Of a stretch of 64,000 nt of DNA, positions 1 to 64,000 are shown piece by piece (positions within the stretch are counted from its first letter, which is position 1; each line of letters begins with the position of its first letter). The notes under the pieces were generated by a model, which was not told where the DNA came from, searched no databases, and worked only from the letters and a program-made list of their open reading frames with translations. The position numbers and the translations under genes were made by a program. The stretch is from Capnocytophaga periodontitidis (GTDB taxonomy: Bacteria; Bacteroidota; Bacteroidia; Flavobacteriales; Flavobacteriaceae): assembly GCF_016126015.1 (NCBI RefSeq), contig NZ_JAEFDB010000001.1, positions 558,001-622,000 on the forward strand, given 5' to 3'.

Positions 1-228
1 ATATTCATAACTTCCTGATTTTACATCGCATTTTCCCTTGAAATGCACTATAATAGCACATTGCTCGGCTTGCTCAAAAGTGTGATGGCAAACCTCTACT
101 AAGGTATCAATAACGTGGTCGAAAGTATTAACATCATCATTGTATAAAATGAGATGACATTCATCACCTATAAGCTCCATCACATCTTCCTCAGCAAAGG
201 TTTCTTCTTGGTAATTATTTTGTAACAT
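1..228 (-). CDS. clpS: ATP-dependent Clp protease adaptor ClpS (partial, C-terminus beyond window)
   Basis: Translating the minus strand from the ATG at 228 gives 76 residues running off the window edge. The core LILYNDDVNTF (residues 26-36), followed by a helix with VCHHTFEQAEQC, is the ClpS fold signature that binds N-degron substrates and docks on the N-domain of ClpA/ClpC. A ClpC gene lies at 45 kb in this window, so a partner exists. The short acidic N-terminal extension is normal for the family. The start is supported by a good promoter at 249-280. Only the last stretch of the protein is missing. Confidence 0.88.
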   Translation of the reverse strand, partial: MLQNNYQEETFAEEDVMELIGDECHLILYNDDVNTFDHVIDTLVEVCHHTFEQAEQCAIIVHFKGKCDVKSGSYEY

Positions 229-248
229 AATTTGCTTTTATAATGATA

Positions 249-280
249 CAAAAGTATGGTAAATAAATGAATTGTGCAAA
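249..280 (-). promoter_or_regulatory. Bacteroidota-type promoter of clpS
   Basis: On the minus strand TTTG (280-277), 20 nt, then TACTTTTG (256-249), a full match to the -33/-7 consensus TTTG...TAnnTTTG. The expected transcript starts near 244, about 16 nt before the clpS ATG. Confidence 0.75.
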
Positions 281-315
281 TGTTTACTTTAATATTTCTT
301 ATTGTAAAGCATTTG

Positions 316-2181
316 TTATCTAAACGATACGATATTAGGCAAGCGTTGAGAAAAACTATGCAATCTAAAATCGTCGTTGGTAACGCCTGTAAATTTGAAG
401 ATATTGTTACCTGTACCTGGGATATTAGGATAATACCCAAAGGAGAATTGTATAGCTCCAAAGGGAAAATAGTCGTTGGAGATATAGAAACCTATGGAAA
501 CCTTAGAGTATACTTCTGTTTTTAGAAAGGCAGTATTTTCCCTGCCTATAAAACCTATATCGGCTGAGAGAAACGGGCTAAACCTAAAACCTATCAGCTG
601 AAAAGGAGCATATACTTGCGTTTGTGAGGTGAGAATAAGTTTGCGTGTGCCGTATACTTCACGACTACTGAAGCCTAAGATACCATTAGATTCGTTTAAG
701 TTGATCCTGTCTCGCTGGTATACATTTCGGTTAAAACCTACTACAAATGAGGAGCGCAAGAACTGACGAAAATGCCAATCGCCTATGTCGAACAATTTAC
801 TGAAATAGGTGCCTTCACCTTTTAGCACAGTTTCTTTGTTCGTGCCGTCCTTGAAGAAAGTGCCTACCTCAAAGTTTATAGAATGATAACCACGCTTTGT
901 ATAGTTTGCCTCAGCAAAGCCTATACCGAGATAGGGCAAAGTAGCGTAGTTCTTTCGCAGTATCCCTGAGGTGAGAAACAAAGAGCGTCCTATTCCTACG
1001 TCTTCGATATCGCCGTTGCGAAATATATAGCGGTCTTTTATAAAACCTGTACTATTGAGGCTGAATTGGGTGAGATATAGGTTCTCGTTGCCGTAATATT
1101 GCTCGGGGTCTATCTCGGGAGAAGGTTTCTCGTAATAATTAATATTGCGAAAACGCCCAGCTATGATAAAGTTATTGATGCGCTTGTTTTCTACTTTTCT
1201 GAGGGGCTTTACCCAACTACCAAAAGCATCGAAGGTGCGTGTCATTAGGATAGGAATATAGATAGAGTCGCGATAACTAATACCTTCGTCTTCATATCGG
1301 TATTCGTAGTACCCTAAGCGCCCCGACCAGCGTGCCAAAGGTGAATACAGCGGTCGCTCTACCTGTATGCTCTTTGAAAAATAGTTCTCGTAATCAGAAT
1401 AATAACTGGTTCGCACATTGATGTAAGTGTTTTTGATGTTTCTCACCACATAGTTAAAACCTTTGCCATTGTTTCCGATTCCTGAAAAGTATTGTTGATA
1501 GGTGAGCGAGAGTTCGTGTCCTATCCCAAAGAGATTTTGCTCGGTAAGTCGTGTCCAGCCTCTACTGCCTGCCAAGTCCCCGTCGACGTATATAGACCAG
1601 CTATCGAGCACATTCACTTGCACATCTACTGAATCGGAGGTTTGACTCACAGGGATAGCACGCACTTGTGCCCTACGGATATACCGCTGATTGCGCAATA
1701 CGCGCTCGGTTTCACTCAGCAAAAGGGTATCTAAGGGCTTGTCTTTTTTAAACAGGAGAAACTTGCGTACCGTACTTTCGCGGGTTTTCACGTGAAGTGC
1801 ATTGCCAAAACGCTCCAAACGAGTGTTTGGTACTTTGTTTAAATCTCTTTCGTCAAACCCAAAAGGGTCTAAGGTAGTAATAACGATATTTCTAATGATT
1901 TTCCCTTGATAAGAAGGGGCTTTTTTAGGAGTAACGGTAGAGGTGCTTGTACCTTCCGATGTCTTTTCCTCAATTATAATAAAGTTATTGAGATTTTTAG
2001 TGAGCTTATATTTGCTAAAGAAATTTTTGATTCTCTCATAAAATACTCTGTTTTTAGCTTCTCTTTCAGGTGAAATGCCTCCCAGTACAGAGTCTTTTAC
2101 CCTTAAAGTATCTATTTCTTGAGAAAGAAGATAATTCATTCCCAAGAGAAAGAGTGCTATAAGAGTAAAGGTTTTTCTCAT
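316..2181 (-). CDS. Omp85/BamA-like outer membrane protein
   Basis: A 621-residue protein with a signal peptide (residues 1-20, ending LLSQ). Residues about 95-195 resemble POTRA-type periplasmic repeats (a YQGKIIRNI strand, then VTTLDPFG, then a NVLDSWS strand). The remaining 400 residues are rich in alternating aromatic and polar strands, as in a surface-antigen beta-barrel. It is shorter than BamA (about 800 residues) and seems to have fewer POTRA repeats, so it is more likely a Bacteroidota paralogue than BamA itself. Its ATG overlaps the tadA stop (ATGA, 2178-2181), so the two are translationally coupled. The substrate is unknown. Confidence 0.7.
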   Translation of the reverse strand: MRKTFTLIALFLLGMNYLLSQEIDTLRVKDSVLGGISPEREAKNRVFYERIKNFFSKYKLTKNLNNFIIIEEKTSEGTSTSTVTPKKAPSYQGKIIRNIVITTLDPFGFDERDLNKVPNTRLERFGNALHVKTRESTVRKFLLFKKDKPLDTLLLSETERVLRNQRYIRRAQVRAIPVSQTSDSVDVQVNVLDSWSIYVDGDLAGSRGWTRLTEQNLFGIGHELSLTYQQYFSGIGNNGKGFNYVVRNIKNTYINVRTSYYSDYENYFSKSIQVERPLYSPLARWSGRLGYYEYRYEDEGISYRDSIYIPILMTRTFDAFGSWVKPLRKVENKRINNFIIAGRFRNINYYEKPSPEIDPEQYYGNENLYLTQFSLNSTGFIKDRYIFRNGDIEDVGIGRSLFLTSGILRKNYATLPYLGIGFAEANYTKRGYHSINFEVGTFFKDGTNKETVLKGEGTYFSKLFDIGDWHFRQFLRSSFVVGFNRNVYQRDRINLNESNGILGFSSREVYGTRKLILTSQTQVYAPFQLIGFRFSPFLSADIGFIGRENTAFLKTEVYSKVSIGFYISNDYFPFGAIQFSFGYYPNIPGTGNNIFKFTGVTNDDFRLHSFSQRLPNIVSFR

Positions 2182-2612
2182 TTCCTTTTTTGCTGAAAAA
2201 ATTGCTTTAATAAAGTAGTAGCTTCTTCAGATAAAACACCCGTAACAACCTCTGTTTTAGGATGTAATTTACCTCCTATTGCTTTGAAACCTCTATGAGG
2301 GTCATCAGCAGCATAAACTAATCGCGATAACTGGCTCCAATACAGAGCACCTGCACACATTGCACAAGGCTCTAAAGTAATATACATAGTACAATCTGTG
2401 AGATATTTACCCCCCAGATAGTGAGCAGCCATAGTTATAGCCTGCATTTCGGCGTGCGCTGTTACATCGTTGAGGCGTTCAGTAAGATTATGGGCTTTGG
2501 CTATAATTCTATTGTCAATTGTTATAATAGCTCCTACAGGGATTTCGTCTTCTTCAAAAGCGATTTGAGCTTCCTCCAAAGCCTTTTGCATAAAGTATTC
2601 GTCAGTATTCAT
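2178..2612 (-). CDS. tadA: tRNA-specific adenosine deaminase TadA
   Basis: The 144-residue protein carries the zinc deaminase motifs HAE (H53, E55) and PCAMC (C83, C86), in the arrangement of TadA, which converts A34 to inosine in tRNA-Arg(ACG). The reading frame is open up to 2654, but the ATG at 2612 is preferred. It gives the usual TadA N-terminus (MNTDEYFMQKALEEA), and the upstream 14 codons lie within a strong hairpin (2623-2660). The last codon overlaps the start of the outer-membrane gene downstream. A guanine or cytosine deaminase is an alternative, but the length and motif spacing favour TadA. Confidence 0.9.
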   Translation of the reverse strand: MNTDEYFMQKALEEAQIAFEEDEIPVGAIITIDNRIIAKAHNLTERLNDVTAHAEMQAITMAAHYLGGKYLTDCTMYITLEPCAMCAGALYWSQLSRLVYAADDPHRGFKAIGGKLHPKTEVVTGVLSEEATTLLKQFFQQKRK

Positions 2613-2622
2613 TGAAATAAAA

Positions 2623-2660
2623 ATTACTTTGGCAAAGTACAAAAACTTTGCCAAAGTAAT
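2623..2660. repeat. Nested palindrome, copy D (16-bp arms, 6-nt loop)
   Basis: ATTACTTTGGCAAAGT (2623-2638), loop of 6, then ACTTTGCCAAAGTAAT (2645-2660), a perfect inverted repeat. Each half is itself an imperfect palindrome around one central base (ACTTTG-G-CAAAGT). It sits between the stop of the DUF937 gene and the tadA start. It belongs to the family also found at 18432 and 52395. Confidence 0.85.
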
Positions 2661-2684
2661 GTTAAAAATACGGTTATAAGGTAA

Positions 2685-3080
2685 TTATTTATTACCGCCA
2701 AAGAGGTTGCCAATACCTCCCATAATATCATCCATTACATTTCCGTCTTTGTTTTTGTCGAAGAAAGAGTTCATCATTTCACTGATGTTACCTCCTTTGC
2801 CTGAGAAAAAGTTGGATATCATTGGGGTTAAGTTTTGGAAAATTTTGCTTACATTATCCAATGAAACACCTGTTTTCTCACTGATAGCTTTTAAGGTAGA
2901 CGATTGTCCATCGCCTGTGAGTTTGTTTAAAATCTCACTACCTTCGGCATTGCCGAGCATCGATTTGAGTGAATCCATTACCGAGCTTACTTTATCACTG
3001 CCGATACCTGTTTTCTCGCTCAATCCTTTTACGAGTTGTTGAAGGTTATCACCTCCTAAAAAATCTAACATTCCTGCCAT
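2685..3080 (-). CDS. DUF937-family protein
   Basis: 131 residues, rich in Gly, Ser, Asp and Asn. Two similar helical units (LVKGLSEKTGIGSDKVSSVM near residue 16 and LKAISEKTGVSLDNVSKIF near residue 63) form the repeated four-helix arrangement of DUF937/YidB-like proteins. The tail is Gly/Met-rich (MGGIGNLFGGNK). No signal peptide is visible, so it is probably cytoplasmic. It lies 7 bp from the SerA-like gene and is probably co-transcribed with it. The molecular function of the family is not established. Confidence 0.7.
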   Translation of the reverse strand: MAGMLDFLGGDNLQQLVKGLSEKTGIGSDKVSSVMDSLKSMLGNAEGSEILNKLTGDGQSSTLKAISEKTGVSLDNVSKIFQNLTPMISNFFSGKGGNISEMMNSFFDKNKDGNVMDDIMGGIGNLFGGNK

Positions 3081-3087
3081 ATAATAA

Positions 3088-4047
3088 TTATTTTAATAAG
3101 GTTATAATTTGTGAGGCTAACTCAAAGCCTATGCGGTTCTGAGCTTCGTTAGTAGCTGCCCCTATGTGTGGGGTAAGCGATACCTGAGGGTGCATTAACA
3201 CTTGTATAGCGGGGTTAGGTTCGTTTTCGAATACATCTAAACCTGCAAAAGCTACTTTGCCACTATCTAAGGCTTCTATAAGGGCTACTTCATTTAAAGC
3301 ACCTCCACGTGCTAAATTGATGACTCCTACACCATCTTTCATCAAGGCAAACTCTTTTGCATCGAGTATATAACCTCCTTCTGCTGGGCTGTTGTTGAGA
3401 GTGATAAAATCAGCTTTTGCCAGAAGGAGTTCTTTTTCTACGGTTTTGATGGTGAAAGGCAAGGTTTGTCCGTCGAAAAAGTCGAGGGTTATTACTGCCT
3501 CAGTTACTTTGGGGTCGTAAGCCATTACATTCATACCTAAACCAATAGCAATGCGAGCTACCGCTTGTCCGCTACGTCCGAACCCTATAATACCTATGGT
3601 TTTACCGCGCAATTCGGCGCCATTGTTATAGTTTTTTTTGAGTTCGTTAAACTGAGTGTCGCCTTCCAAAGGCATATTGCGGTTGGCATCGTGTAGAAAG
3701 CGTACGCCACTAAAAAGGTGAGCAAAAACGAGCTCGGCTACCGAATTAGCCGAAGAGGCTGGGGTATTAATCACGTGTAGGTTTTTGCTTTTGGCGTGTG
3801 CCACATCTATATTGTCCATTCCTACGCCTCCTCTACCGATGAGTTTGAGTGACGGACAGCTATCGATGATATCTTTTCGCACTTGTGTGGCTGAACGCAC
3901 TAAGAGCACATCAATTGCGTGTTTGTTTATATAGTCTATCAATTGGTTTTGAGCTACCTTGGTAGTGATAACTTCAAAACCTTCTTTTTCTAACGCTTCT
4001 TTTCCTGAATCGGAAATTCCATCATTTGCTAATATTTTTATTGCCAT
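3088..4047 (-). CDS. serA: D-2-hydroxyacid dehydrogenase, SerA-like (D-3-phosphoglycerate dehydrogenase)
   Basis: 319 residues. An N-terminal substrate-binding domain (LRS-type motif VLLVRSATQVRK) is followed by the Rossmann motif GIIGFGRSGQAVARIA and the catalytic triad contexts NLARGGALN (Arg), DVFENEP (Glu) and LTPHIGAAT (His). There is no C-terminal ACT domain, as in the short SerA type of Bacteroidota, which oxidises 3-phosphoglycerate in serine synthesis. No serC is adjacent here, so another D-2-hydroxyacid substrate remains possible. It lies between ftsE and the DUF937 gene on one strand. Confidence 0.8.
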   Translation of the reverse strand: MAIKILANDGISDSGKEALEKEGFEVITTKVAQNQLIDYINKHAIDVLLVRSATQVRKDIIDSCPSLKLIGRGGVGMDNIDVAHAKSKNLHVINTPASSANSVAELVFAHLFSGVRFLHDANRNMPLEGDTQFNELKKNYNNGAELRGKTIGIIGFGRSGQAVARIAIGLGMNVMAYDPKVTEAVITLDFFDGQTLPFTIKTVEKELLLAKADFITLNNSPAEGGYILDAKEFALMKDGVGVINLARGGALNEVALIEALDSGKVAFAGLDVFENEPNPAIQVLMHPQVSLTPHIGAATNEAQNRIGFELASQIITLLK

Positions 4048-4089
4048 TATTATCTGTCTATTTAAATATACTATATTTTTATTTATTTT

Positions 4090-4785
4090 TTATTCTTCGC
4101 TTTTTACTCTTCTTTGTACTACTTCAAAAATACGTTCACCATCACATTTTAATGTTTTAGATGGAAATTTAAGAATAAGAGCATAGTCGTGAGTTGCCAT
4201 TAGTATAGTGCGCCCTGAGGCATTAATTTCCTTGAGTACTTGCATTACTTCAACGCTGGTTTCAGGGTCTAAATTACCTGTAGGCTCATCGGCTAAAATT
4301 AGTTCTGGGTTGTTCAATAACGCACGTGCAATAGCTACCCTTTGTTGTTCACCTCCTGAAAGTTCGTGAGGAAATTTAAATCCTGCATTCTGCATTTTTA
4401 CCTTGGCGAGTACTTCCTCAATACGTTTATCTATTTTAGTTTTGTCTGTCCACCCTGTAGCTTTTAGAACAAAAGCGAGATTATCATATACACTTCTATC
4501 TGTAAGTAATTTAAAATCTTGGAATACTACCCCTAACTTACGACGAAGCAGAGGAATTTCATCTTCTGTAAGATTTTTAAGATTAAAACCTACTACTTTT
4601 CCTTGTCCTTTAGTAAGAGGTAAATCACCATAAAGTAACTTGATTAAGCTACTTTTTCCTGAGCCTGTCTTACCGATGAGATATACTAATTCTCCTTTTC
4701 CAACAGTGAGATTCACATTGGATAAAATAAGATTATTTTTCTGATATACAGACACTTCTTTTAAATGTAATACTGGATTTTCCAT
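4090..4785 (-). CDS. ftsE: FtsE-type ABC transporter ATP-binding protein
   Basis: 231 residues with Walker [10 protein letters not shown] (38-46), Q-loop FQDFKLL, signature LSGGEQQR (142-149), Walker B LILADEPT (162-169) and an H-loop in MATHDY. The short loops and the [20 protein letters not shown] region are typical of FtsE, the ATPase that with FtsX couples division to peptidoglycan hydrolases. ftsX is not adjacent, which is common in this phylum. A LolD/MacB-type ATPase is the main alternative. Its own promoter lies at 4832-4839. Confidence 0.78.
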
Positions 4786-4831
4786 TGATATAAATACTGA
4801 AAGTTGTGTGTTTTACTTTAAAAAATTCCTG

Positions 4832-4839
4832 CAAAGGTA
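4832..4839 (-). promoter_or_regulatory. -7 element upstream of ftsE
   Basis: TACCTTTG on the minus strand, a perfect -7 match, 47 nt before the ftsE ATG. No clear TTG is seen 19-20 nt upstream. Confidence 0.5.
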
Positions 4840-4876
4840 GTAAAATTATTTAGATAACAGAAATATAAGCACACTT

Positions 4877-6196
4877 TTATTCATCAAAAACTATAGCACG
4901 ATCTGCTTGACTATATGCCCAAGGCGCTCCATTATTTTCTATATTACTCATCATTACATTGAGTTCGGCAGGAGCTGCTGATTGTTCCATTACTAAATAT
5001 TGTCTCATATCCATAATAATAGATAGTGGGTTAATTCCTACAGGACAGACTTCTACGCAAGCATTACAAGTAGTGCAAGCCCATAATTCTTCAGGAGTAA
5101 TATAATCACCTAACAATTGTTTGCCGTCAGGTTGAAAAGTGCCATGCTTGTCGATATTGCGACCTATTTCTTCTAATCGGTCACGAGTTTTCATCATAAT
5201 AGCGCGAGGAGAAAGTTTTTTACCTGTGAGATTCGCTGGACACTCATCAGTACAACGCCCACACTCGGTACAAGTATAAGCATTCATCAGTTGTATCCAC
5301 GTAAGATCAGTTATGTCCGAAGCTCCAAACTTATCTGAAGGGTTAGTATCTTGAGGCGTTGCAAAAGAATTAGTATTAGAATCTAACATTAATTTCACCT
5401 CTTGTGTTACCATAGGGTTTACCTTAGAAGTGCCTAACGGACGTATAGAAGCGAAATAAGTATTAGGAAAAGCTAATAATATGTGTAGATGTTTAGAATA
5501 GTAGAGATAGTTTAGAAAACATAATATTCCAATGATATGTAACCACCAACAACTGCGTTCTATGATAATAAGAGTTCCTACAGAAACATTTTGTAATAAA
5601 GGCTGTAGCCATTGACTTATGGGGAAAGTTCCTGCTTGTATATAATGAGGTACTTGCAGTGCTTGTAATTGGGCATCGGCAGCATTCATCAGCAAGAAAA
5701 GGCTCATCATCACTATTTCGGCATAGAGGATATTACTTGCATCTTTTTTAGCCCAACCTTTGAGTTCTGTTTTGTGAAATCGAGGTATTTTTAGGATATG
5801 TCTTCTTACCCAAAACACAGTTACTGAAACAATTACTAAAAGAGCTAATATCTCAAAAGAAGCTATCAGAAAATTATAAAATTTTCCTAAAGGAGCAAAT
5901 ACTCTATGAGTACCCAAAATACCGTCTATGAGAATTTCTAACAACTCAATATTGATAATCAAAAAACCTGCATATACAACAATATGTAGTATTCCTACTA
6001 TGGGACGTACTAACATTTTTTGTTGTCCTAAGGCAAGCCATAACATATTTTTGAGTCGCTCTTTGTGATTACCAGAGGTATCTTCAGCTTTTCCTAAACG
6101 GATATTCCTAATAAGTTTGCGTATATTATAAATAAAAAAGCCTCCTCCTATACAGAGAAGTATTAAAAATACTATGTTAGGAAGGAAGCTCATCAA
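4877..6196 (-). CDS. Membrane-bound (Fe-S) oxidoreductase, HdrC/NarI-like with two 4Fe-4S motifs
   Basis: 439 residues. About five to six hydrophobic helices fill residues 1-250 (NarI/HdrE-like, with possible haem-ligand His residues). A soluble ferredoxin part has CTECGRCTDECP (309-320) and CTTCNACVEVCP (374-385), each CxxCxxC...CP, so two [4Fe-4S] clusters are likely. Such proteins pass electrons between quinol and a CCG-domain subunit. That subunit is normally the next gene, but here the following gene is ftsE. It is packed 5 bp behind the MCE gene. The physiological donor and acceptor are unknown. Confidence 0.75.
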   Translation of the reverse strand: MMSFLPNIVFLILLCIGGGFFIYNIRKLIRNIRLGKAEDTSGNHKERLKNMLWLALGQQKMLVRPIVGILHIVVYAGFLIINIELLEILIDGILGTHRVFAPLGKFYNFLIASFEILALLVIVSVTVFWVRRHILKIPRFHKTELKGWAKKDASNILYAEIVMMSLFLLMNAADAQLQALQVPHYIQAGTFPISQWLQPLLQNVSVGTLIIIERSCWWLHIIGILCFLNYLYYSKHLHILLAFPNTYFASIRPLGTSKVNPMVTQEVKLMLDSNTNSFATPQDTNPSDKFGASDITDLTWIQLMNAYTCTECGRCTDECPANLTGKKLSPRAIMMKTRDRLEEIGRNIDKHGTFQPDGKQLLGDYITPEELWACTTCNACVEVCPVGINPLSIIMDMRQYLVMEQSAAPAELNVMMSNIENNGAPWAYSQADRAIVFDE

Positions 6197-6201
6197 TATG
6201 T

Positions 6202-7152
6202 TTATTCAGCTTTTTCTTCGTCGTTAGGTTCGTATACTTTAGCTTTTTTACCAAAAACAGAGAAGTGAAGATAACGTTTAGGATTCAAACGCAAATCTTG
6301 TAATAGTAGTTCAAGTTGTTTAGCCGATTTATCCAAATCTTTATAGAGAGCCTCATCTTTTAGTAGTTTACCAATAGTGCCTTTACCTCCTTCTACATCA
6401 GCTAAAAGAGTGTTGAGATTAGTAAGTGTAGTTTGAGCATTAGTGATTACTTTGTTGAGTTCAGCTTCTGAAAGCTGTCCTGATACTTTTGATAAATCGG
6501 TAGTGATTTTATTAGCATTGGTTAAAGTAGTATTCAAATTAGTTTGATTAGCAACTAACATTTTGTTGAGGGTAGCTGAGGCTTGATTGAGATTGCGCAT
6601 AGTTGCACTGAGTTCAGTTATTGCATTTTTCAAATCGTTAGTAGTTTTAGCATCTAAAATACTATTAACTCCTGTAAGGGTAGTATCAGCTTGCCCTAAA
6701 AGGTGATTGAGTTTATCTTGTGTAGGTTTGATTGACGATGAGAGAGAAGCTAACATATCTTCTTGTACACGTGCTTCTAATACATCACCTGATACAGCTG
6801 CGGGTGCGTTATCAAAAGCAGGAATAATTTGTAATCCTGCTCCTCCAAGTAAACTATTGTAGAGTTCAGCTACACTATTTTTAGAGAATTTGAAATCATC
6901 TGAACACTCCATAGTAATTTTTATCTTAGCACTTTTTTCTTCTAAGTCTACCGCTTCTACGCTTCCCACTTTCACTCCATTCACAGTGATTTGTGTACCA
7001 GTTTTCAATCCACCTGAATGAGGAAAATAAGCGTAATAAGTATTCGTTTTATTAAATAATGACTTAGACTTCAAAAAGTTGAAGCCTACATAGAAAGCGA
7101 CAATACCCGCTACTACTATAATTGCTGTTTTTATTTCTCTGGATAATTTCAT
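6202..7152 (-). CDS. MlaD-family (MCE domain) lipid-transport protein
   Basis: 316 residues. One N-terminal membrane anchor (residues about 8-28) precedes an MCE domain (about 38-115, with YFPHSGGLKTGTQITVNGVKVGSV). A long, low-complexity helical region (about 135-290, many Asn/Thr/Leu) is probably a coiled coil. MCE proteins form hexameric rings that carry phospholipids between inner and outer membranes. The MlaE/MlaF permease and ATPase are not in the neighbourhood. It shares an operon with the amidase (22-bp gap) and the Fe-S membrane protein. Confidence 0.82.
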   Translation of the reverse strand: MKLSREIKTAIIVVAGIVAFYVGFNFLKSKSLFNKTNTYYAYFPHSGGLKTGTQITVNGVKVGSVEAVDLEEKSAKIKITMECSDDFKFSKNSVAELYNSLLGGAGLQIIPAFDNAPAAVSGDVLEARVQEDMLASLSSSIKPTQDKLNHLLGQADTTLTGVNSILDAKTTNDLKNAITELSATMRNLNQASATLNKMLVANQTNLNTTLTNANKITTDLSKVSGQLSEAELNKVITNAQTTLTNLNTLLADVEGGKGTIGKLLKDEALYKDLDKSAKQLELLLQDLRLNPKRYLHFSVFGKKAKVYEPNDEEKAE

Positions 7153-7174
7153 TTGTTTCTATTTTGAATAAGGT

Positions 7175-8302
7175 TTATTTTTCTAATTGTTTAGCTTTTT
7201 CTACTGTAATACGTTTTTTTTGATAAAATGCTACGATATAGGCATCTTTATAGCCTTTTTTTTTTGCTTTGTTCAGTAGTTCAAGGGCTTCTCGGTGTTT
7301 AAAAGCATTCCCATAATAATACACATATACATTTCCATCTTTTTCTGCAGATATAGGAGAGAGTCCTTTGAAGTTAAAAGGTTTAGTTTCTAATTTCTTA
7401 GGACTTGAAGATATCTGTATTTTATAACTCAACTCATTGTTGTTTGTTCTATTATTAGAAACATCAGTTTGTTTAGAGCTACGCCCTCTTCCTCTCGCTT
7501 GAGAAATACTATCATCAGGAGCTACATACGAACTTTTTCCTTGTACCCATTTTTTATAAGTAAGAATCGCTTCTGCTATATTTTCAGCGAACTCTTCTTG
7601 TCCTTTAGCCGAAGTGAGAAACTTGCGTTCTTCATTATTAGTCAAAAAAGCAGTTTCTATTAGGATACTAGGCATATAGGTTTGATGTAAGACGATAAAA
7701 CCTGCTTGGCGAACCCCACGATTAGTGCGTTTCATTACTCCTGTAAGTTGATTTTGTACTATTTTAGCCAGCTGAATACTCTGTTCTAAAAATTCCTCTT
7801 GCATAATAGAAACTCCTATCACTGATTCTGGAGAGTTGATGTTGTATTTGGCGTATTTCTTTTTGTAATCTTCTTCTAAATAAATTACTGAGTTTTCGGC
7901 TTTAGCAACCTCAAAGTTTTGCTCATTGGCGTGTAGCCCTAATACATAGGTTTCTGCTCCATCTACTTGAGTTTCGTGAGCATTACAATGTACAGAAACA
8001 AATACATCAGCTTTATTTCTATTGGCAATAGCACCACGCTCATAAAGATCAATCAACTCATCGGTTTTACGTGTGTAGATAACCTTTATATCAGGATAGG
8101 CTTCTAACTTTTTGCCTACTAATAATACTATTTTAAGTACTACATCTTTTTCGTAAATGTTTTTATTTACTACCTTGCCAGGGTCTTTACCTCCGTGTCC
8201 AGCATCTAAAACTACTTTAAATACAGGTGTTTTTTGAGATAGTCCCAACATTGGTAATGTACATAGTACCCATAAGAAGATATAATGGACAAATTTCATC
8301 AA
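7175..8302 (-). CDS. N-acetylmuramoyl-L-alanine amidase (Amidase_3) with SPOR-like C-terminus
   Basis: 375 residues. The signal peptide covers residues 1-22 (ending LGLSQ). The Amidase_3 domain has the zinc contexts LDAGHGGKDPG (H36), a Glu in IYEKDVVLK, SVHCNAHE and the catalytic Glu in ILIETAFLTN. Residues about 290-375 (YKIQISSSPKK ... KGYKDAYIVAFYQ) look like a SPOR domain, which binds denuded septal glycan. It cleaves the amide bond between MurNAc and L-Ala in the periplasm during cell separation. First gene of an operon with a near-perfect promoter at 8330-8360. Confidence 0.87.
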   Translation of the reverse strand: MMKFVHYIFLWVLCTLPMLGLSQKTPVFKVVLDAGHGGKDPGKVVNKNIYEKDVVLKIVLLVGKKLEAYPDIKVIYTRKTDELIDLYERGAIANRNKADVFVSVHCNAHETQVDGAETYVLGLHANEQNFEVAKAENSVIYLEEDYKKKYAKYNINSPESVIGVSIMQEEFLEQSIQLAKIVQNQLTGVMKRTNRGVRQAGFIVLHQTYMPSILIETAFLTNNEERKFLTSAKGQEEFAENIAEAILTYKKWVQGKSSYVAPDDSISQARGRGRSSKQTDVSNNRTNNNELSYKIQISSSPKKLETKPFNFKGLSPISAEKDGNVYVYYYGNAFKHREALELLNKAKKKGYKDAYIVAFYQKKRITVEKAKQLEK

Positions 8303-8329
8303 TTCTTACATTTTCATTTAAATAGGCGG

Positions 8330-8360
8330 CAAAGGTAAGATTTTTACCTTAATACACCAA
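8330..8360 (-). promoter_or_regulatory. Promoter of the amidase-MCE-FeS operon
   Basis: Minus strand: TTG (8360-8358), 20 nt, TACCTTTG (8337-8330). A perfect consensus about 28 nt upstream of the amidase start. Confidence 0.78.
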
Positions 8361-8374
8361 AATTGAACAGATAT

Positions 8375-10384
<2,010 letters not shown>

Positions 10385-10398
10385 TTACCTCTTACCTT

Positions 10399-13119
10399 TT
10401 ACCTTAAGACCCTATCCGGCTCTTTGTTCTTCTCCCATTTTAGGTCTGAAAGCATTGAGGCTTTGATGCCGATAAAGAAATACCACGAACTGCGATAACC
10501 GAACGGAGTAAACTGAAAACTCATACGGAAACTGCTCAAATCGCGCTCAAAACGTAATTGGGTATAGGTGAATCCTTGGTTTACAAAGTCATAACCGCTC
10601 GAAACTCCTACCTGCCATTTGGGCGTGAGCGATACGTTCCCTGAGAACATTAGCGAGTTGTTGGATATCTTATTTTCGCGTGCCTGATTGCTATAAGTAA
10701 GCGAGTGTGCTAAGGTTATGTCCCAAGGGATAACTGCCTTGTAAAAGGTCTTCTTCTCATCTTTATCCTCGCCTTCTTTGCGGTTCTTATCCATATCCTG
10801 CACTTCGCTTAGTGGTTTCGACGACCCAAAGAGGTCATCAGTACGTCCTCCCGCTACGTTACCCGTCTGTTTGTCTTTATTCTTGTCTTTTTTATCTTTG
10901 TTCGAGAATGAATAATTAGTAGAAATATTGGCGTTAGTAAGCCTAAAAGGACTACCGCCGTTGTCTATATTCCATTTCTCCATTTGTCGTCCGTTGTTGT
11001 CTATTGCATAAGGGTTGAGTGTCGCCCCAAAATTCACCCCGAGCTTCCCGTTGAAGAACGAAGTACCCCCCGTAATGTTCAGCGGACTAAACTGCTTGGT
11101 AATCACGTTGTAGTTAGAACTGAAATTGAGACTGTTCAAGAGCATTACCTTTTTCGGCTCAGCATCAGTACTATCTTTTTGTTTCACTTTGGCTTCAAAG
11201 GTGTTCGCCAATGAGAACCCTATCGATTGCGACTCACCCAAACTTGGCGTACCGTAGATACCCCCCTCAAAACGGGTGTATTGTGAGCGGTTGCCATAAG
11301 CGTCCGAAATGTAATAATCGTAATACTGGTCAAAAGAAGGATTATAACCATAACTCACCGAGGGTCGCATCACGTGGCGAATAGCTTGTATTTTAGCGTT
11401 CTTGCCAAAACGGAAAGTACCGTAGATAGTCGTACCGAGACTCGCCCCGAGGTTGTACGTCATAAAACGGTCAAAACCACTGAGGGTGTCAATGCCCACC
11501 TTGCCCGTATTGCTGTTGAAGTCCTTACGGCGAATTGTCTTAAATTGCCACGTCTCGTTTACTGATGAGTTCAACCCTAAGGTAACGTATTTAAATAGCT
11601 TAGCAGTTGTACTCACTGGTATAGAGTGTCGCACCCCGTTTTTCGCCTCATCGAACATCTTTTTACTAAAAAACAAACTGTCATAGGTCGAAAAACGGTT
11701 ATCAGCTTGCATACTGTACTGGAAATTCAAACTCTTGATAAGTCCTTTCTTCGTTTGTCCTTCACGAGCAAAAGGATAAATACGCTCCATACTCGCACGC
11801 ATCGAAGGAAGTGTCATATCAATACTTTTGGTATTCGTATTTTGTGAATGCGATGCCGATAGCGATAAGTTAATCGAAGGATACGCTGGGAACGTCTTGG
11901 AGTACGAGATAGACGACATCATCGTGTTGTTCAAAAAGTTCGACGTGTTCGCTTGATTGTAGGATTCTTGGTAATATCTACTGTTACTCGATAGGTTCAC
12001 CGAAGCCGAAAAGTTAGAATTAGGGTTGGCTTTACCGTCTTTGGAATGCGACCACTGGATATTGTACATACGGCTGCCTGAATAGTCAGGTAAGCCCTTC
12101 ATACTGTATATGTTATTCTCAAATGAAAGATTGAAGTTTCCTGAATACTTGTAGCGCTTCACATAAGCCGATTGTGCCCTAAGCCCATAGCTACCATTGG
12201 TATAATAGTCACCCGTAAGCGAAAGGTCAAAATTGTCGCTAATTACAAAGTAATAACCTATGTTCTGCAAAAAATAGCCACGGTTATTCACTTCTCCAAA
12301 GGTAGGGAAGATAAGCCCCGAAGTGCGTCCCGATACCATAGGATAATAAGCAAACGGAATAGCCAAAGGCGTAGGAATATCCACGATATACATATTGCTG
12401 AACCCTGCGATAACCTTCTTCTTAGGCACGAACTTCGCTTTGCGCACTTTGATGTAATAATCAGGGTCGTCGAGGTCTTCGGCAGTAGTAATAATCGCGT
12501 TTCTCATAAAGTAAGTAGAGTCATTCTCCTTCTTGATGATTTCGCCTTTTATGTTGTTTTCGTCCTGCTTGGTATAAGCATTGCGGATAATCGCCTTCTG
12601 GTTGCGGTAATTAAAACGTATCGAATCGGGCTCTATTACATCACTACCTTGCTTAAATACAGGGTGTTGGGTATATTCTCCCAGGCTGTCTTTTAGGCGT
12701 CCGGCATACACTTCGCCTTTCTCATAGTTAATCACGTCTATTCCAGCACTGATGTCAATATCAGTGTATTGCACATTAGTTTCGTTGTACAAGATGATTT
12801 CGTTCTTCACCTTGTTAAACACAATACTGTCCTTAGCCTTGTATTTTACAATGTCTTCTAAGGCATTCTTAGGTTTTTTAATCGTATCGTTTTTAAGGGA
12901 ATCTTTAGCTTTTTCCGAAGGTTTCTTAGGCTTGATACGTCGCCCACGGCGGTCGTTTTTAGGCTCTACAGTATCTTTTTTGATAGTATCGCGCACTGCC
13001 CACGCAGTTGTATAGTGAAAACTACCCGACTTAAAGGCGAATGATTCCGCATACCAAAGACAGGAGCTTATCACTAATAAGCTGATAATGAAAGTGAGTT
13101 GACGTTTATACTGTAACAA
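10399..13119 (-). CDS. lptD: LPS-assembly protein LptD (OstA-like), TTG start proposed
   Basis: About 906 residues. A hydrophobic signal segment (LTFIISLLVISSCLWYAESF) leads into a charged Lys/Arg linker, an LptA-like jelly-roll region (repeats such as YTDIDISAGIDVINYEKGEVYA) and a large beta-barrel ending in an aromatic strand. LptD inserts LPS into the outer leaflet with LptE. The frame is open to an ATG at 13236, but a perfect promoter lies at 13151-13180, inside that extension. The transcript should therefore start near 13145, and the TTG at 13119 is the best start because it puts the signal peptide at the N-terminus. Confidence 0.82.
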   Translation of the reverse strand: MLQYKRQLTFIISLLVISSCLWYAESFAFKSGSFHYTTAWAVRDTIKKDTVEPKNDRRGRRIKPKKPSEKAKDSLKNDTIKKPKNALEDIVKYKAKDSIVFNKVKNEIILYNETNVQYTDIDISAGIDVINYEKGEVYAGRLKDSLGEYTQHPVFKQGSDVIEPDSIRFNYRNQKAIIRNAYTKQDENNIKGEIIKKENDSTYFMRNAIITTAEDLDDPDYYIKVRKAKFVPKKKVIAGFSNMYIVDIPTPLAIPFAYYPMVSGRTSGLIFPTFGEVNNRGYFLQNIGYYFVISDNFDLSLTGDYYTNGSYGLRAQSAYVKRYKYSGNFNLSFENNIYSMKGLPDYSGSRMYNIQWSHSKDGKANPNSNFSASVNLSSNSRYYQESYNQANTSNFLNNTMMSSISYSKTFPAYPSINLSLSASHSQNTNTKSIDMTLPSMRASMERIYPFAREGQTKKGLIKSLNFQYSMQADNRFSTYDSLFFSKKMFDEAKNGVRHSIPVSTTAKLFKYVTLGLNSSVNETWQFKTIRRKDFNSNTGKVGIDTLSGFDRFMTYNLGASLGTTIYGTFRFGKNAKIQAIRHVMRPSVSYGYNPSFDQYYDYYISDAYGNRSQYTRFEGGIYGTPSLGESQSIGFSLANTFEAKVKQKDSTDAEPKKVMLLNSLNFSSNYNVITKQFSPLNITGGTSFFNGKLGVNFGATLNPYAIDNNGRQMEKWNIDNGGSPFRLTNANISTNYSFSNKDKKDKNKDKQTGNVAGGRTDDLFGSSKPLSEVQDMDKNRKEGEDKDEKKTFYKAVIPWDITLAHSLTYSNQARENKISNNSLMFSGNVSLTPKWQVGVSSGYDFVNQGFTYTQLRFERDLSSFRMSFQFTPFGYRSSWYFFIGIKASMLSDLKWEKNKEPDRVLR

Positions 13120-13150
13120 AGTTTTTCCGAATATAGTTTTATTGAGGCGA

Positions 13151-13180
13151 CAAAAATACAACTTTTTTTTGAAATGCCAA
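13151..13180 (-). promoter_or_regulatory. Promoter of lptD, inside the longest open frame
   Basis: Minus strand: TTG (13180-13178), 19 nt, TATTTTTG (13158-13151). Full match to the Bacteroidota consensus, and it fixes the lptD start downstream of 13145. Confidence 0.72.
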
Positions 13181-13236
13181 GAACTATATCGCAACTTACT
13201 ATTGGAAATGGATCTACTAGTCTCCAAAACTACCAT

Positions 13237-13533
13237 TTATTACTCTCTTTTACTTAAATTATCATATTCATAACGAAATCGCCTTTTTCTTGAATTTTCC
13301 GCAATAACTGTAATAACGAATAATAAACGAAGAAAGAACGAACAATAAACGAAGAAAATACATACTTCACTTATTGACGAATACTTAACTAATTGAACAA
13401 ATCATTGAGAATAATGTAAAACTAAAAATATTTGAACACTACTTGTTTTATTACCTATCACCTAAAAAATCTCTCTCCCTTCATTCGTAATTCCTAATTA
13501 TTTTGTACTTTTGCCCTTACTTTAAAGAAGTAA
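13237..13533. other. Divergent intergenic region between lptD and the HD-domain gene
   Basis: AT-rich and without a credible coding frame. It holds a 14-bp direct repeat, AATAAACGAAGAAA, at 13322-13335 and 13344-13357 (22-bp period), and the rightward promoter at 13484-13513. I see no RNA structure beyond this. Confidence 0.6.
13484..13513 (+). promoter_or_regulatory. Promoter of the HD-domain phosphodiesterase gene
   Basis: TTCG (13484-13487, one mismatch to TTTG), 18 nt, TACTTTTG (13506-13513). It is followed by an AAGAAG purine tract before the ATG at 13534. Confidence 0.62.
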
Positions 13534-15585
13534 ATGATGATGACTCTCAAAAATATCAAAGTATTTATTAAAAAATCCCTTGTTTTCAAGATTTTAGCCT
13601 TTGCCATAGCCTTAGTGCTTATCTTGCAAGTATTCCCCGAAAAAGCGAAGTTTAAATACGAATTTCGCAAGGGTGAACTTTGGCAACACGATAATCTATA
13701 TGCTCCTTTTGATTTCCCCCTAAAAAAAACAGATCAACAAATAAACTCTGAAAAACAACAAATTACCAATCAATCTACCGTTTACTACAAACAAGATACA
13801 ACTGCCTTTATAAGTGCTAAGCAGAAGTTTGAACAGAAAAAGAACAGTTATTTCAATCAATTGTCTAAAGACAAAAAAGAGCTTTTACTCCACAAAGCCG
13901 AAACATTTTTAACTGAAAGCTATCACAATGGGATAATGCTCAACCCTCCTATGTTCAAAACTTCCGAAATCGCAATTATCAAGCAAAACAACCAAATTGT
14001 TGAGGTCTCTGCCTCTCGCGTATTATACCTTCAACAGCTAAATAATGCCATTAAAAACTATTTCAATACCGCTCCTTACAACGAACATCTCAAAAACTAC
14101 TACGACCTTTTCTTTGATATCCTCACCCCTAACCTTGTAATCGACCAAAATTTTACCCAAAAAGCCCTAAATCAAAACCTCAAAGAGATTGTCTATACAC
14201 GTGGATGGGTGAACAAAGGAAAACTTATCATCGCCAAAGGTGAATTAGTCGAAGGTGAAAAACTAAACACTCTCTTATCTCTCAAAGAAGAATATGAAAC
14301 CCAAACGTGGAGTCAAAATAACTATAATTGGTCGCTATCAGGCTATTACACATTAGTTGCTATAGTATTGATACTAATGGTGTTATACTTAAAAATATAC
14401 GAAAAGAAAATATACAAAAGCAATGTCAAATTGAGTGTTATCTTGCTCAATATGCTCACGATGATTCTTTTCGTTGGACTCATCTCTCGCTATTTTCCCG
14501 ATTATATCTATATTGTCCCCGTAGGAATGATGGTGCTCATTCTCAAGTCGTTTTTCGATCTGCGCACCGTCCTCTTTGTGTATATCAGCACCATACTCAT
14601 CACAGGCTTCATTGTGCCCAATAGCTTCCAGTTTGTGTTCATACAAATTGTATCTGCTATGGCTATCATCCTCACTCCTAAGGGAATGCACTACCGATTG
14701 AGCAGTTTTGTATCGGCGGGACTCATCACCGCTGCCTATTTAATTATTTATATCGCTTTCCATACCATTACCGAAGGAACACTCAAAGGACTAGACATTT
14801 CCTTGCTCACTCTTTTCATTCTCAATGGTATAGGAATCCTATTTTCACAACCTTTTACCTATATCTATGAACGTACTTTTGGCTTAGTATCCGATGTCTC
14901 TCTCTTGGAACTTTCCGACACGAACACCAAACTTTTACGCCAACTCTCCGAAAAAGCTCCTGGTACTTTCCAACACTCTATGCAGGTGGCAAATCTTGCC
15001 GAAGCTGCTGCCGCCGAAATTGGCGCTAATACGCTATTGGTACGCGTAGGAGCATTATATCACGACATAGGTAAGATGGAAAATCCTATTTATTTTACTG
15101 AAAACCAGAAAACAAGCCTCAACCCTCACGACCAGCTCACTCCTGAACAAAGTGCTAAGGTGATTATCAAACACGTTGCCGATGGTGTCGAACTCGCTCA
15201 TAAAAATAAACTGCCCAAACGCATCATCGATTTCATCAAAACCCATCACGGACGCAGTCTTACTTATTATTTCTATCGCAAAGCCTTAGACCTAAATCCC
15301 GAAGGTACTAAGGAAGAAGATTTCCGTTATCCAGGTCCTATTCCTTTCTCCAAAGAAACAGCTATACTGATGATGGCTGATTCAGTGGAGGCCGCTACTA
15401 AAAGTCTTAAAAACCCTACTTTTGAAGCTCTTAACGAGTTTGTAGATCGCATCATCAAAAAACAATTAGATGACAATCAATTTGCTAATTCCGATATATC
15501 TTTCAAAGAAATCGAAGCTATCAAACGCATATTTAAAAACAAACTCACCAATATCTACCACGTGCGTATCGAATATCCCGAGTAA
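13534..15585 (+). CDS. 7TM-HD domain phosphodiesterase, PgpH/YqfF-like (cyclic-di-AMP hydrolase candidate)
   Basis: 683 residues. An N-terminal anchor (about 20-38) precedes an extracytoplasmic 7TMR-HDED domain (to about 265). A block of about seven membrane helices (270-445) follows, then a cytoplasmic HD domain with FQHSMQVANLAEAA, ALYHDIGK (H510, D511) and a later THHGRSL. This is the PgpH/YqfF architecture, whose characterised members hydrolyse cyclic di-AMP. The substrate here is inferred. It is transcribed divergently from lptD and followed by a SIMPL-domain gene. Three adjacent ATG codons make the exact start uncertain by two residues. Confidence 0.85.
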   Translation: MMMTLKNIKVFIKKSLVFKILAFAIALVLILQVFPEKAKFKYEFRKGELWQHDNLYAPFDFPLKKTDQQINSEKQQITNQSTVYYKQDTTAFISAKQKFEQKKNSYFNQLSKDKKELLLHKAETFLTESYHNGIMLNPPMFKTSEIAIIKQNNQIVEVSASRVLYLQQLNNAIKNYFNTAPYNEHLKNYYDLFFDILTPNLVIDQNFTQKALNQNLKEIVYTRGWVNKGKLIIAKGELVEGEKLNTLLSLKEEYETQTWSQNNYNWSLSGYYTLVAIVLILMVLYLKIYEKKIYKSNVKLSVILLNMLTMILFVGLISRYFPDYIYIVPVGMMVLILKSFFDLRTVLFVYISTILITGFIVPNSFQFVFIQIVSAMAIILTPKGMHYRLSSFVSAGLITAAYLIIYIAFHTITEGTLKGLDISLLTLFILNGIGILFSQPFTYIYERTFGLVSDVSLLELSDTNTKLLRQLSEKAPGTFQHSMQVANLAEAAAAEIGANTLLVRVGALYHDIGKMENPIYFTENQKTSLNPHDQLTPEQSAKVIIKHVADGVELAHKNKLPKRIIDFIKTHHGRSLTYYFYRKALDLNPEGTKEEDFRYPGPIPFSKETAILMMADSVEAATKSLKNPTFEALNEFVDRIIKKQLDDNQFANSDISFKEIEAIKRIFKNKLTNIYHVRIEYPE

Positions 15586-15660
15586 TTGGCACACTTATTG
15601 ACATCCGATTCTCCAAGTCTCTCCGAGATTCTCAAAAATCTAAAATAAACATCAAAAAAT

Positions 15661-16332
15661 ATGAAACACTACTTTGTATTATTTTCGCTAATATCAACAA
15701 TGGCAATAGCGCAAAACCAAACGCCTACCGTCGAAGTTACAGGTGAAGGCATCGTATATGCAACCCCCGATATGGTAAATATCTCTATCAGTATCGAAAA
15801 AGAAGGGCTTGATTTGAAGAATCTCCGACAAAAGAACGGCGAAGCTGTGGCTCAAGTATTACAACTTTTGAGTAAGGAACTCCCTATGGAGAATTTCCAA
15901 ACCAGCTATGTATCTCTTTATAAAGACGATTATAACAAACTGAACAAATATCGTGTCGTGCAAAATATCAATATCAAATTAGAAGATATAAGCAAGTACG
16001 ATAACTTGATGAATACTATTTTCGATGCAGGAGTAAACCGAATTGACGGCATCAGCTTTGGAGTAAAAAACAAAGAAAAACTCTTACAAGAAGCACGTAT
16101 CGCCGCTATCGACGATGCCCGTAAAAAAGCGTTACTCTATGCCGTAAGCTTAGATCAAAACATTGGTAAAGCTATCCAAATCAAGGAAGTAAACTCTCAT
16201 TTCAACGATATACAACCCGTTGAAAGAATGAGCAAAATGAGTTTAGGAAGTACCGGAAATGATAATACTTTAGCCGTAGGTAAAATAGCTATCGAAGCTC
16301 AAGTAAATGTAGCATTCGAACTTTTAAAATAA
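15661..16332 (+). CDS. SIMPL domain (DUF541) exported protein
   Basis: 223 residues with a cleavable signal peptide (residues 1-18, ending AIAQ). The body begins TPTVEVTGEGIVYATPDMVNISISIE, the hallmark of the SIMPL/DUF541 fold (BP26/OMP28-like), which makes ring-shaped channel-like oligomers. It is periplasmic or surface-associated, and the precise role is unknown. It starts 75 bp after the HD-domain gene and is followed by the small Cys-rich peptide gene, so one transcript is likely. Confidence 0.82.
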   Translation: MKHYFVLFSLISTMAIAQNQTPTVEVTGEGIVYATPDMVNISISIEKEGLDLKNLRQKNGEAVAQVLQLLSKELPMENFQTSYVSLYKDDYNKLNKYRVVQNINIKLEDISKYDNLMNTIFDAGVNRIDGISFGVKNKEKLLQEARIAAIDDARKKALLYAVSLDQNIGKAIQIKEVNSHFNDIQPVERMSKMSLGSTGNDNTLAVGKIAIEAQVNVAFELLK

Positions 16333-16339
16333 ATTCACT

Positions 16340-16465
16340 ATGGGAACACAAGAAATTATAGCCTATATTTTAGTAGCAATAGCAGCTTTTTTCTTAGTAA
16401 AAAAACTGTTTTTTAACAAAAAGAAAGGCTGTTCTGGAGGCGCTAATTGCAACTGCGGACACTAA
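16340..16465 (+). CDS. FeoB-associated Cys-rich membrane protein
   Basis: A 41-residue peptide. One transmembrane helix (residues about 5-24, IIAYILVAIAAFFLVKKLFF) is followed by a Lys-rich stretch and the cysteine tail GCSGGANCNCGH (C31, C37, C39). This matches the small proteins usually encoded beside feoB in Bacteroidota and annotated as FeoB-associated. No feoA or feoB is in this window, so this copy is detached from them. It starts 7 bp after the SIMPL gene stop, suggesting translational coupling. Confidence 0.75.
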   Translation: MGTQEIIAYILVAIAAFFLVKKLFFNKKKGCSGGANCNCGH

Positions 16466-16493
16466 ATAATTAAAAAAAATGCCAATTCACAAA

Positions 16494-16524
16494 TTTGCTA
16501 ATTGACAAATTATTCGTACCTTTG
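16494..16524 (+). promoter_or_regulatory. Promoter of typA
   Basis: TTTG (16494-16497), 19 nt, TACCTTTG (16517-16524), followed by a 33-nt leader to the ATG at 16558. Confidence 0.76.
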
Positions 16525-16557
16525 CGCCCTCAATTTTAAAAATTACAAATTATATCT

Positions 16558-18363
16558 ATGACCGCTATTAGAAATATAGCTATTATTGCCCACGTTGACC
16601 ACGGAAAAACTACCCTTGTTGATAAAATCTTGCACCACTGCGCACTCTTTCGCGACAATCAAGATTCTGGCGAACTGATATTAGATAATAACGACCTCGA
16701 ACGCGAACGCGGTATTACCATCCTCTCTAAAAACGTATCTGTTGTTTATAAAGACATCAAAATCAACATTATTGATACCCCTGGCCACGCCGACTTTGGT
16801 GGTGAGGTTGAACGTGTCCTCAATATGGCTGATGGCGTACTTCTATTAGTAGATGCCTTTGAAGGTCCTATGCCTCAAACGCGATTTGTACTCCAAAAAG
16901 CTATCGAAATGAAGTTGAAACCTATTGTGGTAATCAACAAAGTCGATAAAGAAAACTGTACACCTGATGAGGTACACGAAGCTGTATTCGACTTAATGTT
17001 TGAACTCGGCGCTGAAGATTGGCAACTCGATTTCCCTACTGTCTACGGTTCAGCTAAACAAAACTGGATGTCTGAAGATTGGCATAAAAAAACGGATAGC
17101 ATCGCTCCCCTACTCGATATGGTGGTAGAGCACATCCCTGCTCCTCAAATTGAGGAAGGTAGCTTGCAAATGCTCATCACTTCTCTTGATTATTCTACCT
17201 TTACAGGTCGTATCGCTATCGGTCGCTTGCACCGTGGTACCCTAAAATCTGGTATGAATATTTCATTAGTGAAACGCGATGGAACTATCGTCAAATCTAA
17301 AATTAAGGAATTACATTTATTTGATGGTTTAGGTCGTAAAAAAGTAGAGGAAGTACAAGCAGGCGACATTTGTGCGATTGCTGGCTTAGAAGGCTTTGAA
17401 ATTGGTGATACCATCGCCGATTATGAAAATCCCGAAGCGCTTCCTACTATTGCTATCGATGAACCTACTATGAGTATGCTCTTCACTATTAACGATTCGC
17501 CTTTCTTTGGTAAAGATGGTAAGTTTGTAACCTCTCGCCATATCAAAGAACGTTTGGAACGAGAATTAGAGAAAAACCTTGCTTTACGTGTAGAACCTAC
17601 CGATAGTGCCGATAAGTTTATTGTTTATGGTCGTGGGGTATTACACCTCTCAGTGCTTATTGAAACAATGCGTCGTGAAGGTTATGAATTACAAATAGGT
17701 CAGCCTCAAGTTATCATCAAAGAAATCGATGGCGTAAAATGTGAACCTGTAGAAGAACTCACTATCGATTTACCTGAAAACGTAAGTGGTAAAGCAGTCG
17801 ATTTGGTAACCCTTCGCAAAGGTGAAATGCTAAGTATGGAGCCTAAAGGTGAACGTATGATTATCAAGTTCATCATTCCTTCTCGCGGTATCATTGGCTT
17901 GCGTAACCAATTGCTCACGGCTACCGCTGGTGAGGCGATTATCCACCACCGTTTCTTGGAATTCCAACCTTTCAAAGGTGAAATCGCAGGGCGTATCAAT
18001 GGCTCACTCATCTCTATGGAACAGGGAACTGCTATCCCCTACTCTCTCGATAAATTGCAAGACCGCGGTAAGTTCTTCATTTTCCCTGGCGAAGAAATCT
18101 ATACAGGGCAAGTGATCGGCGAAAATTCTCGTAGTGGAGATATCGTTGTGAATGTTACGAAGACTAAAAAACTTACAAACGTACGTGCTGCTGGTTCTGA
18201 TGAAAAAGTGAAGTTAGCTCCACCTATTAAGTTTTCATTAGAAGAAGCCTTGGAATATATCCAAAAAGACGAATACGTTGAAGTAACACCAAAAAATATG
18301 CGTTTGCGTAAAATCTACTTAGATGAAAATGAACGCAAACGCCACGAAAAAGAGTTTAAATAA
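16558..18363 (+). CDS. typA: Ribosome-associated GTPase TypA/BipA
   Basis: 601 residues, the usual BipA length. G-domain motifs: G1 AHVDHGKTT (11-19), switch [10 protein letters not shown], and NKVD for guanine specificity. EF-G-like domains II, III and V follow, then a BipA-specific C-terminal domain ([19 protein letters not shown]). It binds 70S ribosomes in assembly and stress adaptation. It has its own promoter at 16494 and a hairpin terminator at 18387. Confidence 0.97.
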
Positions 18364-18386
18364 TTAAGCAAATATTTTCTAAAAAC

Positions 18387-18422
18387 AAAGAGGTTGCCCG
18401 ATATTGAGCAACCTCTTTTTAA
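18387..18422 (+). terminator. Rho-independent terminator of typA
   Basis: AAAGAGGTTGC (18387-18397), a 10-nt loop and GCAACCTCTTT (18408-18418) form a perfect 11-bp stem ending in a T tract, 24 nt after the typA stop. Confidence 0.88.
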
Positions 18423-18431
18423 TTGTCATAA

Positions 18432-18463
18432 ACTTTGTCAAAGTCCAAAAACTTTGACAAAGT
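18432..18463. repeat. Nested palindrome, copy A (13-bp arms, 6-nt loop)
   Basis: ACTTTGTCAAAGT (18432-18444), CCAAAA, ACTTTGACAAAGT (18451-18463). It lies between the convergent typA and SCO1 genes. The same family occurs at 2623 and 52395; the central base pair is T/A here and G/C in the copy at 2623. Confidence 0.85.
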
Positions 18464-18472
18464 CTATAAATC

Positions 18473-18506
18473 TGATAATCAATCACTTTTAGAGTATGTT
18501 ATGTAG
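18473..18506 (+). repeat. 34-bp intergenic repeat, left copy
   Basis: Begins TGATAATCAATCACTTTTAG and ends TTATGTAG. It matches 31 of 34 positions with 19851-19884, in the same orientation. The two copies lie on either side of the SCO1/orphan gene pair. Confidence 0.8.
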
Positions 18507-18594
18507 GAAAGCCAGCGATAGCTGGTATGTGCTGCAAATCCCATATAAATAAAACTTTTCGGACAGGCTCTTTTTAATTGTAAGCTATTAATTA

Positions 18595-19236
18595 TCAATT
18601 ATTAATTGTTAATTGTTTTATTGTTTCTTCAACAGTCTTATCATAGTCAATGCCTAAACCTTCTTGTTGCGATACCAATTCTCCTTTCTTGTTAAACACA
18701 CTGATGATGTTAGAATGTGAGAAATCCACTGGTGATATTTGCTTGTAGTTCACAGCAAGTACTGCAGCAAACTCTCGTGTTTGTTCTTCATTAGAACGAA
18801 GGAATAGCCACTGATCGTCGTCCATTTGTCTTTCTTTGGCAAAGGCTTTTAAATGCTCTGGTGTATCCGTCTCGGGGTCTATACTTACCAAAAGGTATTT
18901 CACTTGCTTACGTTTGTCTCCTGCTTGTTCATCTACGCGCTTGCGTATTTCCCGCATATCTTTAATAAGGATAGGACAAGCGGTCTTGCAAGAGGTGTAG
19001 ATCATCACCACCACCAATACATTCCCTTTGAGGTCTTTAAGCTCTATGTTATTCCCATTTTGGGTAGTCCATACCGCTGGCAAGTGATATACTGATAAGT
19101 CCGAAAAACTATCAGTCGTCTTTGCAGCAGTACTATCTGCCACTGCTTTTGTATCTGTTGTAGCTGTGTTGCTATTGTGGTTATTACAATTGAGCAATAA
19201 CAAACTCAGTAAAATAAAATATAGTGTTTTCATCAA
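18595..19236 (-). CDS. SCO1/SenC-family copper chaperone lipoprotein
   Basis: 213 residues. Lipobox LLLLNC (C17) indicates a lipidated, periplasm-facing protein. After a Thr/Ala linker comes a thioredoxin-like fold with the copper motif TSCKTACP (C83, C87) and the third ligand in DFSHSN (H174), all SCO ligands intact. SCO proteins deliver copper or reduce thiols during Cu(A) or other cuproenzyme assembly. Being downstream of copper-dependent nirK, it may help metallate NirK. The start overlaps the stop of the upstream orphan gene by 4 bp. Confidence 0.88.
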   Translation of the reverse strand: MMKTLYFILLSLLLLNCNNHNSNTATTDTKAVADSTAAKTTDSFSDLSVYHLPAVWTTQNGNNIELKDLKGNVLVVVMIYTSCKTACPILIKDMREIRKRVDEQAGDKRKQVKYLLVSIDPETDTPEHLKAFAKERQMDDDQWLFLRSNEEQTREFAAVLAVNYKQISPVDFSHSNIISVFNKKGELVSQQEGLGIDYDKTVEETIKQLTINN

Positions 19237-19682
19237 TAGTAATTTTTTCTAAGGTTTATCTTCATTTTATCATATTTTGCTTCTAAATCTTCTAAAAATC
19301 CCTCCAAAACATCGGCTACATCTTCATAATTCTCATAAAGATATTTATCGTCAATTCCTTGTTCCATAATCCCTTTTATTTCTTTCAATTTAGCTCTTAT
19401 ATATCTATACGAGCTTGTTGTCCCATCATAGTATAGAAACTCTTCAACATATTCTTTCAATATATCATAATCTGCATTAGCCTCTACAATCATAGCTTTG
19501 ATATAGATATTCACCAATGCTATAATTGTTAACTCTGCTGATTGTTTATACACCTCTACTATCACATAATTACAGATTTCGTCTATATCGTTATATGACA
19601 TATTCTTTAAGTTGTTATTATCGCCTAATAACAACTCACAATCTTCTATAACATCTCTATATTTTGTTACAATATCTTTCAT
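19233..19682 (-). CDS. Hypothetical acidic, helical protein
   Basis: 149 residues, not recognised. It is rich in Asp, Glu, Tyr and Ile, with no signal peptide, no cysteine motif and no membrane helix. The pattern suggests an all-helical cytoplasmic protein. Its last codons overlap the SCO1 start (ATGA), so translation of the two is coupled, which argues that it is a real gene. A 399-bp repeat-containing gap separates it from the FGE-like gene upstream. A small immunity-type or regulatory protein is possible, but nothing in the sequence decides it. Confidence 0.6.
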   Translation of the reverse strand: MKDIVTKYRDVIEDCELLLGDNNNLKNMSYNDIDEICNYVIVEVYKQSAELTIIALVNIYIKAMIVEANADYDILKEYVEEFLYYDGTTSSYRYIRAKLKEIKGIMEQGIDDKYLYENYEDVADVLEGFLEDLEAKYDKMKINLRKNYY

Positions 19683-20081
19683 TATTAAAGCTACCTCCTC
19701 TGCATCTCTCAGAGATCCTCAGAGTTCCTCCTATTTTCTTAAAATCTCTCCAAAAATTCTGAAACTCATTTGTCAATTATTATAGTAAGTCAGAATTGGT
19801 TTGCAAAATTTTCGTCACTACATTTTGCCAAAGTTTTAGGTTTTATCAAAATTGATTACCTGATAATCAATTACTTTTAAAGTATATTATGTAGAGGCGT
19901 TTTGCAAACGCCCCTAAAAGAAAACTTTTTTATTCACAATCTATTTTTTGTTTGAATATAATTTCGTAAATTCGTAATTCGTCATTTATTCCTGTTAAAA
20001 CAAATAACAATCGCTTTTCCAGCTTGTCCCCCTTCGGGGGTTCGGGGGCTATCTCGTATTTCGTATCTCGTATTTCGTAAT
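19683..20081. other. 399-bp repeat-rich intergenic region in the nirK cluster
   Basis: No convincing gene. It contains a degenerate ACTTTG-type palindrome (about 19812-19843), the second copy of the 34-bp repeat (19851-19884) and an immediately adjacent palindrome GGCGTTT-TGC-AAACGCC (19886-19902). Further on are a GC-rich hairpin CCCCC-TTC-GGGGG (20028-20040) and tandem TCGTAT(T/C)TCGTA units (20054-20080). Confidence 0.7.
19851..19902 (+). repeat. 34-bp intergenic repeat, right copy, plus palindrome
   Basis: TGATAATCAATTACTTTTAA...TTATGTAG (19851-19884) is 31/34 identical to 18473-18506. It is followed at once by the palindrome GGCGTTT/AAACGCC (19886-19902), which the left copy lacks. Confidence 0.78.
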
Positions 20082-20855
20082 TTATAAAGCACATCTGAAA
20101 CCCATATTCAGCATCGTATAGTTCGCTTTAAGGCTCCCTCGTAACGCATACCGCATAAAAGCTCCATAGTTAGTAAGATCGGAAGCATTGAGCGCACTCC
20201 CGCCACAAAAAAGAGCATCATCTCCTTGCTTGTCTTTGCGCGAGTCTCCCGAGAGTAGCACGCTATTGAAGTCCGCCACCCATTCCCATACCAAGCCGTG
20301 CATATCATATACTCCCCAATAGTTCTTGGGCGTACTGCCTACTTTCTGTAGGTAGGTCTTGGGCGTTTGCATACTTCGCACTATATACTCTTGATAATGT
20401 TTCTTCTTGCGGGCATCTATACTTTGGGCATCGGCTTGAGCTACATATTCCCACTCATCAGTAGTTGGTAGTCGCTTTCCCTCACACTCACAATATTTCT
20501 TAGCAGCAAACCAAGAAATGTGGGTAACAGGAGCTTGTGCCTCCAGCGGACTAAATTCTAAGTCGCTTTGCCAGTGCGAAAGATAACTCTTCTGCGCAAA
20601 GATTCCCTTCACTCGAGAACGCTGCCACTCGGGGTGTTTCTCCAAAAAAGCTTTGTATTGTGCATTGGTCACTGGGTATATATCTAACTGAAAGCTCTTT
20701 ACATTTACGGGCTTTGTCGCTTTATTCTCCCCTTTTACTCCATACAAAGGGACATAGCTTCCTCCTTTAATCGTTACCATTGGGGTAGGAGTTTGCCCTA
20801 AGAGCCATCCACAAAAGCATAAAGTTATTATGTTAATAAGGTATTTTTTCATCAT
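20082..20855 (-). CDS. FGE/SUMF1-fold protein lacking the catalytic cysteines
   Basis: 257 residues with a signal peptide (residues 1-20). Typical FGE-sulfatase fold blocks are present: VTNAQYKAFL, PVTHISWFAAKKYCECEGKRLPT, DEWEYVA, GVYDMHGLVWEWVADF, GGSALNASDL and the terminal NMGFRCAL. In true formylglycine-generating enzymes the segment before GFRC carries two active-site cysteines; here it reads AFMRYALRG, with none. It therefore probably does not make formylglycine. It is 10 bp downstream of nirK, so a role in nitrite reductase maturation or attachment is an inference from context. Confidence 0.8.
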   Translation of the reverse strand: MMKKYLINIITLCFCGWLLGQTPTPMVTIKGGSYVPLYGVKGENKATKPVNVKSFQLDIYPVTNAQYKAFLEKHPEWQRSRVKGIFAQKSYLSHWQSDLEFSPLEAQAPVTHISWFAAKKYCECEGKRLPTTDEWEYVAQADAQSIDARKKKHYQEYIVRSMQTPKTYLQKVGSTPKNYWGVYDMHGLVWEWVADFNSVLLSGDSRKDKQGDDALFCGGSALNASDLTNYGAFMRYALRGSLKANYTMLNMGFRCAL

Positions 20856-20865
20856 TATCAGCCAA

Positions 20866-22308
20866 TTAACGTTTTTCTCTTACTTTCTTCACTCTTTCAG
20901 GGCTTACTACGGTTTTATTGTTCTCCCAGTTGTGATATACGTAGGTGAGCACATCGGCTATTTGTTCTGGGGTAAGTGGTTGCGGAGGCATCATACTGTT
21001 GTACTGCTTGCCATTTACCGTAATCCCCCCCGTATGCCCTTTCAGTACGGTCTCTATTGCTCTGTCTACATCGGCATTCAGGTAGTCGGCTTTTGCTAAA
21101 GGCGGAAAAGCCCCTTCCAAGCCTTGTCCTTGCACCTGATGACAAGCAATACAAGTGCGTTGGTACACTTTTTTACCTTCTTCTATCTGTTGTGCTAGCG
21201 TTTTATTACTTGTTTCTTTAGTAGAGGTAGCTTCGTTAGTGGTCACTTGACTGTTTGTTACTTTAGCTTGATAAGGTACGGGGGCTTGCTTGCCATAAAT
21301 AACTGGATTTTCACGCCCTTGAGCAATGAGCTGTCCTAGTGCACCTTTATTGAAAGCACGGAAAATAGCGTGGTCTACCAAAGTATAAGAACCTGGTACT
21401 TCTACCTTAAATTCTACTATAGCTGCCCCACCTGCCGGAATAACAGTTGTTTGTACGTTTTCATTTACGAGCTTGCCCCCTTCCACCTGCACTCGGTCAA
21501 AGATTTCTCCTATCACGTGGAAAGAAGAAATGAGATTAGGTCCTCCATTCCCTACAAAAAGACGTACCGTTTCACCTGCATTCACTGTGAGGGCTTTATC
21601 GCCTGCTATAGCACCTACTTTCCCGTTGAAAAGCACATAATCAGGCTTCTCCGCAAGGGCTTTCTCCTGACTAAAGGCCTGTAATCCTTGAGCTCCGTAG
21701 TCTCCTTCTGTATAGAAATCGCCTTGCATCACATAATATTCCATATCTACTGGGGGCAAACCGCCTTCGGGCTCTACCAATATGAGTCCATACATCCCAT
21801 TAGCGATATGCAAAGGCACGGGCGCTTGAGCACAATGATATACAAAAAGCCCTGGGTTCAAACATTTAAAAGTAAAGGTGCGTTGCTGCCCTGGAGCTAC
21901 CAATGATGCATCAGCACCTCCTCCTGTTCCCGTTACTGCGTGAAGGTCGATATTGTGTGCTAATTTGTTATCTGGGTGATTTTTAAGTGTAAACGATACT
22001 TCATCGCCTACACGAGCTCGAATAAAACTCCCTGGCACTGTACCGCCAAATGTCCAAAAAAGGTACTTAGTTCCATCTGCCAATTCGCCTTCTTTCTCTA
22101 TGATTTCGAGGGTAACACTCAGTTTTGTAGCCTTCCGATTTCCTACTGGGGCAGGTACAAAAGGAGGTGAAGTAAGTTGGGCTACCATTTCCCCTTCTAC
22201 GGGAATATCAGTGGTAGAAGTATAAGTAGTTTGTTCATTACAAGCACTTAACAATAAAGAAGCACTCAATAGTAATAAATTGTATTTCATAAAATCTTTT
22301 CTCATCAT
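20866..22308 (-). CDS. nirK: Copper nitrite reductase NirK with C-terminal cytochrome c domain
   Basis: 480 residues. A lipobox (LLSAC, C23) predicts membrane anchoring. Two cupredoxin domains follow. Type 1 Cu ligands are H118, C159, H167 and M172; type 2 Cu ligands are H123, H158 and H313; catalytic Asp and His correspond to D121 and H264. A linker (350-375) leads to a cytochrome c domain with CIACH (386-390) and a Met axial candidate in MMPPQP. The enzyme reduces nitrite to NO in the periplasm, and the fused haem presumably feeds electrons directly. Several ATGs (22308, 22305, 22290) are possible starts. No nor genes are visible in the window. Confidence 0.95.
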   Translation of the reverse strand: MMRKDFMKYNLLLLSASLLLSACNEQTTYTSTTDIPVEGEMVAQLTSPPFVPAPVGNRKATKLSVTLEIIEKEGELADGTKYLFWTFGGTVPGSFIRARVGDEVSFTLKNHPDNKLAHNIDLHAVTGTGGGADASLVAPGQQRTFTFKCLNPGLFVYHCAQAPVPLHIANGMYGLILVEPEGGLPPVDMEYYVMQGDFYTEGDYGAQGLQAFSQEKALAEKPDYVLFNGKVGAIAGDKALTVNAGETVRLFVGNGGPNLISSFHVIGEIFDRVQVEGGKLVNENVQTTVIPAGGAAIVEFKVEVPGSYTLVDHAIFRAFNKGALGQLIAQGRENPVIYGKQAPVPYQAKVTNSQVTTNEATSTKETSNKTLAQQIEEGKKVYQRTCIACHQVQGQGLEGAFPPLAKADYLNADVDRAIETVLKGHTGGITVNGKQYNSMMPPQPLTPEQIADVLTYVYHNWENNKTVVSPERVKKVREKR

Positions 22309-22347
22309 TATAGTACCAAATTATATAGAACCAATTAAAATACGGGG

Positions 22348-22355
22348 CAAATATA
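22348..22355 (-). promoter_or_regulatory. -7 element upstream of nirK
   Basis: TATATTTG on the minus strand, 40 nt before the nirK start. There is no good -33 TTG, which would suit a promoter needing an activator. I see no clear FNR- or NsrR-type palindrome. Confidence 0.5.
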
Positions 22356-22395
22356 ATACTTTTTGTCTAATAATCCTCATTACAATACTATTTTA

Positions 22396-22601
22396 ACGTG
22401 AGTTCGATATAACAGAACATTGATTTACAATTTTGTAACATAATATATTTACAAAATAATTCACCGTCAGGTGAAAATTCGTGAGATAATAAAAAATAAA
22501 GACTTTTATGCACTCCCAATTTCGTGAAAATTCGTGTAATTCGTGGGAGATTAAAAAATATTTTACTGATTGTTAAATAATTACTTACGCCGAACTCACG
22601 T
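22396..22601 (+). mobile_element. MITE-like element, copy 1 (206 bp)
   Basis: Perfect 11-bp terminal inverted repeats, ACGTGAGTTCG (22396-22406) and CGAACTCACGT (22591-22601), are flanked by a 7-bp direct repeat TATTTTA (22389-22395 and 22602-22608). There is no coding capacity. The interior matches the element at 25300 over both ends. It lies between nirK and the PspC gene. Confidence 0.85.
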
Positions 22602-22633
22602 TATTTTACCAATTACCCGTACAGTTCGCACCA

Positions 22634-22855
22634 CTAAAGGTCAAACACAGAAGTCCGTTTCACAAAAAACACATCCTTAATTCTCAATAAAGAAGCCAAT
22701 AATAGATATATACCAAAACCAGCCCCTAAAGTAGCAAAAGTACCATAAATGAAGAAAATACGCACATCTTTAGCGCGTACACCTAATTTCTCAGCCAATC
22801 GTGCCGATACTGCAAAGCCATATTTCTCTAAAAAAAATCTAACCTTTGAAATCAT
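22634..22855 (-). CDS. PspC-domain small membrane protein
   Basis: 73 residues: an N-terminal RFFLEKYGFAVSARLAEKLG segment, then one hydrophobic helix (about 32-57) and a basic tail ending KRTSVFDL. This is the single-domain PspC layout seen in Bacteroidota, normally annotated as a PspC-family regulator. It is membrane-bound, and the function in this phylum is unclear. Its start overlaps the end of the MFS gene by 17 bp, so it is the last gene of that operon. Confidence 0.75.
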   Translation of the reverse strand: MISKVRFFLEKYGFAVSARLAEKLGVRAKDVRIFFIYGTFATLGAGFGIYLLLASLLRIKDVFFVKRTSVFDL

Positions 22856-24176
22856 TTGTTACCCGTTGTTTGCTTGTCTTAAAAAGTAGAATTATGCCAA
22901 GTCCGAAGAAAATAATCAATGAGATAGTCGCATTTCGCATATTATTCGTAAATTGGTCAATGAGTCCATAAACCCCCATTCCTATAACTATCCCTATTTT
23001 TTCAGTCACATCGTAAAAACTGAAGAAAGAAGTTGTATCTTTAGTATCAGGCAAATAAGCCGAATAAGTAGAGCGAGAAAGCGTTTGTATGCCCCCCATT
23101 ACAAGTCCTACTAAGGTAGCTATGATGTAGAATTGTATCGGTTTATACACGTAATATGAAAGTAAGCAAATTCCTACCCATATAGCATTGAGTCCTATTA
23201 ACACCCAAATATTTCCCCATTTGCGCACTGCAATAACTGTGAGTCGTGCTCCTACTATAGCCACTAATTGAATTATAAGCACACTCACTATTAGTCCTAT
23301 AGTACTTTCTTCAGCACTCGCCCATTGTATTTCTTGTTCTCCAAAATAGGTAGCTACCAGCATTACGGTTTGCACTCCCATACTATATACAAAAAAAGCA
23401 ATGAGATACCATTTCAATCGTGGCGAAGTAGTGAGTTGTTGCCATACTTTCCGTAATTCCTTAAATCCATTAAAAAAAATACTCTTGGTAACTTTAGCTC
23501 CATTTTTCTTATGTGATGGAAGGTAGTAAAAAGGAATACTACTGAACCCTATCCACCATACTCCTACTGTGATAAACGAAATCCGCATCGTCGTGAGTGT
23601 CGTTTCGGTATCAGTAGTAGTAAAACCTATCCATTCAGGTTTCATCACCATTATCAAATTGAAAATCAATAGCAACACACTCCCCGCGTAGCCTAAACTA
23701 TAACCTTTAGCACTTACTGCATCGTATTGTTCAGGCAGAGCAATATCTGGCAAATAGGAATTGTAAAATACTATACTTCCCCAAAAACCTACTACCCCAC
23801 AAAAATAGCAAAATAAACTAAAATAGATGTGTTCTAACGAAAACCAGTACAATCCTATACACGAAATTGCTCCAATATAGCAAAAAAAGCGCATAAATGT
23901 TTTTTTGTTGCCTAAATAGTCGGCTATACCACTCAAAATAAGCGAGAGTACCACCACCACAGCAAAAGCCAAAGCGGTTACAAAAGCGATTACCGATGTA
24001 CTTTTGATTATCATCCCAAAAAGGGATATATGGGTAAGCCCTGCAGTGCGAAATAATAGTCCGTAAAAAATAGGAAAAACAGTGGAAACGATGGTAAGTG
24101 AATATACTGAGTTTGCCCAGTCATAAAACGCCCAAGCGTTGAGTAGTTTTTTATTGCCTCTTTCTAATCTATTCAT
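22839..24176 (-). CDS. MFS transporter, UMF1 (Atg22-like) family
   Basis: 445 residues with about 12 hydrophobic helices. The N-terminal signature LNAWAFYDWANSVYSLTIVSTVFP and the later QTLSRSTYSAYLPD are characteristic of the UMF1/Atg22-like branch of the major facilitator superfamily. The substrate is not known; fungal Atg22 exports amino acids from vacuoles, but transfer of that role here would be a guess. It is 3 bp downstream of the DUF368 gene and overlaps the PspC gene. Confidence 0.85.
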   Translation of the reverse strand: MNRLERGNKKLLNAWAFYDWANSVYSLTIVSTVFPIFYGLLFRTAGLTHISLFGMIIKSTSVIAFVTALAFAVVVVLSLILSGIADYLGNKKTFMRFFCYIGAISCIGLYWFSLEHIYFSLFCYFCGVVGFWGSIVFYNSYLPDIALPEQYDAVSAKGYSLGYAGSVLLLIFNLIMVMKPEWIGFTTTDTETTLTTMRISFITVGVWWIGFSSIPFYYLPSHKKNGAKVTKSIFFNGFKELRKVWQQLTTSPRLKWYLIAFFVYSMGVQTVMLVATYFGEQEIQWASAEESTIGLIVSVLIIQLVAIVGARLTVIAVRKWGNIWVLIGLNAIWVGICLLSYYVYKPIQFYIIATLVGLVMGGIQTLSRSTYSAYLPDTKDTTSFFSFYDVTEKIGIVIGMGVYGLIDQFTNNMRNATISLIIFFGLGIILLFKTSKQRVTNDFKG

Positions 24177-24179
24177 AGT

Positions 24180-25127
24180 TTAGTGTTTTTTACTGCGTTT
24201 GTTACTCCATTTTTCGAGTAGATAAATCACTAAAAAACCTGCTATTGCTAATAGTACAGCAATGAATATTTGAGGTTCTGTATGGGTGACTTCTTTAAAA
24301 GTACAGGGCGATATGCTCTTTTCCCACACTGCCACAGCATTGCCTTGAGCATCTGTATCCCATTTCAAAACCTCTTTCCAAGGCCATACTTTGTTTAGCG
24401 ACCCCACGATAAAACCAGTCAACCCTGCAAAAGTAAGAGTCCGATATTTAGCAAACAACCATTTCAGCGCCTTAGAAAAACTTAAAATACCCGTGATTGC
24501 TCCTACCCCAAAAACACTTATGAGTTTAAAATTCCACGAACTCAAAGCGTCTAAAACTGTGTGATAAGCTCCTAACAGCACCAATATAAAAGCTCCTGAA
24601 ATCCCTGGTAATATCATCGCGCAAATAGCCAAAGCTCCACAGAAGAAAATAAATATCAAATTCTGGTTACCACCATTCACTAAGGGTGGAATAACCGTAA
24701 TAAAATAAGCAACTCCCCCCGATATGAGCATCACGAGTATTGTAGCTAAATTCCAACGATTGATTTCTTTTATCAAAAAAAGTACGCTGGCTATCATCAA
24801 CCCAAAGAAAAAAGCCCATATCATTATAGGTTCATTTTCTAAAAGCCATTTCATCCCTTTGGCAAGCGATATGATGCTAACCCCTATCCCTGCCAAGAGT
24901 GCTACAAAAAAATTACCATTAATATGTTTCCAAAAAGCTACAATCCCTTTGCTGAATAAAAGCTTAAATGCTTGTAAATTGATCTTGCTAATAGACCCTA
25001 CAAGCTCTTCATAAATCCCCGATATAAAGGCTATGGTACCCCCAGAAACTCCTGGTACAACATCGGCTGCTCCCATTGCCATTCCTTTGGAAGTAATAAA
25101 TAAATAATCTAAAAAATTGCGTTTCAT
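24180..25127 (-). CDS. DUF368-family membrane protein (polyprenyl-phosphate transporter family)
   Basis: 315 residues and about eight to ten hydrophobic helices. The opening GMAMGAADVVPGVSGGTIAFISGIYE and the repeated motif AMILPGISGAFILVLLGAY are the DUF368 signatures. Characterised DUF368 members (PopT type) recycle undecaprenyl phosphate across the cytoplasmic membrane for cell-wall synthesis, so that is the likely role. It heads a three-gene operon with the MFS and PspC genes. A -7 element lies at 25164-25171. Confidence 0.88.
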   Translation of the reverse strand: MKRNFLDYLFITSKGMAMGAADVVPGVSGGTIAFISGIYEELVGSISKINLQAFKLLFSKGIVAFWKHINGNFFVALLAGIGVSIISLAKGMKWLLENEPIMIWAFFFGLMIASVLFLIKEINRWNLATILVMLISGGVAYFITVIPPLVNGGNQNLIFIFFCGALAICAMILPGISGAFILVLLGAYHTVLDALSSWNFKLISVFGVGAITGILSFSKALKWLFAKYRTLTFAGLTGFIVGSLNKVWPWKEVLKWDTDAQGNAVAVWEKSISPCTFKEVTHTEPQIFIAVLLAIAGFLVIYLLEKWSNKRSKKH

Positions 25128-25163
25128 AACAATTTATAATGTCTCTTTCTAACTTAAACGGCG

Positions 25164-25171
25164 CAAAGATA
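25164..25171 (-). promoter_or_regulatory. -7 element of the DUF368 operon
   Basis: TATCTTTG on the minus strand, 37 nt upstream of the DUF368 start. No clear -33 TTG. Confidence 0.55.
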
Positions 25172-25299
25172 ATAATATTTTGCTAATTAATAGTCTATCT
25201 GTATTGATTTACAAATTTTTCGTTCTATACTATCCGTGTAATTCCAGTAGCGTTTGCTGCCATAATATATATTCTTTACGTCTAACTCTCATTAAGTTA

Positions 25300-25442
25300 A
25301 CGTCAGTTCGATATAACAGAACATTGATTTACAGCTTTGTAACATAATATATTCACAAAATAATTCACCGTTAGGTGAAAATTCGTGGGAGATTAAAAAT
25401 ATTTTACTGATTGTTAAATAATTACTTACACCGAACTTACCT
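25300..25442 (+). mobile_element. MITE-like element, copy 2 (143 bp)
   Basis: Ends ACGTCAGTTCG (25300-25310) and CGAACTTACCT (25432-25442), diverged forms of the copy 1 termini. They are flanked by a perfect 7-bp direct repeat TAAGTTA (25293-25299, 25443-25449). The interior is nearly identical to copy 1 but lacks about 63 bp between two GTGAAAATTCGTG repeats. Same orientation as copy 1. Confidence 0.82.
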
Positions 25443-25590
25443 TAAGTTACATTGTAGGAGGGGCTAAAAGTCTCAAAATCGTATTTGTATCTACTTTACT
25501 CGTCTTAAAAAACTCTAAGATTCTCCAAAAAAAACACCTAATAGGAAACCTTACAATAAGTTAATCAATAAATTTTTCTATCCATCAAAT

Positions 25591-25621
25591 TTGTTAATTT
25601 GCTAATTACTTCGTATCTTTG
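25591..25621 (+). promoter_or_regulatory. Promoter of cdd
   Basis: TTG (25591-25593), 20 nt, TATCTTTG (25614-25621), 20 nt before the ATG at 25642. Confidence 0.74.
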
Positions 25622-25641
25622 CAAAATAAAAGCATTTTCTT

Positions 25642-26124
25642 ATGAAAACGGAACATCAATTACATATCAAATATAATGTTTTCAATAAATTAACCGACCT
25701 GCCTGAAAAAGCTCTAAACTTGATGAAACAAGCAATAACCACTCGCGAAAAGGCTTACGCCCCTTACTCTAAATTCAAAGTGGGTGCCGCTGTTTTACTT
25801 AAAAACGGACAAACTTTCGTAGGCTCCAATCAGGAAAATGCTGCCTACCCCTCAGGTCTTTGCGCCGAAAGAGTCGCTATATACCAAGCCGCTACCCAGT
25901 ATCCCGACGAGGAAATCGAAATGATCGCAATCTCTGGATCTGCCCAAGACCCTACAGCCTTTCCCGTATCGCCTTGTGGAGCTTGCCGCCAGTCGCTCTC
26001 CGAATACGAAACCAAACAAAAAAAACTTATCCCCGTCTATTTTATGGGAGCTGAAGGCGAAATCGTTCAAACTGAATCTATTAAAGACCTCCTGCCTTTC
26101 CTTTTCGATGGTAGCCTAATGTAA
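25642..26124 (+). CDS. cdd: Cytidine deaminase
   Basis: 160 residues, the tetrameric-type length. Zinc and catalytic residues are C74 and E76 in SGLCAERVAI plus C112 and C115 in SPCGACRQ, and the substrate segment is GSNQENAAYP. It converts cytidine or deoxycytidine to uridine or deoxyuridine in pyrimidine salvage. First gene of a plus-strand series, followed 26 bp later by the KdsD-like gene. Confidence 0.93.
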   Translation: MKTEHQLHIKYNVFNKLTDLPEKALNLMKQAITTREKAYAPYSKFKVGAAVLLKNGQTFVGSNQENAAYPSGLCAERVAIYQAATQYPDEEIEMIAISGSAQDPTAFPVSPCGACRQSLSEYETKQKKLIPVYFMGAEGEIVQTESIKDLLPFLFDGSLM

Positions 26125-26150
26125 ACTAACAACTAAAAACTATATAACGA

Positions 26151-27113
26151 ATGAACTCAGAAGAAATTATTACCTCTGCCAAACAAACTATTACTGAAGA
26201 AGCTCAAGCTGTTGCTAAACTAACTGATTATATCGACGACGATTTTACTAAGTCAGTACAATATATATTGCAATCCAAAGGTCGTGTAGTGATTACAGGT
26301 ATAGGTAAAAGCGCTATTATTGCTAATAAAATAGTAGCTACAATGAACTCTACAGGCACCCCCGCCATCTTTATGCACGCTGCCGATGCGATCCATGGTG
26401 ATTTGGGTATTATACAGCAAGATGATGTGGTAATATGTATCTCTAAAAGCGGTAACACCCCCGAAATAAAAGTGTTAGTGCCTTTGCTCAAAAGGGGTAA
26501 TAATAAGCTGATAGCTATTACCTCTAATAAAAACTCTGTCTTAGCTCAACAAGCCGATAGTGTACTCTACGCTCACGTTGATAAAGAAGCTTGCCCTAAT
26601 AATTTAGCCCCTACGACTAGCACCACAGCTCAATTGGTTTTAGGCGATGCTTTAGCAGTTTGTCTATTGGAAATGAAACACTTTGGCAGTAACGACTTTG
26701 CTAAATACCATCCTGGTGGCGCATTAGGAAAACGTTTATATCTAAAAGTATCCGATATTGTACCTCATAACCAAAAACCTGAGGTCTCTCCTGATACCGA
26801 TATTAAAAAGGTAATCATAGAAATATCCGAAAAAATGCTTGGAGTAACTGCCGTACTCAACAATCATCAAATAGTAGGAATAGTAACTGATGGTGATATC
26901 CGCCGAATGCTTAGTAAAACGGATAGTATCAAAGGGCTTACCGCTAAAGATATAATGAGCGCTAACCCTAAAACTATTGAGGTCGATTGTTTAGCAATTG
27001 ATGCCCTACACCTAATGGAGAAAAATAAAATTACACAACTATTAGCTACTAAACAAGGTGAATATGTGGGAATTATACACCTACACAACCTTATTCAAGA
27101 AGGACTTATTTAA
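26151..27113 (+). CDS. kdsD: Arabinose-5-phosphate isomerase (KpsF/GutQ/KdsD family)
   Basis: 320 residues. A SIS domain (about 40-180, with GIGKSAIIANKIVATMNSTGTPA and CISKSGNTPEIK) is followed by two CBS domains (about 205-320). It interconverts ribulose-5-phosphate and arabinose-5-phosphate, the first step of Kdo synthesis for LPS. This fits a Gram-negative with LptD in the same window. KdsA and KdsB are not nearby. Confidence 0.9.
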   Translation: MNSEEIITSAKQTITEEAQAVAKLTDYIDDDFTKSVQYILQSKGRVVITGIGKSAIIANKIVATMNSTGTPAIFMHAADAIHGDLGIIQQDDVVICISKSGNTPEIKVLVPLLKRGNNKLIAITSNKNSVLAQQADSVLYAHVDKEACPNNLAPTTSTTAQLVLGDALAVCLLEMKHFGSNDFAKYHPGGALGKRLYLKVSDIVPHNQKPEVSPDTDIKKVIIEISEKMLGVTAVLNNHQIVGIVTDGDIRRMLSKTDSIKGLTAKDIMSANPKTIEVDCLAIDALHLMEKNKITQLLATKQGEYVGIIHLHNLIQEGLI

Positions 27114-27139
27114 AATCTAAGAATATTAATTATTTAAAA

Positions 27140-28315
27140 ATGAGAGATCTATCCAAAATGACAAACATTGAGGACTTGCGTGTCGTTTGTAAACGCAACG
27201 TCCCTAAAATGTTCTACGAGTATGTAGACACCGGCTCTTGGACTGAAGCAACCTACAAACAAAATGTTTCAGACTTCAACCCTATCAAATTCCGCCAACG
27301 TATCTTAGTGGATATGGATAACCGTACCCTCGAAAGTACACTCCTTGGCAAAAAAGTAAAATTCCCTGCAATGACGGCTCCTGTGGGCTTTATGGGAATG
27401 ATGTGGGCTGACGGTGAAATTCACATGGCTAAAGCTGCCCAAAAATTCGGTATCCCTTTTACCCTATCTACTATGTCCATCTGCTCTATCGAGGATTTAG
27501 TAGAAGCTGGTGTTGAACCTTTCTGGTTTCAGCTCTATGTAATGCGCGACCGCGAGTTTATGAAAGACCTTATTCATCGTGCTAAAGAAGCTAAATGCTC
27601 TGCCTTGATGATTACCGTCGATTTACAAGTCTTAGGTAACCGCCACCGCGATATCAAAAACGGACTTTCTACTCCTCCTAAGTTCACCATTCCTAATATG
27701 TTGAACCTTTCTACTAAAATTCCTTGGGGAATGCGTTATATCTTCGGTAATCGCCGCTGGACTTTCCGCAATATTGCTGGACACGCTAAAAACGTATCCG
27801 ACCTCTCTTCTCTATCTTCTTGGACAAAAGAACAATTTGACCCTAGCCTTAGCTGGAAAGATATTGCCGAAATCAAAGAACTCTGGGGAGGACCCATCAT
27901 CTTAAAAGGAATTATGACTCCTGAAGATGCTATAGAGGCAGTAAAATACGGCGCTGATGCAATTATCGTCTCTAACCACGGTGGTCGCCAGATGGATGAC
28001 ACTATTTCCACTATAAAAGCCCTTCCCGATATCGTAAGTGCTGTAGGTAACCAAACTGAAGTATGGATAGACTCTGGATTCTATACAGGTCAAAACATGC
28101 TCAAGGCTTGGGCTTTAGGAGCTAAAGGTATTATGCTCGGTCGTGCTCCTGTATATGGGCTCGGTGCTTATGGCGAAGAAGGGGTAACCCGCGCTTTGCA
28201 GATACTCTATGACGAAATGGATACTACTATGGCTTTCGCTGGTCATCGTAACCTCCAAGATGTAGATAGCAGTATCTTAGTAGAGGGTACTTATCCTCTG
28301 CCAAGTAATCGATAA
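27140..28315 (+). CDS. lldD: FMN-dependent alpha-hydroxy-acid oxidoreductase (L-lactate dehydrogenase LldD-like)
   Basis: 391 residues. The family landmarks are a Tyr in FYEYVDTGSWTE, PVGFMGMMWADGE, the flavin-contacting FTLSTMSICSIEDL, ITVDLQVLGNR, the catalytic His/Arg motif SNHGGRQMDD and the phosphate-binding IDSGFYTGQNMLKA plus GAKGIMLGRAP. Such enzymes oxidise L-lactate (or glycolate and mandelate) to the keto acid and feed the quinone pool. L-lactate is the most likely substrate; length and motifs fit LldD well. Confidence 0.85.
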   Translation: MRDLSKMTNIEDLRVVCKRNVPKMFYEYVDTGSWTEATYKQNVSDFNPIKFRQRILVDMDNRTLESTLLGKKVKFPAMTAPVGFMGMMWADGEIHMAKAAQKFGIPFTLSTMSICSIEDLVEAGVEPFWFQLYVMRDREFMKDLIHRAKEAKCSALMITVDLQVLGNRHRDIKNGLSTPPKFTIPNMLNLSTKIPWGMRYIFGNRRWTFRNIAGHAKNVSDLSSLSSWTKEQFDPSLSWKDIAEIKELWGGPIILKGIMTPEDAIEAVKYGADAIIVSNHGGRQMDDTISTIKALPDIVSAVGNQTEVWIDSGFYTGQNMLKAWALGAKGIMLGRAPVYGLGAYGEEGVTRALQILYDEMDTTMAFAGHRNLQDVDSSILVEGTYPLPSNR

Positions 28316-28330
28316 TTCAAAAAAATAATG

Positions 28331-28338
28331 TACCTTTG
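28331..28338 (+). promoter_or_regulatory. -7 element immediately upstream of the RlmD-like gene
   Basis: TACCTTTG ends 8 nt before the ATG at 28347. If used, the leader would be only about 2-5 nt. No TTG is found at the expected -33 distance, so this promoter is uncertain. Confidence 0.4.
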
Positions 28339-28346
28339 CCCCCGCA

Positions 28347-29759
28347 ATGAGTAAAAAGAAAAATATAACCATAGAAAATGTTATCGTTACCGATGCGGGG
28401 GCTAAAGGCAAAAGCATTGCTAAAGCTCCTGATGGTCGCGTTATCTTTATCAACAACGCTATCCCTGGTGATGTAGTCGATGTACAAACTACCAAAAAAA
28501 AATCGGCTTATTACGAGGGGGTTGCTACTAAATTCCACGACTATTCTAATCGCCGTGTAACTCCCGTATGTACCCATTTTGGCTACTGTGGTGGCTGCAA
28601 ATGGCAAAATATGAACTATGAAAGTCAGCTGTTCTACAAACAAAAAGAAGTCGAAAACAACTTAGTGCGTTTAGGAAAAATAACAATCCCTGAACTGATG
28701 CCTATTGTAGCTTCCGAGAATATCTATTTCTATCGAAATAAAATGGAATTCTCCTTCTCCGATATGCGCTGGCTTACCCCCGAAGAAATTCAAAATGCCA
28801 ATACAATTGAACAACGCAACGGTTTAGGCTTCCATATCGCTGGCGCTTGGGATAAAATCCTCGACATCGATAAATGTTACTTACAAGAAGATCCTTCTAA
28901 TGCCATACGATTGGAAATTAAGCGATTTGCTTTAGAAAATAATATACCTTTCTATAGCCCGCGTCAGCAAACAGGTGTCTTGCGTTCTATGATGATACGC
29001 ATCTCTTCTACAGGCGAAATAATGTTGGTAATACAATTCTTTAGCGATAGCAAAAAAGGCTATTGTTTGTTAGACCATATCGCCCAAACGTTCCCTCAAA
29101 TTACTTCTTTGCAATATTGTATCAACAGCAAAGGAAACGATGCTATCTACGACCAAGATTTAAAAGTCTATAAAGGCACCGATTGTATTTTTGAGGAAAT
29201 GGAAGGTTTGCGTTTCAAAATCAATGCAAAATCCTTCTATCAAACAAACTCTAAACAAGCTCACAAACTATATCAAGTAACCCGTGACTTCGCCGATTTA
29301 AAAGGAGATGAATTGGTATATGACCTCTATACTGGTACGGGTACTATCGCTCAGTTTGTAGCTAAAAAAGCTAAAAAAGTAGTAGGCGTCGAAGCTGTAC
29401 CCGAAGCCATTGCCGATGCTAAAGCAAATGCTAAGGCAAACGGCATTGATAATGTGAGTTTTTATGTAGGCGATATGAAAAACATCTTTAATGATGCTTT
29501 TATCGAAGCTAATGGTACCCCCGATGTAATCATCACCGATCCTCCTCGTGATGGAATGCACAAAGACGTAGTAGCGCAAATCCTGCAAATAGCACCCTCT
29601 AAGATAGTATATGTGAGCTGTAATAGCGCTACCCAAGCCCGTGATTTAGCGCTCTTAAACGAAATGTATAAGGTGACAAAAGTACAACCCGTCGATATGT
29701 TCCCTCAAACTTATCACGTTGAAAATGTAGTACTTTTAGAAAAAAGAACTCTCTCCTAA
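28347..29759 (+). CDS. rlmD: 23S rRNA (uracil-C5)-methyltransferase, RlmD/RumA type
   Basis: 470 residues. An N-terminal TRAM domain (about 8-65) precedes iron-sulfur cysteines C75, C81 and C84 (CTHFGYCGGCKW) with a later KCYL. SAM motifs are VYDLYTGTGTIAQF, GVEAVPEAIADAKANA and TDPPRDGMH, and the catalytic nucleophile is in VYVSCNSATQARD. The [4Fe-4S] cluster indicates the RlmD/RumA branch rather than TrmA. It methylates a uridine in 23S rRNA (U1939 in E. coli); the exact position here is inferred. Confidence 0.88.
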   Translation: MSKKKNITIENVIVTDAGAKGKSIAKAPDGRVIFINNAIPGDVVDVQTTKKKSAYYEGVATKFHDYSNRRVTPVCTHFGYCGGCKWQNMNYESQLFYKQKEVENNLVRLGKITIPELMPIVASENIYFYRNKMEFSFSDMRWLTPEEIQNANTIEQRNGLGFHIAGAWDKILDIDKCYLQEDPSNAIRLEIKRFALENNIPFYSPRQQTGVLRSMMIRISSTGEIMLVIQFFSDSKKGYCLLDHIAQTFPQITSLQYCINSKGNDAIYDQDLKVYKGTDCIFEEMEGLRFKINAKSFYQTNSKQAHKLYQVTRDFADLKGDELVYDLYTGTGTIAQFVAKKAKKVVGVEAVPEAIADAKANAKANGIDNVSFYVGDMKNIFNDAFIEANGTPDVIITDPPRDGMHKDVVAQILQIAPSKIVYVSCNSATQARDLALLNEMYKVTKVQPVDMFPQTYHVENVVLLEKRTLS

Positions 29760-29774
29760 AATCTCTAAAAGCAA

Positions 29775-30782
29775 ATGAATATATACGATATCGAAGCTAC
29801 CAAAATATTGCTCGAAAAGCAACCTAAAATAAGTATCATCCCTCACAAAAGCCCTGATGGCGATGCCATAGGTAGCTGCTTAGGGCTTTACCATTATCTC
29901 AAATTACATCATTGTGATGTAACGGTAGTTTCACCTAACGATTTTCCTGATTTTCTCAAATGGCTACCTGCTGCCGATGAAATTCTTATTTACGACAACA
30001 ATCCTGAAAAAGCTACAAAGCAAATCGAAGCCTCTAAACTTATCTTTACGCTCGATTTCAACGCCCTCAAAAGAGCCGATACACTCACTCCTCTATTAGA
30101 GAACTCTAAAGCTACCTTTGTGATGATAGACCATCATCAAGCCCCCGACGACTATGCCAAAGTTACTTTCTCTAATCCTAAAGCAAGCTCTACTTGCGAA
30201 ATGATTTACACCTTTATCGACGCAATGGGCAATAAAAACCAAATCGATAAAGAAATAGCAACTTGCTTATATACAGGAATAATGACGGATACAGGTAACT
30301 TCAAATACCCCACCACCACTAGCAACACATTCAAAATTGGCGCTTTCTTAATAGAAAAAGGAGCTAACAATAGCCAAATCAATAGCAATGTGTTCGATAA
30401 TAATTCTTACAACAAATTGCAATTACTTAGCACTGCTCTCAAAAATTTGGTGTATATCAAGGAGTACGACACTGCTTATATTACACTCACTTCTGAGGAA
30501 TTACAAAAATGCGACCATCAAAAAGGTGATACTGAAGGTTTTGTAAACTATGGACTCACAATTAAAGATACTAAATTAGCTGTCATCTTTATCCAAGAAG
30601 GCGATTTTGTAAAAATCTCCTTGCGCTCCAAAGGCAATAACGATGTAAACTTGTTGGCTCGTAAATGTTTCAATGGCGGCGGACATATCAATGCCGCTGG
30701 TGGGCGATTCGACGGCTCTATAGACGAGGCAGTTACCTATTTCAAACAAGTATTACCCGATTTTATCCACAAAAATATGTAA
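29775..30782 (+). CDS. nrnA: DHH-family nanoRNase/pAp phosphatase NrnA
   Basis: 335 residues. An N-terminal DHH domain has PHKSPDGDAIGSCLGLYHYL, a metal-binding DFNAL and the DHHQAP motif. A C-terminal DHHA1 domain ends with FNGGGHINAAGG. The family degrades 2-5 nt RNAs and dephosphorylates 3'-phosphoadenosine 5'-phosphate in the cytoplasm. It lies 15 bp after the rlmD-like gene and 9 bp before gldI. Confidence 0.9.
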   Translation: MNIYDIEATKILLEKQPKISIIPHKSPDGDAIGSCLGLYHYLKLHHCDVTVVSPNDFPDFLKWLPAADEILIYDNNPEKATKQIEASKLIFTLDFNALKRADTLTPLLENSKATFVMIDHHQAPDDYAKVTFSNPKASSTCEMIYTFIDAMGNKNQIDKEIATCLYTGIMTDTGNFKYPTTTSNTFKIGAFLIEKGANNSQINSNVFDNNSYNKLQLLSTALKNLVYIKEYDTAYITLTSEELQKCDHQKGDTEGFVNYGLTIKDTKLAVIFIQEGDFVKISLRSKGNNDVNLLARKCFNGGGHINAAGGRFDGSIDEAVTYFKQVLPDFIHKNM

Positions 30783-30791
30783 AATAATACA

Positions 30792-31364
30792 ATGAATATA
30801 CTTAAAAAAATAATCATTCTAAGTGCCATTGGCATAGTTTTGGTAAGTTGTGCCGATCGGCAAGCACGCCATCCTATAACTAAAAAAACAAGTACTTTTT
30901 TAAAAGAATCAGCTATGAAAAATAAAGCTCTGTTGGCCTCCGAAGAAGCGCTAATCGATTCTATCATCAAAAAAGATACACTTCACTCTTTCGTCGACTC
31001 TCAACACGGATTTAAGTTCTACTATCTAAATCAAAATCCTGAGGCTCATTATACTGCTCAGTTTGGCGATATCGTAACTTATGATTACAGCCTCTCCGAT
31101 TTGCAAGGTAACCAGCTTTATCAGGAAAAACCCGATGGTGAATACAAATATTATGTAGATAAAGAAGAAGTATTCCAAGGCTTGCGTTCCGCTTTAAAAT
31201 TGTTAAAAGAAAAAGAAAGTGGCGTTTTCTATTTCCCCTCAAGTGTAGCCTATGGCTATCGCGGCGATAAAGATAAAATTTCTTTCAATCAACCTATTAT
31301 AGCTAAAATCGAAGTCTTTAAGATTGAAAAAAATCAAGAAGACGTAAAACCTCGACCCGAATAA
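30792..31364 (+). CDS. gldI: Gliding-motility-associated peptidyl-prolyl isomerase lipoprotein GldI
   Basis: 190 residues. Lipobox LVSC (C20). The FKBP-type domain occupies about 75-178 (GDIVTYDYSLSDLQGNQLY, VFQGLRSALKLLKEKESG, FPSSVAYGYRG). Length, lipidation and sequence style match GldI, the FKBP-like lipoprotein required for gliding in Flavobacterium. It presumably helps fold gliding and type 9 secretion proteins in the periplasm. It is followed 28 bp later by a second prolyl isomerase gene. Confidence 0.85.
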   Translation: MNILKKIIILSAIGIVLVSCADRQARHPITKKTSTFLKESAMKNKALLASEEALIDSIIKKDTLHSFVDSQHGFKFYYLNQNPEAHYTAQFGDIVTYDYSLSDLQGNQLYQEKPDGEYKYYVDKEEVFQGLRSALKLLKEKESGVFYFPSSVAYGYRGDKDKISFNQPIIAKIEVFKIEKNQEDVKPRPE

Positions 31365-31392
31365 ATAAACATTATTAATTAATTATTATATT

Positions 31393-32523
31393 ATGAGACG
31401 ACTCAATTTTGTAGCATTGCTCTCTGCAATGTTTGTATTTTTCAGTTGTAATTCGCAAAAAAAAGCCTACAAGGACTTAGGTGATGGCTTATTTGCTGAT
31501 ATCGAAACTACTCAAGGAAATATCATTGTAAAACTCAACTACAAAGAAACTCCTATAACAGTAGCTAACTTTGTTACTTTAGCCGAAGGTAAAAACTCTT
31601 TTGTAAAAGCCGAATACAAAGGAAAACCTTTCTACAACGGAACGATCTTCCACCGTGTAATCAAAGATTTTATGATCCAAGGAGGTGACCCTACTGGTAC
31701 AGGTATGGGCGATCCGGGATATCGTTTTGAAGATGAATTTGTCCCTACTTTGCAACACGATAAAAAAGGAATTTTATCAATGGCCAATGCAGGGCCTGGT
31801 ACAAATGGCAGTCAGTTTTTCATCACTCAAGTACCTACCCCTCACCTCAATGGTCGTCATACTGTTTTTGGTGAAACTGTTAAAGGTTTAGAGGTAATCG
31901 ATGCAATAGCTAATACTAAAACTGTAGCTAACGATAAACCTGAAAAAGATATCAAAATCAATAAAATTACAATTATTGCTAATGGTAAAGACGCTAAAAA
32001 CTTCAATGCTGTAAAAGTTTTTGAAAACTATTTCAAAGATATCGCTAAAAAAGAACAAGAAAAGGAAGCTAAAACCAAAGCAGCGGCTGCCAAATTCTTA
32101 GAAGAGGTAAAAACTCAAGAACCTCAAGCTAAAGCACTCCCTTCTGGAGTAAAAATATTTACTTTAGTAGAAGGTAAAGGCAAACAGCCTAACCACACTC
32201 AACAAGTAATGGTTAACTATGCTGGATATTTGGCAAATGGTACTCTCTTCGATTCTAATGTAAAAGAAATAGAAGAAACTTATGGCAAATACAATGCAAT
32301 GCGTGAGCAACAAGGCGGCTACCAAGCTTTCCCTATGGAATATAGTTCTAATGCCCCTCTTATACCTGGTTTTAAGGAAGCTCTTCTAAAAATGAAAGTA
32401 GGTGACAAAGTGCGTGTATTCATCCCTGCTGCCTTAGGCTATGGCGAAAGAGGTGCCGGTAATGTTATTCCTCCTAATAGCGACCTCATTTTCGACATCG
32501 AAATCACCGACATAGCTAAATAA
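31393..32523 (+). CDS. Cyclophilin-FKBP fusion prolyl isomerase lipoprotein
   Basis: 376 residues. Lipobox FFSC (C19). Cyclophilin domain at about 32-205 ([48 protein letters not shown]). A Lys/Glu/Ala-rich helical linker follows (about 210-245). An FKBP domain at about 250-376 includes [35 protein letters not shown] and [12 protein letters not shown]. Two unrelated prolyl isomerase folds on one lipid-anchored chain suggest a general periplasmic folding factor. The gene directly follows gldI. Confidence 0.92.
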
Positions 32524-32553
32524 CCCTTAACCACTAACACCTAACACCTAAAA

Positions 32554-33063
32554 ATGGTATACAAATTTAGAGTAATACTCGACGTTAAAGAAGACGTTTT
32601 TAGAGATATCGCAATCCAAGGAGAAGCTACCTTGGAAGATTTGCACAATGTAATCAACCAGTCTTTTGGGTTTGCTGGCAACGAAATGGCTTCATTCTAC
32701 CTTACAGATGACGATTGGAATCAAGGTGAAGAAATCACTCTTTTCGATGTATCCGAGAGTGGCGAAATACGCTTAATGGAAGAAACTACTATCGAATCAG
32801 TAGTAAGTGAAGACGAACCTAAATTGTTGTATGTGTACGACTTTATGTCAATGTGGACATTCTTCGTTGAATTGGTAGATATTGAAGAAGAAAAATCTGG
32901 TATATCCTACCCTGCTTTGATACACGCTCACGGTTCTATCCCTGCCGAAGCCCCCGAAAAATCCTTCATCGCCGATGATTTCGATGAGTTTGAAGATGAG
33001 TTCAACGATTTCGACCTCGATGAAGACGATTATGGTAGTTTCAGTGAAGAGGAATACTATTAA
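32554..33063 (+). CDS. pRiA4b ORF-3-like protein
   Basis: 169 residues. The first 110 residues (YKFRVILDVKEDVFRDIAI, TLEDLHNVINQSFGF, MASFYLTDDDWNQGEEI) match the pRiA4b ORF-3-like domain, a compact fold of unknown function first seen on plasmids and IS1096. The tail is extremely acidic (EFEDEFNDFDLDEDDYG). No transposase is nearby, so there is no sign of mobility here. It lies 18 bp before the NdpA-like gene and is probably co-transcribed with it. Confidence 0.78.
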   Translation: MVYKFRVILDVKEDVFRDIAIQGEATLEDLHNVINQSFGFAGNEMASFYLTDDDWNQGEEITLFDVSESGEIRLMEETTIESVVSEDEPKLLYVYDFMSMWTFFVELVDIEEEKSGISYPALIHAHGSIPAEAPEKSFIADDFDEFEDEFNDFDLDEDDYGSFSEEEYY

Positions 33064-33081
33064 TTTCGCTAACATCTATCT

Positions 33082-34143
33082 ATGCTTAACTTATATACAA
33101 CAAACATCGAAACCCTTTCTATCCATAGGGTAGGCAACTTGAGTAAAGGGGAACCTATTTTCTTTTCTGAAAAACCTTATGCGTTAAACGACGAAATTAT
33201 AGGCTTGCTAAAAGAGTATTTCTTCAAACCTTTTCGTGAAAAAGAAGAAAACTACTTCCATTTTGTACACGATGCCGATGTAGAATTCAATACTCTTTAT
33301 CAGTTGGTAACCCCTATTTTTGAGGACGAAAGTACAATTCACGAACAATCAGGGAAAATTGCTCAACACTTGTACAACCAATCTAATCATCCTCATATCA
33401 AAAGTGGAGAAGTCTATATAGCCCTTTTGCACGATACTTATTTGGATAATGAAAAGGTAAAAGCTGTTGGTATTTTTAAATCTGAGGTAAAAAGTAGCTT
33501 TCTACAGTTTGAAGAACAAGGTAACCAGTTAGAAATGATTATCCAAGAAGGTGTAAACATCCATCGCTTGGATAAAGGTTGTATCATTTTCAATGTAAAT
33601 AAAGAAGATGGCTACAAAATACTTTCTATTGATAGCAATCGCTACGATACTAAATATTGGTTAGAAAACTTTCTAAACGTCGATGCTTTGGTCGACGATA
33701 ACTTCTATACTAAAAAATACCTCAAGTTCAGCCAAGATTTTGCAAAAGATGTAATCTTGCCCGCCGAAGATAAAAAAGAAGAAGTACTTTTTATGAACCG
33801 CGCTATCAACTACTTCGCTAAAAATGATGATTTCGAAGAAACCTCATTTATGAATGAAGTATTTGAAAATCCTCAACTAATACCTGAGTTCAAACACTAC
33901 AAAGTAGAAAAAGGCCCTAAGTATCAAATAGAAGATGTTTCTACCTTTCCAATCGCTAACAAAGCTGTCTCCGATGTACGTAAAAAAATTAAAAACGTAA
34001 TCGATTTAGATACAAATATCCAAATACGTATGGACTTCATCAATCCCGAATCTGCCGATAAGTTCATAGAAAAAGGTTGGGACGAGGAAAAGCAAATGTA
34101 TTACTATTTAGTGTACTTCAACAAAGAACAAAAAGGTTCATAA
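33082..34143 (+). CDS. Nucleoid-associated protein, NdpA/YejK-like
   Basis: 353 residues. The start IETLSIHRVGNLSKGEPIFFSE, the middle GEVYIALLHD and the HRLDKGCIIFN segment resemble the NdpA/YejK (37-kDa nucleoid-associated) family. These cytoplasmic proteins copurify with the nucleoid; a biochemical role is not established. The gene ends in a strong terminator (34168), which closes a long co-directional run beginning at cdd. Confidence 0.75.
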   Translation: MLNLYTTNIETLSIHRVGNLSKGEPIFFSEKPYALNDEIIGLLKEYFFKPFREKEENYFHFVHDADVEFNTLYQLVTPIFEDESTIHEQSGKIAQHLYNQSNHPHIKSGEVYIALLHDTYLDNEKVKAVGIFKSEVKSSFLQFEEQGNQLEMIIQEGVNIHRLDKGCIIFNVNKEDGYKILSIDSNRYDTKYWLENFLNVDALVDDNFYTKKYLKFSQDFAKDVILPAEDKKEEVLFMNRAINYFAKNDDFEETSFMNEVFENPQLIPEFKHYKVEKGPKYQIEDVSTFPIANKAVSDVRKKIKNVIDLDTNIQIRMDFINPESADKFIEKGWDEEKQMYYYLVYFNKEQKGS

Positions 34144-34167
34144 AAATAACCTCATCAAAAATAAAAT

Positions 34168-34198
34168 GGCATATAGTTTTTTATATGCCTTTTTTTTT
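34168..34198 (+). terminator. Rho-independent terminator after the NdpA-like gene
   Basis: GGCATATA (34168-34175), a 6-nt loop, TATATGCC (34182-34189) and nine T residues. Confidence 0.9.
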
Positions 34199-34199
34199 A

Positions 34200-34207
34200 T
34201 ACTTTTG
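34200..34207 (+). promoter_or_regulatory. -7 element of the LLM oxidoreductase gene
   Basis: TACTTTTG directly after the T tract of the preceding terminator, 20 nt before the ATG at 34228. The -33 position falls in the terminator hairpin and is poor. Confidence 0.55.
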
Positions 34208-34227
34208 CGTTTTAAAAACATAAAACT

Positions 34228-35142
34228 ATGATTGACGCACATAAATTCTCAATAGGTATATTATTACCCATTGAATCTTATCAAGGGGCTATCCCTAAAA
34301 TGGAAAATCAAATACAGCTGATCCAACGCGCAGAAGCCTTAGGGTATGATACTGTATGGGTACGCGACATTCCCCTCTACAACCCCGATTTTAAAGAAGT
34401 AGGTCAAATGTTTGACCCTTGGATATATTTAGCTCATATAGCTTCTCTTACATTCTCTATCAAAATAGGAATAGCAAGTGTAATTCTACCTTTACGCCAC
34501 CCTCTACATGTCGCTAAAGCTTCCGCAAGTCTCGATGTATTGTTCCCTAACCGCTTCGTAATGGGAATTGCCTCTGGCGACCGTCCCGTCGAATACCCTG
34601 CTTTCAACAAACCTTTTGAATTGCGTAGCGCACACATAACCGAACATATCGAAACTCTTAAAAAATTATGGAGTGTAGATTTCCCTACTTACAATAATGA
34701 TTATGGTACCCTAATGGACAAAGTAGGTGATGTACTCCCTAAACCTATCCATAAAAATATCCCAATCTATGCCACTGGTCACATCGGTGGTATAAACCTC
34801 AATTGGATAGCTAAACACACCGATGGCTGGATCTACTATCCCCGTGATTTCTCTTTCCAAAAAAAAATCGTAGAAGATTGGCACGAAGCTCTCAAAAATG
34901 AAGGCGAACCTGCTAAACCTTATATACAACCCGTATATATCGACCTTATGGAAAATCCTAATTTTGAACCTCAAACTATGGACTTAGGCTTCCGCCTCGG
35001 GCGTAATTACCTCATCGATATGTTCCAAGAACTCAAAAAAATAGGAATAAATCATATTATGCTGGTACTCAAATATTGCAGCCGCCCAGCTGGTGAGGTA
35101 CTCGAAGAAATCGGAAAAGAAGTATTGCCTCAACTCAAATAA
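34228..35142 (+). CDS. Luciferase-like (LLM class) flavin-dependent oxidoreductase
   Basis: 304 residues with the bacterial-luciferase TIM-barrel pattern: IQRAEALGYDTVWVRD, IASLTFSIKIGIASVILPLRHP, KASASLDVLFPNRFVMGIASGD and a late THIGGINLNWIAKHTDGW-type segment. It is expected to use FMNH2 or F420-like flavin; FMN is more likely in this phylum. The substrate is unknown. It is followed 5 bp later by a DUF4424/YARHG protein and then oxyR. Confidence 0.82.
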   Translation: MIDAHKFSIGILLPIESYQGAIPKMENQIQLIQRAEALGYDTVWVRDIPLYNPDFKEVGQMFDPWIYLAHIASLTFSIKIGIASVILPLRHPLHVAKASASLDVLFPNRFVMGIASGDRPVEYPAFNKPFELRSAHITEHIETLKKLWSVDFPTYNNDYGTLMDKVGDVLPKPIHKNIPIYATGHIGGINLNWIAKHTDGWIYYPRDFSFQKKIVEDWHEALKNEGEPAKPYIQPVYIDLMENPNFEPQTMDLGFRLGRNYLIDMFQELKKIGINHIMLVLKYCSRPAGEVLEEIGKEVLPQLK

Positions 35143-35147
35143 ACACG

Positions 35148-36215
35148 ATGAAAAGACTCTTTTTTATACTGTGTTTCTATGGATTCTTCACTGAAGGATA
35201 TACCAATGATGGTGCTTTCTATATGGCAGGTAACCAACTCGTCCCCATCAACGAAACTGATATTTCAGTAAAGAAAGAAATTTTGTATATCAAAAAAACA
35301 CAAGAATTTGCGGAAGTATCAGTCTATTATGAGTTTTTCAATCCTAAAGATGAAAAAGAAATCATAGTTGGTTTTGAGGCGGGCATCCCTTCAGGTGATG
35401 CTGGATTTTCCCCAGTAAATGGACATCATCCTTATATGTTCGACTTTACAGTATCGCTCAATGGTAGCTTCTTACCCTATCAAATAGCGTTTGTAAAAAA
35501 CTCAACCTATGCCAAAAATCATAAAATACAAAATATAGACCCAAAATCTCTTGATAATGATGTCATTGGTGATGAGTTAGACTTTCAATATGTTTATCAT
35601 TTCAAGGCAAAATTTAAAAAAGGAAAAAACATTGTAAAACATACTTATAGATATAAACTATCAAGAGGAGTATGTTATTATTACGACTTTAATTACGTAC
35701 TTACGGCAGCCAATCGCTGGGCTAACAAGCAAATCGACGATTTTACCCTGATCTTGGATATGGGTGATTTCCAAACAGCTTCTATCCGTAAAACTTTCTT
35801 TAAAAACACTAACGAATGGACTTTCAACGGAATAGGAAAAATAACTGAAAATCCTGATTATACTAATTTTTATATCCAGCAAGGTATTTTAGTATTCGAA
35901 AAGAAAAACTTTGTACCTAAGGGAGAGCTTTCCGTAGAAGAAGAAAGTTCCTACTGTCGAGAAGCAGGAAGTAATCAAAAGTTTATTTTTTCATTAGGAA
36001 AAAACCGAGAATTAGGCGACCCTACCGAGAAAACTCCTGAAGAAAAACGCATTATCAGGAATCTGCCATTTGCACGACGTGGGTATATATTTAAGGATAA
36101 AACTTTGCAAGATGTTTTCAAAACAGAAGATTGGTATCAACCCAACCCTTCCTATGTACCCGAAGTTGAAGCCCTTACTGAAGAGGAAAAACAACTCATT
36201 AAAACATTTAAATAA
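35148..36215 (+). CDS. Exported DUF4424-like protein with C-terminal YARHG domain
   Basis: 355 residues. Signal peptide at about 1-19. The body opens NDGAFYMAGNQLVPINETDI, then KKEILYIKK, resembling DUF4424. The last 70 residues (RIIRNLPFARRGYIFKDKTL, WYQPNPSYVP, LTEEEKQLIKTFK) match the YARHG domain, an extracellular module of unknown function. The protein is probably periplasmic or surface-exposed. The gene is packed between the LLM oxidoreductase and oxyR. Confidence 0.72.
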   Translation: MKRLFFILCFYGFFTEGYTNDGAFYMAGNQLVPINETDISVKKEILYIKKTQEFAEVSVYYEFFNPKDEKEIIVGFEAGIPSGDAGFSPVNGHHPYMFDFTVSLNGSFLPYQIAFVKNSTYAKNHKIQNIDPKSLDNDVIGDELDFQYVYHFKAKFKKGKNIVKHTYRYKLSRGVCYYYDFNYVLTAANRWANKQIDDFTLILDMGDFQTASIRKTFFKNTNEWTFNGIGKITENPDYTNFYIQQGILVFEKKNFVPKGELSVEEESSYCREAGSNQKFIFSLGKNRELGDPTEKTPEEKRIIRNLPFARRGYIFKDKTLQDVFKTEDWYQPNPSYVPEVEALTEEEKQLIKTFK

Positions 36216-36226
36216 CACCTTTTATT

Positions 36227-37177
36227 ATGACCATTACTCAATATCAATATGTCTTAGCAGTAGCCAAATACAAAAATTTTACTACCGCCGCCGAGCATAG
36301 TTTTGTTACTCAACCTACCTTGAGTATGCAGGTGCAGAAATTAGAGGAGGAATTGGGAGTTACTATTTTCGACAGAAGTAAAAAACCTCTACAGGTTACT
36401 GAAATAGGTGAACAAATTATCAAACAAGCCCAAATAATCGTAAACGAAGCTGGGCGAATGAACGATATCGTCGCTCAACAAAAAGGCTATATAGGAGGCG
36501 AATTTCGTGTCGGAATTATCCCTACCGTCTCCCCTACCCTATTGCCTATGTTCCTTACTAATTTTATTAACAAATATCCTAAAGTTTGCCTGAAAATCGA
36601 GGAACAAACAACTGAAAATATCTTAAAAAAAATTGAAGATGGTAGTTACGACGCCGGTATTTTAGCTACCCCTCTACACAATTCATTAATCGTAGAACGT
36701 CCCTTATATTATGAACCTTTTGTCGCTTACATCCCTGTAAACCACCGCCTCCAAAACTCTAAAACTATCTACTCTGAAGATTTAGATATCAACGATATTT
36801 TAATGCTTGAGGATGGTCATTGCTTTAAGGACAGTGTACTCAATATCTGCAACCAAGATGTAATCGATTCTAAAGAACACTTCCAACTAAAAAGTGGTAG
36901 TTTTGAAACTTTAGTGCGATTAGCTAACGAAGGCTTAGGAATGACCCTGTTACCCTATCTACACTCTTTGGAACTGAAAGAGGAAGAAAAGAAACGCATT
37001 CACTATTTCGCCGAACCCTATCCCGCTCGCGAAATTAGCTTAGTTTATCACAAAAATGAACTAAAATTACAAATCATAAAAGCTTTACACAATACTATAG
37101 CTGGTGTAATTCGCGGAGCTATTGTTTTCCAAAATGTAAAAATTATTAGCCCAACAAGAGAAAGGCACACAATTTGA
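36227..37177 (+). CDS. oxyR: LysR-type hydrogen-peroxide sensor OxyR
   Basis: 316 residues. N-terminal winged helix-turn-helix (1-60, with FTTAAEHSFVTQPTLSMQVQ). The effector domain contains LMLEDGHCFKDSVLNICNQ, giving cysteines C199 and C208, the same spacing and even numbering as the redox pair of E. coli OxyR. It should therefore activate peroxide-defence genes on disulfide formation. No catalase or Dps gene is adjacent. It follows the DUF4424 gene by 11 bp. Confidence 0.92.
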   Translation: MTITQYQYVLAVAKYKNFTTAAEHSFVTQPTLSMQVQKLEEELGVTIFDRSKKPLQVTEIGEQIIKQAQIIVNEAGRMNDIVAQQKGYIGGEFRVGIIPTVSPTLLPMFLTNFINKYPKVCLKIEEQTTENILKKIEDGSYDAGILATPLHNSLIVERPLYYEPFVAYIPVNHRLQNSKTIYSEDLDINDILMLEDGHCFKDSVLNICNQDVIDSKEHFQLKSGSFETLVRLANEGLGMTLLPYLHSLELKEEEKKRIHYFAEPYPAREISLVYHKNELKLQIIKALHNTIAGVIRGAIVFQNVKIISPTRERHTI

Positions 37178-37222
37178 TAAAGACAGAAGTTAAAAATTAA
37201 AAAAAATAGAAAAAACCATTTT

Positions 37223-39319
37223 ATGATGAAAAATATTTCAGCAGCATTATTTTTATTATTTATCTCATTCGCTTCTTGCAGCTTTACAAGTAAGAAGTTT
37301 GACAATCCTAATAAGGATAAGGACACTGTGCTATTAGAAATTATTGAGCACGTGCTCGAAAATGCTCATTTTAGTCCCGTGAAAATGGACGACTCTTTCT
37401 CTAAAAAAGTCTTCGATAGCTATCTGAAAAATATCGACGGACAAAAACGCTATTTTCTCCAATCCGATATCAATGAGTTCAAAAAATATGAAAACCGTTT
37501 AGATGATGATTTAAAAAAAGGTGACATCTCTTTCTTCAACCTTTCTTATAATCGTCTCAAACAGCGTATGAAAGAAGCTGAAGGAATTACTAAAGCTATC
37601 TTCGCTAAACCTATTGACCTCAATAGCAATGAAACTATCAATACCGACTACGATAAATTGCCTTTTGTTAAAAGTAAAGCCGATTTACAAACTCGTTGGA
37701 AACAAGTGATTATTTTCACTACTCTTTCTACTTACATTACTAAACAAAAAGAAGAAGTAACTAAGAAAGAAAAAGATGCTAAATATCAGCCTAAAAGCAA
37801 TCAAATACTCAAAAAAGAATCTATAGAGTCTACTCAAAAAACATTGGCTGATATGTATAGTATGTACAACGATATTACACGTGAAGAGTGGTTCGCTATG
37901 TTCGTAAATGCTATAACCGAAACTTTTGACCCTCACTCTAACTATATGGCACCCGACATCAAAGAAGGTTTCGACCGTGATATGTCTGGTAAATTCGAAG
38001 GTATTGGCGCTCAATTACAAAAGAAAACTGATGGTATAGCTATTACTAATGTGATTTTGGGAGGACCTGTTTGGAAAGGTAAACTCTTGGAAGTAGGCGA
38101 CCAAATCCTAAAAGTAGGTCAAGGCGCTGCCGAACCTGTTGATGTCGTAGGAATGCGCTTAGATGATGCCGTTAAACTTATCAAAGGTCCAAAAGGTACC
38201 GAAGTGCGCCTCACTGTAAAACGTGTAGATGGCACTATCGAAGTAGTACCTATCATCCGAGATGTAGTAGAAATCGAAGAAACTTACGCTAAATCAGCTG
38301 TGATTACTGCCAATGGCAAACGTTACGGCCTCATCAATCTACCTAAATTCTATATTGATTTCGAAGATGTAAACCGTCGCAATGCCGCTACCGATGTAGC
38401 CCTCGAAATTGAAAAACTTAAAAAAGAAAATATTGATGGCTTAATTGTCGACTTGCGTTCCAATGGCGGTGGATCCCTAAAAACTGTAGTCGATATAGGA
38501 GGTCTATTTATCCCTAAAGGCCCCATCGTACAAGTTAAATCATCACGTGGTAGTCGTGACGTTCTCTCCGACAATGATCCTAAAACTCAATGGGATGGCT
38601 CTTTAGTAATCCTTACCAATGAACTTTCCGCTTCAGCTTCCGAAATCCTAGCAGCTGCTATGCAGGATTATAAACGCGCTATTATCATAGGCGGTAAACA
38701 AACCTTCGGTAAAGGTACCGTGCAAAGCTTCGTAGACCTAAATGAGTTCCTTCGTCAAAACAATTACGGCGACCTTGGAGCTTTGAAAATCACTATCCAA
38801 AAATTCTACCGTATCAACGGAGGCTCTACCCAACTCAAAGGAGTTGAAAGTGATATTGTTGTACCCGATAAATACAAATATATCGATATAGGTGAACGTG
38901 ATATGCCTAACGCTATGCCTTGGGATAAAATAGAACCTGCTAAATACACTCCTTGGGCAAACAATGCCAATTTTAATATGGCTATTGAAAACAGTAAAAA
39001 ACGTATTAGAGAAAACGAATATTTAAAACTGATAGATGAAAATGCTCAATGGGTAAAACAACAACAAAAAGATTATGTTTTCCCACTCAACTACGAAGCC
39101 TACAAAAAAGTAATCGACAAAAACGAAGAGCAAGCCAAAAAGTTTAAAGCTATCAGCGACTATAAATCTAACTTAAAATTCTCTTCTGTAGCTTCCGATG
39201 AAGCTAAAATTAAAAACAGCGAAGAGTTAAAACTTCGTCGTGATCGTTGGCACGAAAGTCTTGAAAAAGATGTCTATATAGATGAAGCTGTAAAAGTGTT
39301 AGAAGATTTGAACAAATAA
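37223..39319 (+). CDS. Carboxy-terminal processing (tail-specific) protease, Prc/S41 family
   Basis: 698 residues. Lipobox-like FASC (C19 or C20 depending on start). A tail-specific protease N-terminal domain (DGQKRYFLQSDINEF) precedes a PDZ domain at about 245-330 (GIGAQLQKKTDGIAI, GDQILKVGQG). The S41 domain has the catalytic Ser in TNELSASASEIL and Lys in QTFGKGTVQ. Prc-type proteases degrade misfolded or tagged periplasmic proteins. Two adjacent ATGs make the start ambiguous by one residue. A terminator follows at 39343. Confidence 0.93.
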   Translation: MMKNISAALFLLFISFASCSFTSKKFDNPNKDKDTVLLEIIEHVLENAHFSPVKMDDSFSKKVFDSYLKNIDGQKRYFLQSDINEFKKYENRLDDDLKKGDISFFNLSYNRLKQRMKEAEGITKAIFAKPIDLNSNETINTDYDKLPFVKSKADLQTRWKQVIIFTTLSTYITKQKEEVTKKEKDAKYQPKSNQILKKESIESTQKTLADMYSMYNDITREEWFAMFVNAITETFDPHSNYMAPDIKEGFDRDMSGKFEGIGAQLQKKTDGIAITNVILGGPVWKGKLLEVGDQILKVGQGAAEPVDVVGMRLDDAVKLIKGPKGTEVRLTVKRVDGTIEVVPIIRDVVEIEETYAKSAVITANGKRYGLINLPKFYIDFEDVNRRNAATDVALEIEKLKKENIDGLIVDLRSNGGGSLKTVVDIGGLFIPKGPIVQVKSSRGSRDVLSDNDPKTQWDGSLVILTNELSASASEILAAAMQDYKRAIIIGGKQTFGKGTVQSFVDLNEFLRQNNYGDLGALKITIQKFYRINGGSTQLKGVESDIVVPDKYKYIDIGERDMPNAMPWDKIEPAKYTPWANNANFNMAIENSKKRIRENEYLKLIDENAQWVKQQQKDYVFPLNYEAYKKVIDKNEEQAKKFKAISDYKSNLKFSSVASDEAKIKNSEELKLRRDRWHESLEKDVYIDEAVKVLEDLNK

Positions 39320-39342
39320 AACAATAACTAACAGATTATAAA

Positions 39343-39380
39343 AACATTGGTGAAGCTAATACCTTTACCAATGTTTTTTA
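39343..39380 (+). terminator. Rho-independent terminator after the Prc protease gene
   Basis: AACATTGGT (39343-39351), a 15-nt loop, ACCAATGTT (39367-39375) and a T tract, 23 nt after the stop. Confidence 0.85.
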
Positions 39381-39383
39381 TTT

Positions 39384-39414
39384 TTGGGTATATGAGAAAA
39401 TTGTCATACCTTTG
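39384..39414 (+). promoter_or_regulatory. Promoter of the MscS-family gene
   Basis: TTG (39384-39386), 20 nt, TACCTTTG (39407-39414). It lies downstream of the first ATG of the open frame (39347) and so points to the later start at 39446. Confidence 0.75.
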
Positions 39415-39445
39415 CACTACAATCTTACTCTTTAGTCAAATTAAA

Positions 39446-41107
39446 ATGCATTTTAAAATCTTCATTGTTATATATCTATTCTGCGTTGCGTACACACAGG
39501 CACAGCAACCAGATAGCCTTTCTCAACAAGAAATTCACAAAGAGTTAGAAGCTATCAAACAATTCCGCCAGAAAGATTCCGTACGCATTGCAATGCTATT
39601 AAACGAAATACAACTACTCATAAATAACGACAAACATACATCTTCAATTACTAATTCCTCCACTACTAATGAAAAAGAAATGGAAAAACTACGCAATAAA
39701 ATGCGTGGACGACCTATTGTTTTTGAAAAAGATACCTTATACTATCTCTATACTTCCTATGGACCTTATGATATTGATACTCGCGTAAAATATATAGAAA
39801 ATAAACTCAAAGAATTATATAACGACCCCTCTTTCGCCGCCGATTCTATCAAAATAAAACCCAATGGCGACTACCTATCAGTAATGTATAACGAAAAAAT
39901 CATCACTCGTGTTACAATGGTAGATGCGCTCTGGGAAAATAGCTCCCAAACTGAATTAGCTCAAAGATATGCTAATGTAATCAAAAATACAATTGTAAAA
40001 TATAAAGAACAAAATAGCCTAAAAAGCATCCTAATCCGCTTGGCTGAGTTGTTATTAGTACTCTTTATCGCTTTTGTACTTGTATGGGCGATCAACCGAT
40101 TATTCAATTTCTTAAAAAAAATAACGCTCAACTCCGAACACCCCTCCCTCACAGGTATCCGAATTAGAAATTACGAATTTATCAAAAAACGAGGAGTTGT
40201 AAAAGCTTTAGTGAAATTACTTGCTATATTGCGTATCATATTCTTGTTTTTCTTGCTAATAACTATTATACCTCTGATTTTCGATATCTTCCCTTCTACT
40301 CAATACTTGTCTAAAATCATAGTACAATGGATTTCTGAACCTATAAAAAACGTCGGTATAGCAATTATTGGATATTTGCCTCATTTATTCTATATTGTCA
40401 TTATTGTAGTCATTACACGCTACGTATTGAAAATATTGCGCTTTTTTGCTTTAGAAATAGAAAGAGGTATCTTAAAAATAAAAGGCTTTCACCCCGAATG
40501 GGCTCATACTACTTATGCGCTGGCACGTATGATGTTATGGGTATTAGCATTGGTAATAATGTTTCCTCACCTCCCTGATTCCGATAGTGATGCCTTTAAA
40601 GGAATTTCTGTCTTCTTAGGGGTATTGATTTCTTTAGGATCTTCTTCTGCCATTTCTAATGCCATTGCAGGCATTGTAATTAGTTATATGCGTCCATTTC
40701 AAGTAGGTGATTGGATTAAATCTGGAGAAATTATAGGAGCTGTGATAGAAAAAAACGCCTTAGTAACAAGATTGAAAACTATTAATAACGAAGATATTAC
40801 CATCCCTGATTCGGCTATCTTGAGCGGTGCAACTATGAACTTCACTTCTATAGGCAAAGAAATAGGCTTAGCGCTAAATGTACAAGTAAAAGTACGCTAT
40901 GATTATTCTGATAATTTAGTGGAAGAACTCCTTATAGAAGCTGCTCTGAAAACCAATGGTATTTCTCCTAAACCACATCCTTACATTTTTCAAATTTCTC
41001 TTAATGAACTAAATGCTATTTATGAGCTCAATGCTTATACTTTCCACCCCGAAAATATGTATTTTATAAAATCTGATCTAACTAAAAATATACAAAGTAC
41101 TTTTTAG
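39446..41107 (+). CDS. MscS-family mechanosensitive channel, C-terminus lost by a frameshift
   Basis: 553 residues from the ATG at 39446. Signal peptide (MHFKIFIVIYLFCVAYTQAQ), a periplasmic domain, about four membrane helices, then the MscS pore and beta domain (LGSSSAISNAIAGIVISYMRPFQVGDWI, TRLKTINNEDITIPDS). It stops abruptly at LTKNIQSTF. Dropping one T from the TTTTT at 41101-41105 restores RQANVEIFSTQYVEIK..., the usual MscS ending, for 27 more codons. That frame closes at 41187-41189, overlapping the next ATG. The channel releases solutes on hypo-osmotic shock. See the findings for interpretation. Confidence 0.85.
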   Translation: MHFKIFIVIYLFCVAYTQAQQPDSLSQQEIHKELEAIKQFRQKDSVRIAMLLNEIQLLINNDKHTSSITNSSTTNEKEMEKLRNKMRGRPIVFEKDTLYYLYTSYGPYDIDTRVKYIENKLKELYNDPSFAADSIKIKPNGDYLSVMYNEKIITRVTMVDALWENSSQTELAQRYANVIKNTIVKYKEQNSLKSILIRLAELLLVLFIAFVLVWAINRLFNFLKKITLNSEHPSLTGIRIRNYEFIKKRGVVKALVKLLAILRIIFLFFLLITIIPLIFDIFPSTQYLSKIIVQWISEPIKNVGIAIIGYLPHLFYIVIIVVITRYVLKILRFFALEIERGILKIKGFHPEWAHTTYALARMMLWVLALVIMFPHLPDSDSDAFKGISVFLGVLISLGSSSAISNAIAGIVISYMRPFQVGDWIKSGEIIGAVIEKNALVTRLKTINNEDITIPDSAILSGATMNFTSIGKEIGLALNVQVKVRYDYSDNLVEELLIEAALKTNGISPKPHPYIFQISLNELNAIYELNAYTFHPENMYFIKSDLTKNIQSTF

Positions 41108-41188
41108 GCAAGCTAATGTGGAGATATTCTCAACACAATACGTAGAAATTAAAACTCCCTTTTCAAACACTAAAAAACAAAATTCATA

Positions 41189-42232
41189 ATGAAACAACGA
41201 CTGATATTTATTGATGTAATACGCGCTTATGCCATTTGTATGATGTTACAAGGGCACTTTATCACTGCCTTACTCGCCGAACGATATTGCGACGAAAATA
41301 ACCCTTACTATCATATTTGGCATTATTTTACAGGTATTACAGCCCCTGTATTCCTTACTATTTCTGGATTTATTTTCACCTATTTACTCATTCGTGAAGG
41401 CGAACGCAGTGGTGTAGGACTTAAGAACCCTCGTGTAAAAAAAGGAGCAAAACGCGGATTAATGCTTATAGCCGTAGCGTGTATTTTGCGGAAAAGCATC
41501 TATTTCGTAGATATCTTGCATTGTATAGGGTTAGCCCTCATCATAATGGTAGGACTCTACTTATTAGCTCGAAATCACGTGAGGCATTTCCTTCCTACAA
41601 TGCTCATCAGCATTACTTTACTACTTTTCACCTTCAACGAGACCTATAACCAATATGAATACTCTTGGTTACCCCAAGTGGTAGCTAATTACTTTACTCC
41701 AAAATACGGTACTTTCTTTACTATTTTTCCTTGGTTAGGTTTTGTAACCTTAGGAGGCTTTATGGGATCGTTATTTTACTATTACAGAAACGCCAAACAT
41801 TTATATACAGTATATACACTACTACTTATTGGCATCGGAGCTATTTTTCACTTTCAATATCACACTTTCCATTTCCTATATAGCATTACTGGTTGGAATC
41901 ACTTTGAAAGTTTAGCACGAAATGGTTTTCTTTTCTTGAGAATGGGCGATACTCTCTGGACATTTGCAGTATTTGTAATCTTGCGAAATATACTTACTGC
42001 GCAATTCTTGCAACGTATCGGGCAAAATACTCTTTCCATTTACATCATTCATAGTATTGCGCTCTATCACTTTATTCCATATTTCAACTTAGACCATTAT
42101 TTTCATAAGAGCTTCAACCCTACCCAAGCAGTAATAGGTGCTATTCTCTTTGTGATAACTGTGCTCATTGTATCGTTCTACTATCACAAATTTAGTAAAT
42201 ACATAAAAGAAAAATATCCTAAAAACAACTGA
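41189..42232 (+). CDS. DUF1624/heparan-alpha-glucosaminide N-acetyltransferase-like membrane protein
   Basis: 347 residues and about ten hydrophobic helices. The start RLIFIDVIRAYAICMMLQGHF, followed by ITAPVFLTISGFIFTYLL, is typical of the DUF1624/HGSNAT-like acyltransferase family. The late QRIGQNTLSIYIIHSIALYHF supports an acyltransferase-3-like core. It may acetylate a glycan or lipid at the cytoplasmic membrane; the acceptor is unknown. Its ATG overlaps the stop of the shifted mscS frame (TAATG), suggesting ancestral coupling. Confidence 0.78.
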   Translation: MKQRLIFIDVIRAYAICMMLQGHFITALLAERYCDENNPYYHIWHYFTGITAPVFLTISGFIFTYLLIREGERSGVGLKNPRVKKGAKRGLMLIAVACILRKSIYFVDILHCIGLALIIMVGLYLLARNHVRHFLPTMLISITLLLFTFNETYNQYEYSWLPQVVANYFTPKYGTFFTIFPWLGFVTLGGFMGSLFYYYRNAKHLYTVYTLLLIGIGAIFHFQYHTFHFLYSITGWNHFESLARNGFLFLRMGDTLWTFAVFVILRNILTAQFLQRIGQNTLSIYIIHSIALYHFIPYFNLDHYFHKSFNPTQAVIGAILFVITVLIVSFYYHKFSKYIKEKYPKNN

Positions 42233-42281
42233 TAGAAAAATTAAAAGCTTTCTTACATAAATAACTTAAAACTAAATACAA

Positions 42282-43052
42282 ATGAAAAAACTTTACTTTT
42301 TATTATTCACAACATTCTTGTTAGCTTGCAATAGCAAAGAACAAGCTCAAGAACATCCCGTTGCCCCTCCTAATAGCAATATTATAGTACCAAAAGCACT
42401 ACAAAATTATTACAAAGGAATTCTTTTTACTAAAAATGGAAAAGCTTTGTACGATGATTTAGCAGTACTTACCATCAGCAAACATACTAATTTCTTAAGT
42501 TATTATGATCGTCATAAGTACCTCTACAAAGCCGACACTAGCCTTAAAAATCCTGAATATGTAGTATTGGTCTACACCGGCGAAGAGCGCTATTGGAAAG
42601 AATATAAGAGTGGTAATAATAATTATAAACCTCAAACTTTCAACACCGAACATATTTTCCCTCAATCAAAATATAGTAATGGAGATGCCAAAGGTGATTT
42701 ACATCATCTAAAAGCTTGTGATAGTAAGCTTAATAGTAGTAGAGGAAATATACCTTTTACCAATGAATCCGGAAGAGCTGGACGTATCAATAGCGCTTGG
42801 TATCCTGGCGATGAGTGGAAAGGTGATGTCGCTCGAATGATTATGTATATCAATTTGCGTTATAACGATAAAATCGATAATAAAATTGTAATAGGAGGTA
42901 TCGAAACACTTTTAAAATGGAATGATGACGATCCTGTTTCCGACCTCGAACGCCAACGCAACAATGTAATTGAACAAGCCCAAGGCAACCGCAATCCGTT
43001 TATCGATTTTCCTCAATTAGCACGCGCTGCTTACAAAAATTACCAAGAGTAA
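42282..43052 (+). CDS. Endonuclease I family nuclease (lipoprotein)
   Basis: 256 residues. Lipobox LLAC (C16). The His-Me finger nuclease motif NTEHIFPQSKYSNGD, followed by DLHHLKACDSKLNSSRGN, matches endonuclease I (EndA/NucM). It is expected to be exported and to cut DNA non-specifically, for nutrition or defence against extracellular DNA. Four bp separate it from recQ. Confidence 0.88.
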   Translation: MKKLYFLLFTTFLLACNSKEQAQEHPVAPPNSNIIVPKALQNYYKGILFTKNGKALYDDLAVLTISKHTNFLSYYDRHKYLYKADTSLKNPEYVVLVYTGEERYWKEYKSGNNNYKPQTFNTEHIFPQSKYSNGDAKGDLHHLKACDSKLNSSRGNIPFTNESGRAGRINSAWYPGDEWKGDVARMIMYINLRYNDKIDNKIVIGGIETLLKWNDDDPVSDLERQRNNVIEQAQGNRNPFIDFPQLARAAYKNYQE

Positions 43053-43056
43053 TACT

Positions 43057-44955
43057 ATGGAAAATGAACCTCTATACACACTAAAAAAATATTGGGGATA
43101 CGATAATTTTCGCAACTCTCAAGAAGCCGTGATCAAATCGGTTTTAGAAGGTAATGATACCTTAGCCTTATTGCCTACAGGTGGAGGAAAATCTATTACT
43201 TTTCAAGTACCCGCTATGATGCGCAAAGGTATATGTATAGTGGTCTCTCCATTGATAGCTCTGATGACCGACCAAGTTGAAGCGCTTAAAAACAGAGAAA
43301 TACGTGCATTATCATTAGCCGGAGGTCTCTCCTACCCCGAGTTAGAACGCCTGCTAAACAACGCTCTCTATGGGCAATACAAATTCTTATACCTTTCTCC
43401 TGAACGTCTGCAACAGGAAGTCGTGCGTAATTACCTCAAAGTAATGCCTATCAATCTAATAGTGATAGATGAAGCTCATTGCGTATCGCTCTGGGGCAAG
43501 GACTTCCGCCCTGCTTATTTACAGTGTAAATGGCTCAAAGAACAATTCCCTAATATACCTTTATTAGCTCTCACTGCTTCTGCTACCCTTCAAGTACAAC
43601 AAGATATTTTACATCAATTAGGCATCGAGAAAGCAAATGTAATCAGTACTTCTTTAGCTCGCCCTAATATAGCTTACAAAGTATATAAAGTAAAAAGCAA
43701 ATTTCATCACCTTTTACAACTGCTAAGAACAACCGAAGGTACAGCTATTATATATTTGCGAAGTAGAAATGGTTGTGTACAATTGGCGCGTTTATTAGAA
43801 AACCACAATATTTCAGCTACTTATTTTCACGGCGGGATCCCCGCTGAAGAAAAAAATAACAAACTGAGTATGTGGTTGCTAAACGACGTACGTGTAATGG
43901 TAGCTACAAACGCCTTTGGTATGGGAATCGACAAACCCGATGTCCGCTGGGTGATTCATTGGGATATCCCTCAAACCTTAGAAGATTATTTCCAAGAAGC
44001 AGGTAGAGCAGGTAGAGATGGTAACCCCGCCGAGGCCATCGTTTTCTACAATGAGGTAGATATAAAAAATGCCGAAAAACTTCTAAATGAATATCTTATA
44101 GACATTCCTTATCTAAAAATCGTTTACAGTAAACTCAATAGTTACTTCCAAATAGCCATAGGAGAAGGTACCGAAAATACCTATAGCTTCCTATTCCCCG
44201 ATTTTTGTAAACGCTACAACTTATTGCCTTTAAAAACTTATAACGCTTTACAAGTATTAGATAGATTTTCAATCATTTCCTTCAACCACCATTTCTACAA
44301 CAAAGTTACTTTCCAAATGAAAGCTACCCCCGAACAATTAGTGAAGTATATAACTACTCATCGGTATATCAAAAACATTACTATTTATCTTATGAGGTGC
44401 TACGAACTGATATTTCACTTCCCAGTAGAGTTAGAAATGGCTAAATTGATGGAACGTACCGAAAAATCTCACAAAGAAATTATGGGGTATTTAGAAACTC
44501 TGCACAACGATGGAATAGGCGTTTTAAAATGTGAAACTGCCGATATACAAATCATTTTCAACGTGCCTCGTGACGATGATCGCACAATCAATAGCATTGG
44601 CAAACACATCAAAGAGTATAACCACTCCAAACGATTATTGCAAAACAAAGTATATCAATACTTGGAAGATGAAAATACTTGCCGAAGTATATTCTTATTA
44701 GAGTATTTTGGCGAGAAAAATGCGAAACCTTGTGGTATATGTTCTAATTGTGTTACTCAAATGCACTCCCCTAAAACCAATAAACAAAAAATAGAGGCTG
44801 ATATCCTTCAATTATTATCTTCTAAATCTTTTAATTGCAACGATTTAATAAATACACTACCCTACTCTGATCAGCAGATTAACACTGTCTTAGACGAACT
44901 TTTTGCAATGAAAAAAATAACGTTCAACATTTTTAATGAATTGTGCTTAAAATAA
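43057..44955 (+). CDS. recQ: RecQ-family ATP-dependent DNA helicase
   Basis: 632 residues. Walker A LLPTGGGKSI, DEAH box VIDEAHCVSLWGKDFRPAY, helicase motif V/VI segments (NAFGMGIDKPDVRWVIHWD, YFQEAGRAGRDG), and the zinc-binding cysteines ending KPCGICSNC. There is no HRDC domain at the C-terminus, so this is the short RecQ type common in Bacteroidota. It unwinds DNA 3' to 5' in recombination and repair. Confidence 0.93.
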   Translation: MENEPLYTLKKYWGYDNFRNSQEAVIKSVLEGNDTLALLPTGGGKSITFQVPAMMRKGICIVVSPLIALMTDQVEALKNREIRALSLAGGLSYPELERLLNNALYGQYKFLYLSPERLQQEVVRNYLKVMPINLIVIDEAHCVSLWGKDFRPAYLQCKWLKEQFPNIPLLALTASATLQVQQDILHQLGIEKANVISTSLARPNIAYKVYKVKSKFHHLLQLLRTTEGTAIIYLRSRNGCVQLARLLENHNISATYFHGGIPAEEKNNKLSMWLLNDVRVMVATNAFGMGIDKPDVRWVIHWDIPQTLEDYFQEAGRAGRDGNPAEAIVFYNEVDIKNAEKLLNEYLIDIPYLKIVYSKLNSYFQIAIGEGTENTYSFLFPDFCKRYNLLPLKTYNALQVLDRFSIISFNHHFYNKVTFQMKATPEQLVKYITTHRYIKNITIYLMRCYELIFHFPVELEMAKLMERTEKSHKEIMGYLETLHNDGIGVLKCETADIQIIFNVPRDDDRTINSIGKHIKEYNHSKRLLQNKVYQYLEDENTCRSIFLLEYFGEKNAKPCGICSNCVTQMHSPKTNKQKIEADILQLLSSKSFNCNDLINTLPYSDQQINTVLDELFAMKKITFNIFNELCLK

Positions 44956-44972
44956 AATATTTTTAATAAGAT

Positions 44973-45003
44973 TTTGTTTTATCATATTTATTTACTAATT
45001 TTG
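44973..45003 (+). promoter_or_regulatory. Promoter of clpC
   Basis: TTTG (44973-44976), 19 nt, TAATTTTG (44996-45003). The leader holds an AAAGGAG ribosome-binding site at about 45039-45045, placed for the ATG at 45054. Confidence 0.78.
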
Positions 45004-45053
45004 CCGTGTTTTATCCATATTATTTGGTTTTAATACAAAAGGAGATTTTTACT

Positions 45054-47597
45054 ATGAACGATAACTTTTCACCAAGAGTTAAAAGAATATTTACATATAG
45101 CAAAGAAGAAGCAGTACGTTTAGGGCAATCTACTGTGGGCACTGAGCATTTCATATTAGCAATACTTCAAGAAAATGAAGGTAGTGCTATCAATTTGTTA
45201 CACAACTTAAATATCGATATGGAAAGACTTAGGCAAAACATCCATACCCTTACTTCAGCGCGCGGTCTCAATCCTCCTAATTTTAACGCTGTTCACTTTA
45301 CCGTGCAAGCCGAAAGAGCAATGCAAGCTACATATTTAGAAGCTAAAAGAATGCAATCTGATGTGATAAATACCGCTCATTTACTATTGAGTATTTTGCG
45401 CAACGAAAATGACCCTACTACAAAAGTTTTCAATAAATTAGGCCTAAACTACGAAACAGCACGCGACAGCTTTCAACCTATAGAGGACAATAATTCAAAA
45501 CTTGTTACTCCCACAATGCCTACTAATGAGGTTGATGAATACGATAGAGACTATCGCTTGCCCCACGAAAGTAGAAACAATAGAAATCTACAAGGGCAAG
45601 GACAGTACAATCAACGAAAAAATACAGTATTAGATAATTTCGGTAGAGACCTAACCACACTTGCTGAACAAGGACAATTAGACCCTGTCGTAGGACGAGA
45701 TAAAGAAATAGAACGCGTATCTCAAATATTGAGCCGCCGCAAAAAAAACAACCCTATCCTCATCGGTGAACCTGGCGTAGGAAAAAGTGCTATCGCTGAA
45801 GGGTTAGCTTTGCGCATCGTACAAAGAAAAGTGGCACGCATATTGTATAACAAACGTGTTGTAACTCTCGATTTAGCCTCTTTAGTAGCTGGCACAAAAT
45901 ACCGAGGTCAGTTTGAAGAACGCCTCAAAGCAATAATGAATGAACTCGAAAAAAATAGAGACATCATTCTTTTTATAGACGAAATCCACACCTTAGTGGG
46001 CGCTGGAGGAGCTTCAGGAAGTTTAGATGCCTCTAATATGTTCAAACCTGCCTTGGCAAGAGGCGAAATACAATGTATTGGAGCTACTACTTTAGACGAA
46101 TACCGACAGTCTATCGAAAAAGATGGCGCTTTAGAACGCCGATTCCAAAAAGTACTAGTAGAACCTACTAGTGTAGACGAAACCATTCAGATTCTTCAAA
46201 ATATCAAAGCTAAATACGAAGAACACCACAATGTAATTTATACCGAAGATGCTATCGAAGCTTGCGTAAAGCTCACCAATCGCTATCTCACCGATCGCTA
46301 TTTACCTGATAAAGCTCTTGATGCCTTAGACGAAGCCGGAGCGCGAATACATATTATGCAGGTAAAAGTACCTCAATATATTTTAGACGTAGAAGAACGA
46401 TTAGAACAAGCTACACAAGCCAAAAATAGAGCCGTTTCTCGTCAACAGTTTGAAGAAGCTGCACGCCTTCGCGATAACGAAAAACACATCGAAAAATCAT
46501 TAATAGATCTCAATAAACGATGGGACGAGGATTCTAAACTACACCGCGACACTGTAACTGCTGAACATATCGCCGATGTCGTTTCTATGATGAGTGGCAT
46601 CCCCGTGAATAGAATCGCTCAAACTGAAATTAACAAACTCTCTGGCTTATCTGACGCTATGAAATCTAAAATCATAGGACAAGACGAAGCTATAGAAAAA
46701 GTCGTAAAATCTATTAAACGCAATCGCACAGGTCTCAAAGATCCTAATAAACCTATAGGTTCCTTTATTTTCTTAGGACAAACAGGTGTTGGAAAAACTC
46801 AACTTGCCAAAGTTCTCTCCAAAGAACTTTTTGACTCTGAAGATGCTATGGTGCGTATCGATATGAGTGAGTATATGGAAAAATTCTCTATCTCTCGACT
46901 CATAGGAGCACCTCCAGGATATATCGGATATGAAGAAGGTGGACAACTTACCGAAAAAATACGCCGCAAACCTTACTCTGTAGTACTCTTAGACGAAATC
47001 GAGAAAGCTCACCCCGATGTTTTCAATATGCTTTTGCAAGTGTTAGACGATGGCTTCCTAACCGATAGCTTAGGACGAAAAATCGACTTTAGAAATACCA
47101 TCATCATTATGACATCTAACATAGGCGCCCGCCAAGTAAAAGAATTCGGACAAGGTGTCGGTTTTGGTACTTCTGCACGATTGGCTCAATCTGAGGCTAA
47201 TGAAAAATCAATCGTTGAAAATGCCTTGAAAAAAGTATTTGCACCCGAGTTCCTCAATCGTATCGACGATGTCATCACTTTCAACCCTCTCAGTAAAGAA
47301 GACATCTTCAAAATTATTGATATTGAACTCTCTAAACTTTATTCTCGTATCAACGATTTAGGTTACCACGTAGAACTGAGTGAAAAAGCTAAAAACTTTA
47401 TAGCCGATAAAGGTTACGACAAACAGTATGGAGCACGCCCTCTAAAACGCGCTATACAAAAATATATTGAAGACCTCTTGGCTGAAGAAATTGTATCTAA
47501 CCAAATACACGCAGGTGACAGTATTGTATTCGATTTAGATGAAAAAGGTGAAAACCTCCTTATTACTGAAAAGAACACTAATTTAATAACTTTATAA
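45054..47597 (+). CDS. clpC: ATP-dependent Clp protease ATPase subunit ClpC
   Basis: 847 residues. Two N-terminal Clp repeats (SKEEAVRLGQSTVGTEHFIL, ...), AAA-1 with GEPGVGKSA, a UVR/M-domain-like coiled coil (SRQQFEEAARLRDNEKHIEK), AAA-2 with GQTGVGKTQ, and a D2-small domain. It unfolds substrates for ClpP; ClpS at the left edge would be its adaptor. The frame is open from 45006, but the promoter and the GGAG site indicate the ATG at 45054. Confidence 0.95.
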   Translation: MNDNFSPRVKRIFTYSKEEAVRLGQSTVGTEHFILAILQENEGSAINLLHNLNIDMERLRQNIHTLTSARGLNPPNFNAVHFTVQAERAMQATYLEAKRMQSDVINTAHLLLSILRNENDPTTKVFNKLGLNYETARDSFQPIEDNNSKLVTPTMPTNEVDEYDRDYRLPHESRNNRNLQGQGQYNQRKNTVLDNFGRDLTTLAEQGQLDPVVGRDKEIERVSQILSRRKKNNPILIGEPGVGKSAIAEGLALRIVQRKVARILYNKRVVTLDLASLVAGTKYRGQFEERLKAIMNELEKNRDIILFIDEIHTLVGAGGASGSLDASNMFKPALARGEIQCIGATTLDEYRQSIEKDGALERRFQKVLVEPTSVDETIQILQNIKAKYEEHHNVIYTEDAIEACVKLTNRYLTDRYLPDKALDALDEAGARIHIMQVKVPQYILDVEERLEQATQAKNRAVSRQQFEEAARLRDNEKHIEKSLIDLNKRWDEDSKLHRDTVTAEHIADVVSMMSGIPVNRIAQTEINKLSGLSDAMKSKIIGQDEAIEKVVKSIKRNRTGLKDPNKPIGSFIFLGQTGVGKTQLAKVLSKELFDSEDAMVRIDMSEYMEKFSISRLIGAPPGYIGYEEGGQLTEKIRRKPYSVVLLDEIEKAHPDVFNMLLQVLDDGFLTDSLGRKIDFRNTIIIMTSNIGARQVKEFGQGVGFGTSARLAQSEANEKSIVENALKKVFAPEFLNRIDDVITFNPLSKEDIFKIIDIELSKLYSRINDLGYHVELSEKAKNFIADKGYDKQYGARPLKRAIQKYIEDLLAEEIVSNQIHAGDSIVFDLDEKGENLLITEKNTNLITL

Positions 47598-47607
47598 CCC
47601 CTTATTT

Positions 47608-48486
47608 ATGTACATTTTAAGACTTTTAGGACTATTTACACTACTATTTTGCTTTTCTTCTTTTACAGAAAGCATACAAAAAAATGAAAAGAGCACTACT
47701 GTGAAAGTAAGTGCTGAGAATACTCTGATAGCAAGTAAAAAACCTAAAAAGAAAACTTATAGTCCTCCTAAAAAAGGAAAAACTAAGGTAGTAGTCTCTA
47801 CCGCTAAAGGTAAAAAAACACCTCCTAAACATAGGGTAGCAAGCCATAGTGCTAAAAAGAAAGCCGTAGCAAAAAACAGAAGAGCAGTAGCCGCTAAAAG
47901 AAAAACTTCTGTAAGAGGACGTGCAGTAGCTTCGAGAAGTAAGAGGTATACTCCTAAAAAAATAAGCCAACAATACGCTGAAAATATAGCTATTACTGAA
48001 GAAAATTTAGATGATGATTTAGATGAAGAAGAACTCCTTGATGAAGAAGAAATCGTAGATAATACTGATATCGCTCTTCCTGCTCTATCAAAAAGTAAAG
48101 TTGATACTAAACAACAAAAAATATTGCTCGACACTGCTTTTTCTTACTTAGGAACTCCTTACCGCCACGGAGGAGTCTCTCGTAAAGGAATGGACTGTTC
48201 TGGTTTTGTAAGTACTACTTTCAAATCTATCGCTGTACCTCTCTCTCGTTCTTCACAAGAAATGGCTACCCAAGGACGGAAAATACGCTTAGAAAATGTA
48301 CAAGTAGGTGATTTATTATTCTTCAAAACTACTCGCCGAAATAGAATTTCTCACGTTGGTATGGTAGTAGATGTAGATGGTGATGTGAAGTTCATTCATT
48401 CTTCCTCTAAAAGAGGGGTCGTAATATCTTCATTAAGTGATGCTTATTACAAAAAAGCCTTTCGTATGGCAAAACGTGTGATGTGA
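47608..48486 (+). CDS. NlpC/P60 (C40) peptidase with charged linker
   Basis: 292 residues. Signal peptide at about 1-22. A very basic Lys/Arg/Ala/Ser region (about 45-118) and an acidic patch (DDDLDEEELLDEEE, about 133-146) precede the catalytic domain. The catalytic Cys is in GMDCSGFVS, the His in ISHVGMVVDV, and the third residue in FIHSS. It should cleave D-Glu to meso-Dap or similar peptide bonds in peptidoglycan. Its stop overlaps the comEC GTG start by 4 bp. Confidence 0.88.
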   Translation: MYILRLLGLFTLLFCFSSFTESIQKNEKSTTVKVSAENTLIASKKPKKKTYSPPKKGKTKVVVSTAKGKKTPPKHRVASHSAKKKAVAKNRRAVAAKRKTSVRGRAVASRSKRYTPKKISQQYAENIAITEENLDDDLDEEELLDEEEIVDNTDIALPALSKSKVDTKQQKILLDTAFSYLGTPYRHGGVSRKGMDCSGFVSTTFKSIAVPLSRSSQEMATQGRKIRLENVQVGDLLFFKTTRRNRISHVGMVVDVDGDVKFIHSSSKRGVVISSLSDAYYKKAFRMAKRVM

Positions 48487-50393
48487 GATTCGTAAATATT
48501 CCCATATTAACTATATTATTTGGACTCATAGGAGGGATTGCTATTACCGATATAATAGCTCCCTCTTTTTTGTTTGTTATAAGCAGTAGTCTGTGTTTGT
48601 TAGCTACTCTAACAATACATTACCTATTAGCTACCAAGCGATATGCTTTTCGTCGCGGAATTCTATTCCACATAGGTCTCACTTCTGTAGCTGTAGGTAT
48701 GCTAATAACGTATTTTCACACTCCTACTTATAACCCTAAACATTACACACAAAAACTAAATACCAATGAATATTACACCTTAGAAGCCGAGGTAATAGAA
48801 ATCATTTCACAAACCAATTATGGCACTACCTTTAAAGCTCACCTCTTAACAGCTAATCACAACAATACTGAAGGAAAAATCTTGTGTTTTTTCCCTTCTA
48901 AAACAATTACTGATGATGTAAAAGCATTAGCTCCCACCGATAGATTAATTTTTGTAGGAAAATATACACTTATACCACCTCCTAAAAATCCATATCAGTT
49001 TAATTATAAACGATATATGGAACGAAAAGGGGTATTTGGTCGGGTAGAAGTAATAGCGTTTTCTATTCTTAAAAATAATACAGTAGATTTTATGGGAAAT
49101 ATTGAAAAAATGCGTTCTCATCTAACTGCTGTGATCAACCAAAATTTCAATCGTGAGTCTGCTGCTCTCTTAAATACATTACTCTTAGGAAAGCGTAGTG
49201 ATTTAGATGAAAATATTTATCAACAATATGTAGATGCTGGTGCAGTACATATTTTAGCTATTTCGGGCTTGCACGTCGGAATTATCACGGCTATACTTCT
49301 ATTACTACTACAAAAAATGCCTAATTTGGGATTTTATCGCCCATTGCGATACTTCATCTTGTTAGCAGGATTGTGGACTTTTGCTTTAATGGCTGGGGCT
49401 TCTCCTTCTGTATTGAGAGCAACTATAATGTTTAGTTTTGTAGGGTTGGGTACCCTTATACGCCGAAAACAAGGGCGATTCGATGCTTTAATGCTCTCAA
49501 TGTTATTTTTGTTGCTTATCAATCCTTATTATTTATATGATGTAGGCTTCCAGTTGAGTTATGCAGCTGTATTTTCTATAATGAAATTCTACCCTGTAAT
49601 GCGCAAATGGTGGCAACCCGAAAATAAATACATCCGATGGATTTGGTCTTTATTTTTAGTAGGATTATCTGCTCAAATAGTTGTTTTGCCCATCAGTTTG
49701 TACTATTTTCATCAATTTCCTATTTTGTTCTTTGTTGCTAACTTGGTAGTAGTACCTTTGTTACAACCTATACTTATAGGAGGTATCATTGCTCTATGTT
49801 TGGGAAGTTTAGGTATTTTGCCTTACCCTATAATTTTTATCTTAGAAAAATTAATAACTCTGATGAACATTTTAGTAGCTTTTATCGCACATCAAGAAAT
49901 GTTTATCATACGCAATATACCTTTCACAACTCCCCTACTTCTTTCTTCTTTAGTAATAGTACTGATACTCATCATCTTTGTACATTATAGGAAATATAAA
50001 GTATTGGTAGCTCTTCTCGTTTCTGTACTTTTGTTTCAGGGAGTACTTTTCTATCACAAATACCAATTGGAAACTACCGAAGAAATGATAGTATTTAGCA
50101 AGTATAAAGATAAGATAATCACTATTAGGCAAGGTAATAAGCTGAGTATCTATCAGGTCGATACAACTTCTATCAACCCAATGATAAACAACTACATTAA
50201 AAACAAAGGCATTAGTGATATTACACTTTACAAAATGCCCTATATATTGCGCTTCAAACAAAAAAACTACTTGCTAATGGATAGTTTAGGAGTATACCCA
50301 AAATCCAAGCAAGTAGTTATTGATAGTGTTATCTTCTTACAAAAACCTAAAATCAATTTAGATAGAATGAAGCGGGATTTATCGCTTAGGTAG
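48483..50393 (+). CDS. comEC: ComEC/Rec2-family DNA uptake channel
   Basis: 636 residues with a GTG start overlapping the preceding stop. An N-terminal DUF4131/OB region (about 30-190) is followed by the competence domain (LLLGKRSDLDENIYQQYVDAG, AVHILAISGLHVGII, SPSVLRATIMFSF) with about eight to ten helices. The C-terminal beta-lactamase-like nuclease domain of Bacillus ComEC is absent, as usual in Bacteroidota. It moves single-stranded DNA across the inner membrane during natural transformation. It converges with pssA and overlaps it by 15 bp. Confidence 0.88.
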   Translation: MRFVNIPILTILFGLIGGIAITDIIAPSFLFVISSSLCLLATLTIHYLLATKRYAFRRGILFHIGLTSVAVGMLITYFHTPTYNPKHYTQKLNTNEYYTLEAEVIEIISQTNYGTTFKAHLLTANHNNTEGKILCFFPSKTITDDVKALAPTDRLIFVGKYTLIPPPKNPYQFNYKRYMERKGVFGRVEVIAFSILKNNTVDFMGNIEKMRSHLTAVINQNFNRESAALLNTLLLGKRSDLDENIYQQYVDAGAVHILAISGLHVGIITAILLLLLQKMPNLGFYRPLRYFILLAGLWTFALMAGASPSVLRATIMFSFVGLGTLIRRKQGRFDALMLSMLFLLLINPYYLYDVGFQLSYAAVFSIMKFYPVMRKWWQPENKYIRWIWSLFLVGLSAQIVVLPISLYYFHQFPILFFVANLVVVPLLQPILIGGIIALCLGSLGILPYPIIFILEKLITLMNILVAFIAHQEMFIIRNIPFTTPLLLSSLVIVLILIIFVHYRKYKVLVALLVSVLLFQGVLFYHKYQLETTEEMIVFSKYKDKIITIRQGNKLSIYQVDTTSINPMINNYIKNKGISDITLYKMPYILRFKQKNYLLMDSLGVYPKSKQVVIDSVIFLQKPKINLDRMKRDLSLR

Positions 50394-51083
50394 TAAGGAA
50401 AGAATAATATACAATAAAATGATTATAGGAATAGCAATCATTTTTAAACTTACAAGTAGAATAACACAAAGTGCTAAAAATACATACTTCAATGCATTAT
50501 TCTTAAATGAATAATCACTGAACTTCAATGCAAAGAGGGCTATTTCAGCATTCAGTAAATATGCACTCAACAATGTAATTCCTAATAAAACCCAACTATT
50601 ATGCAATAAACTATCAAATAGTTCAGTTGATTGGTATTGCATTATAAGCGGTAGAGAAAGGATAAACATTGTATTAGCTGGAGTAGGAAGCCCTATAAAA
50701 CCAGAAGTTTGCCGCGTATCTATATTAAAATTCGCCAATCGATAGGCTGATGCCAAAGTGATAAGAAAACCTATATAAGGTAAATAGGCTACCCAAGTTG
50801 TTGGATTTTCTACTACGTAACTACTTTGGTTAAACAACTGAAACATCGCAACACCTGGTACTACTCCTGAGGTAACCATATCAGCTAAAGAATCTAACTG
50901 CAATCCCATTTCTGATTTCACGTGTAGCAAACGGGCAAAAAAACCGTCAAAAAAATCAAGGAAAATACCTATCGCTACAAAGAGAGCAGCCCAATCAAGT
51001 GCCCCTCTCACGGCAAAAACAATCGCTACAGTTCCGCAAAAGAGGTTTCCTAAAGTAATTAAATTAGGGATATGCTTTTTCAT
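50379..51083 (-). CDS. pssA: CDP-diacylglycerol-serine O-phosphatidyltransferase PssA
   Basis: 234 residues from the ATG at 51083. About six to eight hydrophobic helices. The CDP-alcohol phosphotransferase signature is visible in FLDFFDGFFARLLHV followed by GLQLDSLADM. It makes phosphatidylserine, the precursor of phosphatidylethanolamine. An upstream ATG at 51101 is possible, but it lies inside the preceding gene and adds an atypical start; the chosen ATG follows the upstream stop by one base. Confidence 0.9.
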   Translation of the reverse strand: MKKHIPNLITLGNLFCGTVAIVFAVRGALDWAALFVAIGIFLDFFDGFFARLLHVKSEMGLQLDSLADMVTSGVVPGVAMFQLFNQSSYVVENPTTWVAYLPYIGFLITLASAYRLANFNIDTRQTSGFIGLPTPANTMFILSLPLIMQYQSTELFDSLLHNSWVLLGITLLSAYLLNAEIALFALKFSDYSFKNNALKYVFLALCVILLVSLKMIAIPIIILLYIILSLLPKR

Positions 51084-51084
51084 T

Positions 51085-51921
51085 TTACTTACAATCGGCA
51101 TCTAAATAATCTGGAAGATATGATTGGTCTTTCTTCTCATCGCAATCAGGATAAGTAACCACTCCATAGTTATCACGTACGATTTCATCTTTAGAAGGTT
51201 TGCCATCGTGATCGTGATCAGCGTGACGAGCAGCAATAAGTCTTACTGTAAAAATTAAAGGTGAATAAGCTGGTATTTTTGCCTGACTGTTATTAAAGTA
51301 ACCTAAACCTGATGGAATGAAGAACACTCCTACCCCTCCATCGGTAGGAGCGGTAAGTGTACCATCAGAATTTTGTGTGAGTTTGGTCACTGAAGGCTTT
51401 AACTGAGCTACTCCTTCTCTAAATCCTCTGATAGTACCTGAAGGACGATTGGTAACAATATTTCCCAGTAAATCCATCCAATTAGATGCTGATTGAGTAG
51501 TAGTCTCATCAAATACTGTCAAGTTGAGTAACTGACCTTTATAGTTTACATATACCGAGTCGGCAATAGAAGTGGTATGGGTACTAGTACCTTCTTGTAA
51601 TACCATATAGTACAAAGTATGACGAATGCGATTGTTATTGGCATCAAATACATCTAATTCCATTTTCTTCAAATTACTATTGTTAAAAATGGATTGTGAA
51701 ACATTAGTTGTACTTGTAAAAGTAACAGCATCCGAAATAGCTGCCGTAGCTGAATATGTATAAGTATGTGTTTTTAAGAATGTTTCAATAGCTTGATTGT
51801 TTTCATTCCTCACTTCTGTAACATCTCTTGGTGGTGTTACATTAGAACTGTCATTTTTCTTACAACCTATAGTTAATAGCAGAGCTATTACACTGATGCT
51901 AAATAGAATTTTGTTTGTCAT
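51085..51921 (-). CDS. FKBP-type prolyl isomerase lipoprotein with EF-hand-like tail
   Basis: 278 residues from the ATG at 51921. Lipobox LLTIGC (C20). FKBP-like domain at about 115-235 (ADSVYVNYKGQLLNLTVFDE, GFREGVAQLKP, FIPSGLGYFNNS). The last 45 residues (DHDHDGKPSKDEI, YPDCDEKKDQSYLPDYLDAD) resemble calcium-loop or dockerin-type repeats. The frame is open to 51951, but the lipoprotein signal requires 51921. It is immediately upstream of pssA on the same strand. Confidence 0.82.
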   Translation of the reverse strand: MTNKILFSISVIALLLTIGCKKNDSSNVTPPRDVTEVRNENNQAIETFLKTHTYTYSATAAISDAVTFTSTTNVSQSIFNNSNLKKMELDVFDANNNRIRHTLYYMVLQEGTSTHTTSIADSVYVNYKGQLLNLTVFDETTTQSASNWMDLLGNIVTNRPSGTIRGFREGVAQLKPSVTKLTQNSDGTLTAPTDGGVGVFFIPSGLGYFNNSQAKIPAYSPLIFTVRLIAARHADHDHDGKPSKDEIVRDNYGVVTYPDCDEKKDQSYLPDYLDADCK

Positions 51922-51967
51922 ATAAAATATTGTCTTATTTTTGGGGCGCAAGATACAAATTATTTCT

Positions 51968-51975
51968 TACTTTTG
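51968..51975 (+). promoter_or_regulatory. -7 element of the S4-domain gene
   Basis: TACTTTTG, 32 nt before the ATG at 52008. The nearest TTTG is 24 nt upstream, longer than usual. Confidence 0.55.
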
Positions 51976-52007
51976 CACCTTATTGTTATTTTTAAAATTA
52001 TAAAAGA

Positions 52008-52391
52008 ATGCGAATTGATAAATATTTATGGTGTGTACGTTACTTCAAAACACGTAATATTGCTACTGAAGCTTGTAAAAAAGGTCACATCAAAGTAAAT
52101 GGCGAAACAGTAAAACCTTCACGTGAGATTTATAAAAACGACCAAATAGTAGTGCGTAAAAACCAAATCAACTACCAATTAGAGGTTTTAGACATCCCCG
52201 AAAGCCGTGTGGGGGCTAAGTTAGTAGACCTTTATCGTCAAGATAACACACCTCCTGAAGCTTTTGAGCAAGCCGAAATACAAAAACTCGCTCAGGACTA
52301 TTACCGCGAAAAAGGAGAAGGTCGCCCTACTAAAAAAGATCGCCGTGCTATTGATAATCTCTTAAATGATTTTCAAGAAGATGACGATTGA
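52008..52391 (+). CDS. RNA-binding S4-domain protein (Hsp15-like)
   Basis: 127 residues. The S4 domain covers residues 1-60 (RIDKYLWCVRYFKTRNIATEACKKG, VNGETVKPSREI, KNDQIVVRK). The C-terminal part is charged (KGEGRPTKKDRRAID). It resembles Hsp15, which rescues stalled 50S subunits with peptidyl-tRNA. Convergent with the E1 dehydrogenase gene, with a palindrome between them. Confidence 0.85.
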   Translation: MRIDKYLWCVRYFKTRNIATEACKKGHIKVNGETVKPSREIYKNDQIVVRKNQINYQLEVLDIPESRVGAKLVDLYRQDNTPPEAFEQAEIQKLAQDYYREKGEGRPTKKDRRAIDNLLNDFQEDDD

Positions 52392-52394
52392 AAT

Positions 52395-52430
52395 TCACTT
52401 TGTCAAAGTCCTAAAACTTTGACAAAGTGA
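52395..52430. repeat. Nested palindrome, copy C (15-bp arms, 6-nt loop)
   Basis: TCACTTTGTCAAAGT (52395-52409), CCTAAA, ACTTTGACAAAGTGA (52416-52430). It lies between two convergent stop codons, a position suited to a bidirectional terminator, although no long T tract follows. Confidence 0.86.
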
Positions 52431-52441
52431 AAAATATAATA

Positions 52442-54820
52442 CTACAACAATGTAGGGTATTTTGCAGGATTAACTTCGTGCATTATACTGTATATCTTCT
52501 CAATGATGCTATCGGCATTAGGTTTAGAGAAATAATCACCATCAGTTGCATAAGCAGGACGGTGGTTACCTGCCGCCAAGGTTTGTGGTGCACTATCTAA
52601 ATACTGATAAGCATTTTGTTCTTCCAAAATTTTCTGTAAAATATATGCCGAAGTAGCCCCAGGCATATCTTCATCAACTACTAATAGTCTATTGGTTTTC
52701 TGTATGCTCTTCACTATATCGTGACGTACATCAAATGGCGCTAATGATTGTACATCAATAATTTCAATATCAATACCCAAGGCAGCCAATTCATCAGCAA
52801 CCTCACACACGATACGCAAAGTAGACCCGTAAGATACTACAGTAATATCTTTTCCTTCACGAAGTGTTTCTACTACCCCTATAGGAGTCTTAAACTCAGT
52901 GAGATTACTAGGCAACGCTTCTTTCAAGCGATAACCATTGAGGCATTCCACCACTACAGCTGGTTGATTACCCTCCAAGAGTGTATTGTAGAAGCCCGCT
53001 GCTTTCACCATATTACGTGGGGTAAGAATGTACATCCCTCTTAAAGAAGCTAACAATACACCCATAGGTGAACCCGCGTGCCAAATACCTTGTAAACGAT
53101 GCCCTCTCGTTCTGATAATAAGAGGTGCCATTTGCTTACCAAAAGTGCGATAGTGCAGACTGGCTAAATCATCACTTAGTGTTTGTAATCCATAAAGAAT
53201 ATAGTCTAAATACTGAATTTCAGCAATCGGACGCAAACCTCGCATTGCCATACCTATACCTTGTCCCACTATAGCTGTTTCACGAATACTCGTATCAGCT
53301 ACTTTTACAGCTCCGTGTTTCTTTTGCAAACCTTCTAACCCTTGATTTACATCGCCTATATTACCTACATCTTCACCAAATATCAAAAGATTAGGATATT
53401 TAGTAAGCAAAGCGTCGAAATTCTCTCTCAACACAATACGCCCATCTACAAGTTCTTTTGATGTGTCATAAGTAGGAAGCACCTCTGCTATGTGAATAGG
53501 ATTTTGTTCATTCTCTGTGTGGAGAAATCGACTATATTTAGGCTCATTTTCCTTTATATACTTCTTTATCCATTCTTGTAAAGGAAATATTTTGTTTTCA
53601 CCCTCTGGTAATAACAATCTCAAGGCTTTTCTCGCACTACTCAACACATCTTTGCGATTAGGTAAAGCTACTTCCAAAAGAGATTTTGATAAACTCTCTA
53701 CTCTTTCTTTTATAGTGTTATCGTTCGTATTGGCTAACAATGAGGAGAGAAGAGCAACAAGTTCTTTTCTTTCTTGTTCAATAGGCTTAATATAAGCTTC
53801 CCAAGCCTTTTTCTTGCCTTCATTCACGCGTTTCTTAGCCTGTTGTTCTATAGCTACTAATTCTTCTTCAGTAGCGTATTTTTCAGCTAAAATCCATTTG
53901 CGCATTTTGGCAATACAGTCAAAATCTTTTTCCCACTGAAGTCGTTCAGCACTTTTGTAACGCTCGTGTGAGCCTGAAGTTGAGTGCCCTTGAGGTTGAG
54001 TAAGTTCTTTCACGTGTACTAATACAGGTATATGTTCCTCACGGGCTATTTTAGCTGCCTTTTGGTAAATGTCATACAAAGTAGGATAATCCCAACCATT
54101 AGCAACAAATAGTTCAAACCCTTTGTGTTTTTTATCGCGCACAAAACCTTTTAACGCTTCTGAAATACTTTGTTTAATAGTGTGATATTCTTTAGGAACT
54201 GAAATACCATACTCATCATCCCAAACCGACATTACTAAGGGTACTTGCATTACTCCTGCCGCATTAAGGATTTCAAAAAAGTGCCCTTCGCTGGTACTCG
54301 CATTACCAATAGTCCCCCAAGCTATTTCGTTTCCGTGGTTTGAGAATCCTTTACTTTCTGCATTAGGTAAGTTGCGATAAACTTTAGAGGCTTGTGCTAA
54401 ACCTAACAATCGAGGCATTTGACCAGCAGTACACGATATATCACTACTGCTATTTTTTTGTTTTAATAAATCTTTCCAATGTCCTTCGTTATCTAAACTA
54501 TGGGTAGCAAAGTGTCCCCCCATTTGACGTCCAGCACTGGTAGGGTCTGCCTCTATGTCAGCGTGTGCATATATCCCTGCAAAGAAATTCTCAACAGTAT
54601 GCACGCCGAGAGCCATCATAAGTGTTTGATCGCGATAATAACCGCTCCTGAAATCACCATCTTGAAAAGCTCTTGCCAAAGCTACTTGAGGCACTTCTTT
54701 CCCTTCTCCAAAAATACCAAATTTGGCTTTACCTATAAGCACTTCTTTTCTTCCCATCAAGCTGCATTCTCTACTGAGAACAGCGATGCCATAGTCTTCT
54801 AAAATATTTTCTTTTTTCAT
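52442..54820 (-). CDS. 2-oxo-acid dehydrogenase E1, fused alpha-beta (branched-chain/pyruvate type)
   Basis: 792 residues. The N-terminal half (to about 430) is the E1-alpha TPP domain (GRQMGGHFATHS, GTIGNASTSEGHFFEI, VWDDEYGISVP, QGHSTSGSHERY). The C-terminal half (about 455-792) is E1-beta (IFGEDVGNIGDVNQGLEGL, IRETAIVGQGIGMAMRG, RTRGHR, VVDEDMPGATSAYIL). Both subunits on one chain are a known Bacteroidota arrangement. It decarboxylates a 2-oxo acid and passes the acyl group to lipoyl-E2, which is not in this window. Branched-chain keto acids seem likelier than pyruvate. Confidence 0.88.
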   Translation of the reverse strand: MKKENILEDYGIAVLSRECSLMGRKEVLIGKAKFGIFGEGKEVPQVALARAFQDGDFRSGYYRDQTLMMALGVHTVENFFAGIYAHADIEADPTSAGRQMGGHFATHSLDNEGHWKDLLKQKNSSSDISCTAGQMPRLLGLAQASKVYRNLPNAESKGFSNHGNEIAWGTIGNASTSEGHFFEILNAAGVMQVPLVMSVWDDEYGISVPKEYHTIKQSISEALKGFVRDKKHKGFELFVANGWDYPTLYDIYQKAAKIAREEHIPVLVHVKELTQPQGHSTSGSHERYKSAERLQWEKDFDCIAKMRKWILAEKYATEEELVAIEQQAKKRVNEGKKKAWEAYIKPIEQERKELVALLSSLLANTNDNTIKERVESLSKSLLEVALPNRKDVLSSARKALRLLLPEGENKIFPLQEWIKKYIKENEPKYSRFLHTENEQNPIHIAEVLPTYDTSKELVDGRIVLRENFDALLTKYPNLLIFGEDVGNIGDVNQGLEGLQKKHGAVKVADTSIRETAIVGQGIGMAMRGLRPIAEIQYLDYILYGLQTLSDDLASLHYRTFGKQMAPLIIRTRGHRLQGIWHAGSPMGVLLASLRGMYILTPRNMVKAAGFYNTLLEGNQPAVVVECLNGYRLKEALPSNLTEFKTPIGVVETLREGKDITVVSYGSTLRIVCEVADELAALGIDIEIIDVQSLAPFDVRHDIVKSIQKTNRLLVVDEDMPGATSAYILQKILEEQNAYQYLDSAPQTLAAGNHRPAYATDGDYFSKPNADSIIEKIYSIMHEVNPAKYPTLL

Positions 54821-54894
54821 CGGTTTATCCTCTTTTAATAGTTTTTAAAAAAATTAATATAGAGTGGTTTTTTTGTTTGAATAAAAATATTGCG

Positions 54895-54925
54895 CAAATG
54901 TAATACTTTTTTAAAAGTAAACAAA
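54895..54925 (-). promoter_or_regulatory. Promoter of the E1 dehydrogenase gene
   Basis: Minus strand: TTTG (54925-54922), 19 nt, TACATTTG (54902-54895). The leader is about 70 nt. Confidence 0.72.
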
Positions 54926-55082
54926 AGAAAAGTATTTTAATTTTCAATTTTAGTGATAGTTATATATACTAATGTGTTGCTCTACAAAAAGAAAAATTAC
55001 AAAGAAATTATTATCTAACTACACAAAAGACACTGATACAAAAGCTCTTATATAAAAATAATATAATGACCTCAATTGTCAA

Positions 55083-55112
55083 TTGTTAATCTTCAATTAT
55101 TTCATATCTTTG
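55083..55112 (+). promoter_or_regulatory. Promoter overlapping the start of a lipoprotein gene
   Basis: TTG (55083-55085), 19 nt, TATCTTTG (55105-55112). The ATG at 55117 begins 5 nt after the -7 element, at or next to the expected transcription start. Confidence 0.72.
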
Positions 55113-55116
55113 CCAA

Positions 55117-55911
55117 ATGAAATATACAATTCTTCTTTCCGTTTTTGTAATACTGTTGGTGAGTTGCCAACAGCAAAAAACTATTACTATACAAAAGAGT
55201 GATACTACTAAAAGTAGTACTACTATTCTTATGCCTATTGATAGCACTGTTGTTACAGAAACTACCCCCTCTAACCTCAAACCTAAACTCTCGAAAAACG
55301 ATAGCTTGTTAAAAATCTTGCAAAAAAAATACGGTGAGGACTACGAGAGTTACCAAAGAGCTGTACGAAAATTAGTTTTGCACCAAATGAAATATAGTAT
55401 TCTAAAAAATACCTGTTTAGAAGAGTTTTACTTACAAGGATTCGCTAAGACTACTAAGGACAGTATCAAAGTGCATTTGCCTTTCAACCTTCACACTTTT
55501 GATTGTGGAGCTCCTGATTGTTATACTACCGAAGTGAGTTTTCGTCTAACAAATGAAAAAAATATTATATTCCCCGATTCACTCCCTTTTCACGAAGAAC
55601 AATCGGGGTGTATGGAAAATTATCAATTCAGTGATGTTTATGAGCTTATAGAAACAACACACAAACACGTAATTTACCATTGCCCTACAAAACGACGTAC
55701 TTTGGTACTCTATTTTCCTAAAATCAAGGGCTGTTGGAGCGGTGACGCTTATTATTTTGTAGGAGTAACCCGAAAGAGATTTAATGGCAAAAACATTTAT
55801 ACAGTACGCGAGAATTACAATGATAATAAGCCTGAAAGTGAATGGAATAAAGTACCCTATATGATTACTAACTTCAACCGATTAGAGTACGAGTTTATGC
55901 TAAAAGAATAA
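55117..55911 (+). CDS. Hypothetical lipoprotein
   Basis: 264 residues. Lipobox LLVSC (C17) after a hydrophobic signal. Then a Thr/Ser-rich linker (20-60) and a globular part of about 190 residues containing several Cys (FDCGAPDCYTTEVSF, EQSGCMENY, IKGCWSG) that could form disulfides. I do not recognise the family. It is monocistronic: divergent E1 gene upstream, tRNA-Val cluster downstream. The mRNA is predicted to be leaderless. Confidence 0.75.
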   Translation: MKYTILLSVFVILLVSCQQQKTITIQKSDTTKSSTTILMPIDSTVVTETTPSNLKPKLSKNDSLLKILQKKYGEDYESYQRAVRKLVLHQMKYSILKNTCLEEFYLQGFAKTTKDSIKVHLPFNLHTFDCGAPDCYTTEVSFRLTNEKNIIFPDSLPFHEEQSGCMENYQFSDVYELIETTHKHVIYHCPTKRRTLVLYFPKIKGCWSGDAYYFVGVTRKRFNGKNIYTVRENYNDNKPESEWNKVPYMITNFNRLEYEFMLKE

Positions 55912-55939
55912 ATATTTTTTCACTTTTTTCATAAAAAAA

Positions 55940-55970
55940 TTTGGAGGTTTCAAAAAAAGTAGTACCTTTG
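55940..55970 (+). promoter_or_regulatory. Promoter of the tRNA-Val cluster
   Basis: TTTG (55940-55943), 19 nt, TACCTTTG (55963-55970), 20 nt before the first tRNA. Confidence 0.78.
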
Positions 55971-55990
55971 CACCCGATTTAAAAACATAA

Positions 55991-56065
55991 GGGTTCTTAG
56001 CTCAGCTGGTTCAGAGCATCTGCCTTACAAGCAGAGGGTCACTGGTTCGAATCCAGTAGGACCCA
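55991..56065 (+). tRNA. tRNA-Val (UAC), copy 1
   Basis: 75 nt cloverleaf: acceptor GGGTTCT/AGGACCC, D-arm GCTC/GAGC, anticodon arm TCTGC-CTTACAA-GCAGA (anticodon TAC), T-arm ACTGG-TTCGAAT-CCAGT, discriminator A. The 3' CCA is not encoded. Confidence 0.96.
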
Positions 56066-56098
56066 CTTAGGTTTAAAATTTTTATCATTGTTATTTTG

Positions 56099-56176
56099 GG
56101 GTTCTTAGCTCAGCTGGTTCAGAGCATCTGCCTTACAAGCAGAGGGTCACTGGTTCGAATCCAGTAGGACCCACCA
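56099..56176 (+). tRNA. tRNA-Val (UAC), copy 2, CCA encoded
   Basis: Identical to copy 1 over 75 nt (56099-56173). Unlike the other two copies, the next three bases are CCA (56174-56176). Confidence 0.96.
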
Positions 56177-56216
56177 AATTTAAGATTTTATTGTTGTTAC
56201 TATAATCTAAAAAAAA

Positions 56217-56291
56217 GGATTCTTAGCTCAGCTGGTTCAGAGCATCTGCCTTACAAGCAGAGGGTCACTGGTTCGAATCCAGTAGAGTCCA
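56217..56291 (+). tRNA. tRNA-Val (UAC), copy 3, variant acceptor stem
   Basis: Same body and anticodon. The acceptor is GGATTCT/AGAGTCC: pair 3-70 is A-U instead of G-C, and the G-U wobble moves from 5-68 to 4-69. Pairing is kept throughout. CCA is not encoded. Confidence 0.95.
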
Positions 56292-56293
56292 CT

Positions 56294-56329
56294 AAAAGCT
56301 ACTCAATAGCCTGAGTAGCTTTTTTTATT
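56294..56329 (+). terminator. Rho-independent terminator of the tRNA-Val cluster
   Basis: AAAAGCTACTCA (56294-56305), a 6-nt loop, TGAGTAGCTTTT (56312-56323), continuing into a T tract. Perfect 12-bp stem. Confidence 0.9.
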
Positions 56330-56401
56330 AGTAATATATTAAATACAGAATTGATTATCAAATATTTACATTTTTAATAATTGTTAATTAATCATTAATA
56401 A

Positions 56402-56431
56402 TTGTATATTGATAATTATTTCTTACTTTTG
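56402..56431 (+). promoter_or_regulatory. Promoter of exbB-exbD-tonB
   Basis: TTG (56402-56404), 19 nt, TACTTTTG (56424-56431), 33 nt before the ATG at 56465. Confidence 0.75.
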
Positions 56432-56464
56432 CGATATTTTTAAACAGAAAACGAAAAAAATAAT

Positions 56465-57163
56465 ATGTTAGGATTACAAACTTCTGTAGATGTTGCTACA
56501 ACTGCAACCGACACTCTTCCAGCTCAAGAAAAAACACTTTCTATAATGGATATGATTGTAGATGGTGGCACTGCTAATATTGTGATTATTGGCATTCTAT
56601 TCGTAATGCTCGCTGTAGCACTTTTCCTCTATTTTGAACGCCTATTTGCTATCAAGGCAGCTTCTAAAGTGGATAAAACTTTTATGTATAAAATACGTGA
56701 TTGTATCTCTGCTGGACGTTTGGATGCAGCCAAAATGCTTTGTGTACAATCGAATACTCCTGTAGCACGCCTTATTGAAAAAGGGGTTTCTCGTATAGGT
56801 AAACCTCTTGAAGATATTAATAAAGCTATTGAAAATGCAGGCACTTTAGAGGTCTACAATCTTGAAAAGAATACGGCTATTCTCGCTACTATTGCAGGAG
56901 CAGGACCTATGATTGGATTCTTGGGCACTGTTGTTGGTATGATTATGTCATTCCACGAAATGGCATCTGCTGGTGGTCAAGCCGAAATGGGCGCTTTAGC
57001 AGGAGGTATTTATACCGCAATGGCTACTACTGTAGCTGGTCTTATAGTAGGGATTATCGCTTATGTAGGTTACAATCACTTAGTGGTAAAAACTGATAAA
57101 GTGGTACACCTAATGGAAGCTAATGCCGTCGAATTCTTAGACTTGTTGAACGAACCTCTATAG
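56465..57163 (+). CDS. exbB: MotA/TolQ/ExbB proton channel protein
   Basis: 232 residues with three hydrophobic helices (about 38-60, 140-165 and 180-205). The conserved block EKNTAILATIAGAGPMIGFLGTVVGM, then MATTVAGLIVGIIAYVGYN, is the ExbB/TolQ signature. It forms the pentameric channel that energises TonB from the proton gradient. First gene of exbB-exbD-tonB. Confidence 0.93.
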   Translation: MLGLQTSVDVATTATDTLPAQEKTLSIMDMIVDGGTANIVIIGILFVMLAVALFLYFERLFAIKAASKVDKTFMYKIRDCISAGRLDAAKMLCVQSNTPVARLIEKGVSRIGKPLEDINKAIENAGTLEVYNLEKNTAILATIAGAGPMIGFLGTVVGMIMSFHEMASAGGQAEMGALAGGIYTAMATTVAGLIVGIIAYVGYNHLVVKTDKVVHLMEANAVEFLDLLNEPL

Positions 57164-57187
57164 GTTTCAAAAAACTACTGTACAATT

Positions 57188-57574
57188 ATGAAATTAAAAG
57201 GTAGAAATAAAGTAAGTCCTGAGTTCAGTATGTCGTCTATGACGGATATTGTGTTCTTGCTGTTAGTATTCTTTATGATTACTGCTAATAGCCCTAATGC
57301 GCTCGATTTGCTATTGCCTAAAGCTAAAGGAAAAAGCACCAACACACAAAATGTTTCAGTGAGCATTGATAAAGATTTGAATTTTTTCATCGACAAAAAA
57401 CCTATATCTGTAGATAATCTCGATGCAGAACTCAAATCAGCACTAAAAGGAGTAGAAAATCCTACTATTATTTTACGCGTAGAAGAAAGTGTACCTATTG
57501 AAAATGCGGTAACTGTGATGGATGTAGCAAACCAAAATCAATTTAAGGTAATTTTGGCTGTACGTCCTAAATAG
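57188..57574 (+). CDS. exbD: ExbD/TolR biopolymer transport protein
   Basis: 128 residues. A short cytoplasmic N-terminus (VSPEFSMSSMTDIVFLLLVFFMI) carries the conserved Asp in the single membrane helix (MTD), followed by a periplasmic domain ending VILAVRPK. It partners with ExbB in proton-driven outer-membrane transport. It starts 24 bp after exbB and is followed 8 bp later by the TonB-like gene. Confidence 0.93.
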   Translation: MKLKGRNKVSPEFSMSSMTDIVFLLLVFFMITANSPNALDLLLPKAKGKSTNTQNVSVSIDKDLNFFIDKKPISVDNLDAELKSALKGVENPTIILRVEESVPIENAVTVMDVANQNQFKVILAVRPK

Positions 57575-57582
57575 CAAAGTAT

Positions 57583-58407
57583 ATGAACTTATTCAATACA
57601 GAACATAAACGTAAAGCTTTAGCACTCACTACAGTTGTGATGTGTTTGGTGATCTTTATCCTATTTTTCGCAGGAATGAAGTACCTAGATCCTCCACCCG
57701 AAAATGGAGTAGAGGTCATCTATGGGGTAGATATAACTGGAATGGGAGAACGTACTCCTCCCCCAAGTGCTGCCAAACAAGAAGAAACCCAAACACCACA
57801 AACACAACCAGAACAGAGTACTTCACAAGAAGTAAAGGAAAACCTTTTGGCTCAAGATAACAACGAAGAAGTTTCTGTACCCGAAGTCCCTAAAAAACAA
57901 GAAAAGAAAAAAGAAACACCTAAAAAAGAGCCTACTAAAGAAACTCCTAAACCCGCTCCTAAGCCTTCACGTGAGACTTCTGATGCACTTTCTAACATTT
58001 TAGGCGCTGCCAATGCAGGTGGTAGTGGTACCTCAGGACAAGGAGATGGCAACCAACCTGGTTATCAGGGGCAAATAGATGGTAGTCAATATGCTAATTC
58101 TTACTATGGTTCTGGTGGTGGCAGCGGTTCTGGTAAAGGCTGGGGTCTCAATGGGCGCTCCATTGCTTCACAAGGTAAAGTTCCTCAAAATTGTAATGAA
58201 GAAGGACGTGTAGTTGTACAGATAGAAGTAGATCGTAGCGGTAGAGTTGTAAAAGCTACTGCAGGTGTAAAAGGAACTACTAATTCTGCCCCTTGTTTAT
58301 TAGATGCCGCTCGAAAAACAGCAGCTATGCACCGTTGGAATGCCGATGATAATGCCCCTGCACGTCAAATTGGCTTTATTGTTATAAACTTTAAACTTGG
58401 AGAATAA
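57583..58407 (+). CDS. tonB: Energy transducer TonB
   Basis: 274 residues. One membrane helix (about 13-33). A long Pro/Glu/Lys/Gln periplasmic linker follows (about 55-135), then a Gly/Ser-rich stretch (145-190). The C-terminal TonB-like domain (about 195-274) contains EGRVVVQIEVDRSGRVVKA and GFIVINFKLGE. It transmits energy to outer-membrane receptors (SusC-type in this phylum). Third gene of the operon, closed by a hairpin at 58446. TolA-like use with ExbB/ExbD is the alternative. Confidence 0.88.
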   Translation: MNLFNTEHKRKALALTTVVMCLVIFILFFAGMKYLDPPPENGVEVIYGVDITGMGERTPPPSAAKQEETQTPQTQPEQSTSQEVKENLLAQDNNEEVSVPEVPKKQEKKKETPKKEPTKETPKPAPKPSRETSDALSNILGAANAGGSGTSGQGDGNQPGYQGQIDGSQYANSYYGSGGGSGSGKGWGLNGRSIASQGKVPQNCNEEGRVVVQIEVDRSGRVVKATAGVKGTTNSAPCLLDAARKTAAMHRWNADDNAPARQIGFIVINFKLGE

Positions 58408-58445
58408 GAAATCAATTAATAATTGGTAATTAATAATTAACAAGG

Positions 58446-58485
58446 ATGAGATAATAGTTATACTATAACTGATTATCTCATTTTT
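58446..58485 (+). terminator. Terminator of the exbB-exbD-tonB operon
   Basis: ATGAGATAAT (58446-58455) pairs with ATTATCTCAT (58472-58481), with an inner AGTTAT/ATAACT stem, and five T residues end it. Confidence 0.82.
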
Positions 58486-58517
58486 GATTGTACAACAACT
58501 AAAAACTATCTTTAACA

Positions 58518-59732
58518 TTGAATTATCAAGAAACACTTTCGTGGATGTTCAACCGCTTACCAATGTTTCAAACACAAGGTAAAACCGCTTTGAACAACAA
58601 ATTAGATAATATCCTCGCCTTTACTTCGGCGTTAGGAAACCCTCAAACAAAATTCAAAAGTTTGCATATTGCAGGCACTAACGGAAAGGGTTCTTCCAGC
58701 AGTATGCTCGCTTCTATCCTACAAGAGGCAGGATATAAGGTAGGATTGTACACCTCTCCACACCTCAAAGACTTCCGCGAACGTATCAAAATTAATGGGA
58801 AGGAAATACCAGAAGACTATGTGGTAAGTTTTATAGCTAAAAACAGACCCTTTTTAGAAGAATATCACCTCTCATTCTTCGAAATGACAGTAGGAATGGC
58901 GTTCAGCTATTTCGAGAATGAAAAAGTAGATATTGCTGTAATAGAGGTAGGCTTAGGAGGGCGTTTTGACTCTACTAATATTATCACTCCCGAAGTTTCT
59001 CTTATTACTAATATATCCAAAGATCATACAGATATTTTAGGAGATACATTGCCTAAAATAGCTTTTGAAAAAGCTGGTATTATCAAACAAAATGTGCCTG
59101 TAGTAATCAGTGAATATCAAGAGGAAACAGCTCCCGTTTTCACAGCAAAAGCTAAAGAAATGAATGCTCCTATTATTTTTGCCAATCACATAGAAACTTC
59201 TCTTACAACCGACCTTCAAGGTGCCTACCAAGAGAAAAACATCAAAGGAGTAATAGCCGTTACCGAATTGCTTATCTACCAGGGGTGGGATATTACTCCG
59301 GAGAATATTGCACAAGGACTTCTACACGTGGTGCACAATACAAACCTGAAAGGTCGTTGGCAAACCCTTGGTTCCTACCCTACTATTGTATGTGATACAG
59401 GACATAATGTGGGCGGACTTACTTATGTGATGGAACAACTCAAAAAGCAAACCTATACACATCTTCATATTGTAGTAGGTTTTGTAAAAGAAAAAGATGT
59501 AAATAGTGTTTTAGAACTTTTCCCAAAAGAAGCTACCTATTATTTTTGCAGTCCTGCTATTGCAAGAGGACTTAATGTAGATACATTAATGGAAATTGCC
59601 ACTGCAAAAGGACTCCAAGGGGAGAGATATTCTTCAGTAGCAGAAGCCTTAAATGCCGCTAAGGCACAAGCGCTTCCCTCTGACTTTATCTTTGTTGGTG
59701 GAAGCACGTTTGTAGTTGCGGAAGTGTTGTAA
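58518..59732 (+). CDS. folC: Folylpolyglutamate/dihydrofolate synthase FolC, TTG start
   Basis: 404 residues. Mur-ligase-type ATP site AGTNGKGSSS, the folate loop YTSPHLKDFRERI, and IEVGLGGRFDSTN and SLITNISKDHTD. It adds glutamate to dihydropteroate or folates in the cytoplasm. The frame starts with TTG at 58518, giving NYQETLSWMFNRLPMFQ, the normal family N-terminus; the first ATG (58545) would remove nine residues of it. The end of the gene faces mgtE. Confidence 0.9.
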   Translation: MNYQETLSWMFNRLPMFQTQGKTALNNKLDNILAFTSALGNPQTKFKSLHIAGTNGKGSSSSMLASILQEAGYKVGLYTSPHLKDFRERIKINGKEIPEDYVVSFIAKNRPFLEEYHLSFFEMTVGMAFSYFENEKVDIAVIEVGLGGRFDSTNIITPEVSLITNISKDHTDILGDTLPKIAFEKAGIIKQNVPVVISEYQEETAPVFTAKAKEMNAPIIFANHIETSLTTDLQGAYQEKNIKGVIAVTELLIYQGWDITPENIAQGLLHVVHNTNLKGRWQTLGSYPTIVCDTGHNVGGLTYVMEQLKKQTYTHLHIVVGFVKEKDVNSVLELFPKEATYYFCSPAIARGLNVDTLMEIATAKGLQGERYSSVAEALNAAKAQALPSDFIFVGGSTFVVAEVL

Positions 59733-59773
59733 AATAACAAAAAGCAGATACTGAAAAACAAATGAAGGCTGTT

Positions 59774-61129
59774 TTAAAACCCTAATATCATTTTTGCGAT
59801 AAAAAAGTAAATCAAGATACCTAAAACATCGTTGCTGGTAGTGATAAAAGGACCCGTAGCAACTGCTGGATCAATACCGCGCTTGTGGAGAAGTATCGGG
59901 ATAAAAGTACCTATCACAGCAGCATTTACAATCACTGTAATGAGTGCTATGGCTACCGTAATACTTACCAAATACTCGGCTTGAAAAGCAAAATGGCTTA
60001 CCAATATCACTATTCCTGCAATAGTTCCTCCGTTGATGAGTCCTAATAGAAATTCTTTAAGCAACCGCTTGATAAGTTCGCCGTCGATAGAATTATTTGC
60101 CAACCCTTGTACTATTATCGCCGATGATTGTACTCCCACATTTCCTGCAGTAGCTTGAATAAGCGGAATAAATATCAATAATATAGGGTAAATCATCATC
60201 GTATCCTGAAAACCATTGATAATACTCGCTGCTCCTAATCCTCCAAACATTCCAATAAGTAACCAAGGTAAACGCGCTTTAGTGAGTTTCCATATATTAT
60301 CATCTGCCTCTACATCATTGGTGATACCCGCTGCTAACTGATAGTCTTTTTCAGCTTCTTCTTTAATCACATCCACTATGTCATCAATAGTGATGCGTCC
60401 TACAAGGCGTTTCATCTCATCAACTACGGGAATTGCCTCTAAGTCATACTTACTCATTATGTGAGCTACCTCTTCGGCAGTATCAGTAACGTATACATAG
60501 TCTACTTTTGGAATATAAATGTCTTTCACTTCTGAACGTGTGGAAGTAGTAAGCAAATCTTTAAGTGAAAGTCGTCCTTTAAGCACATCATTATCATCTA
60601 CTACATAAATAGAATGTACTCGTGTAACGTGAGCAGCCTGTTCACGCATTTCTTTTACGCATTTTAGCACATTCCAATTCTCATTTACCTTTACAAGTTC
60701 TTTCGCCATTAGTCCCCCCGCAGTATCTTCGTCATAACGAAGTAGTTCTACGATGTCTTTAGCGTGTTCTACGTCCGTGATATGCGAAATAACTTCTGTT
60801 TTTCTATCTTCGGGTAGTTCAGAAATGATATCTACCGCATCATCGGTGTCTAACTCGATGATTTCATCGGCAATTTCTTTTGCAGAAAGGTTTTTTAAGA
60901 TATTTTCACGGTAATCATCGTCTAATTCGGTGAGTACATCCGATGTTTTTTGAGCATCAATGAGACGAATAATATATACTCCCTCTTCAATATCTAATTC
61001 GTGAATGATTTCGGCTATATCGGCATAGTGTAAATCATTTAAGAGGGTTGTAAGTTCTTTATTTTGTTTTTGCTCAATCAGTTGCTGAATCTTTTCAATG
61101 AGCTCATCTGTTATTTTAAAAGTTGTCAT
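59774..61129 (-). CDS. mgtE: Magnesium transporter MgtE
   Basis: 451 residues. An N-terminal superhelical MgtE_N domain (about 10-125) precedes two CBS domains (about 130-255) and about five membrane helices (285-451). The transport signature is visible in LIQATAGNVGVQSSAIIVQGL and the conserved Asp near the end, TTSNDVLGILIYFFIA. MgtE is a Mg2+-gated channel; the N and CBS domains sense cytoplasmic Mg2+. The strong ribosome-binding site TTAGGAGA lies just upstream. No M-box-type leader is seen. Confidence 0.94.
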   Translation of the reverse strand: MTTFKITDELIEKIQQLIEQKQNKELTTLLNDLHYADIAEIIHELDIEEGVYIIRLIDAQKTSDVLTELDDDYRENILKNLSAKEIADEIIELDTDDAVDIISELPEDRKTEVISHITDVEHAKDIVELLRYDEDTAGGLMAKELVKVNENWNVLKCVKEMREQAAHVTRVHSIYVVDDNDVLKGRLSLKDLLTTSTRSEVKDIYIPKVDYVYVTDTAEEVAHIMSKYDLEAIPVVDEMKRLVGRITIDDIVDVIKEEAEKDYQLAAGITNDVEADDNIWKLTKARLPWLLIGMFGGLGAASIINGFQDTMMIYPILLIFIPLIQATAGNVGVQSSAIIVQGLANNSIDGELIKRLLKEFLLGLINGGTIAGIVILVSHFAFQAEYLVSITVAIALITVIVNAAVIGTFIPILLHKRGIDPAVATGPFITTSNDVLGILIYFFIAKMILGF

Positions 61130-61153
61130 ATTATCTCCTAAATTCTATTTTTG

Positions 61154-61161
61154 CAAAATTA
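61154..61161 (-). promoter_or_regulatory. -7 element of mgtE
   Basis: TAATTTTG on the minus strand, 25 nt before the mgtE ATG. The -33 box is not clear. Confidence 0.5.
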
Positions 61162-61341
61162 TAAAATAATTGTGAATACCGAATAAAGAATCTCAAAATA
61201 TTTTATATTTTTAAGTACTTAATTCGCCTTTTAAGTATTGAAAAAGTAGTTAAAATAGTTATTCAATACGTTCATTTTAGGATAATAAGTTCAGATTATC
61301 AAATAAATAACTTCCATAGATAAAAATTTTCTATTTATTTA

Positions 61342-61373
61342 TTTGGTGGTTTCAACAAAAAGTGATACTTTTG
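61342..61373 (+). promoter_or_regulatory. Promoter of tRNA-Pro
   Basis: TTTG (61342-61345), 20 nt, TACTTTTG (61366-61373), 20 nt before the tRNA. Confidence 0.76.
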
Positions 61374-61392
61374 CGCACTGAAAAATAAAAAT

Positions 61393-61465
61393 CGGGATGT
61401 GGCGCAGTTGGTAGCGTACACGTATGGGGTGCGTGTGGTCGCTGGTTCGAGTCCAGTCATCCCGA
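61393..61465 (+). tRNA. tRNA-Pro (GGG)
   Basis: 73 nt with the proline-type C1 start: acceptor CGGGATG/CATCCCG, D-arm GCGC/GCGT, anticodon arm CACGT-ATGGGGT-GCGTG (anticodon GGG, with a T-G pair closing the loop), T-arm GCTGG-TTCGAGT-CCAGT, discriminator A. CCA is not encoded. A reading frame runs through it into the next gene but is fortuitous. Confidence 0.95.
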
Positions 61466-61503
61466 CTTTTTTCTTTTTATACAATAGCTATTTTTATAAA
61501 GAA

Positions 61504-62070
61504 ATGAACAAAGTTTATCTTCTTTTTTTATTTTCCCTATTCACCTTCATTTCTCAGGCACAAGCTCTTAAAAACAATTTTGTTATAGGAGCACAACTTC
61601 CTTTTTTATATAATAACGACCGAGAAAAACCTGATGACAACTCCTCTTCATCAGTTTCTTTATCTTTTCGCCCACGTGTAAATGTATATATCCAAGCTGA
61701 TAGATATGATGTTGAAAAGTACGGACGATTGTCTAAATTTAGTACTCGTATAGATTATACTTTTCTGCAAACTCAACAAAATGATGATTACGACCGTTAT
61801 AATCATATTCATCAAGTATCTTTTCTGTATATTCTAGGAGGAATGCACAAAACTAATGGTCTACAAGTAGGTATAGGACCTAATATTAACTTTGGAGATG
61901 CACAGGGAGTGAATGCTCGCTTGTTTTTAGGTGGTTATGGCGAGTGGAAAAGATTTATAGGTAGTGTAGATATCAACTTTTATATTCCTAATGCTAAAAG
62001 AAAAGAAGGTATCCCAAGTGATAATTATAAATATGGACACATAGCCATAGGTGTGGGATACCGTTTATAA
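61504..62070 (+). CDS. Hypothetical outer-membrane beta-barrel protein
   Basis: 188 residues from the ATG at 61504, which gives a clean signal peptide (MNKVYLLFLFSLFTFISQA). The mature part is rich in alternating strands with aromatics (SVSLSFRPRVNVYIQADRY, HQVSFLYILGGMHK, GHIAIGVGYRL) and ends in an aromatic-rich strand, as small outer-membrane barrels do. I do not recognise a family. It probably uses the tRNA-Pro transcript and is followed 26 bp later by queA. Confidence 0.68.
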   Translation: MNKVYLLFLFSLFTFISQAQALKNNFVIGAQLPFLYNNDREKPDDNSSSSVSLSFRPRVNVYIQADRYDVEKYGRLSKFSTRIDYTFLQTQQNDDYDRYNHIHQVSFLYILGGMHKTNGLQVGIGPNINFGDAQGVNARLFLGGYGEWKRFIGSVDINFYIPNAKRKEGIPSDNYKYGHIAIGVGYRL

Positions 62071-62096
62071 ACTAACAATAATTTTGTAGAAAATAT

Positions 62097-63146
62097 ATGA
62101 AACTTTCAAACTTTAATTTTGATCTTCCTAAAGAGTTATTAGCTGAATATCCCAGCGAAAACCGCGATGAAGCTCGCCTAATGGTGGTACATCGTAAAAC
62201 AGGAGAAATTGAACACAAATTGTTCAAAGATGTAATTGATTATTTTGATGATGGTGACGTGTTTGTGCTCAACAACACCAAAGTATTCCCAGCTCGTTTA
62301 TATGGTAATAAAGAAAAAACTAAAGCAAAAATAGAAGTATTTTTATTGCGTGAATTGAGCGCCGAACAACGTTTATGGGATGTACTCGTCGATCCTGCTC
62401 GCAAAATACGTATAGGCAACAAACTCTACTTTGGCAAAAATGCCGAATTAGTAGCCGAGGTAATTGACAATACCACATCTCGCGGTCGTACACTTCGTTT
62501 CTTGTATGATGGTACTTATGAAGAGTTTCGCCAGCATCTCACTGAACTTGGACAAACTCCACTACCTAAATACATCTCTCGTCCCGTAGAACCTGAAGAC
62601 GAGGAGCGTTATCAAACTATTTACGCTAAATACGAAGGTGCCGTTGCTGCCCCTACTGCTGGTTTGCACTTCTCTAAACACTTGATGAAACGTTTGGAAA
62701 TAAAAGGTATTACCTTCGCCGAAGTAACATTACACGTTGGCTTAGGAACTTTCAACCCTGTGGAGGTAGAAGACCTTTCTAAACACAAAATGGATAGCGA
62801 AGAGATTCACATTCCTGAAAGTCAAACAAAAATCATCAACACCGCTAAGGAAAATAAAAAACGCGTTTGTGCTGTAGGAACTACTGTAATGCGTGTTTTA
62901 GAGAGTTCTGTATCTTCTGATGGCTTTGTAAATCCGTTTGATGGGTGGACAAATAAATTTATTTTTCCTCCTTACGATTTTAGTGTTGCCAATGCAATGA
63001 TCACTAACTTCCACACTCCTAAATCAACTTTACTGATGATGGTATCGGCTTTTGCTGGTCACGATCTCATTATGCGTGCCTATAAAGAAGCTGTAGAACA
63101 AAAATACAAGTTTTATTCTTATGGCGATGCAATGCTAATCTTGTAA
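62097..63146 (+). CDS. queA: S-adenosylmethionine:tRNA ribosyltransferase-isomerase QueA
   Basis: 349 residues, full length. Diagnostic segments: [26 protein letters not shown], a central [30 protein letters not shown] and the terminal [10 protein letters not shown]. It transfers the ribosyl part of SAM to preQ1 in tRNA to make epoxyqueuosine. It is followed by the broken outer-membrane gene. Confidence 0.96.
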
Positions 63147-63172
63147 AAATCAATAACTAAAAATAATCATTA

Positions 63173-63645
63173 ATGAAATTTTTTTATCACTATGGCGTTA
63201 GGAATGAGCACCCTAATAATTTTTGCGCAAGAAGCTGCTTAGCGAGGATTTCCTCACCTTTGAACATACCGACGGACTCAACTATGTAGTAGTGAAAGGG
63301 GCTCGTATCGATGACATTTCTCGCTTGTTTGGCATCCGTAACACTGATATATTACAAGTGAGCTTAACAGAAGGACTTGGTTTTGGCGCTTTATATCCAA
63401 AATCTAATACAAAACTCCTCAATAAAGAACGTTACGACGAATTTCACATTGCAGGGGTAGGAGTAAATGCTAAAGCTGGATTACACCTCACTTTCTTAAA
63501 GTATTTTCGTGTAGTTGGTGAACTTAAAGGTGGTTATATCAATATGTACGACGTACACACTACTTATGATATAGCCGATAAAGCTAAACACGATTTTTTC
63601 TTCTTTGAAACTGTATTAGGTATTGGCGGCGTCTTTAGATTCTAA
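63173..63645 (+). pseudogene. Outer-membrane protein gene remnant with frameshifts and internal loss
   Basis: A signal-peptide start and a barrel C-terminus survive in different frames. From the ATG at 63173 the frame is derailed by a run of seven T; with one T fewer it reads MKFFITMALGMSTLIIFAQ, a good signal peptide, which soon hits TAG. A third frame from about 63223 encodes about 140 residues (ALYPKSNTKLLNKERYDEFH, LKGGYINMYDV, GIGGVFRF) typical of the end of a longer flavobacterial outer-membrane protein. Most of the N-terminal half is missing. It could be expressed only from a TTG at 63223, without a signal. Confidence 0.65.
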
Positions 63646-63667
63646 AATTTCACATAACATAGATAAT

Positions 63668-63706
63668 AAAAACTGGCGTAGTTTTGAACTATACCAGTTT
63701 TTTTTA
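63668..63706 (+). terminator. Terminator before ettA
   Basis: AAAACTGG (from about 63669) pairs with CCAGTTTT (to about 63701), with an inner GTAGTT/AACTAT stem, followed by a T tract. Confidence 0.82.
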
Positions 63707-63715
63707 TTATTTTTG
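63683..63715 (+). promoter_or_regulatory. Promoter of ettA
   Basis: TTTG (63683-63686, within the terminator loop), 21 nt, TATTTTTG (63708-63715), 38 nt before the ATG at 63754. Confidence 0.6.
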
Positions 63716-63753
63716 CACCAAATTTACTAATCACTATATTAGCTAATTACATT

Positions 63754-64000
63754 ATGGCAGACGATAAAAAGATTATTTTTTCGATGAATAAGGTAAGTAA
63801 AACCTATTCATCTACTAATAAACAAGTTCTAAAAGACATTTACTTGAGTTTCTTTTATGGAGCTAAAATAGGTATTTTAGGTCTCAATGGCTCTGGTAAG
63901 TCTTCTTTACTAAAAATTATAGCAGGAATTGATAAAAACTATCAGGGCGAAGTGGTTTTCGCTCCTAATTACACTGTAGGGTATTTGGAACAAGAACCAC
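63754..64000 (+). CDS. ettA: Energy-dependent translational throttle protein EttA (partial, 5' part)
   Basis: 82 residues before the window ends. The sequence MADDKKIIFSMNKVSKTY, then LSFFYGAKIGILGLNGSGKSS (Walker A) and GYLEQEP, follows the N-terminal pattern of EttA closely, including AGIDKNY after the first ATPase helix. EttA is an ABC-F protein that binds the ribosomal E site and gates the first peptide bond according to ATP level. The rest of the gene lies beyond the window. Confidence 0.9.
   Translation, partial: MADDKKIIFSMNKVSKTYSSTNKQVLKDIYLSFFYGAKIGILGLNGSGKSSLLKIIAGIDKNYQGEVVFAPNYTVGYLEQEP

Follow-up and report, generated by a model that had tools for sequence, protein, structure and literature searches.

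The window (the whole stretch of DNA analysed here, 64,000 nucleotides long) contains, a few kilobases apart, two short repeats, each framed by its own pair of direct repeats. The corresponding features are as follows:

22389..22395, no strand: TATTTTA, target duplication to the left of copy 1
22396..22601, + strand: MITE copy 1, 206 bp, non-coding and intergenic, its first and last 11 bp (22396-22406 and 22591-22601) forming perfect terminal inverted repeats
22602..22608, no strand: TATTTTA, target duplication to the right of copy 1
25293..25299, no strand: TAAGTTA, target duplication to the left of copy 2
25300..25442, + strand: MITE copy 2, 143 bp, of the same family as copy 1, shortened by an internal deletion that falls between AATTCGTG repeats, with divergent genes on either side
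25443..25449, no strand: TAAGTTA, target duplication to the right of copy 2

The original prediction had placed both copies, their ends (perfect 11-bp repeats in the first copy, diverged forms in the second) and their respective TATTTTA and TAAGTTA flanks exactly to the base. The inverted ends of copy 1 extend to 13 bp when the flanking TA is included, while the diverged inverted repeats of copy 2 read ACGTCAGTTCG and CGAACTTACCT. Between the two copies, identity reaches 92% over 103 nt and 91% over 56 nt, in stretches that take in a few flanking bases. Copy 2 represents a family member with a deletion: the 62 bp that it lacks are located, in copy 1, between two AATTCGTG direct repeats, and recombination between these short direct repeats would account for their loss. 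No stop-free run exceeds 68 aa in copy 1 or 47 aa in copy 2; there is therefore no room for a transposase in either, as had been predicted.

A transporter gene lies between the two copies, and its protein is 95% identical to the counterpart in C. sputigena NCTC11653. Copy 1, which begins at 22396, is found just upstream of a gene at 20866-22308 (start at 22308) that displays multicopper oxidase domains and a C-terminal cytochrome c, and which we take, from our own reading of these domains, to resemble a copper nitrite reductase. Just upstream of a cytidine deaminase gene, a short sequence (25586-25622) matches many places across the genus, and possibly represents a shared promoter-like or repeat motif.

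Size and spread of the family

The genome to which the window belongs (3.23 Mb in 55 contigs, hereafter the own genome), that of an oral relative of C. sputigena, was searched with copy 1 by BLAST. This search retrieved 47 pieces, the shortest of 27 bp, which merge into at least 39 places, 24 of which span 140 bp or more; the count of 39 is possibly incomplete, with 40 of the 77 first-look candidates scored. The further copies expected from the two in the window were thus recovered, with duplications of their own. Across 31 genomes, matches to copy 1 were detected in seven (own genome included), all of them Capnocytophaga, with 25 pieces in G014, taken to be C. sputigena NCTC11653; subfamilies with the same ends and other lengths occur in G015 and G017. 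One insertion (L006) is common to the own genome and C. sputigena at the same TACTTA, in loci that are 93% identical over 2.6 kb. Because this insertion is shared, part of the MITE family is older than the split from C. sputigena.

A 19-base end pattern that includes the TA, with one mismatch allowed, was then found in 12 of 196 genomes of the order (own genome included), and its reversed control yielded no match among the matches listed for these 196 genomes. Ten end pairs could be considered in six of the pattern-positive genomes: five display a duplication of 6-7 bp (four of the form TAnn(n)TA and one TTATTA, at L292), one a 5-bp TAATA (L298) and the other four 0-2 bp. These pattern matches and duplications outside the genus indicate that the end type and, partly, the target form are wider than Capnocytophaga. 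No match to the MITE DNA was retrieved from a plasmid collection, and no partner was found for ten single ends when one was sought through matching duplications.

Two copies from two different species (L013:1496-1728 and L221:1550-1783) contain nearly the same extra interior insert of 28 bp within different flanks. This seems to be a sublineage that moved carrying its insert.

A repeat of this kind might also be kept for a function in the host, as an RNA hairpin, a terminator or a regulatory element, its spread being secondary; such a role would be compatible with a MITE, and we consider it improbable. Indeed, none of 21 copies examined in the own genome is located within an ORF of 100 aa or more, as a host function would lead one to expect, but insertions that survive selection are in any case expected to lie between genes. 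Compared with shuffled sequences, copy 1 folds better on its + strand (z -4.59, against a weaker z of -2.74 for the other strand), and all 18 aligned copies share an unchanged hairpin, TTCACC/GGTGAA. However, a compensatory change affects only one of the 36 predicted pairs (covariation term -0.28), invariant pairs are uninformative either way, and the ends of the element themselves pair in the fold. The region 22200-25700 gave no Rfam match, and the MITE consensus has no exact TAnnTTTG box, the promoter box of Bacteroidota, on either strand. We saw no evidence of a host function.

Target duplications and empty sites

To describe the target form, end pairs were scored without any condition on their flanks, no TA being required at the borders. 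At loci of the own genome (G000), G014, G015 and G017, 34 end pairs were obtained, 14 of them with a 6-bp and 9 with a 7-bp duplication. Three chance pairings (L027, L070 at 1069 and L071 ending 2529) were dropped, as was L066, since it represents the insertion already counted as L006. Across these four genomes, an exact duplication of 6-7 bp is present in 22 of the 30 distinct end pairs that are left (6 bp in 13 cases, 7 bp in nine), the remaining eight displaying matches of 0-3 bp. Duplications flank 13 of the 15 complete copies in the own genome. Every one of the 22 duplications starts and finishes with TA, in the form TA-N2-TA or TA-N3-TA. The 7 bp of the original prediction hence apply to both window copies, but 6-bp duplications have to be added for the family as a whole. 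This TA-N2-3-TA target is the least expected part of our results, and a few relatives elsewhere depart from it.

AT-rich flanks favour short matches, and it could be argued that the window merely holds two unrelated AT-rich repeats flanked by short direct repeats through accident. In a control which preserves the TA preference of the flanks, the left flank of one copy was paired with the right flank of another, and matches of at least 6 bp were obtained in 70 of 870 pairings. Yet the family occupies at least 39 places in the genome, 22 of 30 pairs are duplicated and empty sites exist; the explanation by chance is refuted by these observations, and we grant it virtually no probability.

The empty sites concern a single copy, L003. 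Nine places aligned to it in five genomes (G002, G007, G011, G014 and G017), and seven of them continue across the site with a single TATTATA and without the MITE, one being altered and one not scored. L003 itself borders a multi-copy element whose genes are IS4/IS5-like (the Pfam matches exceed their cut-off, the NCBIfam IS5 match falls short of its own). For the window copies, both C. sputigena sites are devoid of the element, but the spacers, once the element and one duplication are subtracted, differ in length (89 versus 37 bp and 280 versus 189 bp) as well as in sequence, and these sites were not counted as clean empty sites. The same decision was taken for L010: four of five genomes contained its left flank and three contained both flanks, the spacers being unequal. 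The empty sites expected in relatives were consequently obtained for L003, with one TATTATA; no clean empty site was found for the window copies. As for the broader claim that the two copies represent a MITE with separate insertions, it is borne out by the many further copies with duplications of their own, by the empty sites of L003 and by the full-length elements with matching ends that are described below.

IS982-family elements as the probable source of the transposase

A helper had been postulated elsewhere in the genome, and transposases were assigned to their family through PF13612 and NF033520. IS982 genes do occur in the own genome, but only two were found, both truncated (detected by PF13612, with NF033520 below its cut-off). 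Each begins 69 bp inside a MITE-like end; both are 98% identical to an element of another species (G012) as far as a shared breakpoint, at which they end, and the second is also frame-split. As only these two truncated IS982 genes were seen, the MITEs look orphaned in their own genome.

Each remnant (L081:2927-3975 and L077:894-1943) is located beside a DUF4280-type gene. One neighbour was recognized as DUF4280 by Pfam and the other differs at 3 of 118 translated positions, as if the remnants had been duplicated together with this gene. A piece of the second remnant gave below-cut-off matches to an unrelated phosphatase model; these were taken as chance and the assignment was rejected.

Among 20 Capnocytophaga genomes, PF13612 was detected in six (10 matches in total), and only the two copies of G012 are full length between MITE-type ends. 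These IS982-family copies, both of 1033 bp and three bases apart, have the end types ACGTGAGTTCGACGTAAG and ACGTGAGTTCGATTTAAG; their reading frame is interrupted, leaving pieces of 79 and 212 aa, and their own flanks show no matching duplication. The full-length transposon with the same ends that had been anticipated was hence found twice, in another species, but with a broken frame, and none of the 20 Capnocytophaga genomes yielded an open-frame helper with MITE-type ends. A search of the plasmid collection with the remnant protein returned 258 records, all below 60% identity.

Both ends of the MITE are matched, in the right order, by the G012 element: MITE positions 180-206 correspond to IS positions 29-1 (86% over 29 bp) and MITE positions 1-17 to IS positions 1033-1017 (94%), with no clear similarity to this element in the MITE interior beyond about 18-29 bp. 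On the strength of this sequence likeness, the MITE family appears descended from IS982-type elements; its 'CGTAAG' end would derive from the IS982 end upstream of the transposase and its 'ATATAA' end from the downstream one.

Other partial elements were met in the genus. In G002, a short stretch at L254:1501-1664 fuses roughly the initial 105 bp of an IS982-like sequence to its final 32 bp, without an established duplication, and this arrangement may be a MITE being born via internal deletion. A stretch of G004 displays IS982-like ends around a run of N.

Elsewhere in the order, the genome G156 yielded 11 PF13612 matches, seven of which are 1031-bp copies, 0-5 bases apart, with an open frame of 317 codons. 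All seven full-length copies are bordered by TAnn(n)TA duplications of 6-7 bp, and their ends (ACCTGAGTTCGG) differ slightly, at a few positions, from those of the MITE. One copy was scored by NCBIfam and is affiliated to IS982 (265.6 bits versus a cut-off of 130); its protein is 45.5% identical to an own-genome remnant over 167 aa. Other candidates depart from TAnn(n)TA, with a 5-bp TTAGA at L271 of G115, which has an open frame, no duplication at L272 of G110, and 1-2 bp at L273 and L276 of G151.

Similar short duplications are left by other transposases (IS5-, IS4- or IS1595-like), one of which could have moved the MITE, the likeness to IS982 being then a coincidence. IS4/IS5-like elements do exist in the genomes examined, with one MITE copy at the edge of one of them, and MITEs of Porphyromonas gingivalis match IS5-family ends, according to the available part of PMC4596501. 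Nevertheless, both MITE ends are matched, in the correct order, by a full-length IS982 element, and IS982 copies elsewhere have the same TAnn(n)TA duplications; we regard another mover as very unlikely. We are highly confident that copies 1 and 2 belong to one non-autonomous MITE family, moved in trans by an IS982-family DDE transposase. In this mechanism, the IS982 transposase would cut the MITE ends and, to judge from the duplications, make staggered cuts in the target just outside two TA steps lying 2-3 bp apart. With the decay of its helper, the family would have been stranded in its own strain.

A candidate target rule and comparison with known systems

More tentatively, and with slightly more doubt than conviction, we propose that this IS982 subgroup follows a two-TA target rule. 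The cuts would be made outside two TA steps 2 or 3 bp apart, so that the target, and not the enzyme, would set the choice between 6 and 7 bp, and each insertion would rebuild a fresh target on both sides; MITEs using this rule would have reached several genera of the order, the helper dying out in some hosts. A TAnnnTA duplication is itself a target, and a second copy can therefore land beside a first one. In the own genome (G000), tandem MITE units in the same orientation, with a single 7-bp TATATTA between them, were observed at the end of contig C2 (L012:1501-1772) and at the start of contig C6 (L021:1-173), and are perhaps one array that broke the assembly. Units separated in this way fit adjacent landing, although slippage between duplications would do likewise; if the two-TA rule is true, their 7-bp TATATTA spacer is explained.

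IS982-derived MITEs have already been published in Cardinium (PMC9769881). By description, rather than by sequence comparison, the Capnocytophaga family resembles them, as the accessible part of that account presents short (about 240 bp) non-coding elements of a Bacteroidota member, with IS982-like ends and many, mostly intergenic, copies. Unlike the own Capnocytophaga genome and its truncated IS982 genes, Cardinium is described there as having seven intact copies of the parental ISCca4. Neither a target form nor empty sites were seen in that part of the account.

The portion of the IS982 family review available to us (PMC7335449) states that the ends start with AC in 57 of 69 elements, and that direct repeats, where present, measure 2-10 bp (7 for IS1187, 6 for ISCca4). 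The Capnocytophaga MITE agrees with IS982, IS1187 and ISCca4 in its AC ends, and many members of the family have direct repeats of 6-8 bp; IS982 family elements, in contrast, carry a transposase. The term MITE and the TA-N2-3-TA rule were both absent from this portion of the review.

Oral Bacteroidota also include P. gingivalis, where BrickBuilt and MITE239/MITE700 are likewise non-autonomous miniature elements with inverted ends, as far as the text available from PMC4596501 goes. They differ in their IS5-family ends and, for BrickBuilt, in internal repeats of 23 nt and 4-bp duplications. In the open-access literature searched, part of it available as extracts, we found no description of miniature inverted repeats in Capnocytophaga and saw no TA-N2-3-TA rule for IS982 target sites. 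IS982-derived MITEs being known already, this rule is the part that a specialist might not expect.

A Capnocytophaga repeat family is in this way tied to a specific transposase family, with a sharp target rule that is testable in vitro. For genome annotation, it accounts for dozens of repeats and perhaps for some assembly breaks. The family is likely a case of MITEs left behind once their helper had decayed.
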